This document shows positions 1-47,474 of a DNA stretch of 47,474 nt, piece after piece. The DNA is from Rhodospirillales bacterium. GTDB taxonomy: Bacteria > Pseudomonadota > Alphaproteobacteria > ATCC43930 > CGMCC-115725. Location of the stretch: NCBI GenBank assembly GCA_028288725.1, contig JAQGIC010000104.1, positions 1 to 47,474 of the forward strand. The letters run 5' to 3'. The position numbers and the translations under genes are program-made. The first letter of the stretch is position 1, and the number at the start of each line of letters is the position of its first letter. Under the pieces are notes generated by a model that made no database searches, was not told the DNA's origin, and saw nothing but the letters and a program-made list of their open reading frames with translations.

Positions 1-1502
1 CCCTCGGCGAAGCGCCGGTTGAACTCGGCCATATCCGTCACCCGCGCGCCGGGCACGCCCATGCCGCGGGCGAGCGCCACCCAATCCAGATCGGGCCGGC
101 CGATGTCGAGCATGTCGAGCGCCTTGCGGCCGACGTTCTGGGCGCCGACATTGGCGAGTTCGCCGCGCAGGATGGCGTAGGAGCGGTTGGCGAACAGCAC
201 GATGGTCACGTCCAGGCCCTCGCGCGCCATGGTCCAGAGCGCCTGCAGCGTATACATGGCGCTGCCGTCGGCCTGCAGGCAGATGGTCTTGCGGTCGGGG
301 CAGGCGAGCGCCGCGCCGACGCCCATCGGCAATCCCAGCCCGATCGATCCGCCCATGTTCTGCAGCCAGGTATGGGGTTGCGCCGCTCGCGTCGGCGGGA
401 AGAAGGCGCGGCCGCTCGACACCGCCTCGTCCACCACGACGGCATGCTCGGGCATGAGCGCCGCCAGCGACAGGCTGATCGCCTCGGGCGTCACGGACCC
501 GGTGCCGGGGGCCGGCGGCGCCAGACCGGAGACGGGGGCGGCATGGCGGCCGGCGCCCACGGCATCGGCGAGGGCATCGAGCGCTGCGACCAGATCCTCC
601 TCCGGCCGGGCCAGCACATGCATCCGCGCCTCGGGGTGGGTCAGCACGCTGGGCTTGTCGGGATATGCGAAGAACGCGACCGGTTGCCGGGAGCCGACCA
701 GGATCACGTGTTTGAAGCCGGCGAGCGCCGCGACGGCGGCATCGACCGGATAGGGCACGCGTTCGACCGGCACCCGACCGGCGCCGCGCTCGATCCTTGC
801 GTTGAATGTCTGCGCCAGCAGGCGCGCGCCAGTCGCCACCGCGATCCGGCCGGCGAGATCCAGCCCGCGCTCGCCGACGGCGGCGCCGGTCAGCAGCAGC
901 AGCGTCGGCTCGCCCGACCGGAGCACGCGCGCGGCGGCATCGACCGCGTCGTCCGAGACCGAAGCGCGACCGGGCACCGGCGGTACGGCCGCCGGCCCCG
1001 AGCCCTCGTTCCAGGCAGTGTCGGCCGGCAGGATCAGGGTCGCGACCCGGCCGGGGGGCGTGATCGCCGCCGCGATCGCCGCGGCGCCGTCGGCGGCCAC
1101 GCTCTTGGCGTCCGGCGAGGTATGGACCCAGCCGGAAAACGGCCTGGCCGCGGTCTCGATGTCGGAGGTCAGCGGCGCGTCATAGGCCCGATGATATGTC
1201 GCGTGATCGCCGACGATATTGACCATCGGCGTCGAGGCCTTAACCGCGTTGTGCAGGTTCGCGAGGCCATTGGCCAGGCCGGGGCCCAGATGCAGCAGCG
1301 TCGCCGCCGGCTTGTCGGCCATGCGGGCATAGCCGTCGGCCGCCCCGGTCACCACGCCCTCGAACAGGCCCAGCACGCAGCGCATGCCGTCGACCCGGTC
1401 GAGCGCCGCCACGAAATGCATTTCCGACGTACCCGGATTGGCGAAACAGACCTCGACCCCGCCACCGACCAGAGTCCGCACCAGGCTTTCCGCACCATTC
1501 AT
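1..1502 (-). CDS. Thiamine-diphosphate-dependent enzyme, acetolactate synthase large subunit-like (3' end outside window)
   Basis: About 500 residues are visible; the C-terminus lies beyond the left edge. The order is that of the acetolactate synthase/benzoylformate decarboxylase superfamily: an N-terminal pyrimidine-binding domain with the likely catalytic Glu48 in GLFEGVVTGAADGYAR, a central domain, and a C-terminal pyrophosphate-binding domain. The usual GDG of the ThDP/Mg motif is ADG (residues 411-413), followed by a Ser. The start ATG at 1502 gives MNGAESLVRTL, a normal beginning for these proteins. No small regulatory subunit is adjacent, so a biosynthetic IlvB role is not favoured; a decarboxylase or carboligase on an unknown 2-oxo acid is equally possible. 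The family is clear, the substrate is not. Confidence 0.85.
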   Translation of the reverse strand, partial: MNGAESLVRTLVGGGVEVCFANPGTSEMHFVAALDRVDGMRCVLGLFEGVVTGAADGYARMADKPAATLLHLGPGLANGLANLHNAVKASTPMVNIVGDHATYHRAYDAPLTSDIETAARPFSGWVHTSPDAKSVAADGAAAIAAAITPPGRVATLILPADTAWNEGSGPAAVPPVPGRASVSDDAVDAAARVLRSGEPTLLLLTGAAVGERGLDLAGRIAVATGARLLAQTFNARIERGAGRVPVERVPYPVDAAVAALAGFKHVILVGSRQPVAFFAYPDKPSVLTHPEARMHVLARPEEDLVAALDALADAVGAGRHAAPVSGLAPPAPGTGSVTPEAISLSLAALMPEHAVVVDEAVSSGRAFFPPTRAAQPHTWLQNMGGSIGLGLPMGVGAALACPDRKTICLQADGSAMYTLQALWTMAREGLDVTIVLFANRSYAILRGELANVGAQNVGRKALDMLDIGRPDLDWVALARGMGVPGARVTDMAEFNRRFAE

Positions 1503-1636
1503 TCCGTTTCCCCCATTTTCCGGTTACCCCGGCATGCACGCTTGCGCCTATGCTTTCAGCGACAAGATTGCCGATGCAAGCGTCTTGGCCGGAAAGAGGT
1601 GGAATGAGGGCGCTCGCCGTGCACCGGGCCGACGCG

Positions 1637-2896
1637 CTAACGGACGCCCGGGAGAGCTTCCTCGGGATATTCTCCTGCGGCGAGATAGGCCGGATCGATC
1701 GGCGCGCGCCGCCCCGCGATCGCATCGGCAATTCGCGCACCGCGGGCGCGCAACGGCGCCTCGATCAGCACGAAGTTCAGCTCCGCCAGCACGCCTGACA
1801 GTCCGAGGGCGAACAGGACCATCGCCCAGCCGTGACCGTGTGCCGGCTGAATATCGAGACGCAGCCACAGCTCGCGGACGCCGAACATGACCGGCACGTG
1901 CAGCAGATAGAGCCCATAGGATCGGCCACCGACCCAGAGCAGCACCCGCTTGATCGCTCCATCGCGCATCAGATAGTCGCGGTCGAACGACGCGATCAGC
2001 ACCAGCACGGCTGAGACCAGCGCGATCAGCCCTACGGGAAACCAGACGATCCGCCGGCCCGAGCCGTCGAGCGCCGCGGCCAGCAGAAGAAGCCCGGCCA
2101 GCACCGCGCCGCGGGCGACCCGGCTTCGCCCCAAAAACCGTGGCTCGAACAGGCGATAGGCTTCGGCCCGGCTCCAAAGCGCGACCAAGATGCCCAACAT
2201 CAGCGCGTCCGTGCGAACCGCCATCAGCAGCGGCGTGCGCTCGATAAACAACTGCGTCAGCACACCCAGGGCCAGGACCGTCGGCAACCAGCGCCGTGCG
2301 ATGAAGATCAGGAACGGGAAGAACAGATAGAACTGCTCCTCCAGCGACAGGCTCCAGTAAGGGAAGCTGGCACCGTATTGAAAATTTCCGAAGGCCGCCG
2401 CGAAGCGGAAATTCGCCACGTCGAGCACCGCCGCGACCGTGGCTTCGAAATTCGTCCGGAACGAACCGAACAATCCGGACCGGTTAAAGGCGACCGAAGC
2501 AACGAGGATCACCGCAAGCCATATCCAGCCGGATGGCAACAGCCGCCAAGCACGACGCACCCAGAAGCCGAGGGTGGCGCGGGCGAATTCGACCGGGGTG
2601 CGGCAGGTCGCGAGCATCGGCACCAGATTCCGGGCGATCACGAAGCCGGATATGGCGAAGAACAGATCTACGCCGCAGCCGAACTGGAAATAACCGTAGA
2701 ACGCCTCGACATGCGGATTGGACCAGCTGATCAGGTTGCCGTGGGCGTGCTGGGCGATCACGAAAAGCACGGCAAGCCCGCGCAGCAGCTCGATGTCGGC
2801 GATCCGCCGGCCGCCCTGCGATCCGCCGGCGACGGACACGGGGCCGTTGGGCGCGGCTGCGCTGGAACGGGCTTCGGAAACGGACAATTTCACCAA
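1637..2896 (-). CDS. Acyltransferase 3 family integral membrane protein
   Basis: The 419-residue product has about ten hydrophobic segments and the acyltransferase-3 opening IELLRGLAVLFVIAQHAH, with the conserved Arg and His near residues 39 and 49, and the loop SLSLEEQFYLFFPF typical of this O-acyltransferase family. Members transfer acetyl or other acyl groups to cell-surface sugars such as exopolysaccharide, O-antigen or Nod factor from the inner membrane. The first codon is a TTG, with GTG next (2893), and no strong ribosome site is visible, so the first residues are uncertain. It is an isolated gene; the neighbours give no hint of its acceptor. Confidence 0.85.
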   Translation of the reverse strand: MVKLSVSEARSSAAAPNGPVSVAGGSQGGRRIADIELLRGLAVLFVIAQHAHGNLISWSNPHVEAFYGYFQFGCGVDLFFAISGFVIARNLVPMLATCRTPVEFARATLGFWVRRAWRLLPSGWIWLAVILVASVAFNRSGLFGSFRTNFEATVAAVLDVANFRFAAAFGNFQYGASFPYWSLSLEEQFYLFFPFLIFIARRWLPTVLALGVLTQLFIERTPLLMAVRTDALMLGILVALWSRAEAYRLFEPRFLGRSRVARGAVLAGLLLLAAALDGSGRRIVWFPVGLIALVSAVLVLIASFDRDYLMRDGAIKRVLLWVGGRSYGLYLLHVPVMFGVRELWLRLDIQPAHGHGWAMVLFALGLSGVLAELNFVLIEAPLRARGARIADAIAGRRAPIDPAYLAAGEYPEEALPGVR

Positions 2897-3058
2897 TGAG
2901 CTGGAGCGGCGGCCCCCTGCCGCCGCAGCACCTTAGCGGCTCCGGCGGCAGTCGGAAAGCCGCCCGCGCATGCGTCAAGTTATTGCATTGCAACAATGCT
3001 TCATCTTACGACGCGCACGATATAGTGTGATTTCAAGACAGTCCTGGGGAGGAACATC

Positions 3059-4084
3059 ATGAAGATCGCACGCCGCACCGTCCTGTCCGGCCTGATTGCG
3101 GCCCCCGCGATCATCGCGGCCTCGCGCCGCGGTTTCGCCGCCGACGCCAAGGTGCTGAAGATCAGCCATCAATTTCCTGGCGGCACGATCGAGCAGGGCG
3201 ATTTCCGCGACCGCATGTGCCGGATGTTCGCCCAGGAGGTCGAGAAAAAGACCAACGGCGCGCTGAAGTTCGAGATCTATCCGGGCTCGTCGCTGATGAA
3301 GACGAATTCGCAATTCTCCGCCATGCGCAAGGGCGCGCTCGATATCAGCCTCTACCCGCTCGCCTATGCCGGCGGCGAGGTGCAGGAGGTCAATATCGGG
3401 CTGATGCCGTGCCTGGTGACCAGCTACGAACAGGGCCTCGCCTGGAAGAAGGCGCCGATCGGCACCGAGTTGCTGAAGCTGCTCGACGACAAGGGCATCA
3501 AGATCCTGACCTGGGTCTGGCAGTCGGGCGGCGTGGCATCGCGCGCCAACGCGGTCGTGGCGCCCGACGATACCAAGGGCCTGAAGATCCGCGGCGGCAG
3601 CCGCGAGATGGACCTGATGCTGAAGCAGGCCGGCGGCATCATCTCGTCGGTCCCGTCCAATGAAATCTATGCCGCGATGCAGACCGGTTCGCTCGACGCG
3701 GCCGTCACGTCTTCGACCAGCCTGATCTCGTTCCGGCTGGAGGAGATCTCCAAGAACCTGACGACCGGCCGCGGCAAGAGCTTCTGGTACATGCTCGAGC
3801 CGCTCCTGATGTCCAAGGCGATCTTCGACGCGTTGCCGAAGGATCAGCAGACCGCGATCACCGAGGTCGGCATCGAGATGGAACCGTTCGCCCTCAACCA
3901 GGCCAAGAGCGACGACGAGATGATCGCCGCGATCTACAAAAAGGCCAATATCCCGGTCACCGACATGGACGAGGCGACCGTCGAGAAATGGCGCAAGATC
4001 GCCGAGGATACCGCCTGGAAGGATTTCGCCGCGCGCACCGCCGACTGCGACAAGCTGCTGAAGCTCGCCGCGGCGGTCGCGTGA
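3059..4084 (+). CDS. dctP: TRAP transporter substrate-binding protein, DctP family
   Basis: 341 residues with a twin-arginine-like export signal (KIARRTVLSG, hydrophobic stretch, cleavage near FAADA at about residue 29), so it is probably exported folded to the periplasm. The mature part follows the DctP fold, including the LKIRGG segment whose Arg normally binds the ligand carboxylate. A strong GGGGAGGA ribosome site sits just before the ATG. It heads an operon with DctQ and DctM. TRAP systems use a sodium gradient to import organic acids; the nearby amidase and thiamine-diphosphate genes do not fix the ligand. An AT-rich stretch with a TATAGT hexamer at 3021-3026 may hold the promoter. Confidence 0.9.
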   Translation: MKIARRTVLSGLIAAPAIIAASRRGFAADAKVLKISHQFPGGTIEQGDFRDRMCRMFAQEVEKKTNGALKFEIYPGSSLMKTNSQFSAMRKGALDISLYPLAYAGGEVQEVNIGLMPCLVTSYEQGLAWKKAPIGTELLKLLDDKGIKILTWVWQSGGVASRANAVVAPDDTKGLKIRGGSREMDLMLKQAGGIISSVPSNEIYAAMQTGSLDAAVTSSTSLISFRLEEISKNLTTGRGKSFWYMLEPLLMSKAIFDALPKDQQTAITEVGIEMEPFALNQAKSDDEMIAAIYKKANIPVTDMDEATVEKWRKIAEDTAWKDFAARTADCDKLLKLAAAVA

Positions 4085-4115
4085 TCCGGACATTCCTGGC
4101 GGGCGTTTCCGGCCG

Positions 4116-4661
4116 ATGACCGGTTTCGTCGATCCGGCCACGGCTTTGTTGCCGAAGCCGCGGGGACCGCTCGGCCAACTCCAGGGCCTGCTCGACCGGG
4201 TCAACGCGCTGGCCGCGCTGGCCGGCGGCCTCGCCATGGGCGCCGCCGGTCTGGTGCTGACCTGGGAAGTGGTCGGCCGCTATTTCCTGAAGATCGCGTC
4301 CGAGTGGCAGGACGAACTGTCGTCGTTCCTGCTGCTGGGCGCGACATTCATGAGCGCCGGCTGGGTCCAGCGCCGGCGCGGCCATGTCGGCATCGACGCG
4401 CTCGCCCATGTCCTGCCGGTCTGGGCCGACAATATCCGGCGCCTGATCGCCGATTTCCTGGCCTTCGCCTTCTGCGGCTTCTTCTGCTGGAAATGCTGGA
4501 CCTTGCTGGGCGAGGCGCTGGCCGACGATCAGACCAGCGATTCCGCGTGGGGTCCGCCCTTGTGGATTCCCTACGGGTTGATGGCGGTCGGCATGAGCCT
4601 TCTGGTGGCACAGCTGATGCTGCAACTTCTGTTGCGTGATGGAGCGCGAGCCCGCCAGTGA
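4116..4661 (+). CDS. dctQ: TRAP transporter small permease, DctQ family
   Basis: 181 residues with four predicted membrane helices: near residues 35-55, 66-85, 108-128 and 150-172. This is the standard small membrane subunit that docks with DctM. It starts 31 bases after dctP. Its stop overlaps the dctM start by four bases (GTGA), indicating coupled translation. The N-terminal 30 residues are a hydrophilic Pro-rich leader somewhat longer than usual, and the start codon lacks a strong ribosome site, so a slightly later start cannot be excluded. Confidence 0.88.
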   Translation: MTGFVDPATALLPKPRGPLGQLQGLLDRVNALAALAGGLAMGAAGLVLTWEVVGRYFLKIASEWQDELSSFLLLGATFMSAGWVQRRRGHVGIDALAHVLPVWADNIRRLIADFLAFAFCGFFCWKCWTLLGEALADDQTSDSAWGPPLWIPYGLMAVGMSLLVAQLMLQLLLRDGARARQ

Positions 4662-6004
4662 GCCCCCTCGACATCGGACTGCTCTACGGGGCGGCGACCC
4701 TCATCGTCCTGTTCAGCGGCATGCCCATCGCGTTCGCGCTGGGCACGGTCGCGATCGCCTTCATGCTGGGCTTCATGCCGCATGCCTCGCTCGACACCGT
4801 CGCCCAGAACGTGTTCGAGGAAATGTCCAGCATCACGCTCCTGACAATCCCGCTGTTCATCCTGAAAGGGGCGGCGATCGGCAAATCCAAGGCCGGCGCC
4901 GATCTCTATTCGGCGCTGCATGCGTGGCTGGGCCGGGTGCCGGGCGGCCTGGGCGTCGCCGTCGTGATCGCCTGCGGCCTGTTCGCGGCCATGGCCGGAT
5001 CGAGCCCGGCGACCTGTTCGGCAATCGGCAGTTCCGGCATTCCCGAAATGCGGCGGCGCGGCTATTCGCCGGGCTTCGCGGCCGGCCTGGTCGCGGCCGG
5101 CGGCACGCTCGGCATCCTGCTGCCGCCCTCGATCACGCTCATCCTCTATGCCGTCGCGGCCGAGCAGTCGCTGGGCAAGCTGTTCCTGGCCGGCATCGGG
5201 CCGGGCCTGCTGCTGGTCGGCCTGTTCGCGCTCTACGCCATGCTGCATCACGGCAAGGAGGCGCAGAGCGCCCGCAAGCTGCTCGATGCCGGCGGCCCGC
5301 GCTCGCCGATCCTCAGCGAGGAACGGTTCACTTGGGGTGAGAAGCTCCAGGCGCTGCCGCGCGTCATGCCTTTCATCCTGCTGCTGACCGGCGTCATGGT
5401 GGCGCTCTACGGCGGCATCGCCACCCCGTCGGAAACCGCGGGCCTGGGCGCGGTCATGGCGGTGGCGCTCATCGCATTGATCTATGGGGCCTGGCACTGG
5501 AAGGATCTGGCGCCGATCTTCGGCTCGACCCTGGGCGAAAGCACCATGCTGATGATGATCATCGGCATGAGCCTGCTCTATTCCTATGTGATGAGCTATC
5601 TCCACATCAGCCAGGGAGCGGCCGAGTGGATCGTCGCCCAGCACCTGTCGCGCTGGGTGCTGCTGGCCGCGATCCTGCTGCTGGTCGTCGTGCTGGGCTT
5701 TTTCCTGCCGCCGGTCTCGATCATCCTGATGACCGCGCCGATCATCCTGCCGCCGCTGCGTGCGGCCGGGTTCGACCTGATCTGGTTCGGCGTCATCATG
5801 TCGGTCGTGATGGAGATGGGCCTGATTCACCCGCCGGTCGGCTTGAACATCTTCGTCATCAGCAAGATCGCGCCGGACATCCCGCTGAAGGATGTCGTGC
5901 TGGGCACCCTTCCGTTCGTAGTCCTGATGATGATCGCGGTCGTGCTGATGTGCCTGCTGCCCGGCATCGCCACGGCGCTGCCGGATTGGGTCTATCGGAA
6001 GTAG
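4658..6004 (+). CDS. dctM: TRAP transporter large permease, DctM family
   Basis: 448 residues, the size of the DctM transport subunit, with about 12 membrane segments and the family segments AAMAGSSPATCSAIGSSG near residue 110 and LLPPSITLILYA near residue 153. It begins with GTG overlapping the dctQ stop by four bases. With dctP and dctQ it makes a complete sodium-coupled high-affinity importer for an organic acid or related anion. A large inverted repeat follows 15 bases after the stop and may end the transcript. Confidence 0.92.
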   Translation: MSPLDIGLLYGAATLIVLFSGMPIAFALGTVAIAFMLGFMPHASLDTVAQNVFEEMSSITLLTIPLFILKGAAIGKSKAGADLYSALHAWLGRVPGGLGVAVVIACGLFAAMAGSSPATCSAIGSSGIPEMRRRGYSPGFAAGLVAAGGTLGILLPPSITLILYAVAAEQSLGKLFLAGIGPGLLLVGLFALYAMLHHGKEAQSARKLLDAGGPRSPILSEERFTWGEKLQALPRVMPFILLLTGVMVALYGGIATPSETAGLGAVMAVALIALIYGAWHWKDLAPIFGSTLGESTMLMMIIGMSLLYSYVMSYLHISQGAAEWIVAQHLSRWVLLAAILLLVVVLGFFLPPVSIILMTAPIILPPLRAAGFDLIWFGVIMSVVMEMGLIHPPVGLNIFVISKIAPDIPLKDVVLGTLPFVVLMMIAVVLMCLLPGIATALPDWVYRK

Positions 6005-6019
6005 CGCCAAACTCTAATG

Positions 6020-6130
6020 TCGTCGTGCCCGGGCTTGACCCGGGTACCCACGCGCCTCCGCCTGGTTCTCTGTTCGAGATAGTCGCCAGCCCAAAGGCGT
6101 GGATGCACGGGTCAAGCCCGGGCACGACGA
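6020..6130. repeat. Perfect 23-bp inverted repeat, REP-like element
   Basis: The left arm is 6020-6042 and the right arm 6108-6130, exact reverse complements, separated by 65 bases. The arm core is CGTGCCCGGGCTTGACCCG. Such arms resemble dispersed palindromic elements of alphaproteobacterial intergenic regions. It lies between dctM and the PAS_5 gene and could also act as a terminator or RNA-stability element. Confidence 0.75.
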
Positions 6131-6308
6131 GTAAGGTTACCGCCGCGCCCATCAACGCCGGCACGCCGCCGTCCGGGCCGGCGAATTCGCGCGGCATCAG
6201 ATCCGTGGGTCGCGGTACGCTGGAACGCCTGGGCCAGGCCCTTTCCCGTCGAAACCTTGCCATCTCGGTGCTAGGGTCTGTCCGACGCATGGCGGGAACG
6301 GAGCACCG

Positions 6309-6800
6309 ATGCTCGTCGAGCACGCCGTTGTTCCCGGTAGCGCGAAACGGCTTTTCTCGATCGACGCCTGTCGACCGGAGCTGCAACAGCTCCACGCCCT
6401 ATGGCACAGGCTGCGCGGCAGCCGCCCCATGCCGGCGCGGCGCGATTTCGATCCGATCCAGGTTCCGAAACTTCTGCCGGATATCTTCCTGGTCGACGTG
6501 CTCGCCGGCAATCCGCCCGAACAGAAGTACCGCGTCCGCCTGCAGGGCACCGCGCAGGTCGACTATTCCGGAGCGGACTGGACCGGCTCCTTCCTGCACC
6601 AGGTGGTTGACCAGGCCGCGGCCGACCGGTTCTGCGCCGTCGGCGACGCCGTCGTTTCCGGTCGGGAACCCTGGATGTCGACCGGCGAGCTCTATTGGCT
6701 TCCGAACAAGCCGTTCTATCGCTTCGAGACCATCCTCCTGCCCCTGTCCGACGACGGAAGGGCGGTCAACATGATCCTGGGGCTGACGCGGATGTTCTGA
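6309..6800 (+). CDS. PAS_5 domain protein (alphaproteobacterial sensory domain)
   Basis: 163 residues, soluble, with no membrane segment. The layout matches the PAS_5 family found mainly in alphaproteobacteria: an N-terminal helix (ELQQLHALWHRLRG), then a PRRxFDP-like segment (ARRDFDPIQVPKLLPDIFLVDV), and a C-terminal PAS sheet ending in ILLPLSDDGRAVNMILGL. The ATG is preceded by GGAGCACCG, an acceptable ribosome site. No effector domain is attached, so it is probably a stand-alone sensory or adaptor protein. Ligand and partner are unknown. Confidence 0.75.
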   Translation: MLVEHAVVPGSAKRLFSIDACRPELQQLHALWHRLRGSRPMPARRDFDPIQVPKLLPDIFLVDVLAGNPPEQKYRVRLQGTAQVDYSGADWTGSFLHQVVDQAAADRFCAVGDAVVSGREPWMSTGELYWLPNKPFYRFETILLPLSDDGRAVNMILGLTRMF

Positions 6801-6819
6801 GAACCGGATCGAAGCCCCC

Positions 6820-7761
6820 TTATTGCTGCACCAGCAGGCTTTTCGCCAGCATGGCATGGACGCCCTTGTTGCCATCGACCATCTGGGTCACCCGCAGATC
6901 GCAGGCGACGCTGGTCAGCATATAGGCGTCCTCGCGCGGCAAGCCCGTGCCGGTGGCGATCAGATCGATCATTTCCCGGAGCGCCGTCTTGGCGGCATCG
7001 TCGAGATCGGGATCGAAGCCCATGGTGATCCAATGGGTCGCCGTCTCGGCGCGCGGCAGCGCCAGCTTCAGATCCTTGCGCAGGATGATCTGGAACCGGC
7101 CTTCGAGCGCCGTCTCCAGCGCGGTCAGGCAGACCTCGCCGTCGCCCTGGGCGCCATGGCCGTCGCCGACCGAGAACAGGCCGCCGGGCGCAAAGACCGG
7201 CAGATACAGCACCGTGCCCGGCACCAGTTCCTTCAGGTCCATGTTGCCGCCATAGGCGCGCGGCTCGATCGTGCTGACCGCCCCGAAATTCGCCGGCGGC
7301 GCCACGCCCATGACGCCGAAGAACGGCTTGAGCGGCAGCTCGGTGCCCCAGGGCAGCGTGGCGACGCCGCGCGCCCGATCGAGGCGCGTGTGCCACAGCT
7401 TGCGGATCGGAAAATCCTCGGGCAGGGAACCCAGCGTCGGATGGATCGCGGTCCAGGCCCAATCCTGCCGGCAGTCGACGGCCTCGATGCGGATCTCCAG
7501 CACGTCGCCGGGCATGGCCCCTTCGATCGCGACCGGCCCGGTCAGAAGATGCCCGCGCATGCGCGGCACCATGGTTTCGATCACATGCAGATGGTCGGGC
7601 AACAGAGTGAAGCCCGACGGCGGCAGCACCTCGCGCCCGCCCGAAATGCTCTCGATCGTCACCCGGTCGCCCGAGCGGATGGTCAGCACCGGCGGCAAAG
7701 CCGCGTCGAAGAAGCCCCAATGGCAGGTCTCCGGACTGGAGGTCAGGCGATGGTCGGTCAT
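6820..7761 (-). CDS. Acetamidase/formamidase family amidohydrolase
   Basis: 313 residues of the FmdA/AmdA family, which hydrolyses short amides to the acid plus ammonia. Family features include HVIETMVPRMRGHLLTGPVAIEGA, the PGDVLEI turn, the metal/active-site loop SVGDGHGAQGDGEVCLTALE near residues 197-216 and the C-terminal DAYMLTSVACDLRVTQ segment. Its start overlaps the upstream amidase stop by four bases (ATGA), so the two are made together. The substrate may be the product released by the amidase; that is inference. Confidence 0.9.
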   Translation of the reverse strand: MTDHRLTSSPETCHWGFFDAALPPVLTIRSGDRVTIESISGGREVLPPSGFTLLPDHLHVIETMVPRMRGHLLTGPVAIEGAMPGDVLEIRIEAVDCRQDWAWTAIHPTLGSLPEDFPIRKLWHTRLDRARGVATLPWGTELPLKPFFGVMGVAPPANFGAVSTIEPRAYGGNMDLKELVPGTVLYLPVFAPGGLFSVGDGHGAQGDGEVCLTALETALEGRFQIILRKDLKLALPRAETATHWITMGFDPDLDDAAKTALREMIDLIATGTGLPREDAYMLTSVACDLRVTQMVDGNKGVHAMLAKSLLVQQ

Positions 7762-9101
7762 GACGCCAACCCCGCCTCGACCGCCTTGCCGACCGCGAGC
7801 AACCGACGATCGCCGCCGCGTTCGCCGACCAGCATCAGCCCGACCGGCAATTCCCCCGGCGCCTGGATCGGCAGGGTGAGCGCGCAGCGGTCGAGCAGGT
7901 TGACGATCGCCGGGTTGCGCAGCACCTGGCCGTTGATCCGGAGGTAATCCGCGTCGCCGATCAGTTCATCCTGGCGCGGCGGCGGGATGGCGACGGTCGG
8001 CGCCAGCACCGCGTCATAGGGCAAGGTCGCCTGATCGAACTCCGCGATGCGGGCGGCCCGAAGCTCCAGCCCCGTGATGTAATCCGCGGCCGATACGCCG
8101 GCCGAGGCCTCCAGCCGCGAGCGGACGCGGGAATCATAGCGGCCGCCCGATCGGGCCAACAACGCACGGTGCCAGGCGAAGGCCTCGGGTCCCGCGATGC
8201 CGCCGATCCGATTTATTTCCAGCGCCCGCTCCAGCACCGCCATCGGCGCTTCCACGATATGGGCGCCGGCATCGGCCAGCCGCTTCAAGGCGCGGCCGAA
8301 CGCGGTCGCGACGACCGGCGCCAACCCCTCGAGCAGGAAGCCGCTCGGCACCGCGAAGCGCAATCCGGCGAGCGGCAGAAGGGCGAGCGGTGCCGGCTCC
8401 TCGCCGGCCAGCACCGCGTCGACCAGCGCACAGCATTCGACCGAGGCGGCGAGCGGCCCGATCGAATCGAGCGAGGTCGACAGCGGCACGGCGCCGGCCC
8501 GGGTGATGCGGCTTTGGGTCGGCTTGAAGCCGGCCAGGCCGCAGAAGGCGGCCGGAATGCGCACGGAGCCGCCGGTGTCGGTGCCGATCGCCGCCGCTGC
8601 CATGCCGTAGGCGACCGACGTGCCGGCACCCGAGGACGAACCGCCCGGCACGCGCGCATGGTCGAACGGGTTGCCGGGTGTGCCGTAATGCGGATTGAGC
8701 CCCAGGCCGGAATAGGCGAACTCGACCATATTGGTCCGGCCGATGATCACCGCCCCCGCCGCGCGCAGCCGGCGCACGATCGGCGCGTCCGCGATCGCCG
8801 GCGGATTATCGACAAGCGCCACCGAGCCTGCGAGCGTGACCTCGCCGGCGACGTCGAACAGATCCTTGATCGAGATCGGCAGACCGGCGAGCGGCCCCAT
8901 TGCCTGTCCGGTCGCACGCAAGGCGTCGGAGGCCGCCGCCGTCGCCCGCGCGGCGGCGCCGTAGGTCAGCCGGTAGGTCCGCGCGCCCTCACCCGCCGGA
9001 TCCTCGATCCGGGCCAACGCCTCATCGACGAGTCGGGCGGAACTGATACGGCCGGCGGCGAGATCGGCCGTGAGAGCGGCAAGCGTGGGCAGAGCGGACA
9101 T
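7758..9101 (-). CDS. Amidase signature family protein (GatA-like amidohydrolase)
   Basis: 447 residues from ATG 9101. The amidase signature triad can be read as Lys79 (SIKDLFD), cis-Ser155 (PGGSSSGAG) and nucleophile Ser179 (DTGGSVRIPAAFCG), with the usual 24-residue spacing between the serines. No gatB or gatC is present, so it is a catabolic amidase rather than a tRNA-dependent amidotransferase. An in-frame upstream extension to 9275 exists, but homology-like sequence begins at MSALPTLAALTADLAAG. It is coupled to the acetamidase by a four-base overlap, forming a two-gene amide-degrading unit. Confidence 0.88.
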   Translation of the reverse strand: MSALPTLAALTADLAAGRISSARLVDEALARIEDPAGEGARTYRLTYGAAARATAAASDALRATGQAMGPLAGLPISIKDLFDVAGEVTLAGSVALVDNPPAIADAPIVRRLRAAGAVIIGRTNMVEFAYSGLGLNPHYGTPGNPFDHARVPGGSSSGAGTSVAYGMAAAAIGTDTGGSVRIPAAFCGLAGFKPTQSRITRAGAVPLSTSLDSIGPLAASVECCALVDAVLAGEEPAPLALLPLAGLRFAVPSGFLLEGLAPVVATAFGRALKRLADAGAHIVEAPMAVLERALEINRIGGIAGPEAFAWHRALLARSGGRYDSRVRSRLEASAGVSAADYITGLELRAARIAEFDQATLPYDAVLAPTVAIPPPRQDELIGDADYLRINGQVLRNPAIVNLLDRCALTLPIQAPGELPVGLMLVGERGGDRRLLAVGKAVEAGLAS

Positions 9102-9313
9102 GGAGGGGGCATCCTGACGGGGAAACGACGAGGCCCGATGATGTTGCCAGGATTTGCGGCCGATGCAATTGCCGGTCGTGCGGCGGGGCTGTGACAGCTC
9201 ATCACACCGTCCCGCGCGACCCTGCGTTATCCGTCCATTAATCCCGGTCTGAGACCTTGAGCGATGAAAAGCCACCGCCGCCGATCGCAGCGGATATTCG
9301 AAAGGATCGCCTC

Positions 9314-9511
9314 ATGAGCGTTGTCGGACTGACCCTAGCCAGCGGCGAGCCGGTCTATGTCAACCCGGACCGGGTCAACCGGCTGAGCAAGGCCGCGTTT
9401 CTGGCCTCGGACTCCTTCACGGAAGTCTCGTTCGGCCATGGCGATACGGTCGTGGTCAAGGGCGACATGGATTATATCGCCTTCCAGCTGTTCCCCGATC
9501 GGGTTCGGTAA
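9314..9511 (+). CDS. Small FlbD-like protein
   Basis: 65 residues from ATG 9314, preceded by AAAGGA at an 8-base spacing; a TTG at 9257 would add 19 residues but has a poorer context. The pattern LTLASGEPVYVNPDRVNRL, then a TEVSFGHGDTVVVKGD strand pair, resembles the FlbD family of small flagellar proteins (sequence of the type LT-NG-VNPD-I ... VKES). No flagellar gene lies nearby, so a flagellar role is not implied. A terminator-like hairpin follows directly, supporting it as a real transcription unit. Confidence 0.6.
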   Translation: MSVVGLTLASGEPVYVNPDRVNRLSKAAFLASDSFTEVSFGHGDTVVVKGDMDYIAFQLFPDRVR

Positions 9512-9528
9512 CACCGGCTCGAAACTTC

Positions 9529-9553
9529 CCCTCGCCCAATTCGCGGGCGAGGG
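9529..9553. terminator. Bidirectional terminator-like hairpin
   Basis: Perfect 9-bp stem CCCTCGCCC (9529-9537) and GGGCGAGGG (9545-9553) with a 7-base loop. It lies between the converging small FlbD-like gene and cysI. It has no long U-tract, so factor-independent termination would be modest. Confidence 0.5.
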
Positions 9554-9564
9554 TTCATGACTTT

Positions 9565-11298
9565 CTATTCGGCCGCGTCGGCCGCCGCATGTTCGGCGGT
9601 CGCCGCCAGCCGATCCAGGCCCCAGCGCCGGCAGAAATCGCCGAAGCCCTCGCCGGCCTGGCGCTCGGTCGCGAACAGGGCGAAGAGCGGCTCCAGCGTG
9701 CGGCCGATGTCCGCCATCGGCACGCGCTCGAACACCCGGGCATTCAGCCGGGTCGTGTCGAAATCGCCGCCGAGATAGATCGCGTAATGGCCTGGAATGC
9801 GGCCGACCAGGCCGATATCGCCGACCGACGGCCGGGCGCAGCCGTTCGGACAGCCGGTGACGCGCAGCGCCAGGCGCTCGCCCTCCAGCCCATGGCGCTT
9901 CAGCACGCCTTCGATATCGATCAGAATATCATCGAGCACGCGCTCGGCCTCGGTCAGCGCCAGGCCGCAGCTGGGCAGGGCCGGGCACGCCAGCGCGAAA
10001 CGGCGCAGCAGCGTTTCCGCTCCCGGCAAGGTTACGCCCTCGGCCTCGAGGATCGTCTCCAGCCGGGTCTTATCGGCCGCGTCGACATCCGCGAAGATCA
10101 CGTCCTGGGACGGGGTGAACACGGGGCGCGTTTCGATCTCGGTCAACACCCGGCGGAGCGCGGTCGCGTAATGGACCTTGCCCTGGTCCTGAATCCGGCC
10201 GCTCAGGATCGGCAGGCCATAGTACCATTTGCCGTCGCCCTGCTCGTGCCAGCCGGAATGATCCTTGATATGCAGCGCCGGGAACGGCCTGGGATCCTCC
10301 AGCGCCTTGCCCATGTGGCGTTCCATCTCGGCCTTGACCCGCGGCACGCCCAGCGCGTCGACGACGTATTTGATACGGGCATGCTTGCGGTCCGACCGGT
10401 CGCTGTAGTCGCGGTGGACCGCGATGACCGCCTTGACCGCCGCGAGCAGGTCGTCGGGCTCGATGAAGGCGACATAGGAGCCCAGGCGCGGATAGGTGTG
10501 CGCCTTGTTGTGGGTCATGCCCAAGCCGCCGCCGACGGCGAAGACATAGCCTTCCAACCGGTCGCCGTCGAATAGCGCGATGATGCCGAGGTCGTTGGTC
10601 AGCACCTCGATGCTGTTATCCTCGGGGGCGGTGATGCCGATCTTGAACTTGCGCGGCAGGTAGGTCGCGCCATAGAGCGGATCGACGGTCGGCTCCGCCG
10701 TCGGCGCCGGCTGGATCGCTTCGTCGCCGACCCAGATCTCGTGATAGGCCCGGGTCTGCGGGAAGAGCGCGTTCGAGATCATGACCGCATCGGCCCGGAT
10801 GCGGCGATGCACCGCATCGTCGATCGGCGCCGCCGTCGCCGTGACGTTGCGCGCCACGTCGCCGCAGGCGCCGAACGTCGTCAGCAATGCCTGGTTCACG
10901 CCATGGATCGTCGCCCACAGGTCGCGCTTGGCGACGCCATGGAACTGCAGGCCCTGGCGCGTGGTGATGCGCAGGCGGCCCTGACTGTATTGCTGCGCCA
11001 GCGCATCGACCGCCAGATATTGCCGGGCGCTCATCAGTCCCGCCGGCGCCTTGATGCGCGCCATGAACTCGGTGCGCTTCTCTTCGCCCGCCTGCTTCAG
11101 CTCGGTCGCGCTGTCGCGATCATACCCCTGATAAATTCCGTGGAATTTCAGCAGCTGATGGTCCGACTCCTCGAAGGCGTTGGTCGGCGCCCGCAGGCCC
11201 TCGGCGATGCCGCCGCGCAGGCGCCGGCTCTCCGCCTTGAACCCTTCGACCTTGGACAGCTTGCCTTCCGGCCCGATTCCACTGCTTGCCGCTACCAT
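9565..11298 (-). CDS. cysI: Sulfite reductase hemoprotein beta subunit (CysI type)
   Basis: 577 residues from ATG 11298, chosen because GGAGCAGGG precedes it; a start at 11322 lacks this. It has the duplicated ferredoxin-like/siroheme domain structure of nitrite/sulfite reductases. The [4Fe-4S]-siroheme cysteines are visible as Cys438 and Cys444 (ACPALPSC) and Cys483 and Cys487 (GCPNGC). The segments RITTRQGLQFHGV and GGGLGMTHN are CysI-like. It reduces sulfite to sulfide for cysteine synthesis. No cysJ flavoprotein, cysG or cysH is adjacent. It is divergent from a NitT/TauT-type binding protein, a setting consistent with sulfur assimilation. Confidence 0.9.
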   Translation of the reverse strand: MVAASSGIGPEGKLSKVEGFKAESRRLRGGIAEGLRAPTNAFEESDHQLLKFHGIYQGYDRDSATELKQAGEEKRTEFMARIKAPAGLMSARQYLAVDALAQQYSQGRLRITTRQGLQFHGVAKRDLWATIHGVNQALLTTFGACGDVARNVTATAAPIDDAVHRRIRADAVMISNALFPQTRAYHEIWVGDEAIQPAPTAEPTVDPLYGATYLPRKFKIGITAPEDNSIEVLTNDLGIIALFDGDRLEGYVFAVGGGLGMTHNKAHTYPRLGSYVAFIEPDDLLAAVKAVIAVHRDYSDRSDRKHARIKYVVDALGVPRVKAEMERHMGKALEDPRPFPALHIKDHSGWHEQGDGKWYYGLPILSGRIQDQGKVHYATALRRVLTEIETRPVFTPSQDVIFADVDAADKTRLETILEAEGVTLPGAETLLRRFALACPALPSCGLALTEAERVLDDILIDIEGVLKRHGLEGERLALRVTGCPNGCARPSVGDIGLVGRIPGHYAIYLGGDFDTTRLNARVFERVPMADIGRTLEPLFALFATERQAGEGFGDFCRRWGLDRLAATAEHAAADAAE

Positions 11299-11366
11299 CG
11301 CCCTGCTCCGCCGACCGACCACATCCCAAAACCGGACTACGATAAATCTTACGCAGCCGGAAATGT

Positions 11367-11420
11367 AAATTGCATAATTTCACTCGTTTCATATGTTTAT
11401 ATGTTTGTGGCTTGCAAGCC
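11367..11420. promoter_or_regulatory. Divergent AT-rich control region with symmetric elements
   Basis: Between cysI and the binding-protein gene lie AAATT-GCAT-AATTT (11367-11380), a tandem octamer ATATGTTT x2 (11391-11406) and a perfect 12-bp palindrome GGCTTGCAAGCC (11409-11420). The AT content contrasts with the flanking coding DNA. This fits a shared divergent promoter/operator; the regulator is not identified. Confidence 0.45.
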
Positions 11421-11466
11421 TCATCCCGTGCGAAACTTGGCGAAGGTCACCCATGCGAGGAATCCC

Positions 11467-12465
11467 ATGCGCTCGGCACTGGCCACACTTGGGTTGATCA
11501 CGGCGCTGTCGGTCGGCGTTGCTCGGGCCGAAACCAGTCAAATCCATATCGCGATGCAGCCCGGCATCGGCCAGTTGCCGATGACCGTGCTGCATGCAGA
11601 GGGACTGATCGAAGCCGCGGTGGAACGGCGCGGGCTGCCGCGACCGACGATCGAATGGAGCGAACTGGCCGGTGGCGCGGCCCTGAACGAGGCCTTGATC
11701 GCCGGCCGGGCCGATCTGGTCGCCGCCGGCATCACGCCGATGATCCAGCTCTGGTCGCGCAGCCGCGCGTCGCTCGGCACGCGCAGCATCGCGGCCCTGG
11801 GCTCGATGCCGATGTTCCTGCTGTCGGCCGATCCCAGGATCACGACGATTCGCGATTTCGGTCCGAAGGACCGCATCGCCGTGCCCGCGGTCGGCGTCAG
11901 CATTCACGCGATCGTGTTGCAGATGGCGGCGGAACAGAGCTTCGGCGACGGCAAATGGTCCACGCTCAGCGACCAGACCGTCGGCATGAATTTCGCCGAT
12001 GCCGCGATCTCGCTGATGACCCGGTCCGGCACGGTGACGGCCGCCTTCTCGGTCTCGCCGTTCCAGGAGCAGCAGCTGGAGGATCCGCATATCCATCGGG
12101 TGCTGAGCAGCTACGATGTGCTGGGCGGCCCCCATACCCAGGCGGTGCTCTATGCCACCGCCCGGTTCCACGATGACAATCCGGAGACCTCGGCCGCGAT
12201 CTTCGAAGCGCTCGACCAGGCCATGCGGATCATCCGCGCCGATCCGAAGGCGGCGGCGGCGATCTATGTAAAGATCGAGCAGTCGCCGCTCGACCCCGCC
12301 TTCGTCGAGGGCATCGTGCGCGATCCGGACCATGTCTTCACCATCGTCCCGCAGAATATTCAGAAATTCGCCGATTTCCTCTATCGCACCGGCCAGATCA
12401 AGGTCCCGCCGAAATTCTGGACCGACCTGTTCTTCGGCGAAATCGCGGGGCGTTCCGGGAGCTGA
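11467..12465 (+). CDS. ABC transporter substrate-binding protein, NitT/TauT family (orphan)
   Basis: 332 residues with a Sec signal peptide ending near ARAETS (about residue 21). The periplasmic part follows the NMT1/SsuA/TauA fold: IHIAMQPGIGQLPMTVLHAEGL at the start, and EWSELAGGAALNEALIAGRADL, the usual GS/GG-A-NEAL ligand-loop segment. Members bind nitrate, sulfonates, aromatic acids or pyrimidine precursors. AGGAATCCC precedes the ATG. No permease or ATPase gene accompanies it. Being divergent from cysI makes a sulfonate or another sulfur source attractive as ligand, but this is inference from context. Confidence 0.85.
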   Translation: MRSALATLGLITALSVGVARAETSQIHIAMQPGIGQLPMTVLHAEGLIEAAVERRGLPRPTIEWSELAGGAALNEALIAGRADLVAAGITPMIQLWSRSRASLGTRSIAALGSMPMFLLSADPRITTIRDFGPKDRIAVPAVGVSIHAIVLQMAAEQSFGDGKWSTLSDQTVGMNFADAAISLMTRSGTVTAAFSVSPFQEQQLEDPHIHRVLSSYDVLGGPHTQAVLYATARFHDDNPETSAAIFEALDQAMRIIRADPKAAAAIYVKIEQSPLDPAFVEGIVRDPDHVFTIVPQNIQKFADFLYRTGQIKVPPKFWTDLFFGEIAGRSGS

Positions 12466-12473
12466 ATTTTACG

Positions 12474-12499
12474 AATGACAAAACTTGTAATTTGTCATT
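12474..12499. promoter_or_regulatory. Perfect 9-bp inverted repeat, operator candidate
   Basis: AATGACAAA (12474-12482) and TTTGTCATT (12491-12499) are exact complements around an 8-base spacer. The site begins 8 bases after the upstream stop and lies 41 bases before the aldo/keto reductase start. It is typical of a dimeric repressor operator; the TetR gene just downstream is the obvious candidate binder. Confidence 0.65.
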
Positions 12500-12536
12500 A
12501 TGCTCCCAACTATGGGTCCCACGATAATGGGAGCAT
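12500..12536 (+). promoter_or_regulatory. Leader hairpin covering the ribosome-binding site
   Basis: ATGCTCCCA (12500-12508) pairs perfectly with TGGGAGCAT (12528-12536) across a 19-base loop. The right arm contains GGGAG, the ribosome site of the aldo/keto reductase starting at 12540. If transcribed, the stem would hide that site. It abuts the operator palindrome without a gap. Confidence 0.55.
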
Positions 12537-12539
12537 CCA

Positions 12540-13526
12540 ATGCAACAGCGTGTTCTGGGGACCGGCGGTCCCAAAGTCTCCGCCATCGGCCTCGGCTGCA
12601 TGGGCATGTCGGGCGCCTATGGCGCGGCCGACCATGACGAGAGCGTGGCGACGATCCGGGCGGCCCTCGACGCCGGCATCAACCTACTCAACACCGGCGA
12701 TTTCTATGGCATGGGTCATAATGAGAGCCTGGTGCGCGAGGCGATCCAAGGCCGGCGCGACCAGGCTTTCATCGCGGTCAAGTTCGGCGCCTTGCGGTCG
12801 CCGGACGGTGGCTGGGGCGGCTTCGATGGCCGACCGGCGGCGATGCGGAATTTCCTCACCTACACGCTGCAGCGTCTCGGCACCGACCATGTCGACCTGT
12901 ATCAGCCGGCTCGCATCGACCCGACCGTTCCGGTCGAAGACACGATCGGCGCCATCGCGGACATGGTCCGGGCCGGCCATGTCCGCCATATCGGCCTGTC
13001 CGAAGCCTCGGCCGCCACGGTACGACGGGCCCAGAAGGTTCATCCGATCGCGGCGCTGGAGATCGAATATTCGCTGATCGACCGCGACGTCGAGACCGAG
13101 GTCCTGCCGACGCTTCGCGAGTTGGGCATCGGCCTGGTGGCCTATGGCGTGCTGTCGCGCGGGCTGCTGGGCGGCGATCTCAAGCCCGGACAGAATTTCG
13201 CGCCCGGCGACTTCCGTGGCCATGGCCCCCGCTTCATGCCGGAAAATCTGGCGCAGAATCACAAGATGGTCGAAGCGCTGGCGAGCTTCGCCGCCGAACG
13301 CGGCGTCAGTGCCGCCCAGGTGGCCATCGCCTGGGCCCTGTCGCGCGGCAAGGACGTCATTCCGCTGATCGGCACGAAACGCCGGTCGCGCCTGGCCGAA
13401 GCGATCGCGGCGAGCGAACTCACGCTCGGCTCCGACGATCTTGCGACGCTGGAGACGATCGTCCGGCCGGACCAGGTTGCCGGCACGCGCTATGCCGCGC
13501 CACAGATGGCGCTCCTCAACGGCTAG
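12540..13526 (+). CDS. Aldo/keto reductase family protein with atypical catalytic tetrad
   Basis: 328 residues with the TIM-barrel opening VSAIGLGCMGMSGAYG and a C-terminal NADPH-binding region (PLIGTKRRSRLAEAI). In the classical tetrad Asp-Tyr-Lys-His, Tyr56 and Lys81 are present, but the Asp position is Asn51 (NTGDFYG) and the His position is Ala124 (YQPARIDP). Loss of the His is seen in some oxidoreductase branches, so activity may remain with altered substrates or a changed direction. The gene stands between an operator-like palindrome and a TetR gene 41 bases downstream, suggesting repressor-controlled response to a small carbonyl or xenobiotic. Confidence 0.88.
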   Translation: MQQRVLGTGGPKVSAIGLGCMGMSGAYGAADHDESVATIRAALDAGINLLNTGDFYGMGHNESLVREAIQGRRDQAFIAVKFGALRSPDGGWGGFDGRPAAMRNFLTYTLQRLGTDHVDLYQPARIDPTVPVEDTIGAIADMVRAGHVRHIGLSEASAATVRRAQKVHPIAALEIEYSLIDRDVETEVLPTLRELGIGLVAYGVLSRGLLGGDLKPGQNFAPGDFRGHGPRFMPENLAQNHKMVEALASFAAERGVSAAQVAIAWALSRGKDVIPLIGTKRRSRLAEAIAASELTLGSDDLATLETIVRPDQVAGTRYAAPQMALLNG

Positions 13527-13537
13527 GCGAAGCCCTA

Positions 13538-13563
13538 CTCTCTGGCGATGGCCAGCCAGAGAG
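13538..13563 (+). promoter_or_regulatory. Hairpin overlapping the TetR-gene ribosome site
   Basis: CTCTCTGG (13538-13545) and CCAGAGAG (13556-13563) form a perfect 8-bp stem with a 10-base loop, ending 4 bases before the ATG of the TetR gene. It could lower translation of the regulator or act as a weak terminator or operator after the reductase gene. Confidence 0.4.
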
Positions 13564-13567
13564 ATCC

Positions 13568-14152
13568 ATGAGCGACGACACCCGCGAACGAATTCTGGAG
13601 GCGACCGAGGCCTTGTTGCGCCGCCATGGGCCCGACAAGGTCGCGGTCGTCGATGTGGCGCGCGCGCTGGGCATGAGCCACGCCAACGTCTATCGCTTCT
13701 TCGACAGCAAGATCGCCCTGCGCAATGCGATCGTCGACCGCTGGCTCGCGCGGATCACGGCACCGCTCGACGGGATCGTAGCATCCGACGGGCCCGCCGC
13801 CGTGCGGTTGCGTCAATGGATCCTGACGCTCATGGCGGAAAAGCAGCGCAAGGTGCTGGACGACCCGGAGATGTTCGCGGCGTTCCAAGGGCTAGTCGCC
13901 GACGCAAAGTCGGCGGTGACGGGGCATCTGGATCATCTGACCGGGCAGGTGCGCGCCTTGATCGAGGCCGGCCGGCTGAGCGGCGATTTCCGCGTCACCG
14001 ACATCGCGGCCGCGACCGCCATGGTGCTGGACGCGACCGTGCGTTTCCACCATCCCCGCCTGGTCGCCGAAACCGCCGGCCAGAATCTGGACGCCCGGGC
14101 CGAGGCGGTGACCCGGGTCGTGCTGGCCGGCTTGTCCGGCGGGGTGCTTTAA
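13568..14152 (+). CDS. TetR/AcrR family transcriptional regulator
   Basis: 194 residues. The N-terminal helix-turn-helix is clear: ILEATEALLRRHGPDKVAVVDVARALG, then SHANVYRFFDSK at about residues 37-48, standard for TetR proteins. The C-terminal ligand/dimer domain is variable and includes a hydrophobic segment near residues 140-165. It follows the aldo/keto reductase on the same strand and ends exactly where the opposing YeiH-type gene ends. It probably represses the reductase and itself through the 12474-12499 palindrome. The inducer is unknown. Confidence 0.88.
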   Translation: MSDDTRERILEATEALLRRHGPDKVAVVDVARALGMSHANVYRFFDSKIALRNAIVDRWLARITAPLDGIVASDGPAAVRLRQWILTLMAEKQRKVLDDPEMFAAFQGLVADAKSAVTGHLDHLTGQVRALIEAGRLSGDFRVTDIAAATAMVLDATVRFHHPRLVAETAGQNLDARAEAVTRVVLAGLSGGVL

Positions 14153-15238
14153 CTAAAGCCCCACCCAGGCATCCGCGCCGACCACCAGCCCCAGCGTCAG
14201 GGCGGCGATGACCGCGCCGCCGATGGCGCCGACCGCGAAGGGACGCCAGCCCTGCTGGGCGATCTTGCGCAGGTCGGTGCTGAGCCCGACGCCGGCAAAG
14301 GTCAAGAGGAAGGCCCAGCGCGACAGGTTCGCAAGGCTCGCCACCTCCGGCCCGGTGAAGACATGCGAGGACGCCAACATCGAGATCAGCAGAAATCCCA
14401 GAACGAATTTGGGGAATTTCCGCCACAGGAACGCGGCCTTGTGGGCGACCGGGCCGGCCTGACCCTGGCGCGCCCAATAGATCGCATAACCGAGCACGAC
14501 GAAGCCGATCGTGGCATTGCGCATGGTCTTGGCCAGCACGGCGAACTTGCCCGCCGTATCGGAATAGAGCGCGCCGGCCGCTGTCGCTTCCGCCGTGTTG
14601 TCGACGCCGAGGCCCGCCCAGAGGACGTAGGCATGGTCGCTCAAGCCCAGCGCATGTCCGACGGCCGGGAAGACGAACAGCGACAGCGCCCCCAGCGCCA
14701 GGATCGCGGCCATGGCGTAGGACGCGTCCTCATCCTCCGCCTCGATCGCGCCCTTGGCGGCGATGATCGCCGACACGCCGCAGATCGACGAACCGACGGC
14801 AAGCAAGCTGATCAGCTTCGGCTTCAACCCGAACGCCTTGCCGAGAATGGTCATGAAGATCAGCGAGCCCACGATCTCGATGGCGACCAGGCCCAGCGTG
14901 ACACCCCCGACCTTGACCAGATCGCCCAGCAGGAAGCGCACGCCCAGCAGCACGATGCCGACCTTGAGCCAGAATTCGTAGGTCGCGACGCCGACGCGAA
15001 ACAGCCGCGGCACGCCGATCGTGTTGGAGATCGCGAGCCCGATCAGGATCGCCCACAGCACATATTCGATATTGGGCAGCGGCTGGTGATGCGCCTTGCC
15101 GTAGGCGGCGATCGATTGTTCGATGAACTTGCCGCCGAGGCCGATCAGCGCCAACAGGAAGAGGCCGGGCAGCAATTCGACGATCCGACGGACGAGCGAC
15201 GACGGATCGGGTGCGGCAACCGCAATATTCTCAGTCAT
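14153..15238 (-). CDS. YeiH/UPF0324 family membrane protein, putative anion (sulfate/sulfite) exporter
   Basis: 361 residues from ATG 15238, with 10-11 hydrophobic segments. Family marks include PNIEYVLWAILIGLAISN, LLGVRFLLGD, the GSSICGVSAIIAAKGAI motif near residues 140-156 and LSRWAFLLTFAGVGLSTDLR. The family is annotated as a putative sulfate exporter, with thin experimental support. It starts 8 bases after a 44-residue single-helix protein gene, probably in one transcript with it and the upstream rrf2. Nearby cysI suggests a sulfur connection. An in-frame extension to 15322 would run through the small gene and is not favoured. Confidence 0.85.
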   Translation of the reverse strand: MTENIAVAAPDPSSLVRRIVELLPGLFLLALIGLGGKFIEQSIAAYGKAHHQPLPNIEYVLWAILIGLAISNTIGVPRLFRVGVATYEFWLKVGIVLLGVRFLLGDLVKVGGVTLGLVAIEIVGSLIFMTILGKAFGLKPKLISLLAVGSSICGVSAIIAAKGAIEAEDEDASYAMAAILALGALSLFVFPAVGHALGLSDHAYVLWAGLGVDNTAEATAAGALYSDTAGKFAVLAKTMRNATIGFVVLGYAIYWARQGQAGPVAHKAAFLWRKFPKFVLGFLLISMLASSHVFTGPEVASLANLSRWAFLLTFAGVGLSTDLRKIAQQGWRPFAVGAIGGAVIAALTLGLVVGADAWVGL

Positions 15239-15246
15239 GTCGCCCC

Positions 15247-15381
15247 CTACCAACCGACCGGCGGCAATAGATCGAGTCCGACCAGGATCGCCAACCCGAC
15301 GGCGGTCAGCACGGCCCACCAATCCAGTGAGATCCGATCGAGCAAGCCCGGCCTGAGGCCGGAGGCGGCGGTTTGGGACAT
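15247..15381 (-). CDS. 44-residue single-helix membrane protein preceding YeiH-type exporter
   Basis: A short frame: ATG at 15381, stop TAG at 15247-15249, giving MSQTAASGLRPGLLDRISL, then a DWWAVLTAVGLAILVG helix and a short PPVGW end. It has one predicted membrane segment at about residues 20-38. GGAG lies 10 bases before the ATG, inside a hairpin. The stop is 8 bases before the YeiH-type start. The DWWAV-helix layout recalls the extra N-terminal helix of longer UPF0324 proteins, so this may be a detached N-terminal part. That comparison is from memory and unverified. Coding status is supported by position, spacing and composition. Confidence 0.65.
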   Translation of the reverse strand: MSQTAASGLRPGLLDRISLDWWAVLTAVGLAILVGLDLLPPVGW

Positions 15382-15391
15382 GGCAAAGGGA

Positions 15392-15414
15392 CTCCGCGAT
15401 GGTTTGTCGCGGAG
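15392..15414 (-). promoter_or_regulatory. Leader hairpin before the small membrane protein gene
   Basis: CTCCGCGA (15392-15399) and TCGCGGAG (15407-15414) form a perfect 8-bp stem with a 7-base loop. On the minus strand its 3' arm contains GGAG, the likely ribosome site for the ATG at 15381. The region upstream to 15480 is markedly AT-rich and holds ATTCT-N7-AGAAT (15449-15465), a possible regulator site and promoter. Confidence 0.5.
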
Positions 15415-15478
15415 AGAGTGCTATTTACAGTTTTAGATCGTCAATAAGATTCTATTTAACAGAATTATTTAGTGTTTA

Positions 15479-15982
15479 TCAGATCACGAAATCGACGATC
15501 CCGTCACACTTGCTGGACAGGCCGGCGAGCCGGCTCAAGCGGCACAATTCGGCGAGCGTCACCCGGTCGAATTCGGCCAGCACCAGCTCGTGCACGCGCT
15601 CGACCATCGGCAGCACGACCTTGCGCATGGTCGGCGACGGCGACTCGGTGAAGGGCGTCGGCTTGTCCTGCCCCATCATGGCGCGCGCGATGGCGCCGAC
15701 GGTGACGGCGCCGCGCTCCGCGCCCAACAGATAGCCGCCGTTCGGGCCGCGGACGCTCTTCAACAGACCCGCGCGGGACAGGCGCTGCAGGATGGCCTCG
15801 AGCTTGCGCGTTTCCAGGCCCTGGCGCTCGCCCAGCTCCGCTGCCGGCAAGGGACCGCCGGCGCCGTTGAACGAGACGTCGAGCATGATGTCGATCGCCA
15901 AAAGAAAGCGCCGGGGCAGCCAGGCGGCCAACCCCTGCAGCACCGCTTCCGCATCCTGTTCTTCACTCGCCGCCATGCTCAC
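15479..15982 (-). CDS. Rrf2 family transcriptional regulator
   Basis: 167 residues. The winged-helix domain is recognisable by RFLLAIDIMLDVS, LGERQGLETRKLEAILQRL and the wing SVRGPNGGYLL (residues 76-86), the signature of IscR/NsrR/CymR proteins. The Cys cluster that binds Fe-S in IscR and NsrR (around residues 90-110) is absent; only Cys147 and Cys159 occur near the C-terminus, so sensing differs. AGGAG 7 bases before a GTG at 15982 supports this start; ATG 15976 is the alternative. It precedes the small membrane protein and YeiH-type gene on the same strand, likely as their regulator. Confidence 0.85.
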   Translation of the reverse strand: MSMAASEEQDAEAVLQGLAAWLPRRFLLAIDIMLDVSFNGAGGPLPAAELGERQGLETRKLEAILQRLSRAGLLKSVRGPNGGYLLGAERGAVTVGAIARAMMGQDKPTPFTESPSPTMRKVVLPMVERVHELVLAEFDRVTLAELCRLSRLAGLSSKCDGIVDFVI

Positions 15983-16033
15983 AACGCGTCTCCTGCCTTG
16001 ACGGACACATCTTACATGAGCGGCGCGTAGAAA

Positions 16034-18841
16034 TCAGCTTTTGGGCGGACGCAGATCCAAATGGTCGCGGATCACCGCGGCCAGCTGGTCGATCGTGCTT
16101 TGCGATTTGATCAGCACCGCGACCAGCTCGTCGCGCCGGTCGGGCCCGATCTCCTGGGCCGAAAACAGCACGGTCGGGGGCGACCGCATGCCCTTGACGT
16201 TCTTGACGTCGTCGAGCAGCGCCAAGCCATTGCCGTCGACCAGACCGACATCGAGGATGACCAGGTCGATATCGCCACCGATCAACCGCCGGCGCGCCTC
16301 GGCCAGCGAGGAGGCCGCGATCACGTCGGCCTCGTCCCTCAGCGCATATTCGACCAGCCGGACGATGTCGGGATCGTCCTCGACATGCAGCACGCGCGGT
16401 TTGCCGACGCGGCGGCGCGCCAGATCCAGGGCCAGATGCAGCCGGTCGCCCTCGATCGGCTTGCCGATCCAATCGACCACGCCCAGCACCTGGCCGGTCA
16501 GCATCGGATCCTCGACCTTTTCATCGAGCCAGGCCGAGATGACGATGACCGGCATGGCGGCGTGACGCTGGTCGGCGCGAATCCGGCGCAGCATGTCGAT
16601 GCCGTCGCCGTCGGGCAGCGCCAGATCCAATGTCATGGCATCGAACCGGCCGGCATCGAGCAGCCGCATGGTCTCGTCGGCGGTCGCCGCCCGGATCGAC
16701 TGATAGCCGGCGTCGGCCAGCTGCAGCCGCAGGATATGGGCGACGTCGTCGTCATCCTCGCAGATCAACACCCGCTTTTCGCCGTGCTCGGGCGTCGGCG
16801 TGTCGGTCAGGCGCCCGCGCTTTTCCGGCAGATCGACATGGAAGGTCGAGCCCACGCCCCATTCGGACTCGAATCCGATCCGGCCGCCATGGCGCTCGAC
16901 GATGGATTTCACGATCGACAGACCCAGCCCGGTACCGCCCTTCTGGCGGCTGTCGGTCGCGTCGGCTTGCGCGAACTTCTGGAAGATGCGCGGCTTGAAC
17001 GCGTCCGGAATGCCGCGGCCACGGTCGCTCACGGCCAGATGCAGCGTGCCATCGGCGCGGCTGGTCGAGACCGAGACCGCGCCCCCCGCCGGCGAGAATT
17101 TGACGGCGTTCGAGATCAGATTGGTCAGCACCTGCAGCAGACGATGTTCGTCGCCCCACACCTCGGCATCGAGCGGCTCGCCCTCGTGCGCCAACGTGAC
17201 CTGGAATTTCGCCGCGAAATCCAGGTTCTCGCCGATCGCGCGCTCGACCAGCCGCCGGATCGGCACGCTGGAGAACTCGAACACCAGTTCGCCGGCCTCG
17301 ATCCGCTCCAGATCCAGAATATCGTTGATTAGACGGACCAGCCGGTCGCAGTTCGACCGCGCGATGGCGACAAGGCTCAGCGCTTTCTCCGGCAGCGCAC
17401 CGGCCGTGCCCTTGGCCATCAGGGCAAGGGCGCCCGAAATCGAGGTCAGCGGCGTGCGCAATTCATGGCTGACGGTCGAAACGAACTCGTTCTTCACCCG
17501 CTCCAGCGCCCGCTTTTCGGTGATGTCGCGCACCGCGGCGACGAACAGGCGCTGGCCCCGGAGCATGGTCTCGGTCAGCGCGATCTCCATCGGAAAGATC
17601 GAGCCGTCGGCGCGCAGCCCTTCGACCTCGCGGACAGTGCCCAGGATCGCGGAATGGCCGGTCGCCTGGTACCGCTCCAGATAGCCGTCATGCGCCGAGG
17701 CGAACGGCTCCGGCATCAGCATGCGCACATTGCGCCGCATCACCGCCGCCGCCGGATAGCCGAACACCGTCTCGGCGGCGCGGTTGAAGCTTTCGATCGA
17801 TCCGGACGGATTGATCGTGATGATGCCGTCGAGCACGCTGTCGTTGATCGCGGCCAGCCGCTGGTGGCTCGCCGCCAGCTCGGCCTGGGCATGATCCAGG
17901 TCGGTCACGTCCGCGATGGTCTTGAGCCGCGCGGCGCCGCCGGTTTCGTCGACGATGCCGCTCGCCACCGCCAGCACGGCCCGGGTCGTGCCGTCGGGCC
18001 GTTCGATCGTCAGCCGGCGCGACAGCCCGGCCTCGGCGAATTGATCGAAGAATGCCGGCCGCGTGCCGATGAGAGCCGCCTGGTCCTGGCCGACGAGCGT
18101 GTTGAAGGAGGCATTGGTGCGACGCAGCTTACCGTCCGGACCGGTCAGGGCGATGCCGACCTGAACCGTATCGAACACGATGGACATCAGGCGTTCGCTG
18201 GCATGGACCGTCGCCTCGGCCTGCTCGCGCCGCTTCGCCTCGCGCTTCAGCAACGAAAAGGCGCCCGCCAGGACCAGCAGCATGGCGCCGCCGGCGCCGA
18301 TGAAGATCCTGAGGCTCTCGGTCCGGGCGAGATCCGCCGCCGCCGTGCGCTCCGCCAGCAGTGCCAGTTCGGCCTCGCGCATCGTTTCGCTCAGCGCCCG
18401 GATCTGCCCCATCACCGGAATGCCTCTGGCGGTCGGCATCGCACCGTCGGCGCGGAAGCGCGCCAGCGTGTCCATGAGGATGGCCCGCCGCTGCTCGGCC
18501 AGTCCGGCCAGGCGTCGCGCGTTATCGACCTGAAGCGGATTGTCCGCGACCAGCGCAATCAGCTCGCTCGACAGGCGGTCCAGGGTCCGTCCGCTCTCAT
18601 CGACGACTGCGAGCATCCGTTCGTCCCGGTTCAGGATGAAGCCGCGCGCGCTGGTTTCGGCATCGGTGATCGCGCCCCGAACGCCGGCGATCTTGTCGAT
18701 CACCTGATAGGTATGGGTGACCCAGGCCTCGCGTTCGCCCACGGCGTTCTGAGCCCAGAGCGCCAGCAACAGGCTGCCGGTCAGAATAACGATCAGCGCC
18801 AGGCCGACCAGACCGACCGCCGCACGCTCCAGTGTGCGCAT
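16034..18841 (-). CDS. Hybrid sensor histidine kinase: CHASE3 - PAS - FixL-like PAS - HisKA - HATPase - REC - REC
   Basis: 935 residues. A membrane helix (about 10-31), a periplasmic CHASE3 region (35-175) and a second helix (178-198) are followed by PAS1 (about 215-315), PAS2 (about 328-443), HisKA with phospho-His459 (SHELRTPL), an ATPase domain (N577, DRGRG and GTGLGL motifs) and two receiver domains with phospho-Asp739 and Asp864. PAS2 keeps the FixL proximal heme His (His384, in HDGYLERY) and the Arg 20 residues later (Arg404) that contacts bound oxygen, so heme-based sensing is plausible. rrf2 lies 51 bases downstream on the same strand. No separate output response regulator is encoded here. 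Confidence 0.9.
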   Translation of the reverse strand: MRTLERAAVGLVGLALIVILTGSLLLALWAQNAVGEREAWVTHTYQVIDKIAGVRGAITDAETSARGFILNRDERMLAVVDESGRTLDRLSSELIALVADNPLQVDNARRLAGLAEQRRAILMDTLARFRADGAMPTARGIPVMGQIRALSETMREAELALLAERTAAADLARTESLRIFIGAGGAMLLVLAGAFSLLKREAKRREQAEATVHASERLMSIVFDTVQVGIALTGPDGKLRRTNASFNTLVGQDQAALIGTRPAFFDQFAEAGLSRRLTIERPDGTTRAVLAVASGIVDETGGAARLKTIADVTDLDHAQAELAASHQRLAAINDSVLDGIITINPSGSIESFNRAAETVFGYPAAAVMRRNVRMLMPEPFASAHDGYLERYQATGHSAILGTVREVEGLRADGSIFPMEIALTETMLRGQRLFVAAVRDITEKRALERVKNEFVSTVSHELRTPLTSISGALALMAKGTAGALPEKALSLVAIARSNCDRLVRLINDILDLERIEAGELVFEFSSVPIRRLVERAIGENLDFAAKFQVTLAHEGEPLDAEVWGDEHRLLQVLTNLISNAVKFSPAGGAVSVSTSRADGTLHLAVSDRGRGIPDAFKPRIFQKFAQADATDSRQKGGTGLGLSIVKSIVERHGGRIGFESEWGVGSTFHVDLPEKRGRLTDTPTPEHGEKRVLICEDDDDVAHILRLQLADAGYQSIRAATADETMRLLDAGRFDAMTLDLALPDGDGIDMLRRIRADQRHAAMPVIVISAWLDEKVEDPMLTGQVLGVVDWIGKPIEGDRLHLALDLARRRVGKPRVLHVEDDPDIVRLVEYALRDEADVIAASSLAEARRRLIGGDIDLVILDVGLVDGNGLALLDDVKNVKGMRSPPTVLFSAQEIGPDRRDELVAVLIKSQSTIDQLAAVIRDHLDLRPPKS

Positions 18842-18997
18842 AATCCCTCGGAAAAACAGAACTCCGGTCCGAAGCCAGGATCGAACCGAGCCAACCGCAG
18901 CGCAAGCAAAAGGCCAGACATTCCATCCGCGCGAGCATTATCGCACGGCAATAGCGTATAACGGGTTAAGATCCACGATCCGGGGGGAAGTCGGGCG

Positions 18998-20200
18998 CTA
19001 GATCCGCTCGATCACCATGGCGATGCCCTGGCCGACGCCGATGCACATGGTGCAGAGCGCGCGCCGGGCCTGGCGTTCGCCCAGTTCGAGCGTCGCGGTG
19101 AGCGCCAGTCGCGCGCCGCTCATGCCGAGCGGATGGCCTAGCGAGATGGCGCCCCCGTTCGGATTGACGAAATCGGCATCGTCCGGCAGGCCCAGATCTC
19201 GGGTGACGGCGAGCGCCTGGGAGGCGAACGCCTCGTTCAGTTCGACCACATCGATATCCGCCATGGTCAGGCCCAGACGCGCCAGCACCTTGCGGGTCGC
19301 CGGCGCCGGGCCGAAGCCCATGATGCGGGGCGGCACGCCGGCGACCGCGGTCGAAAGCACGCGGGCGCGCGGTGTCAGCCCATAGCGCTTGGCCGCGGCC
19401 TCGGACGCGATGATGAGCGCTGCGGCACCGTCATTAACGCCGGATGCATTGCCGGCCGTGACCGTGCCGCCGGCCCGGAACGGCGTCTTGAGCTTCGCCA
19501 ACTGCTCCAGCGTCGTGTCGGGGCGCGGATGCTCGTCGGTCGAAACCTCGACCATCTCGCGCCCCCGCTTGACCAGCACCGGCACGATCTCGCGGGCGTG
19601 GCGGCCCGACGTCTGGGCCCGGCCGGCGCGCTGCTGGCTGCGCCAGGCGAAGGCATCCTGGTCGGCGCGCGAAATCTTGAATTCGGCGGCGACATTCTCG
19701 CCGGTCTCGGGCATCGAATCCGTGCCGTAGGCTTCCTGCATCCTCGGATTGATGAAGCGCCAGCCGATCGTGGTGTCATGGATCTGGGCGTCGCGCGAAA
19801 AGGCGCTTTCGGCCTTGCCCATGACGAAGGGCGCCCGGCTCATGCTTTCGACGCCGCCGGCGATGAACAGCTCGCCATCGCCGGCCCGGATCGCGCGCGC
19901 CGCCGCGGCGACCGCCTCCAGCCCCGAACCGCACAGGCGATTGACCGTGGCGCCCGGCACCTTGTCGGGCAATCCCGCCAGCAGCAGCGCCATGCGCGCC
20001 ACGTCGCGATTATCCTCGCCCGCCTGGTTGGCGCAGCCGAACACGACGTCGTCGACCGCGGCCCAGTCCACTTCCGGATTGCGCGCGATCAAGGCTGCGA
20101 GCGGCACGGCGGCCAGATCGTCGGCGCGCACGCCGGCGAGCGCGCCGGCATAGCGGCCGATCGGGGTCCGGACGGCATCGCAGATGAAGGCTTCGGCCAT
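18998..20200 (-). CDS. pcaF: Thiolase, 3-oxoadipyl-CoA thiolase-like
   Basis: 400 residues, the usual length for biosynthetic or degradative thiolases. The active-site set is visible: Cys90 (NRLCGSG), His356 (SLGHPLGMSG) and Cys386 (CIGVGQG). The segment GCANQAGEDNRDVARMA is especially typical of PcaF/PaaJ-type 3-oxoadipyl-CoA thiolases, which split 3-oxoadipyl-CoA into succinyl-CoA and acetyl-CoA in aromatic acid degradation. A GGGAGGA ribosome site precedes ATG 20200. No pcaI, pcaJ or paa gene is in the window, so the symbol rests on sequence resemblance only; a general acetyl-CoA acyltransferase is the alternative. Confidence 0.82.
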   Translation of the reverse strand: MAEAFICDAVRTPIGRYAGALAGVRADDLAAVPLAALIARNPEVDWAAVDDVVFGCANQAGEDNRDVARMALLLAGLPDKVPGATVNRLCGSGLEAVAAAARAIRAGDGELFIAGGVESMSRAPFVMGKAESAFSRDAQIHDTTIGWRFINPRMQEAYGTDSMPETGENVAAEFKISRADQDAFAWRSQQRAGRAQTSGRHAREIVPVLVKRGREMVEVSTDEHPRPDTTLEQLAKLKTPFRAGGTVTAGNASGVNDGAAALIIASEAAAKRYGLTPRARVLSTAVAGVPPRIMGFGPAPATRKVLARLGLTMADIDVVELNEAFASQALAVTRDLGLPDDADFVNPNGGAISLGHPLGMSGARLALTATLELGERQARRALCTMCIGVGQGIAMVIERI

Positions 20201-20340
20201 GGCAGGGTCCTCCCGACGGTCAATCGTTTAGCGGCATAACAAATATCGGCAACAACCCTAGTCCGCCGGAGCGACCGACGCCAGTCCGCACCGCCCTCCC
20301 TGACTTGCAGCACCGGCATGGATCGGCAGCCGGAGAGATT

Positions 20341-21273
20341 TCAGTCCCTGGCGCCATCCCCCAGCGGTCTGGCCGTTTCGGCCATCAGATCGCGGAACCA
20401 GCGTTCGGCCGGGTCGGCCTCGCTTTTGACGTGCCACACCATCGACACGTCAACGAACTGGGTGAAGGGCAGTTCGATCCTGATGAGATCGCCGGCCAGC
20501 TCGGCGAGGGTCGCGGCCGTGATGCTGGGGACGGTCGCGATCATCTCCGACGAGCGCAGCAGCGGCACCAAGGCCAGATAGGTCCCGACCGTGGCGGCGA
20601 CCCGGCGCTTCAGCCCGCGCGCCGACAGATGCGGATCGATCGACCGGATCGCCTTGCCGGACGGCGACATCACCACATGCGGCCAGGCGACATACCGCTC
20701 CGCCGTTATCGGAGACGCCAGCACCGGGTGGCGGCGATGGACCAGGGCGCATAGCCGCTCGCGATAGATCAACCGCCGCCCGAACCGCGGCGCCTGATCG
20801 CGGAAATGCCCGATCGCGAGCGTGATGCCGCCGGTATCGAGCTGCTCCGGCGTCGCCGCGAAGTCGAGCGGCAGCAGACGCAGATCGGCATCGGGCGCCA
20901 GCTCCCTCATGCGGCGGGTCAACCGGTCGATGAGGGCAACCTCGGCATACTCGGCAATGGCGGCGGTAAAACTGCGGCGGGTGGTCGCGGGATCGAACCC
21001 GTGTTGCAAGTCCAACGCGCGTCGGATGCGATCGAGTGCCACCTCGACGAGCATGCCGATCTCCTGCGCCTTCGGCGTCGGCTCCATGCCGTGGGGCAAT
21101 CTCACGAATAATTCATCGCCGAACAAATGGCGCAATCGCGTCAGAGAATGGCTCATCGCCGGCTGGGACACGCCGATCGTCACCGCCGCACGGGTCACCG
21201 AGCGCTCGCGCAGCAGCGCTTCGAACGCCTTCAGCAGGTTGAGATCGACAACAGCGATATTCGCCCCATTCAT
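20341..21273 (-). CDS. LysR family transcriptional regulator
   Basis: 310 residues. The N-terminal helix-turn-helix runs DLNLLKAFEALLRERSVTRAA, then SQPAMSHSLTRLRHLFGDELF to about residue 67. The sequence DLNLL with FVRLPHGMEPTPKA is characteristic of the NodD/SyrM/NahR-like branch, whose members respond to aromatic or flavonoid-type signals. The C-terminal part is a periplasmic-binding-type co-inducer domain. It is divergent from the RND efflux operon and lies downstream of the thiolase on the same strand. By LysR custom the divergent efflux genes are the likeliest target. Confidence 0.87.
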   Translation of the reverse strand: MNGANIAVVDLNLLKAFEALLRERSVTRAAVTIGVSQPAMSHSLTRLRHLFGDELFVRLPHGMEPTPKAQEIGMLVEVALDRIRRALDLQHGFDPATTRRSFTAAIAEYAEVALIDRLTRRMRELAPDADLRLLPLDFAATPEQLDTGGITLAIGHFRDQAPRFGRRLIYRERLCALVHRRHPVLASPITAERYVAWPHVVMSPSGKAIRSIDPHLSARGLKRRVAATVGTYLALVPLLRSSEMIATVPSITAATLAELAGDLIRIELPFTQFVDVSMVWHVKSEADPAERWFRDLMAETARPLGDGARD

Positions 21274-21379
21274 GAGGTCAATATAATTAATCGATTTGGT
21301 GTATGCCAGCGGTCTTCATAGGTTTGCACTGCAACAAAAGGTTCCGCGCCCGATTTGTTCCGGATAATGCTATTTTAGC

Positions 21380-21395
21380 CCGACGATTTTATCGG
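21380..21395. promoter_or_regulatory. LysR-box-like dyad in the lysR/RND intergenic region
   Basis: CCGA (21380-21383) and TCGG (21392-21395) flank an AT-rich core that itself holds CGAT-TTT-ATCG (21384-21394). The 213-base divergent gap also holds an AT-rich stretch close to the LysR start (21279-21292). This suits a LysR operator, but the arms are short. Confidence 0.3.
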
Positions 21396-21486
21396 AAACT
21401 GCGATGGCTAGCCGGTCGGGCGCTCCACAATCGAGCGTAACAGCATATTGAGCCGGCCACGGTGGCCGCTCGGCGGGAGTGACGAG

Positions 21487-22656
21487 ATGCGTAAGGCTTG
21501 GATCCCAGGAATGGTCGCGATCGCGCTGGTTGCCGCGGGCGGCGCCTGGTTCGCCGACCGCGCGCCGGCTTCGGCGGAAGGCCCGCCGCCGGCGGCGCCG
21601 GGCGTCCCCGTCGTCTCCGGCACCGTCAAGGCCGAGGATGTGCCCATCCTACGGACCGGCATCGGCACGGTCCAGGCCTTCAATACGGTCACGATCAAGG
21701 TGCGGGTCGACGGCCAGCTCGACAAGGTCGCCTTCACCGAGGGCCAGGAGGTCAAGGCCGGCGACCTGCTGGCGCAGATCGACCCCCATCCCTACCAGGC
21801 CGTGCTGGCCCAAGCGACCGCGACCAAGGCCAAGGACGATGCGACGCTGGCCAACGCCCGGCGCGACCTGGCCCGCGACCAGGGCCTGATCGGCAAGCAG
21901 TTCGTCAGCCAGCAGGTGCTCGATACCCAGCGCGCGCTGGTAGATCAGGGCGTCGCCCAGGTCGCGATGGATCAGGCGGCGATCGACAGCGCCAAGGTTA
22001 ATCTGGCCTATACCACGATCATGTCGCCGCTCGACGGCCTGACCGGCATTCGCCTGGTCGACCAGGGCAATATCGTTCATGCGACCGACACGACCGGCCT
22101 GGTCGTCATCACCCAGACCCATCCGATCTCGGTCATCTTCACCCTGCCGGAAAGCCTGCTGGACACGATCAACCAGGCGCGCTCGGGCGGACAGAAGCTG
22201 ACGGTCTATGCCTATTCCTCGGACGACACGACCAAGCTGGCCGAGGGCAAGCTGGCGCTGATCGACAATCAGATCGACCAGACGACGGGCACGGTCAAAC
22301 TCAAGGCGACGTTCGACAATCCGAACAACGCGCTCTGGCCCGGGGAATTCGTCACGGCGCATCTGTTGCTCACCACCCGCAAGGGCGGCCTGACCGTGCC
22401 GGCCCAGAGCGTCCAGCGCGGCCCGAACGGCACCTTCGTCTGGGTCATCAAGCCGGACAGCACCGCCGAAATGCGCGAGGTCAAGATCGGCCAGATCAAC
22501 GGCGGCACCGCCCTGGTCGACAAGGGCGTGACCGTCGGCGAGACCATCGTGGTCGATGGCCAATATAAGGTGAAGGTCGGTGCCAAGGTCGCCGCCACAC
22601 CGCAGAGCAACCAGACGGCCGATGCCGCAGCACCGGCGGGGAGCCCCGCCAAGTGA
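21487..22656 (+). CDS. RND efflux periplasmic adaptor (membrane fusion protein), MdtA-like
   Basis: 389 residues from ATG 21487, preceded by GGGAGTGACGAG. There is an N-terminal anchor/signal helix (about 6-22), a lipoyl-type beta domain (VDGQLDKVAFTEGQEVKAGDLLAQIDPHPY), a helical hairpin rich in Ala/Gln/Asp (about 100-170), then beta-barrel and membrane-proximal domains with SPLDGLTGIRLVDQGNIV and LTVPAQSVQRG. It bridges an inner-membrane RND pump to an outer-membrane channel. It overlaps the pump gene by four bases. No TolC-like channel gene is next to it. Confidence 0.92.
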   Translation: MRKAWIPGMVAIALVAAGGAWFADRAPASAEGPPPAAPGVPVVSGTVKAEDVPILRTGIGTVQAFNTVTIKVRVDGQLDKVAFTEGQEVKAGDLLAQIDPHPYQAVLAQATATKAKDDATLANARRDLARDQGLIGKQFVSQQVLDTQRALVDQGVAQVAMDQAAIDSAKVNLAYTTIMSPLDGLTGIRLVDQGNIVHATDTTGLVVITQTHPISVIFTLPESLLDTINQARSGGQKLTVYAYSSDDTTKLAEGKLALIDNQIDQTTGTVKLKATFDNPNNALWPGEFVTAHLLLTTRKGGLTVPAQSVQRGPNGTFVWVIKPDSTAEMREVKIGQINGGTALVDKGVTVGETIVVDGQYKVKVGAKVAATPQSNQTADAAAPAGSPAK

Positions 22657-25600
22657 GCATTTCGACCCCGTTCATCCAGCGTCCCATCGCGACCTCGCTG
22701 CTGATGGCGGGAATGTTCCTGGTCGGCGCCGTCGCCTATCCGCTGCTGCCGGTCGCCCCGCTGCCGCAGGTCGATTTCCCGACCATCCAGGTCAACGCCG
22801 CGCTGCCCGGCGCCAGCCCCGACACGATGGCCTCCTCGGTCGCGACGCCGCTCGAAACCCAGCTGGCGCAGATCGCCGGCGTGGCGCAGCTGACCTCGAC
22901 CAGCGTGCTGGGCTCGACCAGCGTCACGGTGCAGTTCGACCTCAACCGCAACATCGACGCGGCCGCGACCGACGTGCTGGGCGCCATCAATGCCGCCAGC
23001 GGCCAGTTGCCGAAGACCCTGCCGAGCGCGCCGACCTACCGCAAGGTCAACCCGGCCGACGCCCCGGTCCTGCTGCTGGCGGTCTATAGCCCCAGCATGC
23101 CGCTGACCCAGGTCGACGACGCGGCCGAAACCCTGCTGGCCCAGCAGATGTCGCAGATCTCGGGCGTGTCCCAGGTCAGCGTGTTCGGCCAGCAGAAGCC
23201 GGCCGTGCGCGTGCAGATCGATCCGGCCAAGATCGCCAACATGGGGCTCAGCCTCGAAGACGTCCGCGCGGTGCTGGGCACCGTCACGGTCGATCAGCCC
23301 AAGGGCAGTTTCGACGGCCCGAACCAGAGCTTCACGATCTACAACAACGACCAGCTGACGGCCGCCAAGGACTATCAGGACGTCGTGCTCGCCTATCGCA
23401 ACGGCGCGCCGGTCCGCATCCGCGACGTCGGTCAGGCCATCGACGGTCCGGAAAATACCCGGCTCGCCTCCTGGCAGAGCGGCGCCCGCGGCATCACGCT
23501 CGCCGTGTTCCGCCAACCGGGCGCCAACGTCATCGACGTGGTGAACGCGGTCATGGCGGCCCTGCCGCGCCTCAGGGAATCGATCCCGCCGGCGATCGAC
23601 GTCAAGGTCATCTCGGACCGGACCCAGACGATCCGCGCCTCCGTCTCCGACGTTCAGTTCACCCTGGTGCTCACCATCGGCCTGGTCGTGATGGTGATCT
23701 TCGCGTTCCTGCGCAATTTCTGGGCGACGGTCATTCCGAGCATCACGGTGCCGGTCTCGCTCGTCGGCACCTGCGCGATCATGTACGTCGTGGGCTACAG
23801 CCTCGACAATCTGTCGCTGATGGCGCTCACCATTTCCGTGGGATTCGTGGTCGACGACGCGATCGTGATGATCGAGAACATCGTCCGCCATATCGAGGAC
23901 GGCATGAAGCCGATGGAGGCGGCGCTGAGGGGCGCCGGCGAAATCGGCTTCACCATCGTCTCGATCAGCCTGTCGCTGATCGCCGTCTTCATTCCGCTTT
24001 TGCTGATGGGCGGCATCATCGGCCGCCTGTTCCACGAATTCGCCGTCACCGTCACGGTCACCATCCTGGTGTCGGCCATCGTCTCGCTGACACTGACGCC
24101 GATGATGTGCTCGCGCTTCCTCAAGGACGAGGCGCATACCAAGCACGGCCGGCTGTACCTCATGATGGAGCGCTTCTTCGACGGCATGCGCGACGGCTAT
24201 GCCTATGGGTTGCGCTGGGTGCTGCGCCACCAGTTCTTCACGCTCATGGTGCTGTTCGCGACCATCGGCCTGACCGTCTTCCTGTTCATCACCATCCCCA
24301 AGGGCTTCTTCCCGCAGCAGGATACCGGTTTCATCCAGGGCATCTCGGAAGCATCCCAGGACATCTCGTTCCAGGGCATGATGGCGAAGCAGCAGGAGCT
24401 AATGAAGATCGTCGGCGAGGATCCTGACGTCTACAGCTACAATTCCTCGGTCGGTTCCGCCGGCGGCTCGCGCACCGGCAACAACGGCAATTTCTACATC
24501 ACGCTGAAGCAGAAGCCGGAGCGCAAGGCATCCGCCGACGCGATCATCGCGCGGATGCGCCCCAAGCTGGCGCAGGTTCAGGGCATCGCCTTGTTCCTAC
24601 AGGCGGCGCAGGACATCAACGTCGGCGGCCGCTCGTCCAAGACCCAATACCAATATACGCTGCAGGATTCGAACCTGGACGAGCTGAACCATTGGGCGCC
24701 GCTGCTGCAGCAGAAGCTCGGCACGCTCTCGATGGTGCGCGACGTCGCGACCGATCAGCAGACCAATGCGCCGACCGTGACCATGACCATCGACCGCACC
24801 ACGGCGGCCCGCTTCGGCATTCAGCCGCAGGTGATCGACGACACGCTCTATGACGCGTTCGGCCAGCGCCAGGTCGCGCAGTTCTTCACGCAGCTGAACC
24901 AGTATCACGTGATCCTGGAAGTACCGCCCGCGCTGCAGGGCGACCCGGCGGCGCTCAGCAAGATCTACGTGAAATCGCCGACGACCGGCAGCCAGGTCCC
25001 GCTATCGACCTTCGTCAAGCTCGATACGACCAAGACCAACTATCTGTCGATCGCGCATCAGGGCCAGTTTCCGGCGGTGACGCTGAGCTTCAACCTGGCC
25101 CAGGGCGCGTCGCTCGGTGAGGCGGTCAGCGCCATTCAGGAGGCCGAGGCGCAGATGAAGCTGCCGTCGACCATCATCGGCACCTTCCAGGGCAATGCCC
25201 AGGCGTTCCAATCCTCGCTGTCGACCACGCCCTATCTGATCGCGGCGGCCCTGGTCGTCGTCTATATCATCCTGGGCGTGCTCTATGAGAGCTACATCCA
25301 CCCGATCACCATCCTGTCGACCCTGCCCTCGGCCGGCGTCGGCGCGATTCTGATCCTGATGATGTTCCATTTCGACCTGAGCGTGATCGCGCTGATCGGC
25401 ATCATCCTGCTGATCGGCATCGTCAAGAAGAACGCGATCATGATGATCGATTTCGCGCTGGAGGCCGAACGCAATCGGGGCCTCAAGCCCGAGGAATCGA
25501 TCTATGAGGCCTGCCTGATGCGCTTCCGACCGATCATGATGACGACCATGGCGGCCATGCTGGGCGGCGTGCCGCTGATGTTCGGCAGCGGCACCGGCGC

Positions 25601-25784
25601 CGAGATCCGCCAGCCGCTCGGCTTCTCGATCGTCGGCGGCCTGATCCTGTCGCAGATGCTGACGCTCTATACGACGCCGGTCGTCTATCTCTATATGGAC
25701 CGTCTGAACAATTGGCTGGGCCGCTCGGCACGGGGGAAGGAACCTTCCCGTATCCAGCGGGCGTTGGCCGGATCGAGCGACTAG
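22653..25784 (+). CDS. RND multidrug efflux permease, MdtB/MdtC-like (HAE-1 family)
   Basis: 1043 residues, standard for HAE-1 pumps, with 12 membrane helices and two large periplasmic loops. It opens with ISTPFIQRPIATSLLMAG. The proton-relay acids are Asp401 and Asp402 in VGFVVDDAIVMIENI, with the partner Lys in VKKNAIMMIDFA in the second half. It starts with GTG overlapping the adaptor stop (GTGA). With the adaptor it exports drugs or other amphiphiles at the expense of the proton gradient. The divergent LysR gene is the probable regulator. Confidence 0.94.
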   Translation: MSISTPFIQRPIATSLLMAGMFLVGAVAYPLLPVAPLPQVDFPTIQVNAALPGASPDTMASSVATPLETQLAQIAGVAQLTSTSVLGSTSVTVQFDLNRNIDAAATDVLGAINAASGQLPKTLPSAPTYRKVNPADAPVLLLAVYSPSMPLTQVDDAAETLLAQQMSQISGVSQVSVFGQQKPAVRVQIDPAKIANMGLSLEDVRAVLGTVTVDQPKGSFDGPNQSFTIYNNDQLTAAKDYQDVVLAYRNGAPVRIRDVGQAIDGPENTRLASWQSGARGITLAVFRQPGANVIDVVNAVMAALPRLRESIPPAIDVKVISDRTQTIRASVSDVQFTLVLTIGLVVMVIFAFLRNFWATVIPSITVPVSLVGTCAIMYVVGYSLDNLSLMALTISVGFVVDDAIVMIENIVRHIEDGMKPMEAALRGAGEIGFTIVSISLSLIAVFIPLLLMGGIIGRLFHEFAVTVTVTILVSAIVSLTLTPMMCSRFLKDEAHTKHGRLYLMMERFFDGMRDGYAYGLRWVLRHQFFTLMVLFATIGLTVFLFITIPKGFFPQQDTGFIQGISEASQDISFQGMMAKQQELMKIVGEDPDVYSYNSSVGSAGGSRTGNNGNFYITLKQKPERKASADAIIARMRPKLAQVQGIALFLQAAQDINVGGRSSKTQYQYTLQDSNLDELNHWAPLLQQKLGTLSMVRDVATDQQTNAPTVTMTIDRTTAARFGIQPQVIDDTLYDAFGQRQVAQFFTQLNQYHVILEVPPALQGDPAALSKIYVKSPTTGSQVPLSTFVKLDTTKTNYLSIAHQGQFPAVTLSFNLAQGASLGEAVSAIQEAEAQMKLPSTIIGTFQGNAQAFQSSLSTTPYLIAAALVVVYIILGVLYESYIHPITILSTLPSAGVGAILILMMFHFDLSVIALIGIILLIGIVKKNAIMMIDFALEAERNRGLKPEESIYEACLMRFRPIMMTTMAAMLGGVPLMFGSGTGAEIRQPLGFSIVGGLILSQMLTLYTTPVVYLYMDRLNNWLGRSARGKEPSRIQRALAGSSD

Positions 25785-25827
25785 ATCGGCGGCGATGCTC
25801 GCCTGCCGCCACGCAGGAGAGACGGAT

Positions 25828-26154
25828 TTGACTTTCAGTGCCTGCCGGGTTCTGTGCCTCGCCTGTTGCGGCGCGATCCTGACCCTCGCCGCCGCGACCC
25901 CGGCGCGCGCGGATTTCTTCGACGACGCGCGCAAGACGTTCACGACCGACATCCCGCACTTCTTCCAGGACGATATTCCCTGCGCCTTCGGCGGACAGCC
26001 GACCAGCCACACGAAAGCCTCGTGCAACTCGTCCAAACCGCCGGCCAGATCGACCGTCGACAAGAACCGTGGCGCTGTCCAGGAACGGCCGCAGGATCCA
26101 CCGCCGACGGCACTGTCGCCGCCGGACCCGCCGCCGGCCGCCCCGAACCAATAG
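25828..26154 (+). CDS. Small exported protein of unknown function
   Basis: 109 residues from a TTG at 25828, supported by AGGAGA seven bases upstream; an ATG at 25795 would add 11 residues with poorer context. It has a signal peptide with a Cys/Leu/Ala-rich core and a cleavage site near ARADFF. The mature part has a short conserved-looking block (FFDDARKTFTTDIPHFFQDD) with two Cys nearby, then a Pro-rich tail that is probably disordered. It follows the RND pump by 43 bases and could share its transcript. I do not recognise a family. Confidence 0.6.
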   Translation: MTFSACRVLCLACCGAILTLAAATPARADFFDDARKTFTTDIPHFFQDDIPCAFGGQPTSHTKASCNSSKPPARSTVDKNRGAVQERPQDPPPTALSPPDPPPAAPNQ

Positions 26155-26175
26155 CGGAACCGGACCGACCCGGCG

Positions 26176-27162
26176 TTACGCCCCGCGACGCAGGAGCGGC
26201 AGCTTGAGCTTGCGCAATTCCAGCATCTGCCAGGCGGCGAGACCGGGCAGGCCGATCGCCAGATCCGGCAGGCGTTTCACCAGCGACAGCGAGATCGCCG
26301 TCGTGGACGACAGGCCGAACAGGCTGCCCAGTAGGATGAACCCGCCTTCCTGAATGCCGAGCGCGCCCGGGACGGCGAAGGCGGCGGAGCGGACGGCCTG
26401 ACCCAGGCTTTCCAGCACCAGCGATTCGGCAAAGCTCGACGGCTGCCCCATGCGGTCGAGCGCCAGCCAGATCTCCAGAATGCCGGTCGACCAGCCGGCC
26501 AGATGGACCAGGCAGGCGCCGCCGATACGGCCGCGGGCGGCATAGATCTGGGCCAGGCCCGTCTGCAGATCGATCGGCCGATCCGGCACGAGGCCCGGCA
26601 GGAAGCGCTGCAGCACCCCCATCCCGCGATCGACCAGGGCGAACAGGCCCAGGCGCTGGGCCAGGAAGAACCCGCCGAGTGCCGGCACCGCGATGGCGAG
26701 GCCCCAGCCGATCTCGCGCACGACCGGCGTATCGCCGAACGCCAGCCACAGGGCGAACAGGCCCGAGACGGCGAACAGGCCCTGGGTCGCGGTCTGCAGC
26801 AGCAGATCGACCAGGATCGACGCGGCGGCCAAACCGGGCGGCACGCCGAACTGGGCCAGCAGCCGGCCGCCGACGATATCGCCGCCGACCTGGGCCGCCG
26901 GCAGCAGGCAATTGATCGCCTCGCGCACGATGCGCAGCCCGACATAGAGCAAGGCCGGCCGGCCCGCCCGATGCCCGAGCGTCAGCCCCCAGGCGGTCCC
27001 GGCAAGCGACAAGGCCAGCAGCCGGATCAGCACGATGGCCAGCAACCCCCAGCCGATCACGGCGACCCCCCGGACGATGTCGGCGAAGCCGTTCATCACC
27101 AGCACGGCCACGAAGGCGGCGATGCCGATCAGAAAGGCCAGCAGCATGGTCGAGCGGAGCAA
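26176..27162 (-). CDS. HpnL-like / flippase-like integral membrane protein (LPG-synthase TM family)
   Basis: 328 residues with about eight hydrophobic segments. The family marks of the lysylphosphatidylglycerol-synthase membrane domain and HpnL proteins are visible: INCLLPAAQVGGDIVGGRLLAQFG near residue 85, and RSAAFAVPGALGIQEGGFILLG near residue 260. HpnL proteins accompany hopanoid synthesis in many alphaproteobacteria; no other hpn gene is in the window, so a hopanoid link is only by resemblance. The start is a TTG at 27162 with GAGGTG before it. It lies downstream of the TPR kinase, separated by a terminator-like hairpin and a LysR-like fragment. Confidence 0.78.
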   Translation of the reverse strand: MLRSTMLLAFLIGIAAFVAVLVMNGFADIVRGVAVIGWGLLAIVLIRLLALSLAGTAWGLTLGHRAGRPALLYVGLRIVREAINCLLPAAQVGGDIVGGRLLAQFGVPPGLAAASILVDLLLQTATQGLFAVSGLFALWLAFGDTPVVREIGWGLAIAVPALGGFFLAQRLGLFALVDRGMGVLQRFLPGLVPDRPIDLQTGLAQIYAARGRIGGACLVHLAGWSTGILEIWLALDRMGQPSSFAESLVLESLGQAVRSAAFAVPGALGIQEGGFILLGSLFGLSSTTAISLSLVKRLPDLAIGLPGLAAWQMLELRKLKLPLLRRGA

Positions 27163-27228
27163 GCGTCACCTCACGGCACTTGGATGCGGCAGAGTCTCGT
27201 GGATTATAGGCTGGCCGCAACGCGAAAA

Positions 27229-27264
27229 TCCCCGACCCGGCATAGGAATTTTCCGGACCGGGGA
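27229..27264 (-). terminator. Rho-independent terminator candidate for the TPR kinase transcript
   Basis: TCCCCG (27229-27234) pairs with CGGGGA (27259-27264), and CCGG (27237-27240) with CCGG (27253-27256), around a symmetric 2x2 internal loop and a 12-base apical loop. Read on the minus strand, TTTTC follows the stem. It sits between the kinase and the HpnL-like gene. Confidence 0.45.
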
Positions 27265-27507
27265 CAATTGGAAGTGGTGACTTCATTTCGCCAGCCTTGG
27301 CGCGGGCGCCGTTGGCCCCGCCGCGCCTGCTGGTCGAGCCCGAGACGGTGAGGGCGATCTCGCTCGTCCGGATCGCGGGCCGCCGCTTCTCCCCGGCGGT
27401 CGCGACCTTCGTCGCGGCATGCCGGACCTATGCCTGGCCGGGCGGCACCGTCCGGGGGGCGACCGAAGCGCCTACCGCCTACCCCCGCCGCAATGTAAAT
27501 AACGCCG

Positions 27508-27530
<23 letters not shown>
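27246..27530 (+). pseudogene. Probable LysR-regulator C-terminal remnant
   Basis: This lies in the only gap over 300 bases (27163-27507). An open plus-strand frame from 27246 to the stop at 27530 encodes, around 27325-27440, LLVEPETVRAISLVRIAG followed by RRFSPAVATFVAACRTYAWPG. This resembles the last 40 residues of LysR-type proteins (VEPxxxRxIxLV, then GRxxSPAVxxFV, then W). There is no DNA-binding or effector domain upstream, because that DNA codes for the HpnL-like gene on the other strand. The tail after 27440 looks non-homologous. It overlaps the end of the TPR kinase by 23 bases. Best read as a decayed fragment; a chance frame is possible. Confidence 0.4.
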
Positions 27531-29508
<1,978 letters not shown>

Positions 29509-29579
29509 TTACACCCGTTCCCAAAAGTTGAGATTTCCGAACTGCTCGTCCTTAAGCAAGTACCTCGCGCGCAGCCGGT

Positions 29580-29607
29580 TTGACAACAACGTACCGGCCT
29601 ATAGGTT
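29580..29607 (+). promoter_or_regulatory. Sigma-70-like promoter candidate for the AcnX operon
   Basis: TTGACA (29580-29585) matches the -35 consensus exactly; TAGGTT (29602-29607) is a fair -10 at 16-base spacing. A small dyad CCGGT/ACCGG (29576-29580 and 29594-29598) overlaps it and could be an operator. Confidence 0.45.
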
Positions 29608-29689
29608 AATCTGGAGCGCTTGACGCCGCAGCGCAGCGACGATCATCGTTCGAACTCCGCACTACCCCTCCAAGGATTGCCGGCCGCCG

Positions 29690-30964
29690 ATGAAACCGTC
29701 CATGCCTCTTGAACTCTCGCCCGAGGACGAGGCCGTGCTGGCCGGGCGCGACGGACCGGCCGCGGCCATGGCGCTCAGGATAGTAGCCGACACGGCGCGC
29801 ATGCTGGGCGCCGATCGGCTGATCGACATTGCCTCCGCCCATATCGACGGCTGCCTCTATCACGGCGACAGCGGCACCCTGTTCGCCGAGCGGCTGTTGG
29901 CCGATGGCGGTCGGGTCAAGGTGCCGACCACGCTCAATGTCGGCGCGCTCGATCTGGTCCATCCGGGCCGCGAGCGCCTCGGCGCCGAACAGGCCGGCAT
30001 GGCGCGGCGGCTGATGGCGGCCTATGCGGGGCTCGGCTGCCGCGAGAGCTGGACCTGCGCGCCCTATCAGGCCGGCCATCGCCCGGCGTTGGGCCAGGAC
30101 GTCGCCTGGGGCGAATCGAACGCGGTCGTGTTCTGCAACTCGGTCCTGGGCGCCCGCACCAACCGCTATGGCGATTTCCTCGATATCTGCGCCGCCATCA
30201 CCGGCCGCGCGCCGCGCGCCGGGCTGCATCTGCCGGAGAACCGGCGCGCCACCCTGCTGGTCGATGCCGCGGGCCTGCCGCCGGCGTTGGTCGCGGAGGA
30301 TGCTTTCTATCCGGTACTGGGCGCCTGGCTCGGCGCCGCGGTCGGCGACCGGATCGCCGCGATCGACGGGTTGCCGCGCGGCCTCGCCGAGGACCGGCTG
30401 AAAGCGCTCGGCGCTGCCGCAGCCTCGACCGGGTCGGTCGGACTGTTCCATGTCGTGGGTGTCACGCCGGAGGCGCCGGACCGCGCGACCGCGTTCGGCG
30501 GCTTGGCGCCGGCCGAGATCATCGCGCTGCAACCCGCCATGCTGGAGCAGGCGCGGCGGCGGCTGTCGACCGGCACGCTGCCGCCGGACGGTAAGATCGA
30601 CGCGGTCGCGATCGGCAGTCCCCATCTGTCGGAGGCGGAGATCGATGCGCTGGTCGCCGGTCTGGCCGGACGGCACGTCGCGATCCCATTCTACGCCTGC
30701 ACCGGACGCCATGTGCTGGATCGGCTGGGCGACGGCCGCCGTGCGGCGTTGGACGCCGCCGGCGTGACGCTGATTGCCGATACCTGCATCGTGGTGACGC
30801 CGATCCTGTCGTCCGCCTCCGGCCTGCTCGTGACGAATTCCGGCAAATTCGCCCATTACACGCCGTCGACCACCGGCTGGGACGTGCTGTACGGCAGCCT
30901 CACCGATTGCATCGAGAGCGCGGTCGCCGGCCGGTTGGCACGCGACGAGGCGATCTGGCGATGA
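29690..30964 (+). CDS. Aconitase X large/catalytic subunit, cis-3-hydroxy-L-proline dehydratase-like
   Basis: 424 residues of the AcnX catalytic family (DUF521). Marks include ASAHIDGCLYHGDSGTLFAE near residue 48, VPTTLNVGALDL, WGESNAVVFCNSVLGARTNRYGD near residue 140 and LIADTCIVVTP near residue 363. The Cys in VVFCNS and ADTC are candidate Fe-S ligands. Characterised bacterial AcnX enzymes dehydrate cis-3-hydroxy-L-proline; archaeal relatives act on mevalonate 5-phosphate. The separate large and small genes overlapping by four bases (ATGA) match the two-subunit type. A second in-frame ATG lies at 29702. Confidence 0.85.
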   Translation: MKPSMPLELSPEDEAVLAGRDGPAAAMALRIVADTARMLGADRLIDIASAHIDGCLYHGDSGTLFAERLLADGGRVKVPTTLNVGALDLVHPGRERLGAEQAGMARRLMAAYAGLGCRESWTCAPYQAGHRPALGQDVAWGESNAVVFCNSVLGARTNRYGDFLDICAAITGRAPRAGLHLPENRRATLLVDAAGLPPALVAEDAFYPVLGAWLGAAVGDRIAAIDGLPRGLAEDRLKALGAAAASTGSVGLFHVVGVTPEAPDRATAFGGLAPAEIIALQPAMLEQARRRLSTGTLPPDGKIDAVAIGSPHLSEAEIDALVAGLAGRHVAIPFYACTGRHVLDRLGDGRRAALDAAGVTLIADTCIVVTPILSSASGLLVTNSGKFAHYTPSTTGWDVLYGSLTDCIESAVAGRLARDEAIWR

Positions 30965-31365
30965 GGGCCCGGATCATCCTGCCCGGCCGGGCCGCGGGCG
31001 CCGTCCTGCGACTGGAGGACCCCGTGAGCTTCTGGGGTGGTGTCGATCCTTATAGCGGCACGCTGACCGATCCGCGCTCGCCCCATTGCGGCACCCGCGT
31101 CGGCGGGCGGGTCCTGATGGTACCTGAGACGCGCGGGTCGAGTTCGTCCAGTGCCGTGATGCTGGAACTGCTGTCGGCGGGATTGGCCCCGGCCGCGATC
31201 GTCATGGGCCGGTTGGACGCGATCCTGGGCCTCGGTATCCTGGTCGCGCGCGAGATGGGCTGGCATACGATCCCGCTCCTGGTGCTGCCGCCGGCGGACC
31301 AGGCGGGCTATTGCGATGGCGAACAGGTCGCCATTGCCGAGGATGGGACGATCGGGCGGCTATGA
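30961..31365 (+). CDS. Aconitase X small (swivel) subunit
   Basis: 134 residues from the ATG that overlaps the large-subunit stop. It matches the AcnX swivel domain (DUF126): SFWGGVDPYSGTLTDPRSPHCG at about residues 23-44, GGRVLMVPETRGSSSSSAVMLEL with the Ser-rich loop used for substrate binding, and AIVMGRLDAILGLGILVAREMG. In single-chain AcnX this domain is fused to the catalytic part. It completes the dehydratase and overlaps the next gene by four bases, so three genes are translationally chained. Confidence 0.87.
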   Translation: MRARIILPGRAAGAVLRLEDPVSFWGGVDPYSGTLTDPRSPHCGTRVGGRVLMVPETRGSSSSSAVMLELLSAGLAPAAIVMGRLDAILGLGILVAREMGWHTIPLLVLPPADQAGYCDGEQVAIAEDGTIGRL

Positions 31366-32246
31366 CGGAAACGGTGACGATCGGACAGGGGCGTCTGGCG
31401 GCGCGCATCGACGCCAAGGGCGCGCAATTGACCTCGCTGACCCATGGCGGGGCGGAACGGCTATGGCAGGCCGATCCCGCCGTCTGGGGCTGGCACGCGC
31501 CCAACCTGTTCCCGATCGTCGGCGGCCTGACCGGCGACCGGCTGCTGCATCGGGGCCGGTCCTATACGCTGCCGTCGCATGGCTTTCTGCGCCATACGGC
31601 CTGTACGCTGGTCGCCAGCAGCGCCGGCGCCTGCACCTGGCGCCTGACCGACAGCGACGCGACCCGCGCCGTCTATCCGTTCCGTTTCGTGCTGGAGATC
31701 GATTATGCGATCGAGGATGAGGCACTGGTCGGGCGTTTCACGCTCGCGAACCCGGCCGACGAGCCGCTGATCGCCAGCCTGGGCATCCATCCCGCGTTCA
31801 ACTGGCCGCTCGATCCCGGACACGCGCGCGAGGATTACCGCCTGATCTTCGAGCGGGAGGAGCCGACGCCGATCCGCCGGGTCGCGGAAAAGCTGATCCG
31901 GCCCGAGCCGGAGCCGACGCCGATCCGCGGCCGGGTGCTGGCGCTCCGCGACGACCTGTTCCAGAACGATGCCGTGATCATGGACCGGCCGGCATCGCGC
32001 GCGCTGCGTTTCGGCGCGCCCGGCGGCCCGGCGATCGAGATGGAATGGCACGATTTCCCGCATCTGGGCATCTGGACCAAGCCCGGCGCGCCCTTCCTCT
32101 GCATCGAGCCGTGGCAGGGCCATGCCAGCCCGCAGGGCTTCGACGGCGAGTTCAGGGACAAGCCGGGCGTGGTCAGCCTGGACCCGGGCGCCCAGCGGCA
32201 GTGGCGCTATGCGATCCGTCCGCTCGACACCTTCGCGGACGCGTGA
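31362..32246 (+). CDS. Aldose 1-epimerase family protein (LacX-like)
   Basis: 294 residues with the galactose-mutarotase beta-sandwich pattern: LAARIDAKGAQLTSLTHGG, a catalytic-type His in LPSHGFLRHTACTL, the second His in SLGIHPAFNWPL near residue 142, and a likely catalytic Glu in CIEPWQGHA near residue 250. It is closest to the LacX-like branch, whose members interconvert anomers of sugars or sugar phosphates. Its ATG overlaps the AcnX small-subunit stop. A sugar epimerase within an AcnX operon is unexpected if the substrate is a hydroxyproline. An internal 19-base direct repeat encodes EPTPIR twice. Confidence 0.87.
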   Translation: MTETVTIGQGRLAARIDAKGAQLTSLTHGGAERLWQADPAVWGWHAPNLFPIVGGLTGDRLLHRGRSYTLPSHGFLRHTACTLVASSAGACTWRLTDSDATRAVYPFRFVLEIDYAIEDEALVGRFTLANPADEPLIASLGIHPAFNWPLDPGHAREDYRLIFEREEPTPIRRVAEKLIRPEPEPTPIRGRVLALRDDLFQNDAVIMDRPASRALRFGAPGGPAIEMEWHDFPHLGIWTKPGAPFLCIEPWQGHASPQGFDGEFRDKPGVVSLDPGAQRQWRYAIRPLDTFADA

Positions 32247-32278
32247 GAGACGAGCTTCCCCACGGAGAGGTGAGAAGA

Positions 32279-34231
32279 ATGAACAAGAAACGCACCGCCC
32301 CTTACGGCGCTTGGGACTCGCCGGTTACCACGGATGTGGTCGCCGGCAAGACGGTCGCTCTGAGTGCGCTCCAGACCGACGAGGGCGCGCTCTATTGGCT
32401 GGAAGGCCGGCCGAACGAGAATGGCCGGACCGTGCTGGTCCGGCGCGGTTCGGACGGGCGGACCGCCGATCTGACGCCGGCGCCGCTCAATGTCGCGACG
32501 CGGGTGCATGAGTATGGCGGCGGCGCCTATCTGGTCGCCGATGAGCGAGTCGTGTTCAGCGACAAGGCGACGGGTGCCGTCTGGCTGATCGACGGCGACG
32601 CCCCGGCCCGGCAGATCGCCGCAGTCGAGGGCTGCCGCTATGCCGACTTCGCCTTCGATCCGGTCCGCGGCCGAGTGCTGGCCGTGCGCGAGGACCATCG
32701 GGCGCTGCCGGGCAGGCCCGCTGCCGAGGCGCGCGCGACGATCGTGGCGCTCGACATCACCGGCCGCATGCCGCCGGCGGAAAATGCCGGTCAGGTGCTG
32801 ATCGACGGCCATGACTTCCTGGCAGCACCACGCCTGTCGCCCGACGGCAAGACGCTGGTCTGGCTCAGCTGGGATCACCCGGACATGCCATGGGACGGTA
32901 CCCGCCTGTGGCTGGCACCGATCGATCAGACCAAATCCGCGACCGTCCGGCTGGTCGCGGGTGCCATTCCGGAGGCGATCGTACAGCCGACCTGGTCGCC
33001 CGACGGGGTGCTGCATTTCGCCTCCGACCGCAGCGGCTGGTGGAACCTGTATGTCGTCCGCGACGGCGGCATCCACCCGGTCGCGCCCGTGGAGGCCGAG
33101 ATCGGCGGCCCCCAGTGGATGTTCGGCCAGCGCCATTTCGCCTTTTTGCAGGACGGCCGGATCGTGGCCGCCCTGGTCGACCGCGGCATCAAGCGCGCCG
33201 TGCTGATCGAAGCGGGCAGGATCTCCCCGCTCGAGCTCGGACCGGTCCAGGAATGCCCGGTGGCCGCCGGCGTGGGCCTCGCCTATATCGCGACGCCGAC
33301 AAAGACGCCGCCGGCGGTGACCCGCCTCGCCCAGCTGGGCGGCACGCCCGAAGCCGTCAAGGCGGCCGGGCCGCCCAGCCTCGGCGCCGAGGATGTCTCG
33401 GTCGGCGAACCCTTCACCTTTCCGACCCGCGACGGCGGCGAGGGGCATGGTTTCTGGTACCCGCCGACCAATGCCCGGATCGCGGGCCCGGCCGACGAGC
33501 AGCCGCCGCTGATCGTGATCAGCCACGGCGGCCCGACCGCGATGAGCACGAACGGCTTCTCGCTCGCGATCCAATGGTGGACCAGCCGCGGCATCGCCGT
33601 GGTCGACGTCAATTACGGCGGGTCGACCGGCTTCGGCCGCGCCTACCGCGAGCGGCTTTATGGCCGCTGGGGCCTGGTCGACGTCCAGGATTGCACCGCG
33701 GCGGCGGAATATCTGGTGCAGGAGGGGCTGGTCGATAAGGCGCGCATCGCGATCCGGGGCGGCAGCGCCGGTGGCTTCACCACGCTCGCCGCCCTCACCA
33801 GCACCAAGCTGTTCAAGGCCGGCGCCAGCCATTATGGCGTGGCCGATCTGAAGCTGCTGGCATCGGACACCCACAAGTTCGAATCGCGCTACCTGGACCG
33901 CCTGGTCGGCCCCCTGCCCCAGGCCGAAGCGCTCTATCGCGAGCGCTCGCCGATCCATCACCTGGAGCGGCTGTCCTGTCCGGTGATCTTCTTCCAGGGC
34001 ATGGACGACAAGGTCGTGCCGCCGAACCAGGCCGATGAGATGGCCCAAGCCATGGCGGCCAGAGGCCTGGCCGTCGCCCATTACACGTTCGAGGGCGAAG
34101 GCCACGGCTTCCGCCAGGGCACCACGATCCGCCGGGTGCTGGAACTTGAACTGGGCTTCTACGGCCGCATCTTCGGCTTCACCCCGCCGGGATTGACCGA
34201 GCAGGTCGAGATTAGGAATTTGGTCCCTTAA
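32279..34231 (+). CDS. S9 family peptidase (prolyl oligopeptidase / acylaminoacyl-peptidase type)
   Basis: 650 residues. An N-terminal beta-propeller (about 1-390, with WSPDG and SPDGKTLVWLSWD blades) precedes an alpha/beta-hydrolase domain. The triad reads Ser496 (GGSAGG), Asp577 (GMDDKVVP) and His609 (GEGHGF). There is no signal peptide, so it is cytoplasmic, acting on short peptides. Its ATG lies 32 bases after the epimerase stop, preceded by GGAGAGGTGAGAAGA. In an operon with a hydroxyproline-dehydratase-like enzyme it could release imino acids from peptides; that is inference. Confidence 0.9.
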   Translation: MNKKRTAPYGAWDSPVTTDVVAGKTVALSALQTDEGALYWLEGRPNENGRTVLVRRGSDGRTADLTPAPLNVATRVHEYGGGAYLVADERVVFSDKATGAVWLIDGDAPARQIAAVEGCRYADFAFDPVRGRVLAVREDHRALPGRPAAEARATIVALDITGRMPPAENAGQVLIDGHDFLAAPRLSPDGKTLVWLSWDHPDMPWDGTRLWLAPIDQTKSATVRLVAGAIPEAIVQPTWSPDGVLHFASDRSGWWNLYVVRDGGIHPVAPVEAEIGGPQWMFGQRHFAFLQDGRIVAALVDRGIKRAVLIEAGRISPLELGPVQECPVAAGVGLAYIATPTKTPPAVTRLAQLGGTPEAVKAAGPPSLGAEDVSVGEPFTFPTRDGGEGHGFWYPPTNARIAGPADEQPPLIVISHGGPTAMSTNGFSLAIQWWTSRGIAVVDVNYGGSTGFGRAYRERLYGRWGLVDVQDCTAAAEYLVQEGLVDKARIAIRGGSAGGFTTLAALTSTKLFKAGASHYGVADLKLLASDTHKFESRYLDRLVGPLPQAEALYRERSPIHHLERLSCPVIFFQGMDDKVVPPNQADEMAQAMAARGLAVAHYTFEGEGHGFRQGTTIRRVLELELGFYGRIFGFTPPGLTEQVEIRNLVP

Positions 34232-34241
34232 CCGCGGCACT

Positions 34242-34322
34242 ACCCTCACCCTCCCGCTGCGCGGGTCCCTCCCTCTCCCGCAGTTTGCGGGAGTGCTGAG
34301 CGGCAGCGAACTGGGTGAGGGT
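34242..34322. repeat. REP-like palindromic intergenic element / terminator
   Basis: ACCCTCACCC (34242-34251) and GGGTGAGGGT (34313-34322) are exact complements. Inside lie GC-rich smaller stems (CCCGC-TGC-GCGGG and CTCCCGCAGTTTGCGGGAG). It separates the converging peptidase and SDR genes and could terminate both. This composition is common in repeated intergenic palindromes of GC-rich proteobacteria. Confidence 0.6.
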
Positions 34323-34341
34323 GTCGAAGCCGGATTCGGTA

Positions 34342-35130
34342 TTACGACGACCAGTTATGGGCGAAATCGCCATAGAGGTTGAGCCCGCCGTCGACGTAGA
34401 AGGTCTGGCCGGTGACGTAGGACGCATCGTCCGAGGCCAGGAAGGCGAACAATCCCGCGACCTCTTCGGGAGTGCCCGCCCGTCCCATCGGGATATGGCG
34501 TTCGACATCGGCGCGCTTGGCCGGGTCGTCCTTCCAGGCGGCGTTGATCGGCGTGACGATGGCGCCCGGTGCCACCTCGTTCACCCGGATGCCCCGGCCG
34601 GCATATTCGAGCGCCAGCGTGCGCGTCACGTTGCCCATGGCGCCCTTGCTGGCCGAATACCCCAGGAATCCGGGCTTTGGAATCCGCTCGTGCACCGAAG
34701 AGGTGTTGATGATCGAGCCCTTGCCGCCGGTCGCGAGGAAGTGACGGAGCGCCGCGCGCGAGCACAGGAACGTGCCGGTGAGATTGACGCCCAGCACGCG
34801 CTGGAACTGGTCGAGCGTCATGCTGTCCGACGGCGCCTCGATCTGGATGCCGGCATTGTTGACCAGCACGTCGAGCCCGCCGAACTGCCGGATGATGTCG
34901 GCCATCATGCGTTCGACCGCGGCCTCGTCGCTGATGTCGGCGGCGAAACCGGCGTGGGCGCCGGCCGGGACCGGGGCCAGCAGGCCCAGCGTCTCGGCCA
35001 TCGCCGGCCCTTGCCGGACGTCATTGACCGCGACCCGGGCGCCCTCGGCCGCGAACCGCACGGCGATCGCACGGCCGATCCCCTGGGCGCCGCCCGTGAC
35101 CAGTATCCGTTTTCCCTGCAATCCGGTCAT
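34342..35130 (-). CDS. SDR family oxidoreductase, glucose 1-dehydrogenase-like
   Basis: 262 residues of the classical SDR type: TGGAQGIG cofactor motif (12-19), NNAG near residue 91, Ser in INTSSVHE, and YSASKG with the catalytic Tyr and Lys near residues 157 and 161. The C-terminal segment DDASYVTGQTFYVDGGLNLYGD is usual for sugar or polyol dehydrogenases in this family. It is a lone gene converging on the AcnX operon across the palindromic element, so a metabolic link is not established. Confidence 0.88.
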   Translation of the reverse strand: MTGLQGKRILVTGGAQGIGRAIAVRFAAEGARVAVNDVRQGPAMAETLGLLAPVPAGAHAGFAADISDEAAVERMMADIIRQFGGLDVLVNNAGIQIEAPSDSMTLDQFQRVLGVNLTGTFLCSRAALRHFLATGGKGSIINTSSVHERIPKPGFLGYSASKGAMGNVTRTLALEYAGRGIRVNEVAPGAIVTPINAAWKDDPAKRADVERHIPMGRAGTPEEVAGLFAFLASDDASYVTGQTFYVDGGLNLYGDFAHNWSS

Positions 35131-35201
35131 CCATGGCTCCCGCTGTTATCTCGTGCCCTAGTCGAACGGGCATCAGCGGATGGCGGTTCCGGGCTGCGAC
35201 C

Positions 35202-35786
35202 CTACGGCGTCGGGCCCAATTGGGCGAGCGAGGCGCCGAAGCCGGTGAGTTCGATCGGCAGCACCACTTTCTGGCCGTTGGCCAGTTGATAGCTGACCTT
35301 GATCAGCTTGCTTTTGACCAGACTGTCGCGCCCGCCGGCATCGATCGTCATGATGATGCGGCAGCCGTCGGCGAGGCAGGTCTCGACCGGCAGGGTATTG
35401 GCCTGGCCTTCGTCGATCTGGAAGCCGACGCCGGTCGGCAGATTGATGCCCAGCGGCACGGTCAGCGCCATGCGCAGCTTGGCGTCGCCCGGCAGATATC
35501 CGACCGCGACCGACAGGGCCCGCAGACTCTGATTGGTATTCTTGTCGGTGATGACGACGTTCTGGACGGCGACGCAGGTCTGCTTGCCGTCGGCGCCGGT
35601 GTCGCACGACCGACCCCACAGCGCGTTCGGCTGGTCGGTCTTGGCGGCCTCGGCCGGTGCCGCGGGCGCCTTCGTCGTCTTCGGCGCATCCTTGGCGACC
35701 GCCGTCATCCGATAGGCGCCGAAGCCGATGCCGGCGACCGCGAGCAGGCCCACGGCCAGGAACACGCGCGTTTTGCTCGAACTCAT
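35202..35786 (-). CDS. Invasion-associated locus B (IalB) family protein
   Basis: 194 residues. An N-terminal signal/anchor helix (about 7-26) is followed by an Ala/Pro-rich spacer and the IalB domain from about residue 55: WGRSCDTGADGKQTCVAVQ, then LRMALTVPLGINLPTGVGFQID, then ETCLADGCRIIM, containing two Cys pairs likely to form disulfides in the periplasm. IalB-type proteins are widespread in alphaproteobacteria; the name comes from Bartonella and does not imply invasion here. The reading frame closes at 35202, 71 bases beyond the SDR start on the same strand. Confidence 0.82.
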   Translation of the reverse strand: MSSSKTRVFLAVGLLAVAGIGFGAYRMTAVAKDAPKTTKAPAAPAEAAKTDQPNALWGRSCDTGADGKQTCVAVQNVVITDKNTNQSLRALSVAVGYLPGDAKLRMALTVPLGINLPTGVGFQIDEGQANTLPVETCLADGCRIIMTIDAGGRDSLVKSKLIKVSYQLANGQKVVLPIELTGFGASLAQLGPTP

Positions 35787-35912
35787 CTAGCCACTTTCGG
35801 TCAAGAGCGGCCCCCCAGAAGGCGGTTCGCCCGAATTTGCTCAACTCGCGGGCGACATTATCGATTCGCGACCGGTCCGACCATAGGGCTGTTGAGATGA
35901 AGAAGGCGTTTC

Positions 35913-36269
35913 TCAGCTCGCCAGGCTGACATGGATTTCGCCGGGATGGACTTCCTTATGGCCGACCTCGACCACCACGTTGCGCCGGACCGGGCCGGTC
36001 GTGGCAAACCGGACCATCGGATCGAGCGTCTTGGGCTCGAAGATGATCCGGGTGGCGCCCCCATCGATGACATCGATCCTGATCGTGCTGCCGGGCCGCT
36101 CCTGCCAGCGGATCTGGCCCAGCAGAATCTCGTCGCCGGCAGGGTCCCGCAGATGGGCGTGCACCCGGAGCACGACCGGCCGCGTCCAATCCGGCGCCAC
36201 CACCAGCCGACGCCACGCGCCCCACAGCGAATAGGGTGGCGCCTGCATTTCGAACGCGAGTTCGTCCAT
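35913..36269 (-). CDS. Hypothetical protein, 118 residues
   Basis: Start ATG 36269 is fixed by a strong GGAGGAGACG ribosome site. The product MDELAFEMQAPPYSLWGAW ... GEIHVSLAS is soluble, with alternating hydrophobic residues suggesting a beta-rich fold (VVLRVHAHLRD, STIRIDVIDG, ATRIIFEPK, RNVVVEVGHKE). There is no signal peptide or Cys. I do not recognise the family. It stands alone between the IalB-like and ModA-like genes on the same strand. Confidence 0.6.
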   Translation of the reverse strand: MDELAFEMQAPPYSLWGAWRRLVVAPDWTRPVVLRVHAHLRDPAGDEILLGQIRWQERPGSTIRIDVIDGGATRIIFEPKTLDPMVRFATTGPVRRNVVVEVGHKEVHPGEIHVSLAS

Positions 36270-36360
36270 CGTCTCCTCCGACCGATCAGGATCCCAGAGA
36301 AGGCAAACCGACGACCCGGCCAAAACGATCCAGGAGCCTGGTCCGGCGCGAATTCCTATC

Positions 36361-36382
36361 GTTTGGGTGAAGGCACCCAAAC
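36361..36382. terminator. Hairpin between ModA-like and hypothetical genes
   Basis: GTTTGGGT (36361-36368) and ACCCAAAC (36375-36382) form a perfect 8-bp stem with a 6-base loop, 35 bases past the ModA-like stop on the minus strand. No T-run follows, so it may instead be a leader or operator element for the hypothetical gene at 36269. Confidence 0.4.
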
Positions 36383-36416
36383 AGTCCGGATCGATTAATC
36401 CAGACCGGAAAGCGCG

Positions 36417-37190
36417 CTAGGGTTTGGCCGTCACCGGATCGAGCCCGAAGCTCTTGACTGTCGGTGCCGCGCCGGGCGAGGTCAGGAATTGGATGAAGGC
36501 CTTGGCCGCCGCCGGCTCCTTGGAGCCAGCCACGATGCCGGCCGCGTACGGGGTCATCTTCTGCACGCCGTCCGGCAGCGGACCGACCAGCTCGATGCCC
36601 TTGACCGTCACAAGCTCGCTCAGTTGCTGAAAGCCCAATTCCGCCTCGCCCCTGGCCACGATCTCGCCGACCGGCGTCGCCGGAATCATGCGGCTTTTGG
36701 AGGATATCTGGTCGGCGATGCCCAGCTTCCTGAACCCTTCGGTCGACAGGTAGACGCCGCTGGCACTGTCGGAATAGGCGATCGACTTGGCATCGAGCAG
36801 CGTCTGCCTCAGCGCCGCCACGGTCGAAATATCCGGCTTGGGCGCGCCGGCCTTGACCGCCATGCCGATATAGGAGCGCGCGATATCGACTCGGCTCGAC
36901 GGCTCGACCTTGCCCTGTTTGACGAGTTCGTCGAGGGCGGAGGCGACCATGAGCAGCACGTCCAGCGGCTCGCCGCGGGCCAGGCGGGCCGGGATCGCGT
37001 CATGGGTCGCCCCCATCGAGGGGCCGAGCACGATCTCGACCTTGTTATGCGTCGTCCGTTCGAATTCCGCGACCAGCGCCTGCGACGGGGCGGCGAACCC
37101 ACCGGAGGTTGCGACCTTGATGTCGGCCGCGGGGGCGGCCCCCGCGGTCAGCAGACCGGCCAAGGCGAACGCGAGCATACGCAAACTCAT
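36417..37190 (-). CDS. ModA-like periplasmic substrate-binding protein (orphan)
   Basis: 257 residues from ATG 37190, chosen for GGGAGGAAATTCC directly before it. It has a Sec signal (MSLRMLAFALAGLLTAGAAPA) and a type-II binding-protein fold opening with IKVATSGGFAAPSQALVAEFE, as in molybdate-binding ModA. The central hinge has SIAYSDSASGVYLSTEGFRKLG. No modB or modC is adjacent, and the sequence is of the broader ModA-like class (PF13531) often found alone, so molybdate is not assured. It is divergent from the aminotransferase. Confidence 0.82.
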   Translation of the reverse strand: MSLRMLAFALAGLLTAGAAPAADIKVATSGGFAAPSQALVAEFERTTHNKVEIVLGPSMGATHDAIPARLARGEPLDVLLMVASALDELVKQGKVEPSSRVDIARSYIGMAVKAGAPKPDISTVAALRQTLLDAKSIAYSDSASGVYLSTEGFRKLGIADQISSKSRMIPATPVGEIVARGEAELGFQQLSELVTVKGIELVGPLPDGVQKMTPYAAGIVAGSKEPAAAKAFIQFLTSPGAAPTVKSFGLDPVTAKP

Positions 37191-37342
37191 GGAATTTCCT
37201 CCCGACATCGCGGGGTTGCGCCCGCTTGAAGCATCAGCTTAGCCCAGCGGTTCAAAAATTGTATCCGTGACATTGTAACGGTGGCAGCGGACCCGGTTCT
37301 GCGGCGATGCTGAAACCCTCACCATCGCTTCGGAGAAGACCT

Positions 37343-38623
37343 GTGCCCGTTCCCGCCGACCTGTCGCCCGAAACCGTCGCGGCGATGGAAGCCCGCACCC
37401 GCGACCAGTTCGAAGCCTTCCGCGCCCGCGGGTTGAAGCTCGACATGACGCGCGGCAAGCCGTCGCCGGAACAGCTCGACCTGTCGAGCGGCCTGCTGAC
37501 CCTGCCGGGCAACGGCGACTATCTGAGCGAGGCCGGCGAGGACGCGCGCAACTACGGCGGCACCCAAGGGCTGCCCGAGGCTCGGCAGCTGTTCTCGGGC
37601 CTGCTCGACGCGCCGGCCGGGCAGATCGTGATCGGCGAGAACTCCAGCCTCGCGATCATGCATGACTGCCTGGTCTGGGCTCTGCTGAAGGGCGTGCCGG
37701 GCAGCACCGAGCCCTGGTCGCGCCATCCCGCACCCGGCTTCATCTGCCCGGTGCCGGGCTACGACCGGCATTTCGCCCTGTGCGAGGAATTCGGCTTTCG
37801 CCTGCTGCCGGTCGCGCTGACGGAGCAGGGGCCGGACATGGACGCGGTCGAGGCGCTGGCGGCCGACCCGACCGTCAAGGGCATGTGGTGCGTTCCGAAA
37901 TATTCAAACCCGACCGGCGCCGTCTATTCGGCCGCGACCGTGCGCCGCCTCGCCGCGATGAAGACCGGTGCGAAGGATTTCCGGCTGTTCTGGGACAATG
38001 CCTATGCCGTGCATGATCTGACCCCGACCCACCATGTCCTTCCCGACATTCTGACGCTGTCGGCCGAGGCCGGCCACCCGGATCGGCCGTTCCTGTTCGC
38101 CTCCACCTCCAAGATCACGCTCGCCGGCGCGGGCTTGGCCTTCTTCGCGGGATCTCCCGCCAATGTCGCCTGGTACCTGGCCCGCGTGGCCAAGCGGACG
38201 GTCGGCCCGGACAAGCTGAACCAGTTGCGCCACGTGCGGTTCTTGAAGGATTTCGACGGCATTCTGCGCCATATGGCCGCGCAGCGCCGCCTGCTCGCGC
38301 CGAAGTTCGACGCGACGCTGGACGCGCTCGACCGGCATCTGGCCGATCTGGGCACGGTCCGTTGGTCCCGGCCCGAGGGCGGCTATTTCATCAGCGTCGA
38401 TGCCATGGACGGCACGGCCAAACGGACGGTCGCGCTGGCGCGCGAGCTGGGCATCGCGCTCACGCCGGCCGGCGCCACCTGGCCCGGCGGCAACGATCCG
38501 AACGACCGCGTGCTGCGCCTGGCGCCGAGCTTTCCCAGCGTCGAGGCGGTCCGCGTCGCCGCCGAGGGCATCGCACTCTCAATCCGACTGGCGGCGCTGG
38601 AGAAGATGCGGGCGTCGCAATGA
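37343..38623 (+). CDS. Aminotransferase class I/II, AspT/MocR-like (PF12897 type)
   Basis: 426 residues from GTG 37343, preferred because GGAG lies seven bases upstream; an ATG at 37307 adds 12 residues without a ribosome site. The N-terminal block LKLDMTRGKPSPEQLDLS and ARNYGGTQGLPEARQLFSGLL are marks of the aspartate-aminotransferase subgroup 1c. The PLP site includes NPTGAVYS, DNAYAVHDL and the Schiff-base Lys in FASTSKITLAGAG near residue 255. It transfers amino groups between aspartate-like donors and 2-oxoglutarate. It is a single gene. Confidence 0.88.
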   Translation: MPVPADLSPETVAAMEARTRDQFEAFRARGLKLDMTRGKPSPEQLDLSSGLLTLPGNGDYLSEAGEDARNYGGTQGLPEARQLFSGLLDAPAGQIVIGENSSLAIMHDCLVWALLKGVPGSTEPWSRHPAPGFICPVPGYDRHFALCEEFGFRLLPVALTEQGPDMDAVEALAADPTVKGMWCVPKYSNPTGAVYSAATVRRLAAMKTGAKDFRLFWDNAYAVHDLTPTHHVLPDILTLSAEAGHPDRPFLFASTSKITLAGAGLAFFAGSPANVAWYLARVAKRTVGPDKLNQLRHVRFLKDFDGILRHMAAQRRLLAPKFDATLDALDRHLADLGTVRWSRPEGGYFISVDAMDGTAKRTVALARELGIALTPAGATWPGGNDPNDRVLRLAPSFPSVEAVRVAAEGIALSIRLAALEKMRASQ

Positions 38624-38750
38624 CCCGAACCTGCGACAAAGGACGGCAGCCTGGATGCGAGCCGGAATTCGCCTCCCCTTGATGGATCAAAATTCCGCCA
38701 CATATGTTAACAGCGCGAACTAGATCATATGTTTAGAGACGGATTCGGCG

Positions 38751-38771
38751 ATCATGTCGAGCGGACATGAT
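38751..38771. promoter_or_regulatory. Perfect 8-bp inverted repeat, operator candidate
   Basis: ATCATGTC (38751-38758) and GACATGAT (38764-38771) flank a 5-base spacer, 36 bases before the start of a small membrane protein gene. Two CATATGTT octamers lie just upstream at 38701-38708 and 38726-38733, 25 bases apart. Together they suggest a regulated promoter. Confidence 0.5.
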
Positions 38772-38806
38772 TGCATCCGGCTCTAAGGGGCGAGAGGAGA
38801 CGGGCT

Positions 38807-38977
38807 ATGACGTGGTTGGAAATCGGCCTGCTCTGGATCGTGCTCTCAGTCGCCGTGCCTGTCCTCTTGGGACTACGCTATACTCAACTGAAAGAGTATC
38901 GGCAAAGACTGGCGCGCGCGCGAATCCATTTCCATCGGTTTCATGTCGGCCATCGTCTGCCGCGATTGGTCCGCTGA
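38807..38977 (+). CDS. Small single-helix membrane protein, 56 residues
   Basis: ATG 38807 is preceded by GAGGAGACGGGCT, a good ribosome site. The product has one membrane helix (WLEIGLLWIVLSVAVPVLLG, about residues 3-22), then a basic tail rich in Arg and His (YRQRLARARIHFHRFHVGHR). Positive charges after the helix suggest the C-terminus faces the cytoplasm. No family is recognised. It has its own palindromic upstream region, which supports it being expressed on its own. Confidence 0.5.
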   Translation: MTWLEIGLLWIVLSVAVPVLLGLRYTQLKEYRQRLARARIHFHRFHVGHRLPRLVR

Positions 38978-38990
38978 AGCGCCGGTCCCT

Positions 38991-39251
38991 TTACCAGAGC
39001 GGAATCATCATGCGGGCGAACAGCATGTCGTCCTGCGTGGCGGCATGGATGACCATGCAATGCTCGTGATCTTCGGTCCAGGTGAAGGCGTCGAAGCAGG
39101 CGCTGGATCCGTGCTCGGGAGAGGCCGATCCGTCGTAGGGCACCGAGAATGAAATGGGTCGCGCCACAATGGCCCCCGGGTTGAAGATGCTACACGAACG
39201 CGAACGCCCGTCAGCCGCGATAGCGCTTGCGAATATGCCCGAATCGGTCAT
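38991..39251 (-). CDS. Putative small hypothetical protein, 86 residues
   Basis: An open frame from ATG 39251 to TAA at 38991 overlaps the end of the RraA-type gene by 41 bases. Codons after the overlap prefer G/C at the third position, and the composition (DAFTWTEDHEHCMVIHAATQ) looks protein-like, but there is no clear ribosome site and I know no family. It would be the last gene of the minus-strand catabolic operon. A chance frame is possible. Confidence 0.3.
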   Translation of the reverse strand: MTDSGIFASAIAADGRSRSCSIFNPGAIVARPISFSVPYDGSASPEHGSSACFDAFTWTEDHEHCMVIHAATQDDMLFARMMIPLW

Positions 39252-39918
39252 AGCGGCGATAAGCTTCTCGCCGATCTCCGCCCGCCTCAATAACCTTGAG
39301 GATCTGGCGTTCCGCGTCTTCAACCTTTGAAGCATCTGCGAGTACGTCAGCAGCTACTCCAGCGGGCACGACAACGAGGCCGTCCATGTCGCAACACAGA
39401 ATGTCGCCCGGCGCGACCGCGACCGGAGTACCCGCCTGTCCCGGCAACGTGACCGGCCCTCCCACGGCCGTCACAGCCCACACACCCTTGGCGGCACGGG
39501 GAGTAACGAAGCGCGCGACGCTAGGCAAACCCATTTCCATGAGTTCGGCCCTATCGCGTACACCGCCGTCCGTTACGAAGCCTACGGCCCCTGCCTTTTT
39601 GAACGTCCGCGCAACGAGCCCTCCAATGGTGGCGCCGACGCGGTGATCGCCGGCATCGACGACGACAACACTTCCGGCTGCGACCACCGCGTCGACATCG
39701 AACATCGTCGCCAGGGGGCTCGACATCGCCGTGGCATCGGCCTCCGATCGTCCGGCGACGCAGACCGCGCGCCCGACAAAGCTGACGTCTTGCGAAAGCG
39801 GTCGGAGCTCCGCGGAAACCACTTGGTGCTTGAGGCCCATCTCGTATAGCACATCGGCCAAAACACCCGTCGGGACCTGCGCGAGTGCGGCAATCACACT
39901 ATCGTCCGGGGGCGTCAT
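39211..39918 (-). CDS. RraA-like aldolase / oxaloacetate decarboxylase family protein
   Basis: 235 residues of the RraA/HMG-CHA aldolase family. The motif associated with catalytic members, G-X20-R-D-X2-E/D, is present as Gly100, Arg121, Asp122 and Glu125 (DGGVRDRAE). This argues for a divalent-metal-dependent retro-aldolase or beta-decarboxylase acting on a hydroxylated 2-oxo acid, giving pyruvate or a similar product, rather than an RNase E inhibitor. Its ATG overlaps the Ldh-type gene stop by four bases. It is the probable cleavage step of the operon. Confidence 0.85.
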   Translation of the reverse strand: MTPPDDSVIAALAQVPTGVLADVLYEMGLKHQVVSAELRPLSQDVSFVGRAVCVAGRSEADATAMSSPLATMFDVDAVVAAGSVVVVDAGDHRVGATIGGLVARTFKKAGAVGFVTDGGVRDRAELMEMGLPSVARFVTPRAAKGVWAVTAVGGPVTLPGQAGTPVAVAPGDILCCDMDGLVVVPAGVAADVLADASKVEDAERQILKVIEAGGDRREAYRRYDRFGHIRKRYRG

Positions 39919-40994
39919 CGAGCGGCTCCCGGAAGATTGACCGTAACGCCGATTTCTGCAGCAAGCGTCTCCAGCTTTGTCAGCACGGACGGCTCGATCG
40001 GCACACCGTCCGCCAGCGCCCGCAGATGGCGCCGCTGTTCGGGCTCGCCGGCTACGATGATCTCATCGACGCCTGGAGCGCGCTCGGAGGATTTGATCAT
40101 GTCGAGGTAGAACGCCATCCGCTCCTCGAACAAGCTGCGATCCATGAAAACCCCAGGGTCGATCACCAACGCGAAGTGCCCGAGGCTCTGCGACCTGTCC
40201 GGCACGCCGTAGAGCTCGCGCAACTCGCGGCCTAGCGCCCCGCCGGTCAGCACGCCGGCGAGGATCTCGAGCATCATGGTGATGCCGAAACCCTTGTAGC
40301 CGCCGATCGGCAGGATCCAGCCGCCGTTGATGATCTTGCCCGGGTCCGTCGTCGGCTTGCCATCGGCGTCGACGCCAGTGCCGGGCGGCACCTCGAGCCC
40401 CTTTTCCGCCGCCATCAAGATCTTGCCGCGGGCGAGAACACCCATGGCCAGATCGAGCACGAACGGCTCGCGGCCACGAACCGGTGCGGCAAAGGTCAGA
40501 GGCAGCGGGCCGGTCATGCGGGTCAATCCGCCCCAGACCGGCATGTTCGGCGCACCATTGCTGGTCAGAAGCGTTACCAGTCCCCGCTCGACGGGCTTGC
40601 GGGCGTAATAGGCGCCTTCGCCATAATGGTTGCTGTTGGTCACCGCGGCGACCCCGACGCCGGTCGCCTGTGCCTTGACGATCGCCGCGTCCACAGCGCG
40701 ATCCATCACGACGGCGCCAAGCCCGTCCTGGGCATCGATCAGCACCGCCGAGGGGCTTTCGCGTAGCACCACGCCCTTGCGCCCCGGCCGAAAGCCGCCG
40801 CCCCTGATCTTTTCGACATAGACCGGCAGCCGCATCACGCCATGCGAATGCATGCCGCGGGCATCGGCCGTCGCCAAGGTATCGGCAACCAGTGCAGCCT
40901 CGTCGATCGGCACGCCCGCGGCGAGAAGCAGGCTCTCGGCGAGATGGCGTAAGGCCTCGAAGGGAATCAGAGCGGGCGGCATCGGCGGCTCCAT
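39915..40994 (-). CDS. Ldh family (malate/L-lactate/ureidoglycolate dehydrogenase type) oxidoreductase
   Basis: 359 residues of the type-2 malate/lactate dehydrogenase fold. Family marks are DARGMHSHGVMRLPVYVEKIRGGG near residue 46, TNSNHYGEGAYYARK with the catalytic His near residue 122, and GGYKGFGITMMLEILAGVLTGG near residue 233. Members use NAD(P) to interconvert 2-hydroxy and 2-oxo acids, including diketogulonate, ureidoglycolate and imino acids. It lies between the transporter genes and the RraA-type aldolase, so it likely makes the oxo acid the aldolase splits. A second Met five residues in is an alternative start. Confidence 0.87.
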   Translation of the reverse strand: MEPPMPPALIPFEALRHLAESLLLAAGVPIDEAALVADTLATADARGMHSHGVMRLPVYVEKIRGGGFRPGRKGVVLRESPSAVLIDAQDGLGAVVMDRAVDAAIVKAQATGVGVAAVTNSNHYGEGAYYARKPVERGLVTLLTSNGAPNMPVWGGLTRMTGPLPLTFAAPVRGREPFVLDLAMGVLARGKILMAAEKGLEVPPGTGVDADGKPTTDPGKIINGGWILPIGGYKGFGITMMLEILAGVLTGGALGRELRELYGVPDRSQSLGHFALVIDPGVFMDRSLFEERMAFYLDMIKSSERAPGVDEIIVAGEPEQRRHLRALADGVPIEPSVLTKLETLAAEIGVTVNLPGAAR

Positions 40995-41075
40995 CGGTTC
41001 TTGTGTCTGGTCCAGGGCGGCCGGGAGCGAGCCGGCGGCGCCCTGCCGGGCCGGAACCTGGCAGGGCGCGTCTCG

Positions 41076-41861
41076 TCAGAGCGGCGGCAGGCTCGGCAGG
41101 TCGACCCCGACCCATTTTTTGTAGATCTGGCCCAGATCGCCATTGTTGATGTGGAACCAGATGAAGGTGTTGACCCACTGGCGCAACTCGGGCTCGCTCC
41201 GTCGCATGGCCGCCGAATAATAGCTGCGGCGCAGCAGGAACTTGCTCTCGAAGTTCTTGTCCGGGTAGCGCGGGATCATGGAACGGGCGATAATCTCGCT
41301 CGACGAATAGGCATCGACCTGCCCGGTCGCCAGCGCCGCCATGGCCGAGGCCTCGTCGTCGAAGCGGATGATCTGCGTGCCCGGCGGGGCCGCGTTGACC
41401 AGATCGGTCTCGTTGGTGGTGCCGCGCGCGACGCCGACTTTTTTGCCCACCAGATCCTTCGGCTCGGCGATCGCGACCGCCTTCGGCGCGAAGATCACCG
41501 CGTTGATCGCGCCATAGGGTGTCGAGAACGCGACCGCCTTGGCGCGCTCCGGCGTGACGCTGAAGGTCGACATGGTGATATCGACACGATTGGTCTGCAG
41601 ATAGGGGATGCGGTTCGAGCTCGTCACCGGCACGACCTCGAGCTCGACGCCGAGATCCTTGGCGAGCAGCTTAGCGGTCTCCACATCGGCGCCGTCGGGC
41701 TGCATTTTTTCGTTCTGGATGCCGAAGGGGGCTGCCGTAATGTCGATCGCGACGCGGATCTTGCCGCGTTTGACGATGTCGTCGAGCGAGTCGGCCTTGG
41801 CGCTGCAGATGCCGAGCGCGGTGGCCATCAGCAGGCTTGCGGCGATGATAGAGCGTCTCAT
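41076..41861 (-). CDS. ABC transporter substrate-binding protein, polar amino acid (family 3) type
   Basis: 261 residues with a signal peptide (MRRSIIAASLLMATALGICSA, cleavage near AKADS). The mature part starts with LDDIVKRGKIRVAIDITAAPFGI and has DGADVETAKLLAKDLGVELE and a PYLQTNRVDI segment, all typical of bacterial extracellular solute-binding family 3. GGGAGGAAGGATC precedes the ATG. The ligand-contact Arg/Asp pattern of amino-acid binders is only partly evident, and the enzyme genes suggest the real ligand may be a polyhydroxy or amino acid. Confidence 0.88.
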   Translation of the reverse strand: MRRSIIAASLLMATALGICSAKADSLDDIVKRGKIRVAIDITAAPFGIQNEKMQPDGADVETAKLLAKDLGVELEVVPVTSSNRIPYLQTNRVDITMSTFSVTPERAKAVAFSTPYGAINAVIFAPKAVAIAEPKDLVGKKVGVARGTTNETDLVNAAPPGTQIIRFDDEASAMAALATGQVDAYSSSEIIARSMIPRYPDKNFESKFLLRRSYYSAAMRRSEPELRQWVNTFIWFHINNGDLGQIYKKWVGVDLPSLPPL

Positions 41862-41900
41862 GATCCTTCCTCCCGTTGGTTCTTCGTTTTTCTATGTTTC

Positions 41901-42632
41901 TCAGTTGATTGCCGACGAAATGAATTGCCGGAATTCCGGTGTCGCCGGTTCGACGAACAGGCGGCTCGGTGGCCCCTGCTCATGAATTTTGCCCTGGTGC
42001 ATGAACACGACCTCGTTCGCGACGCGGCGGGCGAAATCCATCTCGTGCGTCACAAGAATCATGGTCATGCCTTCGCGGGCGAGGCCTTCCATGACCCGCA
42101 GCACTTCCTCCTTCAGCTCTGGGTCGAGTGCCGAGGTGACCTCGTCGAACAGCATCACCTTGGGGCTCATGGCGAGCGACCTGGCGATGGCGACGCGCTG
42201 CTGCTGGCCGCCCGAGAGCTGCTCCGGATAGGCGCCGATCTTGTCCCCGAGGCCGACCTGGTTCAGCACCCGCTCGGCGATGGCGTGTCCCTCGGCGGTC
42301 GACATTTTCTTCACAAGCGAGAGCGCCAGCGTCACGTTGCGTTCGACGGTGAGGTGAGGGAACAGGTTGTAGCTCTGAAAGACGATGCCGATTTCCTGGC
42401 GCAGGGCACGCAGGGTGGCCTCGTTCTGCTCGACGCGCCGGCCGTCGACGACGATCTCGCCGGCATTGATCCTCTCGAGCCCGTTGATGCAGCGCAGCAG
42501 CGTGCTCTTGCCCGATCCCGAACGGCCCACGAGTGCCACGACGGTGCCGCGCTCGACCGCCAGCGAGACGTCCTTCAGCACGCTCAGGCTGCCGTAGCTC
42601 TTACGCACTCCGGACAGGTTGACGATGGCCAT
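41901..42632 (-). CDS. ABC transporter ATP-binding protein, polar amino acid type
   Basis: 243 residues. Walker A GRSGSGKST (about 34-42), Q-loop in GIVFQSYNLFPHLTV, signature LSGGQQQRVAIARSLA near residue 137, Walker B VMLFDEVTSALD near residue 159 and switch His in LVTHEMDF. It is in the GlnQ/HisP/ArtP class. The start overlaps the end of the preceding permease gene by 32 bases, with GGAGGACCC before the ATG. It powers the importer encoded by its four-gene set. Confidence 0.93.
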   Translation of the reverse strand: MAIVNLSGVRKSYGSLSVLKDVSLAVERGTVVALVGRSGSGKSTLLRCINGLERINAGEIVVDGRRVEQNEATLRALRQEIGIVFQSYNLFPHLTVERNVTLALSLVKKMSTAEGHAIAERVLNQVGLGDKIGAYPEQLSGGQQQRVAIARSLAMSPKVMLFDEVTSALDPELKEEVLRVMEGLAREGMTMILVTHEMDFARRVANEVVFMHQGKIHEQGPPSRLFVEPATPEFRQFISSAIN

Positions 42633-43266
42633 GGGTCCTCCGTTCGAGCCAACGGCTCAATATCGACAGTGGAAAGCAGGTCGAAAAGTAGATCACCGCG
42701 ACGCAGGCGAAGACCGGCAGCGGCTGGAAGGTCACGTTGTTGACGAGCTGGCCGGCACGGGCGAGTTCGACGAAGCCCACGAGCGAGGTCAGCGAGGTGT
42801 TCTTGACGATCTGCACCATGAACCCGACGGTCGGCGGCAGCGCCAGGCGCAGGGCTTGCGGGATGATGACGTAGCCGAGCATCTCGAAGCGGGAGAGGCC
42901 GAGCGAAGCAGCACTCTCCCACTGTCCCTTTGGGATGGCCTCGATCGAGCCACGCCAGATCTCGGCGAAGAAGGCGCTCGAATAAAGCGTCAGTGCGATT
43001 GCGGCGGCCATCAGCGCCGGCAGGTCCATGCCGAGCAGGTTGAGCCCGAAATACCAGATGAACAGCTGGATCAGCAGCGGCATGCCCTGGATGATCTGGA
43101 TATAGCCGCTCGCGACCATCCGCAGCACGCGCAGGGTCGAGATCCGCCAGAGCGCCAGGATCGCGCCGACGATGCCGCCGCCGAAAAACGCGATCAGCGA
43201 CAGGGCGATCGTCCAGAGCGCCGCCTGGGCAAGGAACAGGATGTCGTTGGGGTTGAAGCTGCGCAT
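42601..43266 (-). CDS. ABC transporter permease, polar amino acid (His/Glu/Gln/Arg) type
   Basis: 221 residues with five membrane helices and the EAA loop EIWRGSIEAIPKGQWESAASLGLS near residue 117, which docks with the ATPase. The sequence IQGMPLLIQLFIWYFGL matches the HisM/GltK family. The gene begins five bases after the companion permease ends and overlaps the ATPase gene by 32 bases, an unusually long same-strand overlap. The last dozen residues (LERRTHGHRQPVRSA) fall within that overlap. Confidence 0.9.
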   Translation of the reverse strand: MRSFNPNDILFLAQAALWTIALSLIAFFGGGIVGAILALWRISTLRVLRMVASGYIQIIQGMPLLIQLFIWYFGLNLLGMDLPALMAAAIALTLYSSAFFAEIWRGSIEAIPKGQWESAASLGLSRFEMLGYVIIPQALRLALPPTVGFMVQIVKNTSLTSLVGFVELARAGQLVNNVTFQPLPVFACVAVIYFSTCFPLSILSRWLERRTHGHRQPVRSA

Positions 43267-43271
43267 CGTCG

Positions 43272-43952
43272 TTACGCCCTGGCCAAGGCGCGGCGGCGCG
43301 GAAACAGGAATCGGGCCAGAAACGCCAGGACGAAACGCATGACATAGGTCAGCCCGAGGTATACGGCGCCGCAGACGAAATAGACTTCCATCGAGCGGAA
43401 GTTCTCCGACTGGATGCGATTGCCATAGGCAGTCAGCTCTTCGGCACCGACGGCCGAAACGATGCTGGAGGCGAGCATCATCAGGATGAACTGGCTGACG
43501 AGTGCCGGGTAGACGCGCTCGAGCGCCTGCAGCAGCACGACATGCAGGAACGCCTGCGTCCGTGACAGGCCGAGGGATGTCGCCGCCTCGACCTGGCTGC
43601 GGTGGACGTTCTCGATGCCCGCGCGCACGATCTCGGTGGAATAGGCTCCGGTGTTGAAGATCAGGGCCAGGATCGCCGCCTCGGTCGCCGAGAGCCGAAG
43701 GCCCGTTGCCGGCAAGCCGAAATAGAACAGGAACAGCTGGACCAGCAGCGGCGTGTTGCGGACGATCTCGACATAGCCGCCCGCGACCGCGCGCAGCGCG
43801 CGGTTGGACGAGTTGCGGCAGACAGCGCCCCCGATACCGACCGCCAGTCCCGCCGCCATGGCGATGGCCGAGAACAACAGGGTGTTGATCGCGCCCTCGA
43901 CGAGCAGCGGCCAGTATCGAAACACCTCACCGAATTGGAATGTGTAGCCCAC
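43272..43952 (-). CDS. ABC transporter permease, polar amino acid type (second permease)
   Basis: 226 residues with five helices and the EAA loop EIVRAGIENVHRSQVEAATSLGLS near residue 130. The segment GYVEIVRNTPLLVQLFLFYFGLP is family-typical. It starts with GTG, AAAGGGA six bases upstream. It forms the heterodimeric membrane channel with the following permease. It is downstream of the SDR gene in the same direction with a gap of about 50 bases. Confidence 0.9.
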   Translation of the reverse strand: MGYTFQFGEVFRYWPLLVEGAINTLLFSAIAMAAGLAVGIGGAVCRNSSNRALRAVAGGYVEIVRNTPLLVQLFLFYFGLPATGLRLSATEAAILALIFNTGAYSTEIVRAGIENVHRSQVEAATSLGLSRTQAFLHVVLLQALERVYPALVSQFILMMLASSIVSAVGAEELTAYGNRIQSENFRSMEVYFVCGAVYLGLTYVMRFVLAFLARFLFPRRRALARA

Positions 43953-44004
43953 CGTCGATCCCTTTCAGGTGGTATCCGGAAGCCGGTCTCGGGCCGGCAA
44001 GGTT

Positions 44005-44781
44005 CTAGAGGCGCGGCGTCCCCTCCGCGATGTAGCCGCCGTCGACATAGAGGATGGCGCCGGTGATGTAAGGCGTCTTGCCGGAGGCGAGGAATGCCAC
44101 GGCACGCCCGATGTCCTCCGGCTCGCCGATCCGCCCCATCGGCACTTTCTTGAGCGTCGCCTGCTGCAGGGCGACGTCGGCCGGTGCCGTGCTCTTGTAG
44201 AGCGGCAGGTTGATCTCGGTGCTGATCGTGCCGGGCGCCACGGCATTGACGGTGACGCCGTGCGGCGCGAGTTCGACGGCCAATTGCTTGGTGAACATGT
44301 CGATCGCGGCCTTGCTCGTGCAGTACGAGCCCATCGCAGCCTTGGCGACCCGGCCGTGGATCGAGGAGATGTTGACGATCCGCCCGGTGCCGCGCGCGAT
44401 CATGGCCGGCGCGACCGCGCGGGCGCAGTGGTAGCAGCCGTAGAGGTTGGTGCGCAGCACCCGGTCCCAGTCCTCATAGCTGTCCTCGATGATCGATTTG
44501 CGCGACAGCGTGCCGGCATTGTTGACGAGGATGTCGACCTTGCCGAACCGCTGGGTGACCGCCTCGACCATCGCCGCGACGTCGTCGGACCGCGAGACGT
44601 CGGCGCGGAAGGCCGCGGCCTGTCCCAGCTCGGCCGCCAATGCCTCGGCGCGGTCGACGTTGTCGCGGTCCACGATCGCGACGGTCGCCCCCTCCGCCGC
44701 GAGCGCCGCGACGATGGCCCGGCCGATGCCACGGCCCCCGCCGGTCACGATCGCGACCTTCCCTGCCAGCTCAAGATCCAC
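44005..44781 (-). CDS. SDR family oxidoreductase (catabolic operon)
   Basis: 258 residues of the classical SDR family: TGGGRGIG (13-20), NNAG near residue 90, Ser in NISSIHG, and the catalytic Tyr and Lys in GSYCTSKAA near residues 154 and 158. The C-terminal PYITGAILYVDGGYIAEG is usual. It starts with GTG after AGGGAGCGGGAC, 12 bases from the GntR gene stop. With a divergent SMP-30 lactonase, a role oxidising a sugar or sugar acid at a hydroxyl is likely, though not proven. Confidence 0.9.
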   Translation of the reverse strand: MDLELAGKVAIVTGGGRGIGRAIVAALAAEGATVAIVDRDNVDRAEALAAELGQAAAFRADVSRSDDVAAMVEAVTQRFGKVDILVNNAGTLSRKSIIEDSYEDWDRVLRTNLYGCYHCARAVAPAMIARGTGRIVNISSIHGRVAKAAMGSYCTSKAAIDMFTKQLAVELAPHGVTVNAVAPGTISTEINLPLYKSTAPADVALQQATLKKVPMGRIGEPEDIGRAVAFLASGKTPYITGAILYVDGGYIAEGTPRL

Positions 44782-44793
44782 GTCCCGCTCCCT

Positions 44794-45474
44794 TTACCGT
44801 CCTGCGTTGCTCCGCAGAATCCCGATCATGACCTCGCCACCGCGGCGGCGGTGCAGCCGCTGCAATTCCCTGGCACCTTCCGCATCGCCGCGGCGAAGCG
44901 CATCCACGAGCATCCGGTGCTCCATCGTCGAGACGACGGGCTTCGGCCGCCGATGGATCATGGTCATCCGCACGCGATGCGCCTGATCCGAGACGCTGGC
45001 GATCATGGCCTTGAGCCGGCGATTACCGCTCAGCGCCACCAGGGTCCGGTGGAACTCCTCGTCCGCAATCGCCCAGCCGTGGCGGTCGTCCTGCTCCAGG
45101 GCGATTTCCATGAGCCGCACCGGCCCTTCGAGCCGGCTCAGCTCCTCCTCCGTCAGCTCCCGCCGCGCCGCGAGTTCGGCGGCGGTGGCTTCGAGGCTGG
45201 TGATGATCGCGTAGATCTCGACCATGTCATCGGCCGAGATCGGCAGGACCTGCATGCCGTGGCGCGGCCGCAACGACATCAGTCCCTGACTTTCGAGCTG
45301 CACCAGCGCTTCCCGCACCGGCGTGCGGCTCATCCCCAGATCGATCGCGATCTCCCCCTCGAGGGCCGTGAAATTCGCCGGCCATTCGTTGCTGAGGATG
45401 CGTCGCCGCATCTCCTCGAGGGCCTGCTCGACGAGCGACTGGCGGGAAGGCCGGAGGGCAGCCGGTTCGCTCAT
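44794..45474 (-). CDS. GntR family transcriptional regulator, FadR/FCD subgroup
   Basis: 226 residues. The winged helix is clear: LEEMRRRILSNEWPANFTALEGEIAIDLGMSRTPVREAL, with the recognition-helix phrase SRTPVREALVQLESQGL. The C-terminal FCD domain keeps metal/ligand residues in DEEFHRTLVALSGN and EHRMLVDALRRGD. GGAGGCGGTC precedes the ATG. It lies between the LeuB-like and SDR genes, 11 bases after the former. FCD regulators of this kind repress sugar-acid and hydroxy-acid operons and release DNA on binding the acid; it very likely controls this locus and the divergent SMP-30 gene. Confidence 0.92.
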   Translation of the reverse strand: MSEPAALRPSRQSLVEQALEEMRRRILSNEWPANFTALEGEIAIDLGMSRTPVREALVQLESQGLMSLRPRHGMQVLPISADDMVEIYAIITSLEATAAELAARRELTEEELSRLEGPVRLMEIALEQDDRHGWAIADEEFHRTLVALSGNRRLKAMIASVSDQAHRVRMTMIHRRPKPVVSTMEHRMLVDALRRGDAEGARELQRLHRRRGGEVMIGILRSNAGR

Positions 45475-45485
45475 GACCGCCTCCG

Positions 45486-46601
45486 TCACGCCGACAGCGG
45501 TAGGCTCGCGATCTTCTCGGCCACCCGCCGGACGATCTCGTCCGTCCCGGAGGCGCCGCCGAACTCGACCGGCTTCAGCTCGCCCGTGGCAAAGGCGGCG
45601 TCGACCGCGCGCTCGAGCAGATCGGCGGCCACGCCGCAGGCGGCGACGTCGCGGGTCTCGCCGAGCCAGTCCAGCATCATCGCGCCGGAGAGGATCATTG
45701 CGGTCGGATTGGCCTTGCCCATCCCGGCGATGTCGGGTGCCGTGCCGTGGCAGGGCTGGAACACACCATGCTTCAGCCCGATGTCGGCCGATGGGGCCAT
45801 GCCCATGCCGCCCATCAGGGCCGCACCGGCATCCGAGAGGATGTCGCCGAACTGGTTCTCCGTCACCAGCACGTCGAAGGTCCAGGGCTGACGGATCATG
45901 TCGAGCGCGGTCGCGTCGACGTTGAAGGCGCGGGCATCGATCTCCGGAAAGGCCGCGGCCCGTTCGAAGAAGATCTTGCGGAAGAAGGCGAAGGCGCGGA
46001 ACACGCCGGACTTGTCGACGCAGGCGACGATGCCGGGCGAGCCTTTCTGCTTGCGACGACGCCCCAGCTTCAGCGCGAAATCGAACAGCCGCTCGGACCC
46101 GGCCCGCGTGATCTCCCAGGTCTCCCGGACGTAGTCCTCGCCGACCTCGCCCTTGCCGCGGGAGACGAACAGCCCCTCTGTCGATTCCCGGATCAGCACG
46201 AAGTCGAGCTGCGAGCCCCGCGGATCGGCGAGCGGCGCCGAGGCGCCGGGGATGCTGCGGACCGGCCTGACGCCGGCGAACAGCTCCAGCCGAAAGCGCA
46301 GATCGACCTGCGGCGCGATCTCGATGCCGTCGGGGGTGCGCACGTCGGGCAGCCCTGCAGCACCGAACAGGATGGCGTCCGCGGCGGCTGCCGCCTGGAA
46401 GACCTCCTCCGACATGGCGACGCCCGTGCGCTTGTAGCACTCCGCCCCGGCGTCGAGCTCCTGATAGTCCAGCGCGACGCCGCCGACGCGGGCGAGCGCC
46501 TGGTCGATGAGCTTGCGCGTGGGATGGATGACCTCGGGTCCGATGCCGTCACCCGGCATCAGCGCGATCGAGAAGCGAATTTCGTCGGCCTTGCTCTGCA
46601 T
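45486..46601 (-). CDS. Isocitrate/isopropylmalate dehydrogenase family protein (tartrate/D-malate dehydrogenase-like)
   Basis: 371 residues from ATG 46601 (a GTG at 46607 is also possible). The fold opens with IALMPGDGIGPEVIHPTRKL. Substrate residues follow: RESTEGLFVSRG near residue 137, the catalytic Lys in CVDKSGVFRAF, the metal Asp residues in VTENQFGDILSDAGAAL near residue 260, and the NAD motif CHGTAPDIAGMGKANPTA near residue 295. Gene context with a GntR regulator, transporter and aldolase favours a catabolic hydroxy-acid oxidative decarboxylase over leucine synthesis. It is the first gene of the minus-strand operon. Confidence 0.88.
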   Translation of the reverse strand: MQSKADEIRFSIALMPGDGIGPEVIHPTRKLIDQALARVGGVALDYQELDAGAECYKRTGVAMSEEVFQAAAAADAILFGAAGLPDVRTPDGIEIAPQVDLRFRLELFAGVRPVRSIPGASAPLADPRGSQLDFVLIRESTEGLFVSRGKGEVGEDYVRETWEITRAGSERLFDFALKLGRRRKQKGSPGIVACVDKSGVFRAFAFFRKIFFERAAAFPEIDARAFNVDATALDMIRQPWTFDVLVTENQFGDILSDAGAALMGGMGMAPSADIGLKHGVFQPCHGTAPDIAGMGKANPTAMILSGAMMLDWLGETRDVAACGVAADLLERAVDAAFATGELKPVEFGGASGTDEIVRRVAEKIASLPLSA

Positions 46602-46649
46602 TTCCACCCATCCGGCGGCGCTCGCCGCTCTCTTGTGGAAATAACCATC

Positions 46650-46726
46650 AACGCATACGTTATTTTGTGCAAGCCTGATTCAAGCGCGATTTTCGATAAA
46701 CCAGGCGCGATAAGAAAAAACATCGC
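46650..46726. promoter_or_regulatory. Divergent control region of the catabolic locus
   Basis: The AT-rich gap between the LeuB-like and SMP-30 genes has AACG-CATA-CGTT (46650-46661), two GCGCGAT direct repeats (46684-46690 and 46705-46711) 21 bases apart, about two helical turns, and the dyad GCGAT/ATCGC (46707-46711 and 46722-46726). GntR/FCD operators are short dyads of this kind, so one or more may bind the encoded regulator. Confidence 0.4.
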
Positions 46727-46758
46727 ATGCATTGTGGGATGACGGGAGGGACACGCCC

Positions 46759-47474
46759 ATGGAGACGGTCGGGACGTTTCGAGAGGTGCTGGGTGAAAGC
46801 CCGGTCTGGTGCGACCGCGATCAGGCGCTCTACTGGGCCGACATCCGCCGCCGGCTGATCCGCCGCCATGCCATCGAGACGGGGGAAACGCATAGCTGGG
46901 AATTCCCGGAACTGGTCGGTTGCTTCGCGCTGCGGCAGAACGGCGGGTTTGTGGTCGCGCTGCAGAGCCGGATCGCGTTCTTCGATCCTGCCACCGGCGA
47001 AATCGAGACCGTTGCCACGCCGGAAGCCGGCAAGCCCGGGCATCGCTTCAACGACGGCAAGTGCGACCCGGCCGGGCGCTTCCTGGCAGGCTCGATGGAG
47101 GATGCGACGCGCGCGCCATCGGGCACGCTCTGGTCGCTCGCCGCCTCGGGTACCTGTCGGGCTCTCATCGAGGGTTGCAGCCTTCCCAACGGCCTCGCCT
47201 GGAGCCCGGACGGCGCGCGAATGTATTTTTCCGATACGATGTCCGGCGTCGTCATGGTTTACCCCTATGACGTCGCGAACGGCACCACCGGCCCGGGCGA
47301 GGTCTTCGCCACGATCGGCGACGGTGGCCCCGACGGCGCCACCGTCGATGCCGAAGGCTATTATTGGTCAGCGATCTATGGAGGCTGGCGGGTCGAGCGC
47401 TACGCGCCCGACGGCGCACTCGACCGAACCATCCGCCTGCCGGTCCAAAACCCGACCAGCTGCTGTTTCGGCGG
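46759..47474 (+). CDS. SMP-30/gluconolactonase/LRE family lactonase (3' end outside window)
   Basis: About 238 residues are visible, with the C-terminus beyond the right edge. The beta-propeller metal-site residues of the family are present: Glu13 (GESPVW), Asn98 (RFNDGKCDP), Asn144 (LPNGLAWSPDG) and Asp192 or its neighbour (GGPDGATVDAEG). These enzymes open aldonolactones to aldonic acids with a divalent metal. GGGAGGGACACGCCC precedes the ATG. It is divergent from the dehydrogenase operon over a short control region, so it probably hydrolyses the lactone produced by one of its dehydrogenases. Confidence 0.9.
   Translation, partial: METVGTFREVLGESPVWCDRDQALYWADIRRRLIRRHAIETGETHSWEFPELVGCFALRQNGGFVVALQSRIAFFDPATGEIETVATPEAGKPGHRFNDGKCDPAGRFLAGSMEDATRAPSGTLWSLAASGTCRALIEGCSLPNGLAWSPDGARMYFSDTMSGVVMVYPYDVANGTTGPGEVFATIGDGGPDGATVDAEGYYWSAIYGGWRVERYAPDGALDRTIRLPVQNPTSCCFG

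Follow-up and report, generated by a model that had tools for sequence, protein, structure and literature searches.

A CHASE3 hybrid histidine kinase of a Rhodospirillales bacterium with a putative FixL/DosP-type heme PAS domain

Heme PAS domains of the FixL type are a class already known and widespread. DosP (EcDOS) has a phosphodiesterase, not a kinase, as its output. BvgS is a hybrid kinase, and its N-terminal sensor domain differs from that of the protein described here. According to the available text of PMC3726324, BvgS is a membrane sensor kinase whose PAS was modelled with the FixL-type His placed in helix F; no heme signal was obtained from this PAS, whether it was purified directly, supplied with heme or produced in medium containing hemin or levulinate, and the His643Ala substitution left basal activity and abolished modulation. 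Having a His on the F-helix is thus not enough for heme. FixL is called membrane-bound in the accessible part of PMC7888657, where hFixL of Rhizobium appears as a FixL variant called hybrid, with FxkR rather than FixJ as its partner. For Bradyrhizobium FixL (BjFixL), the consulted portion of PMC10765370 describes the roles of His200, Arg206, His214 and Arg220 and of the distal residues Leu236, Ile215 and Ile238, Arg220 being in contact with bound O2. The survey of Xing et al. counted more than 9,700 PAS domains with a heme-ligand His (PMC10468136, part of text). The review PMC8846402, in the part available, states that no function is known for CHASE3. In the open-access literature, judged by titles and the openings of abstracts, we found no paper dealing with a heme PAS in a CHASE3 kinase.

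The window, by which we mean the whole stretch of 47,474 nucleotides that was analysed, carries on its minus strand (16034-18841) an ORF of 935 aa for a hybrid histidine kinase. Pfam and hydropathy gave the architecture TM - CHASE3 - TM - PAS1 - PAS2 - HisKA - HATPase_c - REC - REC, with the following features:

16034..18841, minus strand: hybrid histidine kinase (ORF, translation, Pfam)
18764..18823, minus strand: transmembrane segment 1, about residues 7-26 (hydropathy)
18341..18730, minus strand: CHASE3, residues 38-167, presumably periplasmic (Pfam PF05227, E 5.8e-25)
18251..18313, minus strand: transmembrane segment 2, about residues 177-197 (hydropathy)
17882..18229, minus strand: PAS1, about residues 205-320, divergent (PAS_9 and PAS_4 count two stretches; limits estimated)
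17522..17860, minus strand: PAS2, residues 328-440, predicted FixL-type heme PAS (Pfam PAS, phmmer, AlphaFold2, structural alignment)
17690..17692, minus strand: His384 codon (CAT), counterpart of the proximal heme ligand BjFixL His200 (phmmer and structural alignment)
17672..17674, minus strand: Arg390 codon (CGG), counterpart of BjFixL Arg206, heme propionate contact (phmmer alignment; PMC10765370, part of text)
17630..17632, minus strand: Arg404 codon (CGC), counterpart of BjFixL Arg220, bound-O2 contact (phmmer and structural alignment; PMC10765370, part of text)
17291..17494, minus strand: HisKA, residues 450-517, phospho-acceptor His459 (Pfam; alignment)
16820..17155, minus strand: HATPase_c, residues 563-674 (Pfam)
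16427..16771, minus strand: receiver 1, residues 691-805, Asp739 (Pfam; residues by alignment)
16052..16399, minus strand: receiver 2, about residues 815-930, Asp864 (two Response_reg stretches in Pfam; limits by eye)

CHASE3 scored 88.2 bits with PF05227 (cut-off 28) and lies between two hydropathy peaks, which represent the membrane segments. The description of the protein in the initial annotation, a membrane CHASE3 hybrid with two receivers and a second PAS domain at 17490-17860, agrees with both analyses. The phospho-acceptor His459 is common to eight of eight aligned proteins, the ATP-site residues (Asn578, Asp606 and Gly608/610/636/638/640) are intact, and so are the receiver pairs Asp739/Lys794 and Asp864/Lys912. 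The protein thus looks like a working hybrid kinase. No recognised cofactor motif was found in PAS1. The window also encodes, at 27508-29508 on the minus strand, a histidine kinase with TPR repeats before HisKA that is unrelated to PAS2.

In phmmer searches with PAS2, the best matches among PDB sequences were SmFixL (1d06, E 1e-27), BjFixL (2e-22) and DosP (1e-11), and all 14 sequences at E 0.01 were FixL (7), DosP (6) or 10jx, an entry titled heme-binding PAS. All five FixL alignments shown were gap-free, and they place His384, Tyr387, Arg390, Ile399, Arg404 and Met418 at the positions of BjFixL His200, Tyr203, Arg206, Ile215, Arg220 and Met234, respectively. The annotated spacing of 20 residues between His384 and Arg404, equal to that of His200 and Arg220, was therefore borne out, as was the presence of the propionate-contact Arg (Arg390). 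In contrast to BjFixL, PAS2 has Ala398 at the place of His214, the other propionate contact, and Ala366 and Ala411 at the places of the salt-bridge pair Glu182/Arg227. Ile420 and Leu422 replace Leu236 and Ile238, Ala435 stands at the place of Gly251 and Thr402 at that of Ile218. As judged from these alignments, the pocket residues of FixL are kept in PAS2, though not every one. Thr402 is also found at the place of DosP Met95 and, given the role that we assume for this Met, FixL-like five-coordination is to be expected.

A model of PAS2 was obtained with AlphaFold2 (pLDDT 90.1, pTM 0.80) from an alignment of the domain with 20 relatives out of the 24 that have both His and Arg (see below), L051, L093 and L094 being left out for a poor motif and L053 for unread bases. 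The rows had been picked for His and Arg and are biased toward both, so that their invariance in this alignment is no evidence. His384 was found within a helix (residues 380-394) and Arg404 within a strand (403-409). In Foldseek, ranks 1-20 were all taken by FixL chains. In VIA-align the model matched BjFixL (2vv6) with Z 21.0 and 0.9 Å over 106 of 106 residues, and 13 FixL entries gave Z 20.0-21.0 at 36-44% identity to their heme domains; for the DosP entries listed, the values were 13.7-16.5 and 25-29%. Model residues 19..124 fall on BjFixL 152..257. The offset is 133 at both ends, and hence model residue 67 (His384) falls on 200 and model residue 87 (Arg404) on 220. With DosP (1v9y), where model residues 10..122 fall on 20..132, the ends imply that His384 coincides with residue 77 and Arg404 with residue 97. 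The structure-based alignment thus puts His384 inside the F-helix of the domain model, not outside it. The fold alone, however, is no argument for heme, because LOV, NifL and other PAS domains not titled heme proteins match the model at Z of about 13-16 (3lyx, 16.2; 3bwl, 15.3; LOV, about 14; NifL, 13.8), close to the values for DosP. A full-length model from 13 sequences (pLDDT 72.1, pTM 0.35) was too weak to place CHASE3 relative to PAS2; in it, pLDDT fell below 50 at residues 378-384 and the helix begins at residue 385, one past His384.

PAS2 is nearest, in sequence and in fold, to FixL and DosP, as are the FixL/DosP-type heme PAS domains (cluster 3 of Xing et al. 2023), and the heme-ligand His on the F-helix and the distal O2-contact Arg are both present. 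PAS2 is itself ordinary for its class. The match of sequence and predicted shape to the FixL heme domain suggests that PAS2 is a putative FixL/DosP-type heme PAS, and that the kinase probably senses oxygen. The window kinase shares with FixL of Bradyrhizobium and Sinorhizobium the PAS2 fold, the proximal His, the O2-contact Arg, the propionate Arg and a hydrophobic distal side. It differs from FixL in its CHASE3 N-terminus, in its two C-terminal receivers and in its scanned neighbours, none of which is fixJ-like. It resembles hFixL in so far as the latter, too, is described as a hybrid.

We consider it likely, from the sequence and the model, that PAS2 is an O2-responsive cytoplasmic heme-PAS input that gates a membrane hybrid kinase. 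PAS2 would hold a b-type heme in the cytoplasm through His384 on the F-helix, and Arg390 would hold a heme propionate. On the distal side, Ile399, Ile420 and Leu422 would surround the bound O2, which would accept a hydrogen bond from Arg404. By analogy with FixL, from which we infer the sign of the response, ligand binding would alter the dimer of PAS domains and, via the helix leading into HisKA, switch the kinase off. Phosphate would be transferred from His459 to Asp739 and/or Asp864 and then to an onward partner. CHASE3 may provide a second, periplasmic input. The interpretation given in the initial annotation, that periplasmic and heme sensing would be combined in this kinase, is partly supported; the predicted FixL-type heme pocket on which it relied is supported by the sequence and by the predicted structure.

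The genus consists of two genomes, and the orthologue in the congener is 75% identical to the window kinase. It keeps His384, Tyr387, Arg390, Ile399 and Arg404. Identity between the two proteins was 53% for CHASE3, 61% for PAS1, 83% for PAS2, 97% for HisKA, 85% for HATPase and 81% and 82% for the receivers, and PAS2 is thus much better conserved than the two other input domains. A match at 1e-100 was found in two of the 39 genomes of the family, own genome included, with 22 candidates scored per genome and many of the genomes incomplete. The congener orthologue (L032, position 1501) has Ile at the place of the ATG start of the window protein, which puts the start of one or the other in doubt.

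The own genome also encodes a paralogue (L033; contig C8, 17874-19700) that is 61% identical to the window kinase over residues 317-931. The paralogue has the same PAS-kinase-REC-REC core and another N-terminus (by eye Cache/GAF-like). Its PAS still matches SmFixL (5e-15) and keeps the His and both Arg residues, with Glu at the place of Tyr387 and Phe at that of Ile399. In the congener's copy of this paralogue (L034), the His is replaced by Glu, a gap is found at the place of Arg390 and Arg404 is kept. A paralogue without Tyr387 and a congener copy without the His indicate that decay of the heme site happens in this kinase family.

Named genomes were scanned with two peptide patterns; 332 relatives were confirmed, and the best 80 loci were kept. 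As one pattern (DG[ST][ISR]FPME) lies within PAS2, the scan favours FixL-like PAS domains. Of these best 80 of 332, 74 match across PAS2 and six do not. Both His384 and Arg404 are present in 24 of the 74 that match, with a doubtful His in L051, L093 and L094 (His384 was doubtful in L051, L074, L093 and L094 in the first alignment, and in L051 and L104 on realignment). We then considered 81 aligned rows, comprising the 74 relatives, four proteins of the genus, the FixL of the own genome, SmFixL and BjFixL. A His is found at position 384 in 32 rows (two of them, L051 and L104, doubtful) and is missing from 49, many of which are poorly alignable PAS domains. Arg404 was present in 28 of the 32 His-bearing rows and in 12 of the 49 His-less ones (Fisher 1.9e-8, uncorrected for kinship). 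In these alignments the His and the Arg are linked, though not inseparable: a Rheinheimera group keeps the Arg without the His, and in four loci with a FixL-like PAS (L086, L097, L101 and L105) His is replaced by Tyr together with Arg by Leu. The PAS domains of these four could bind something else, or heme in a different manner. On the distal side, Leu occupies the place of Ile420 in 27 of the 32 His-bearing rows and the place of Leu422 in four, and Gly is found at the place of Ala435 in 27.

The CHASE3 part of the window kinase was matched by tblastn in ten of the 80 relatives. At least six of the best 80 (L037, L038, L039, L044, L050 and L107) join CHASE3 to a His/Arg PAS, a lower bound since tblastn was run on all 80 and Pfam on the six only; Pfam reported CHASE3 in each of these six. 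Four or more show the order CHASE3-PAS_7-PAS-HisKA-HATPase-REC-REC (L037, L038, L039 and L044); in Pfam, L050 shows no receiver and L107 has HAMP and one receiver. As far as these domain matches go, the combination of CHASE3, a heme-type PAS and two receivers is not unique to the window kinase. L037, from Oceanibaculum pacificum, has the same domain order, His384 and Arg404, and is 41% identical over residues 9-925. It differs from the window kinase in that its PAS1 is a clear PAS_7 and in having Asn at the place of Arg390.

The main rival to an O2-responsive heme PAS is a PAS2 that works mechanically and without heme: it would have the FixL fold, a His of structural importance, and the sole task of relaying the CHASE3 signal, as argued for BvgS. 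The BvgS PAS, with the same helix-F His, gave no heme signal (PMC3726324, available text), and 40% of the PAS domains in cluster 3 of Xing et al. lack the His (PMC10468136, part of text). That 49 of the 81 aligned PAS domains are without it suggests that the module can work without heme. The altered distal set of PAS2 (Ile420, Leu422 and Ala435) and the loss of His214 and Glu182/Arg227 also speak against the reading as an O2-responsive heme PAS. PAS2, however, keeps, besides the His, Tyr387 and Ile399 as well as the two Arg residues for O2 and propionate contact, it reaches 36-44% identity to the FixL heme domains in the structural alignment, and it is far better conserved than CHASE3, the domain whose signal it would relay. 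We regard a heme-free PAS2 as unlikely.

It also seems conceivable, at a somewhat lower likelihood again, that PAS2 binds heme and responds to NO, CO, the redox state or heme itself rather than to O2; as the two readings share the heme step, their likelihoods overlap. Many heme PAS domains bind several gases, and Thr402 and Ala435 change the distal side of PAS2. Nevertheless, Arg404, the counterpart of the FixL O2-contact residue (PMC10765370, part of text), is kept in the congener orthologue, and the Arg/His pair recurs in the 24 of 74 relatives noted above, three of them with a doubtful His.

The own genome has a separate fixL (L127; contig C35, 5332-9091), which scores 587 bits with the FixL equivalog model NF041777 and is itself under the curated cut-off of 850. 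By eye, a fixJ-like and a fixK-like gene come after it, and cytochrome bd subunit-like and CydDC-like genes lie upstream; the genome thus seems to have a regular FixLJK system. Contig C11 (L128, 2267-5352) carries a second FixL/FixJ-like pair with an adjoining FixK-like gene; by eye, this kinase is without a FixL-type heme PAS. Among 28 PAS stretches of the own genome, many of them partial (loci were available for 30 of its 38 PF00989 matches), His and Arg both occupy their FixL positions in three, which belong to the window kinase, the paralogue on contig C8 and FixL itself. That the window kinase is a FixL orthologue, or a redundant second FixL acting on FixJ, is very improbable: although it is the fourth best match to NF041777 in its genome, it scores only 179-181 bits and has two receivers of its own, and none of its seven scanned neighbours is fixJ-like, which agrees with the earlier view that it is not a FixL orthologue.

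The nearest of these neighbours are a thiolase gene and

15479..15982, minus strand: Rrf2-family regulator, 51 bases downstream of the kinase (Pfam)

Pfam reported no receiver or histidine phosphotransfer domain among the seven. An Rrf2 counterpart, 87% identical, follows the congener orthologue. Lying 51 bases downstream on the same strand, with the neighbour kept in the congener, the Rrf2 gene may form one transcription unit with the kinase gene. Beside the kinases of the best 80 loci, tblastn at 1e-4 detected Rrf2 only in L062 and L066, weakly (about 2e-6) and about 2-3 kb from the kinase match. By eye, the regulator has only two cysteines, both near its C-terminus; judged by the ligand pattern that we take NsrR and IscR to have, an Fe-S cluster of their type is probably absent. 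FNR/FixK boxes (TTGAY-N4-RTCAA, one mismatch) were considered as a sign of O2 control and set aside, with three matches in the window for 1.8 expected and none near the kinase gene.

Possibly, the window kinase belongs to a family of two-input oxygen kinases in which a conserved heme-PAS/kinase/two-receiver core is joined to unrelated, exchangeable N-terminal sensors (CHASE3; by eye Cache/GAF-like; others), a periplasmic cue and intracellular O2 are read together, and the heme site is given up stepwise in some copies. We put this forward tentatively, with rather less than even confidence. The domain class is well known, and what is gained here is the combination of domains in the window kinase. 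If PAS2 binds heme, the bacterium would have at least two heme-PAS kinases, the FixL system and a membrane hybrid, and the latter could balance O2 against a periplasmic cue. Together with its paralogue and the His-less copy of the congener, the window kinase also forms a natural series on what becomes of a FixL-type PAS after the heme ligand is lost, and the role of such a PAS is the question left by BvgS.
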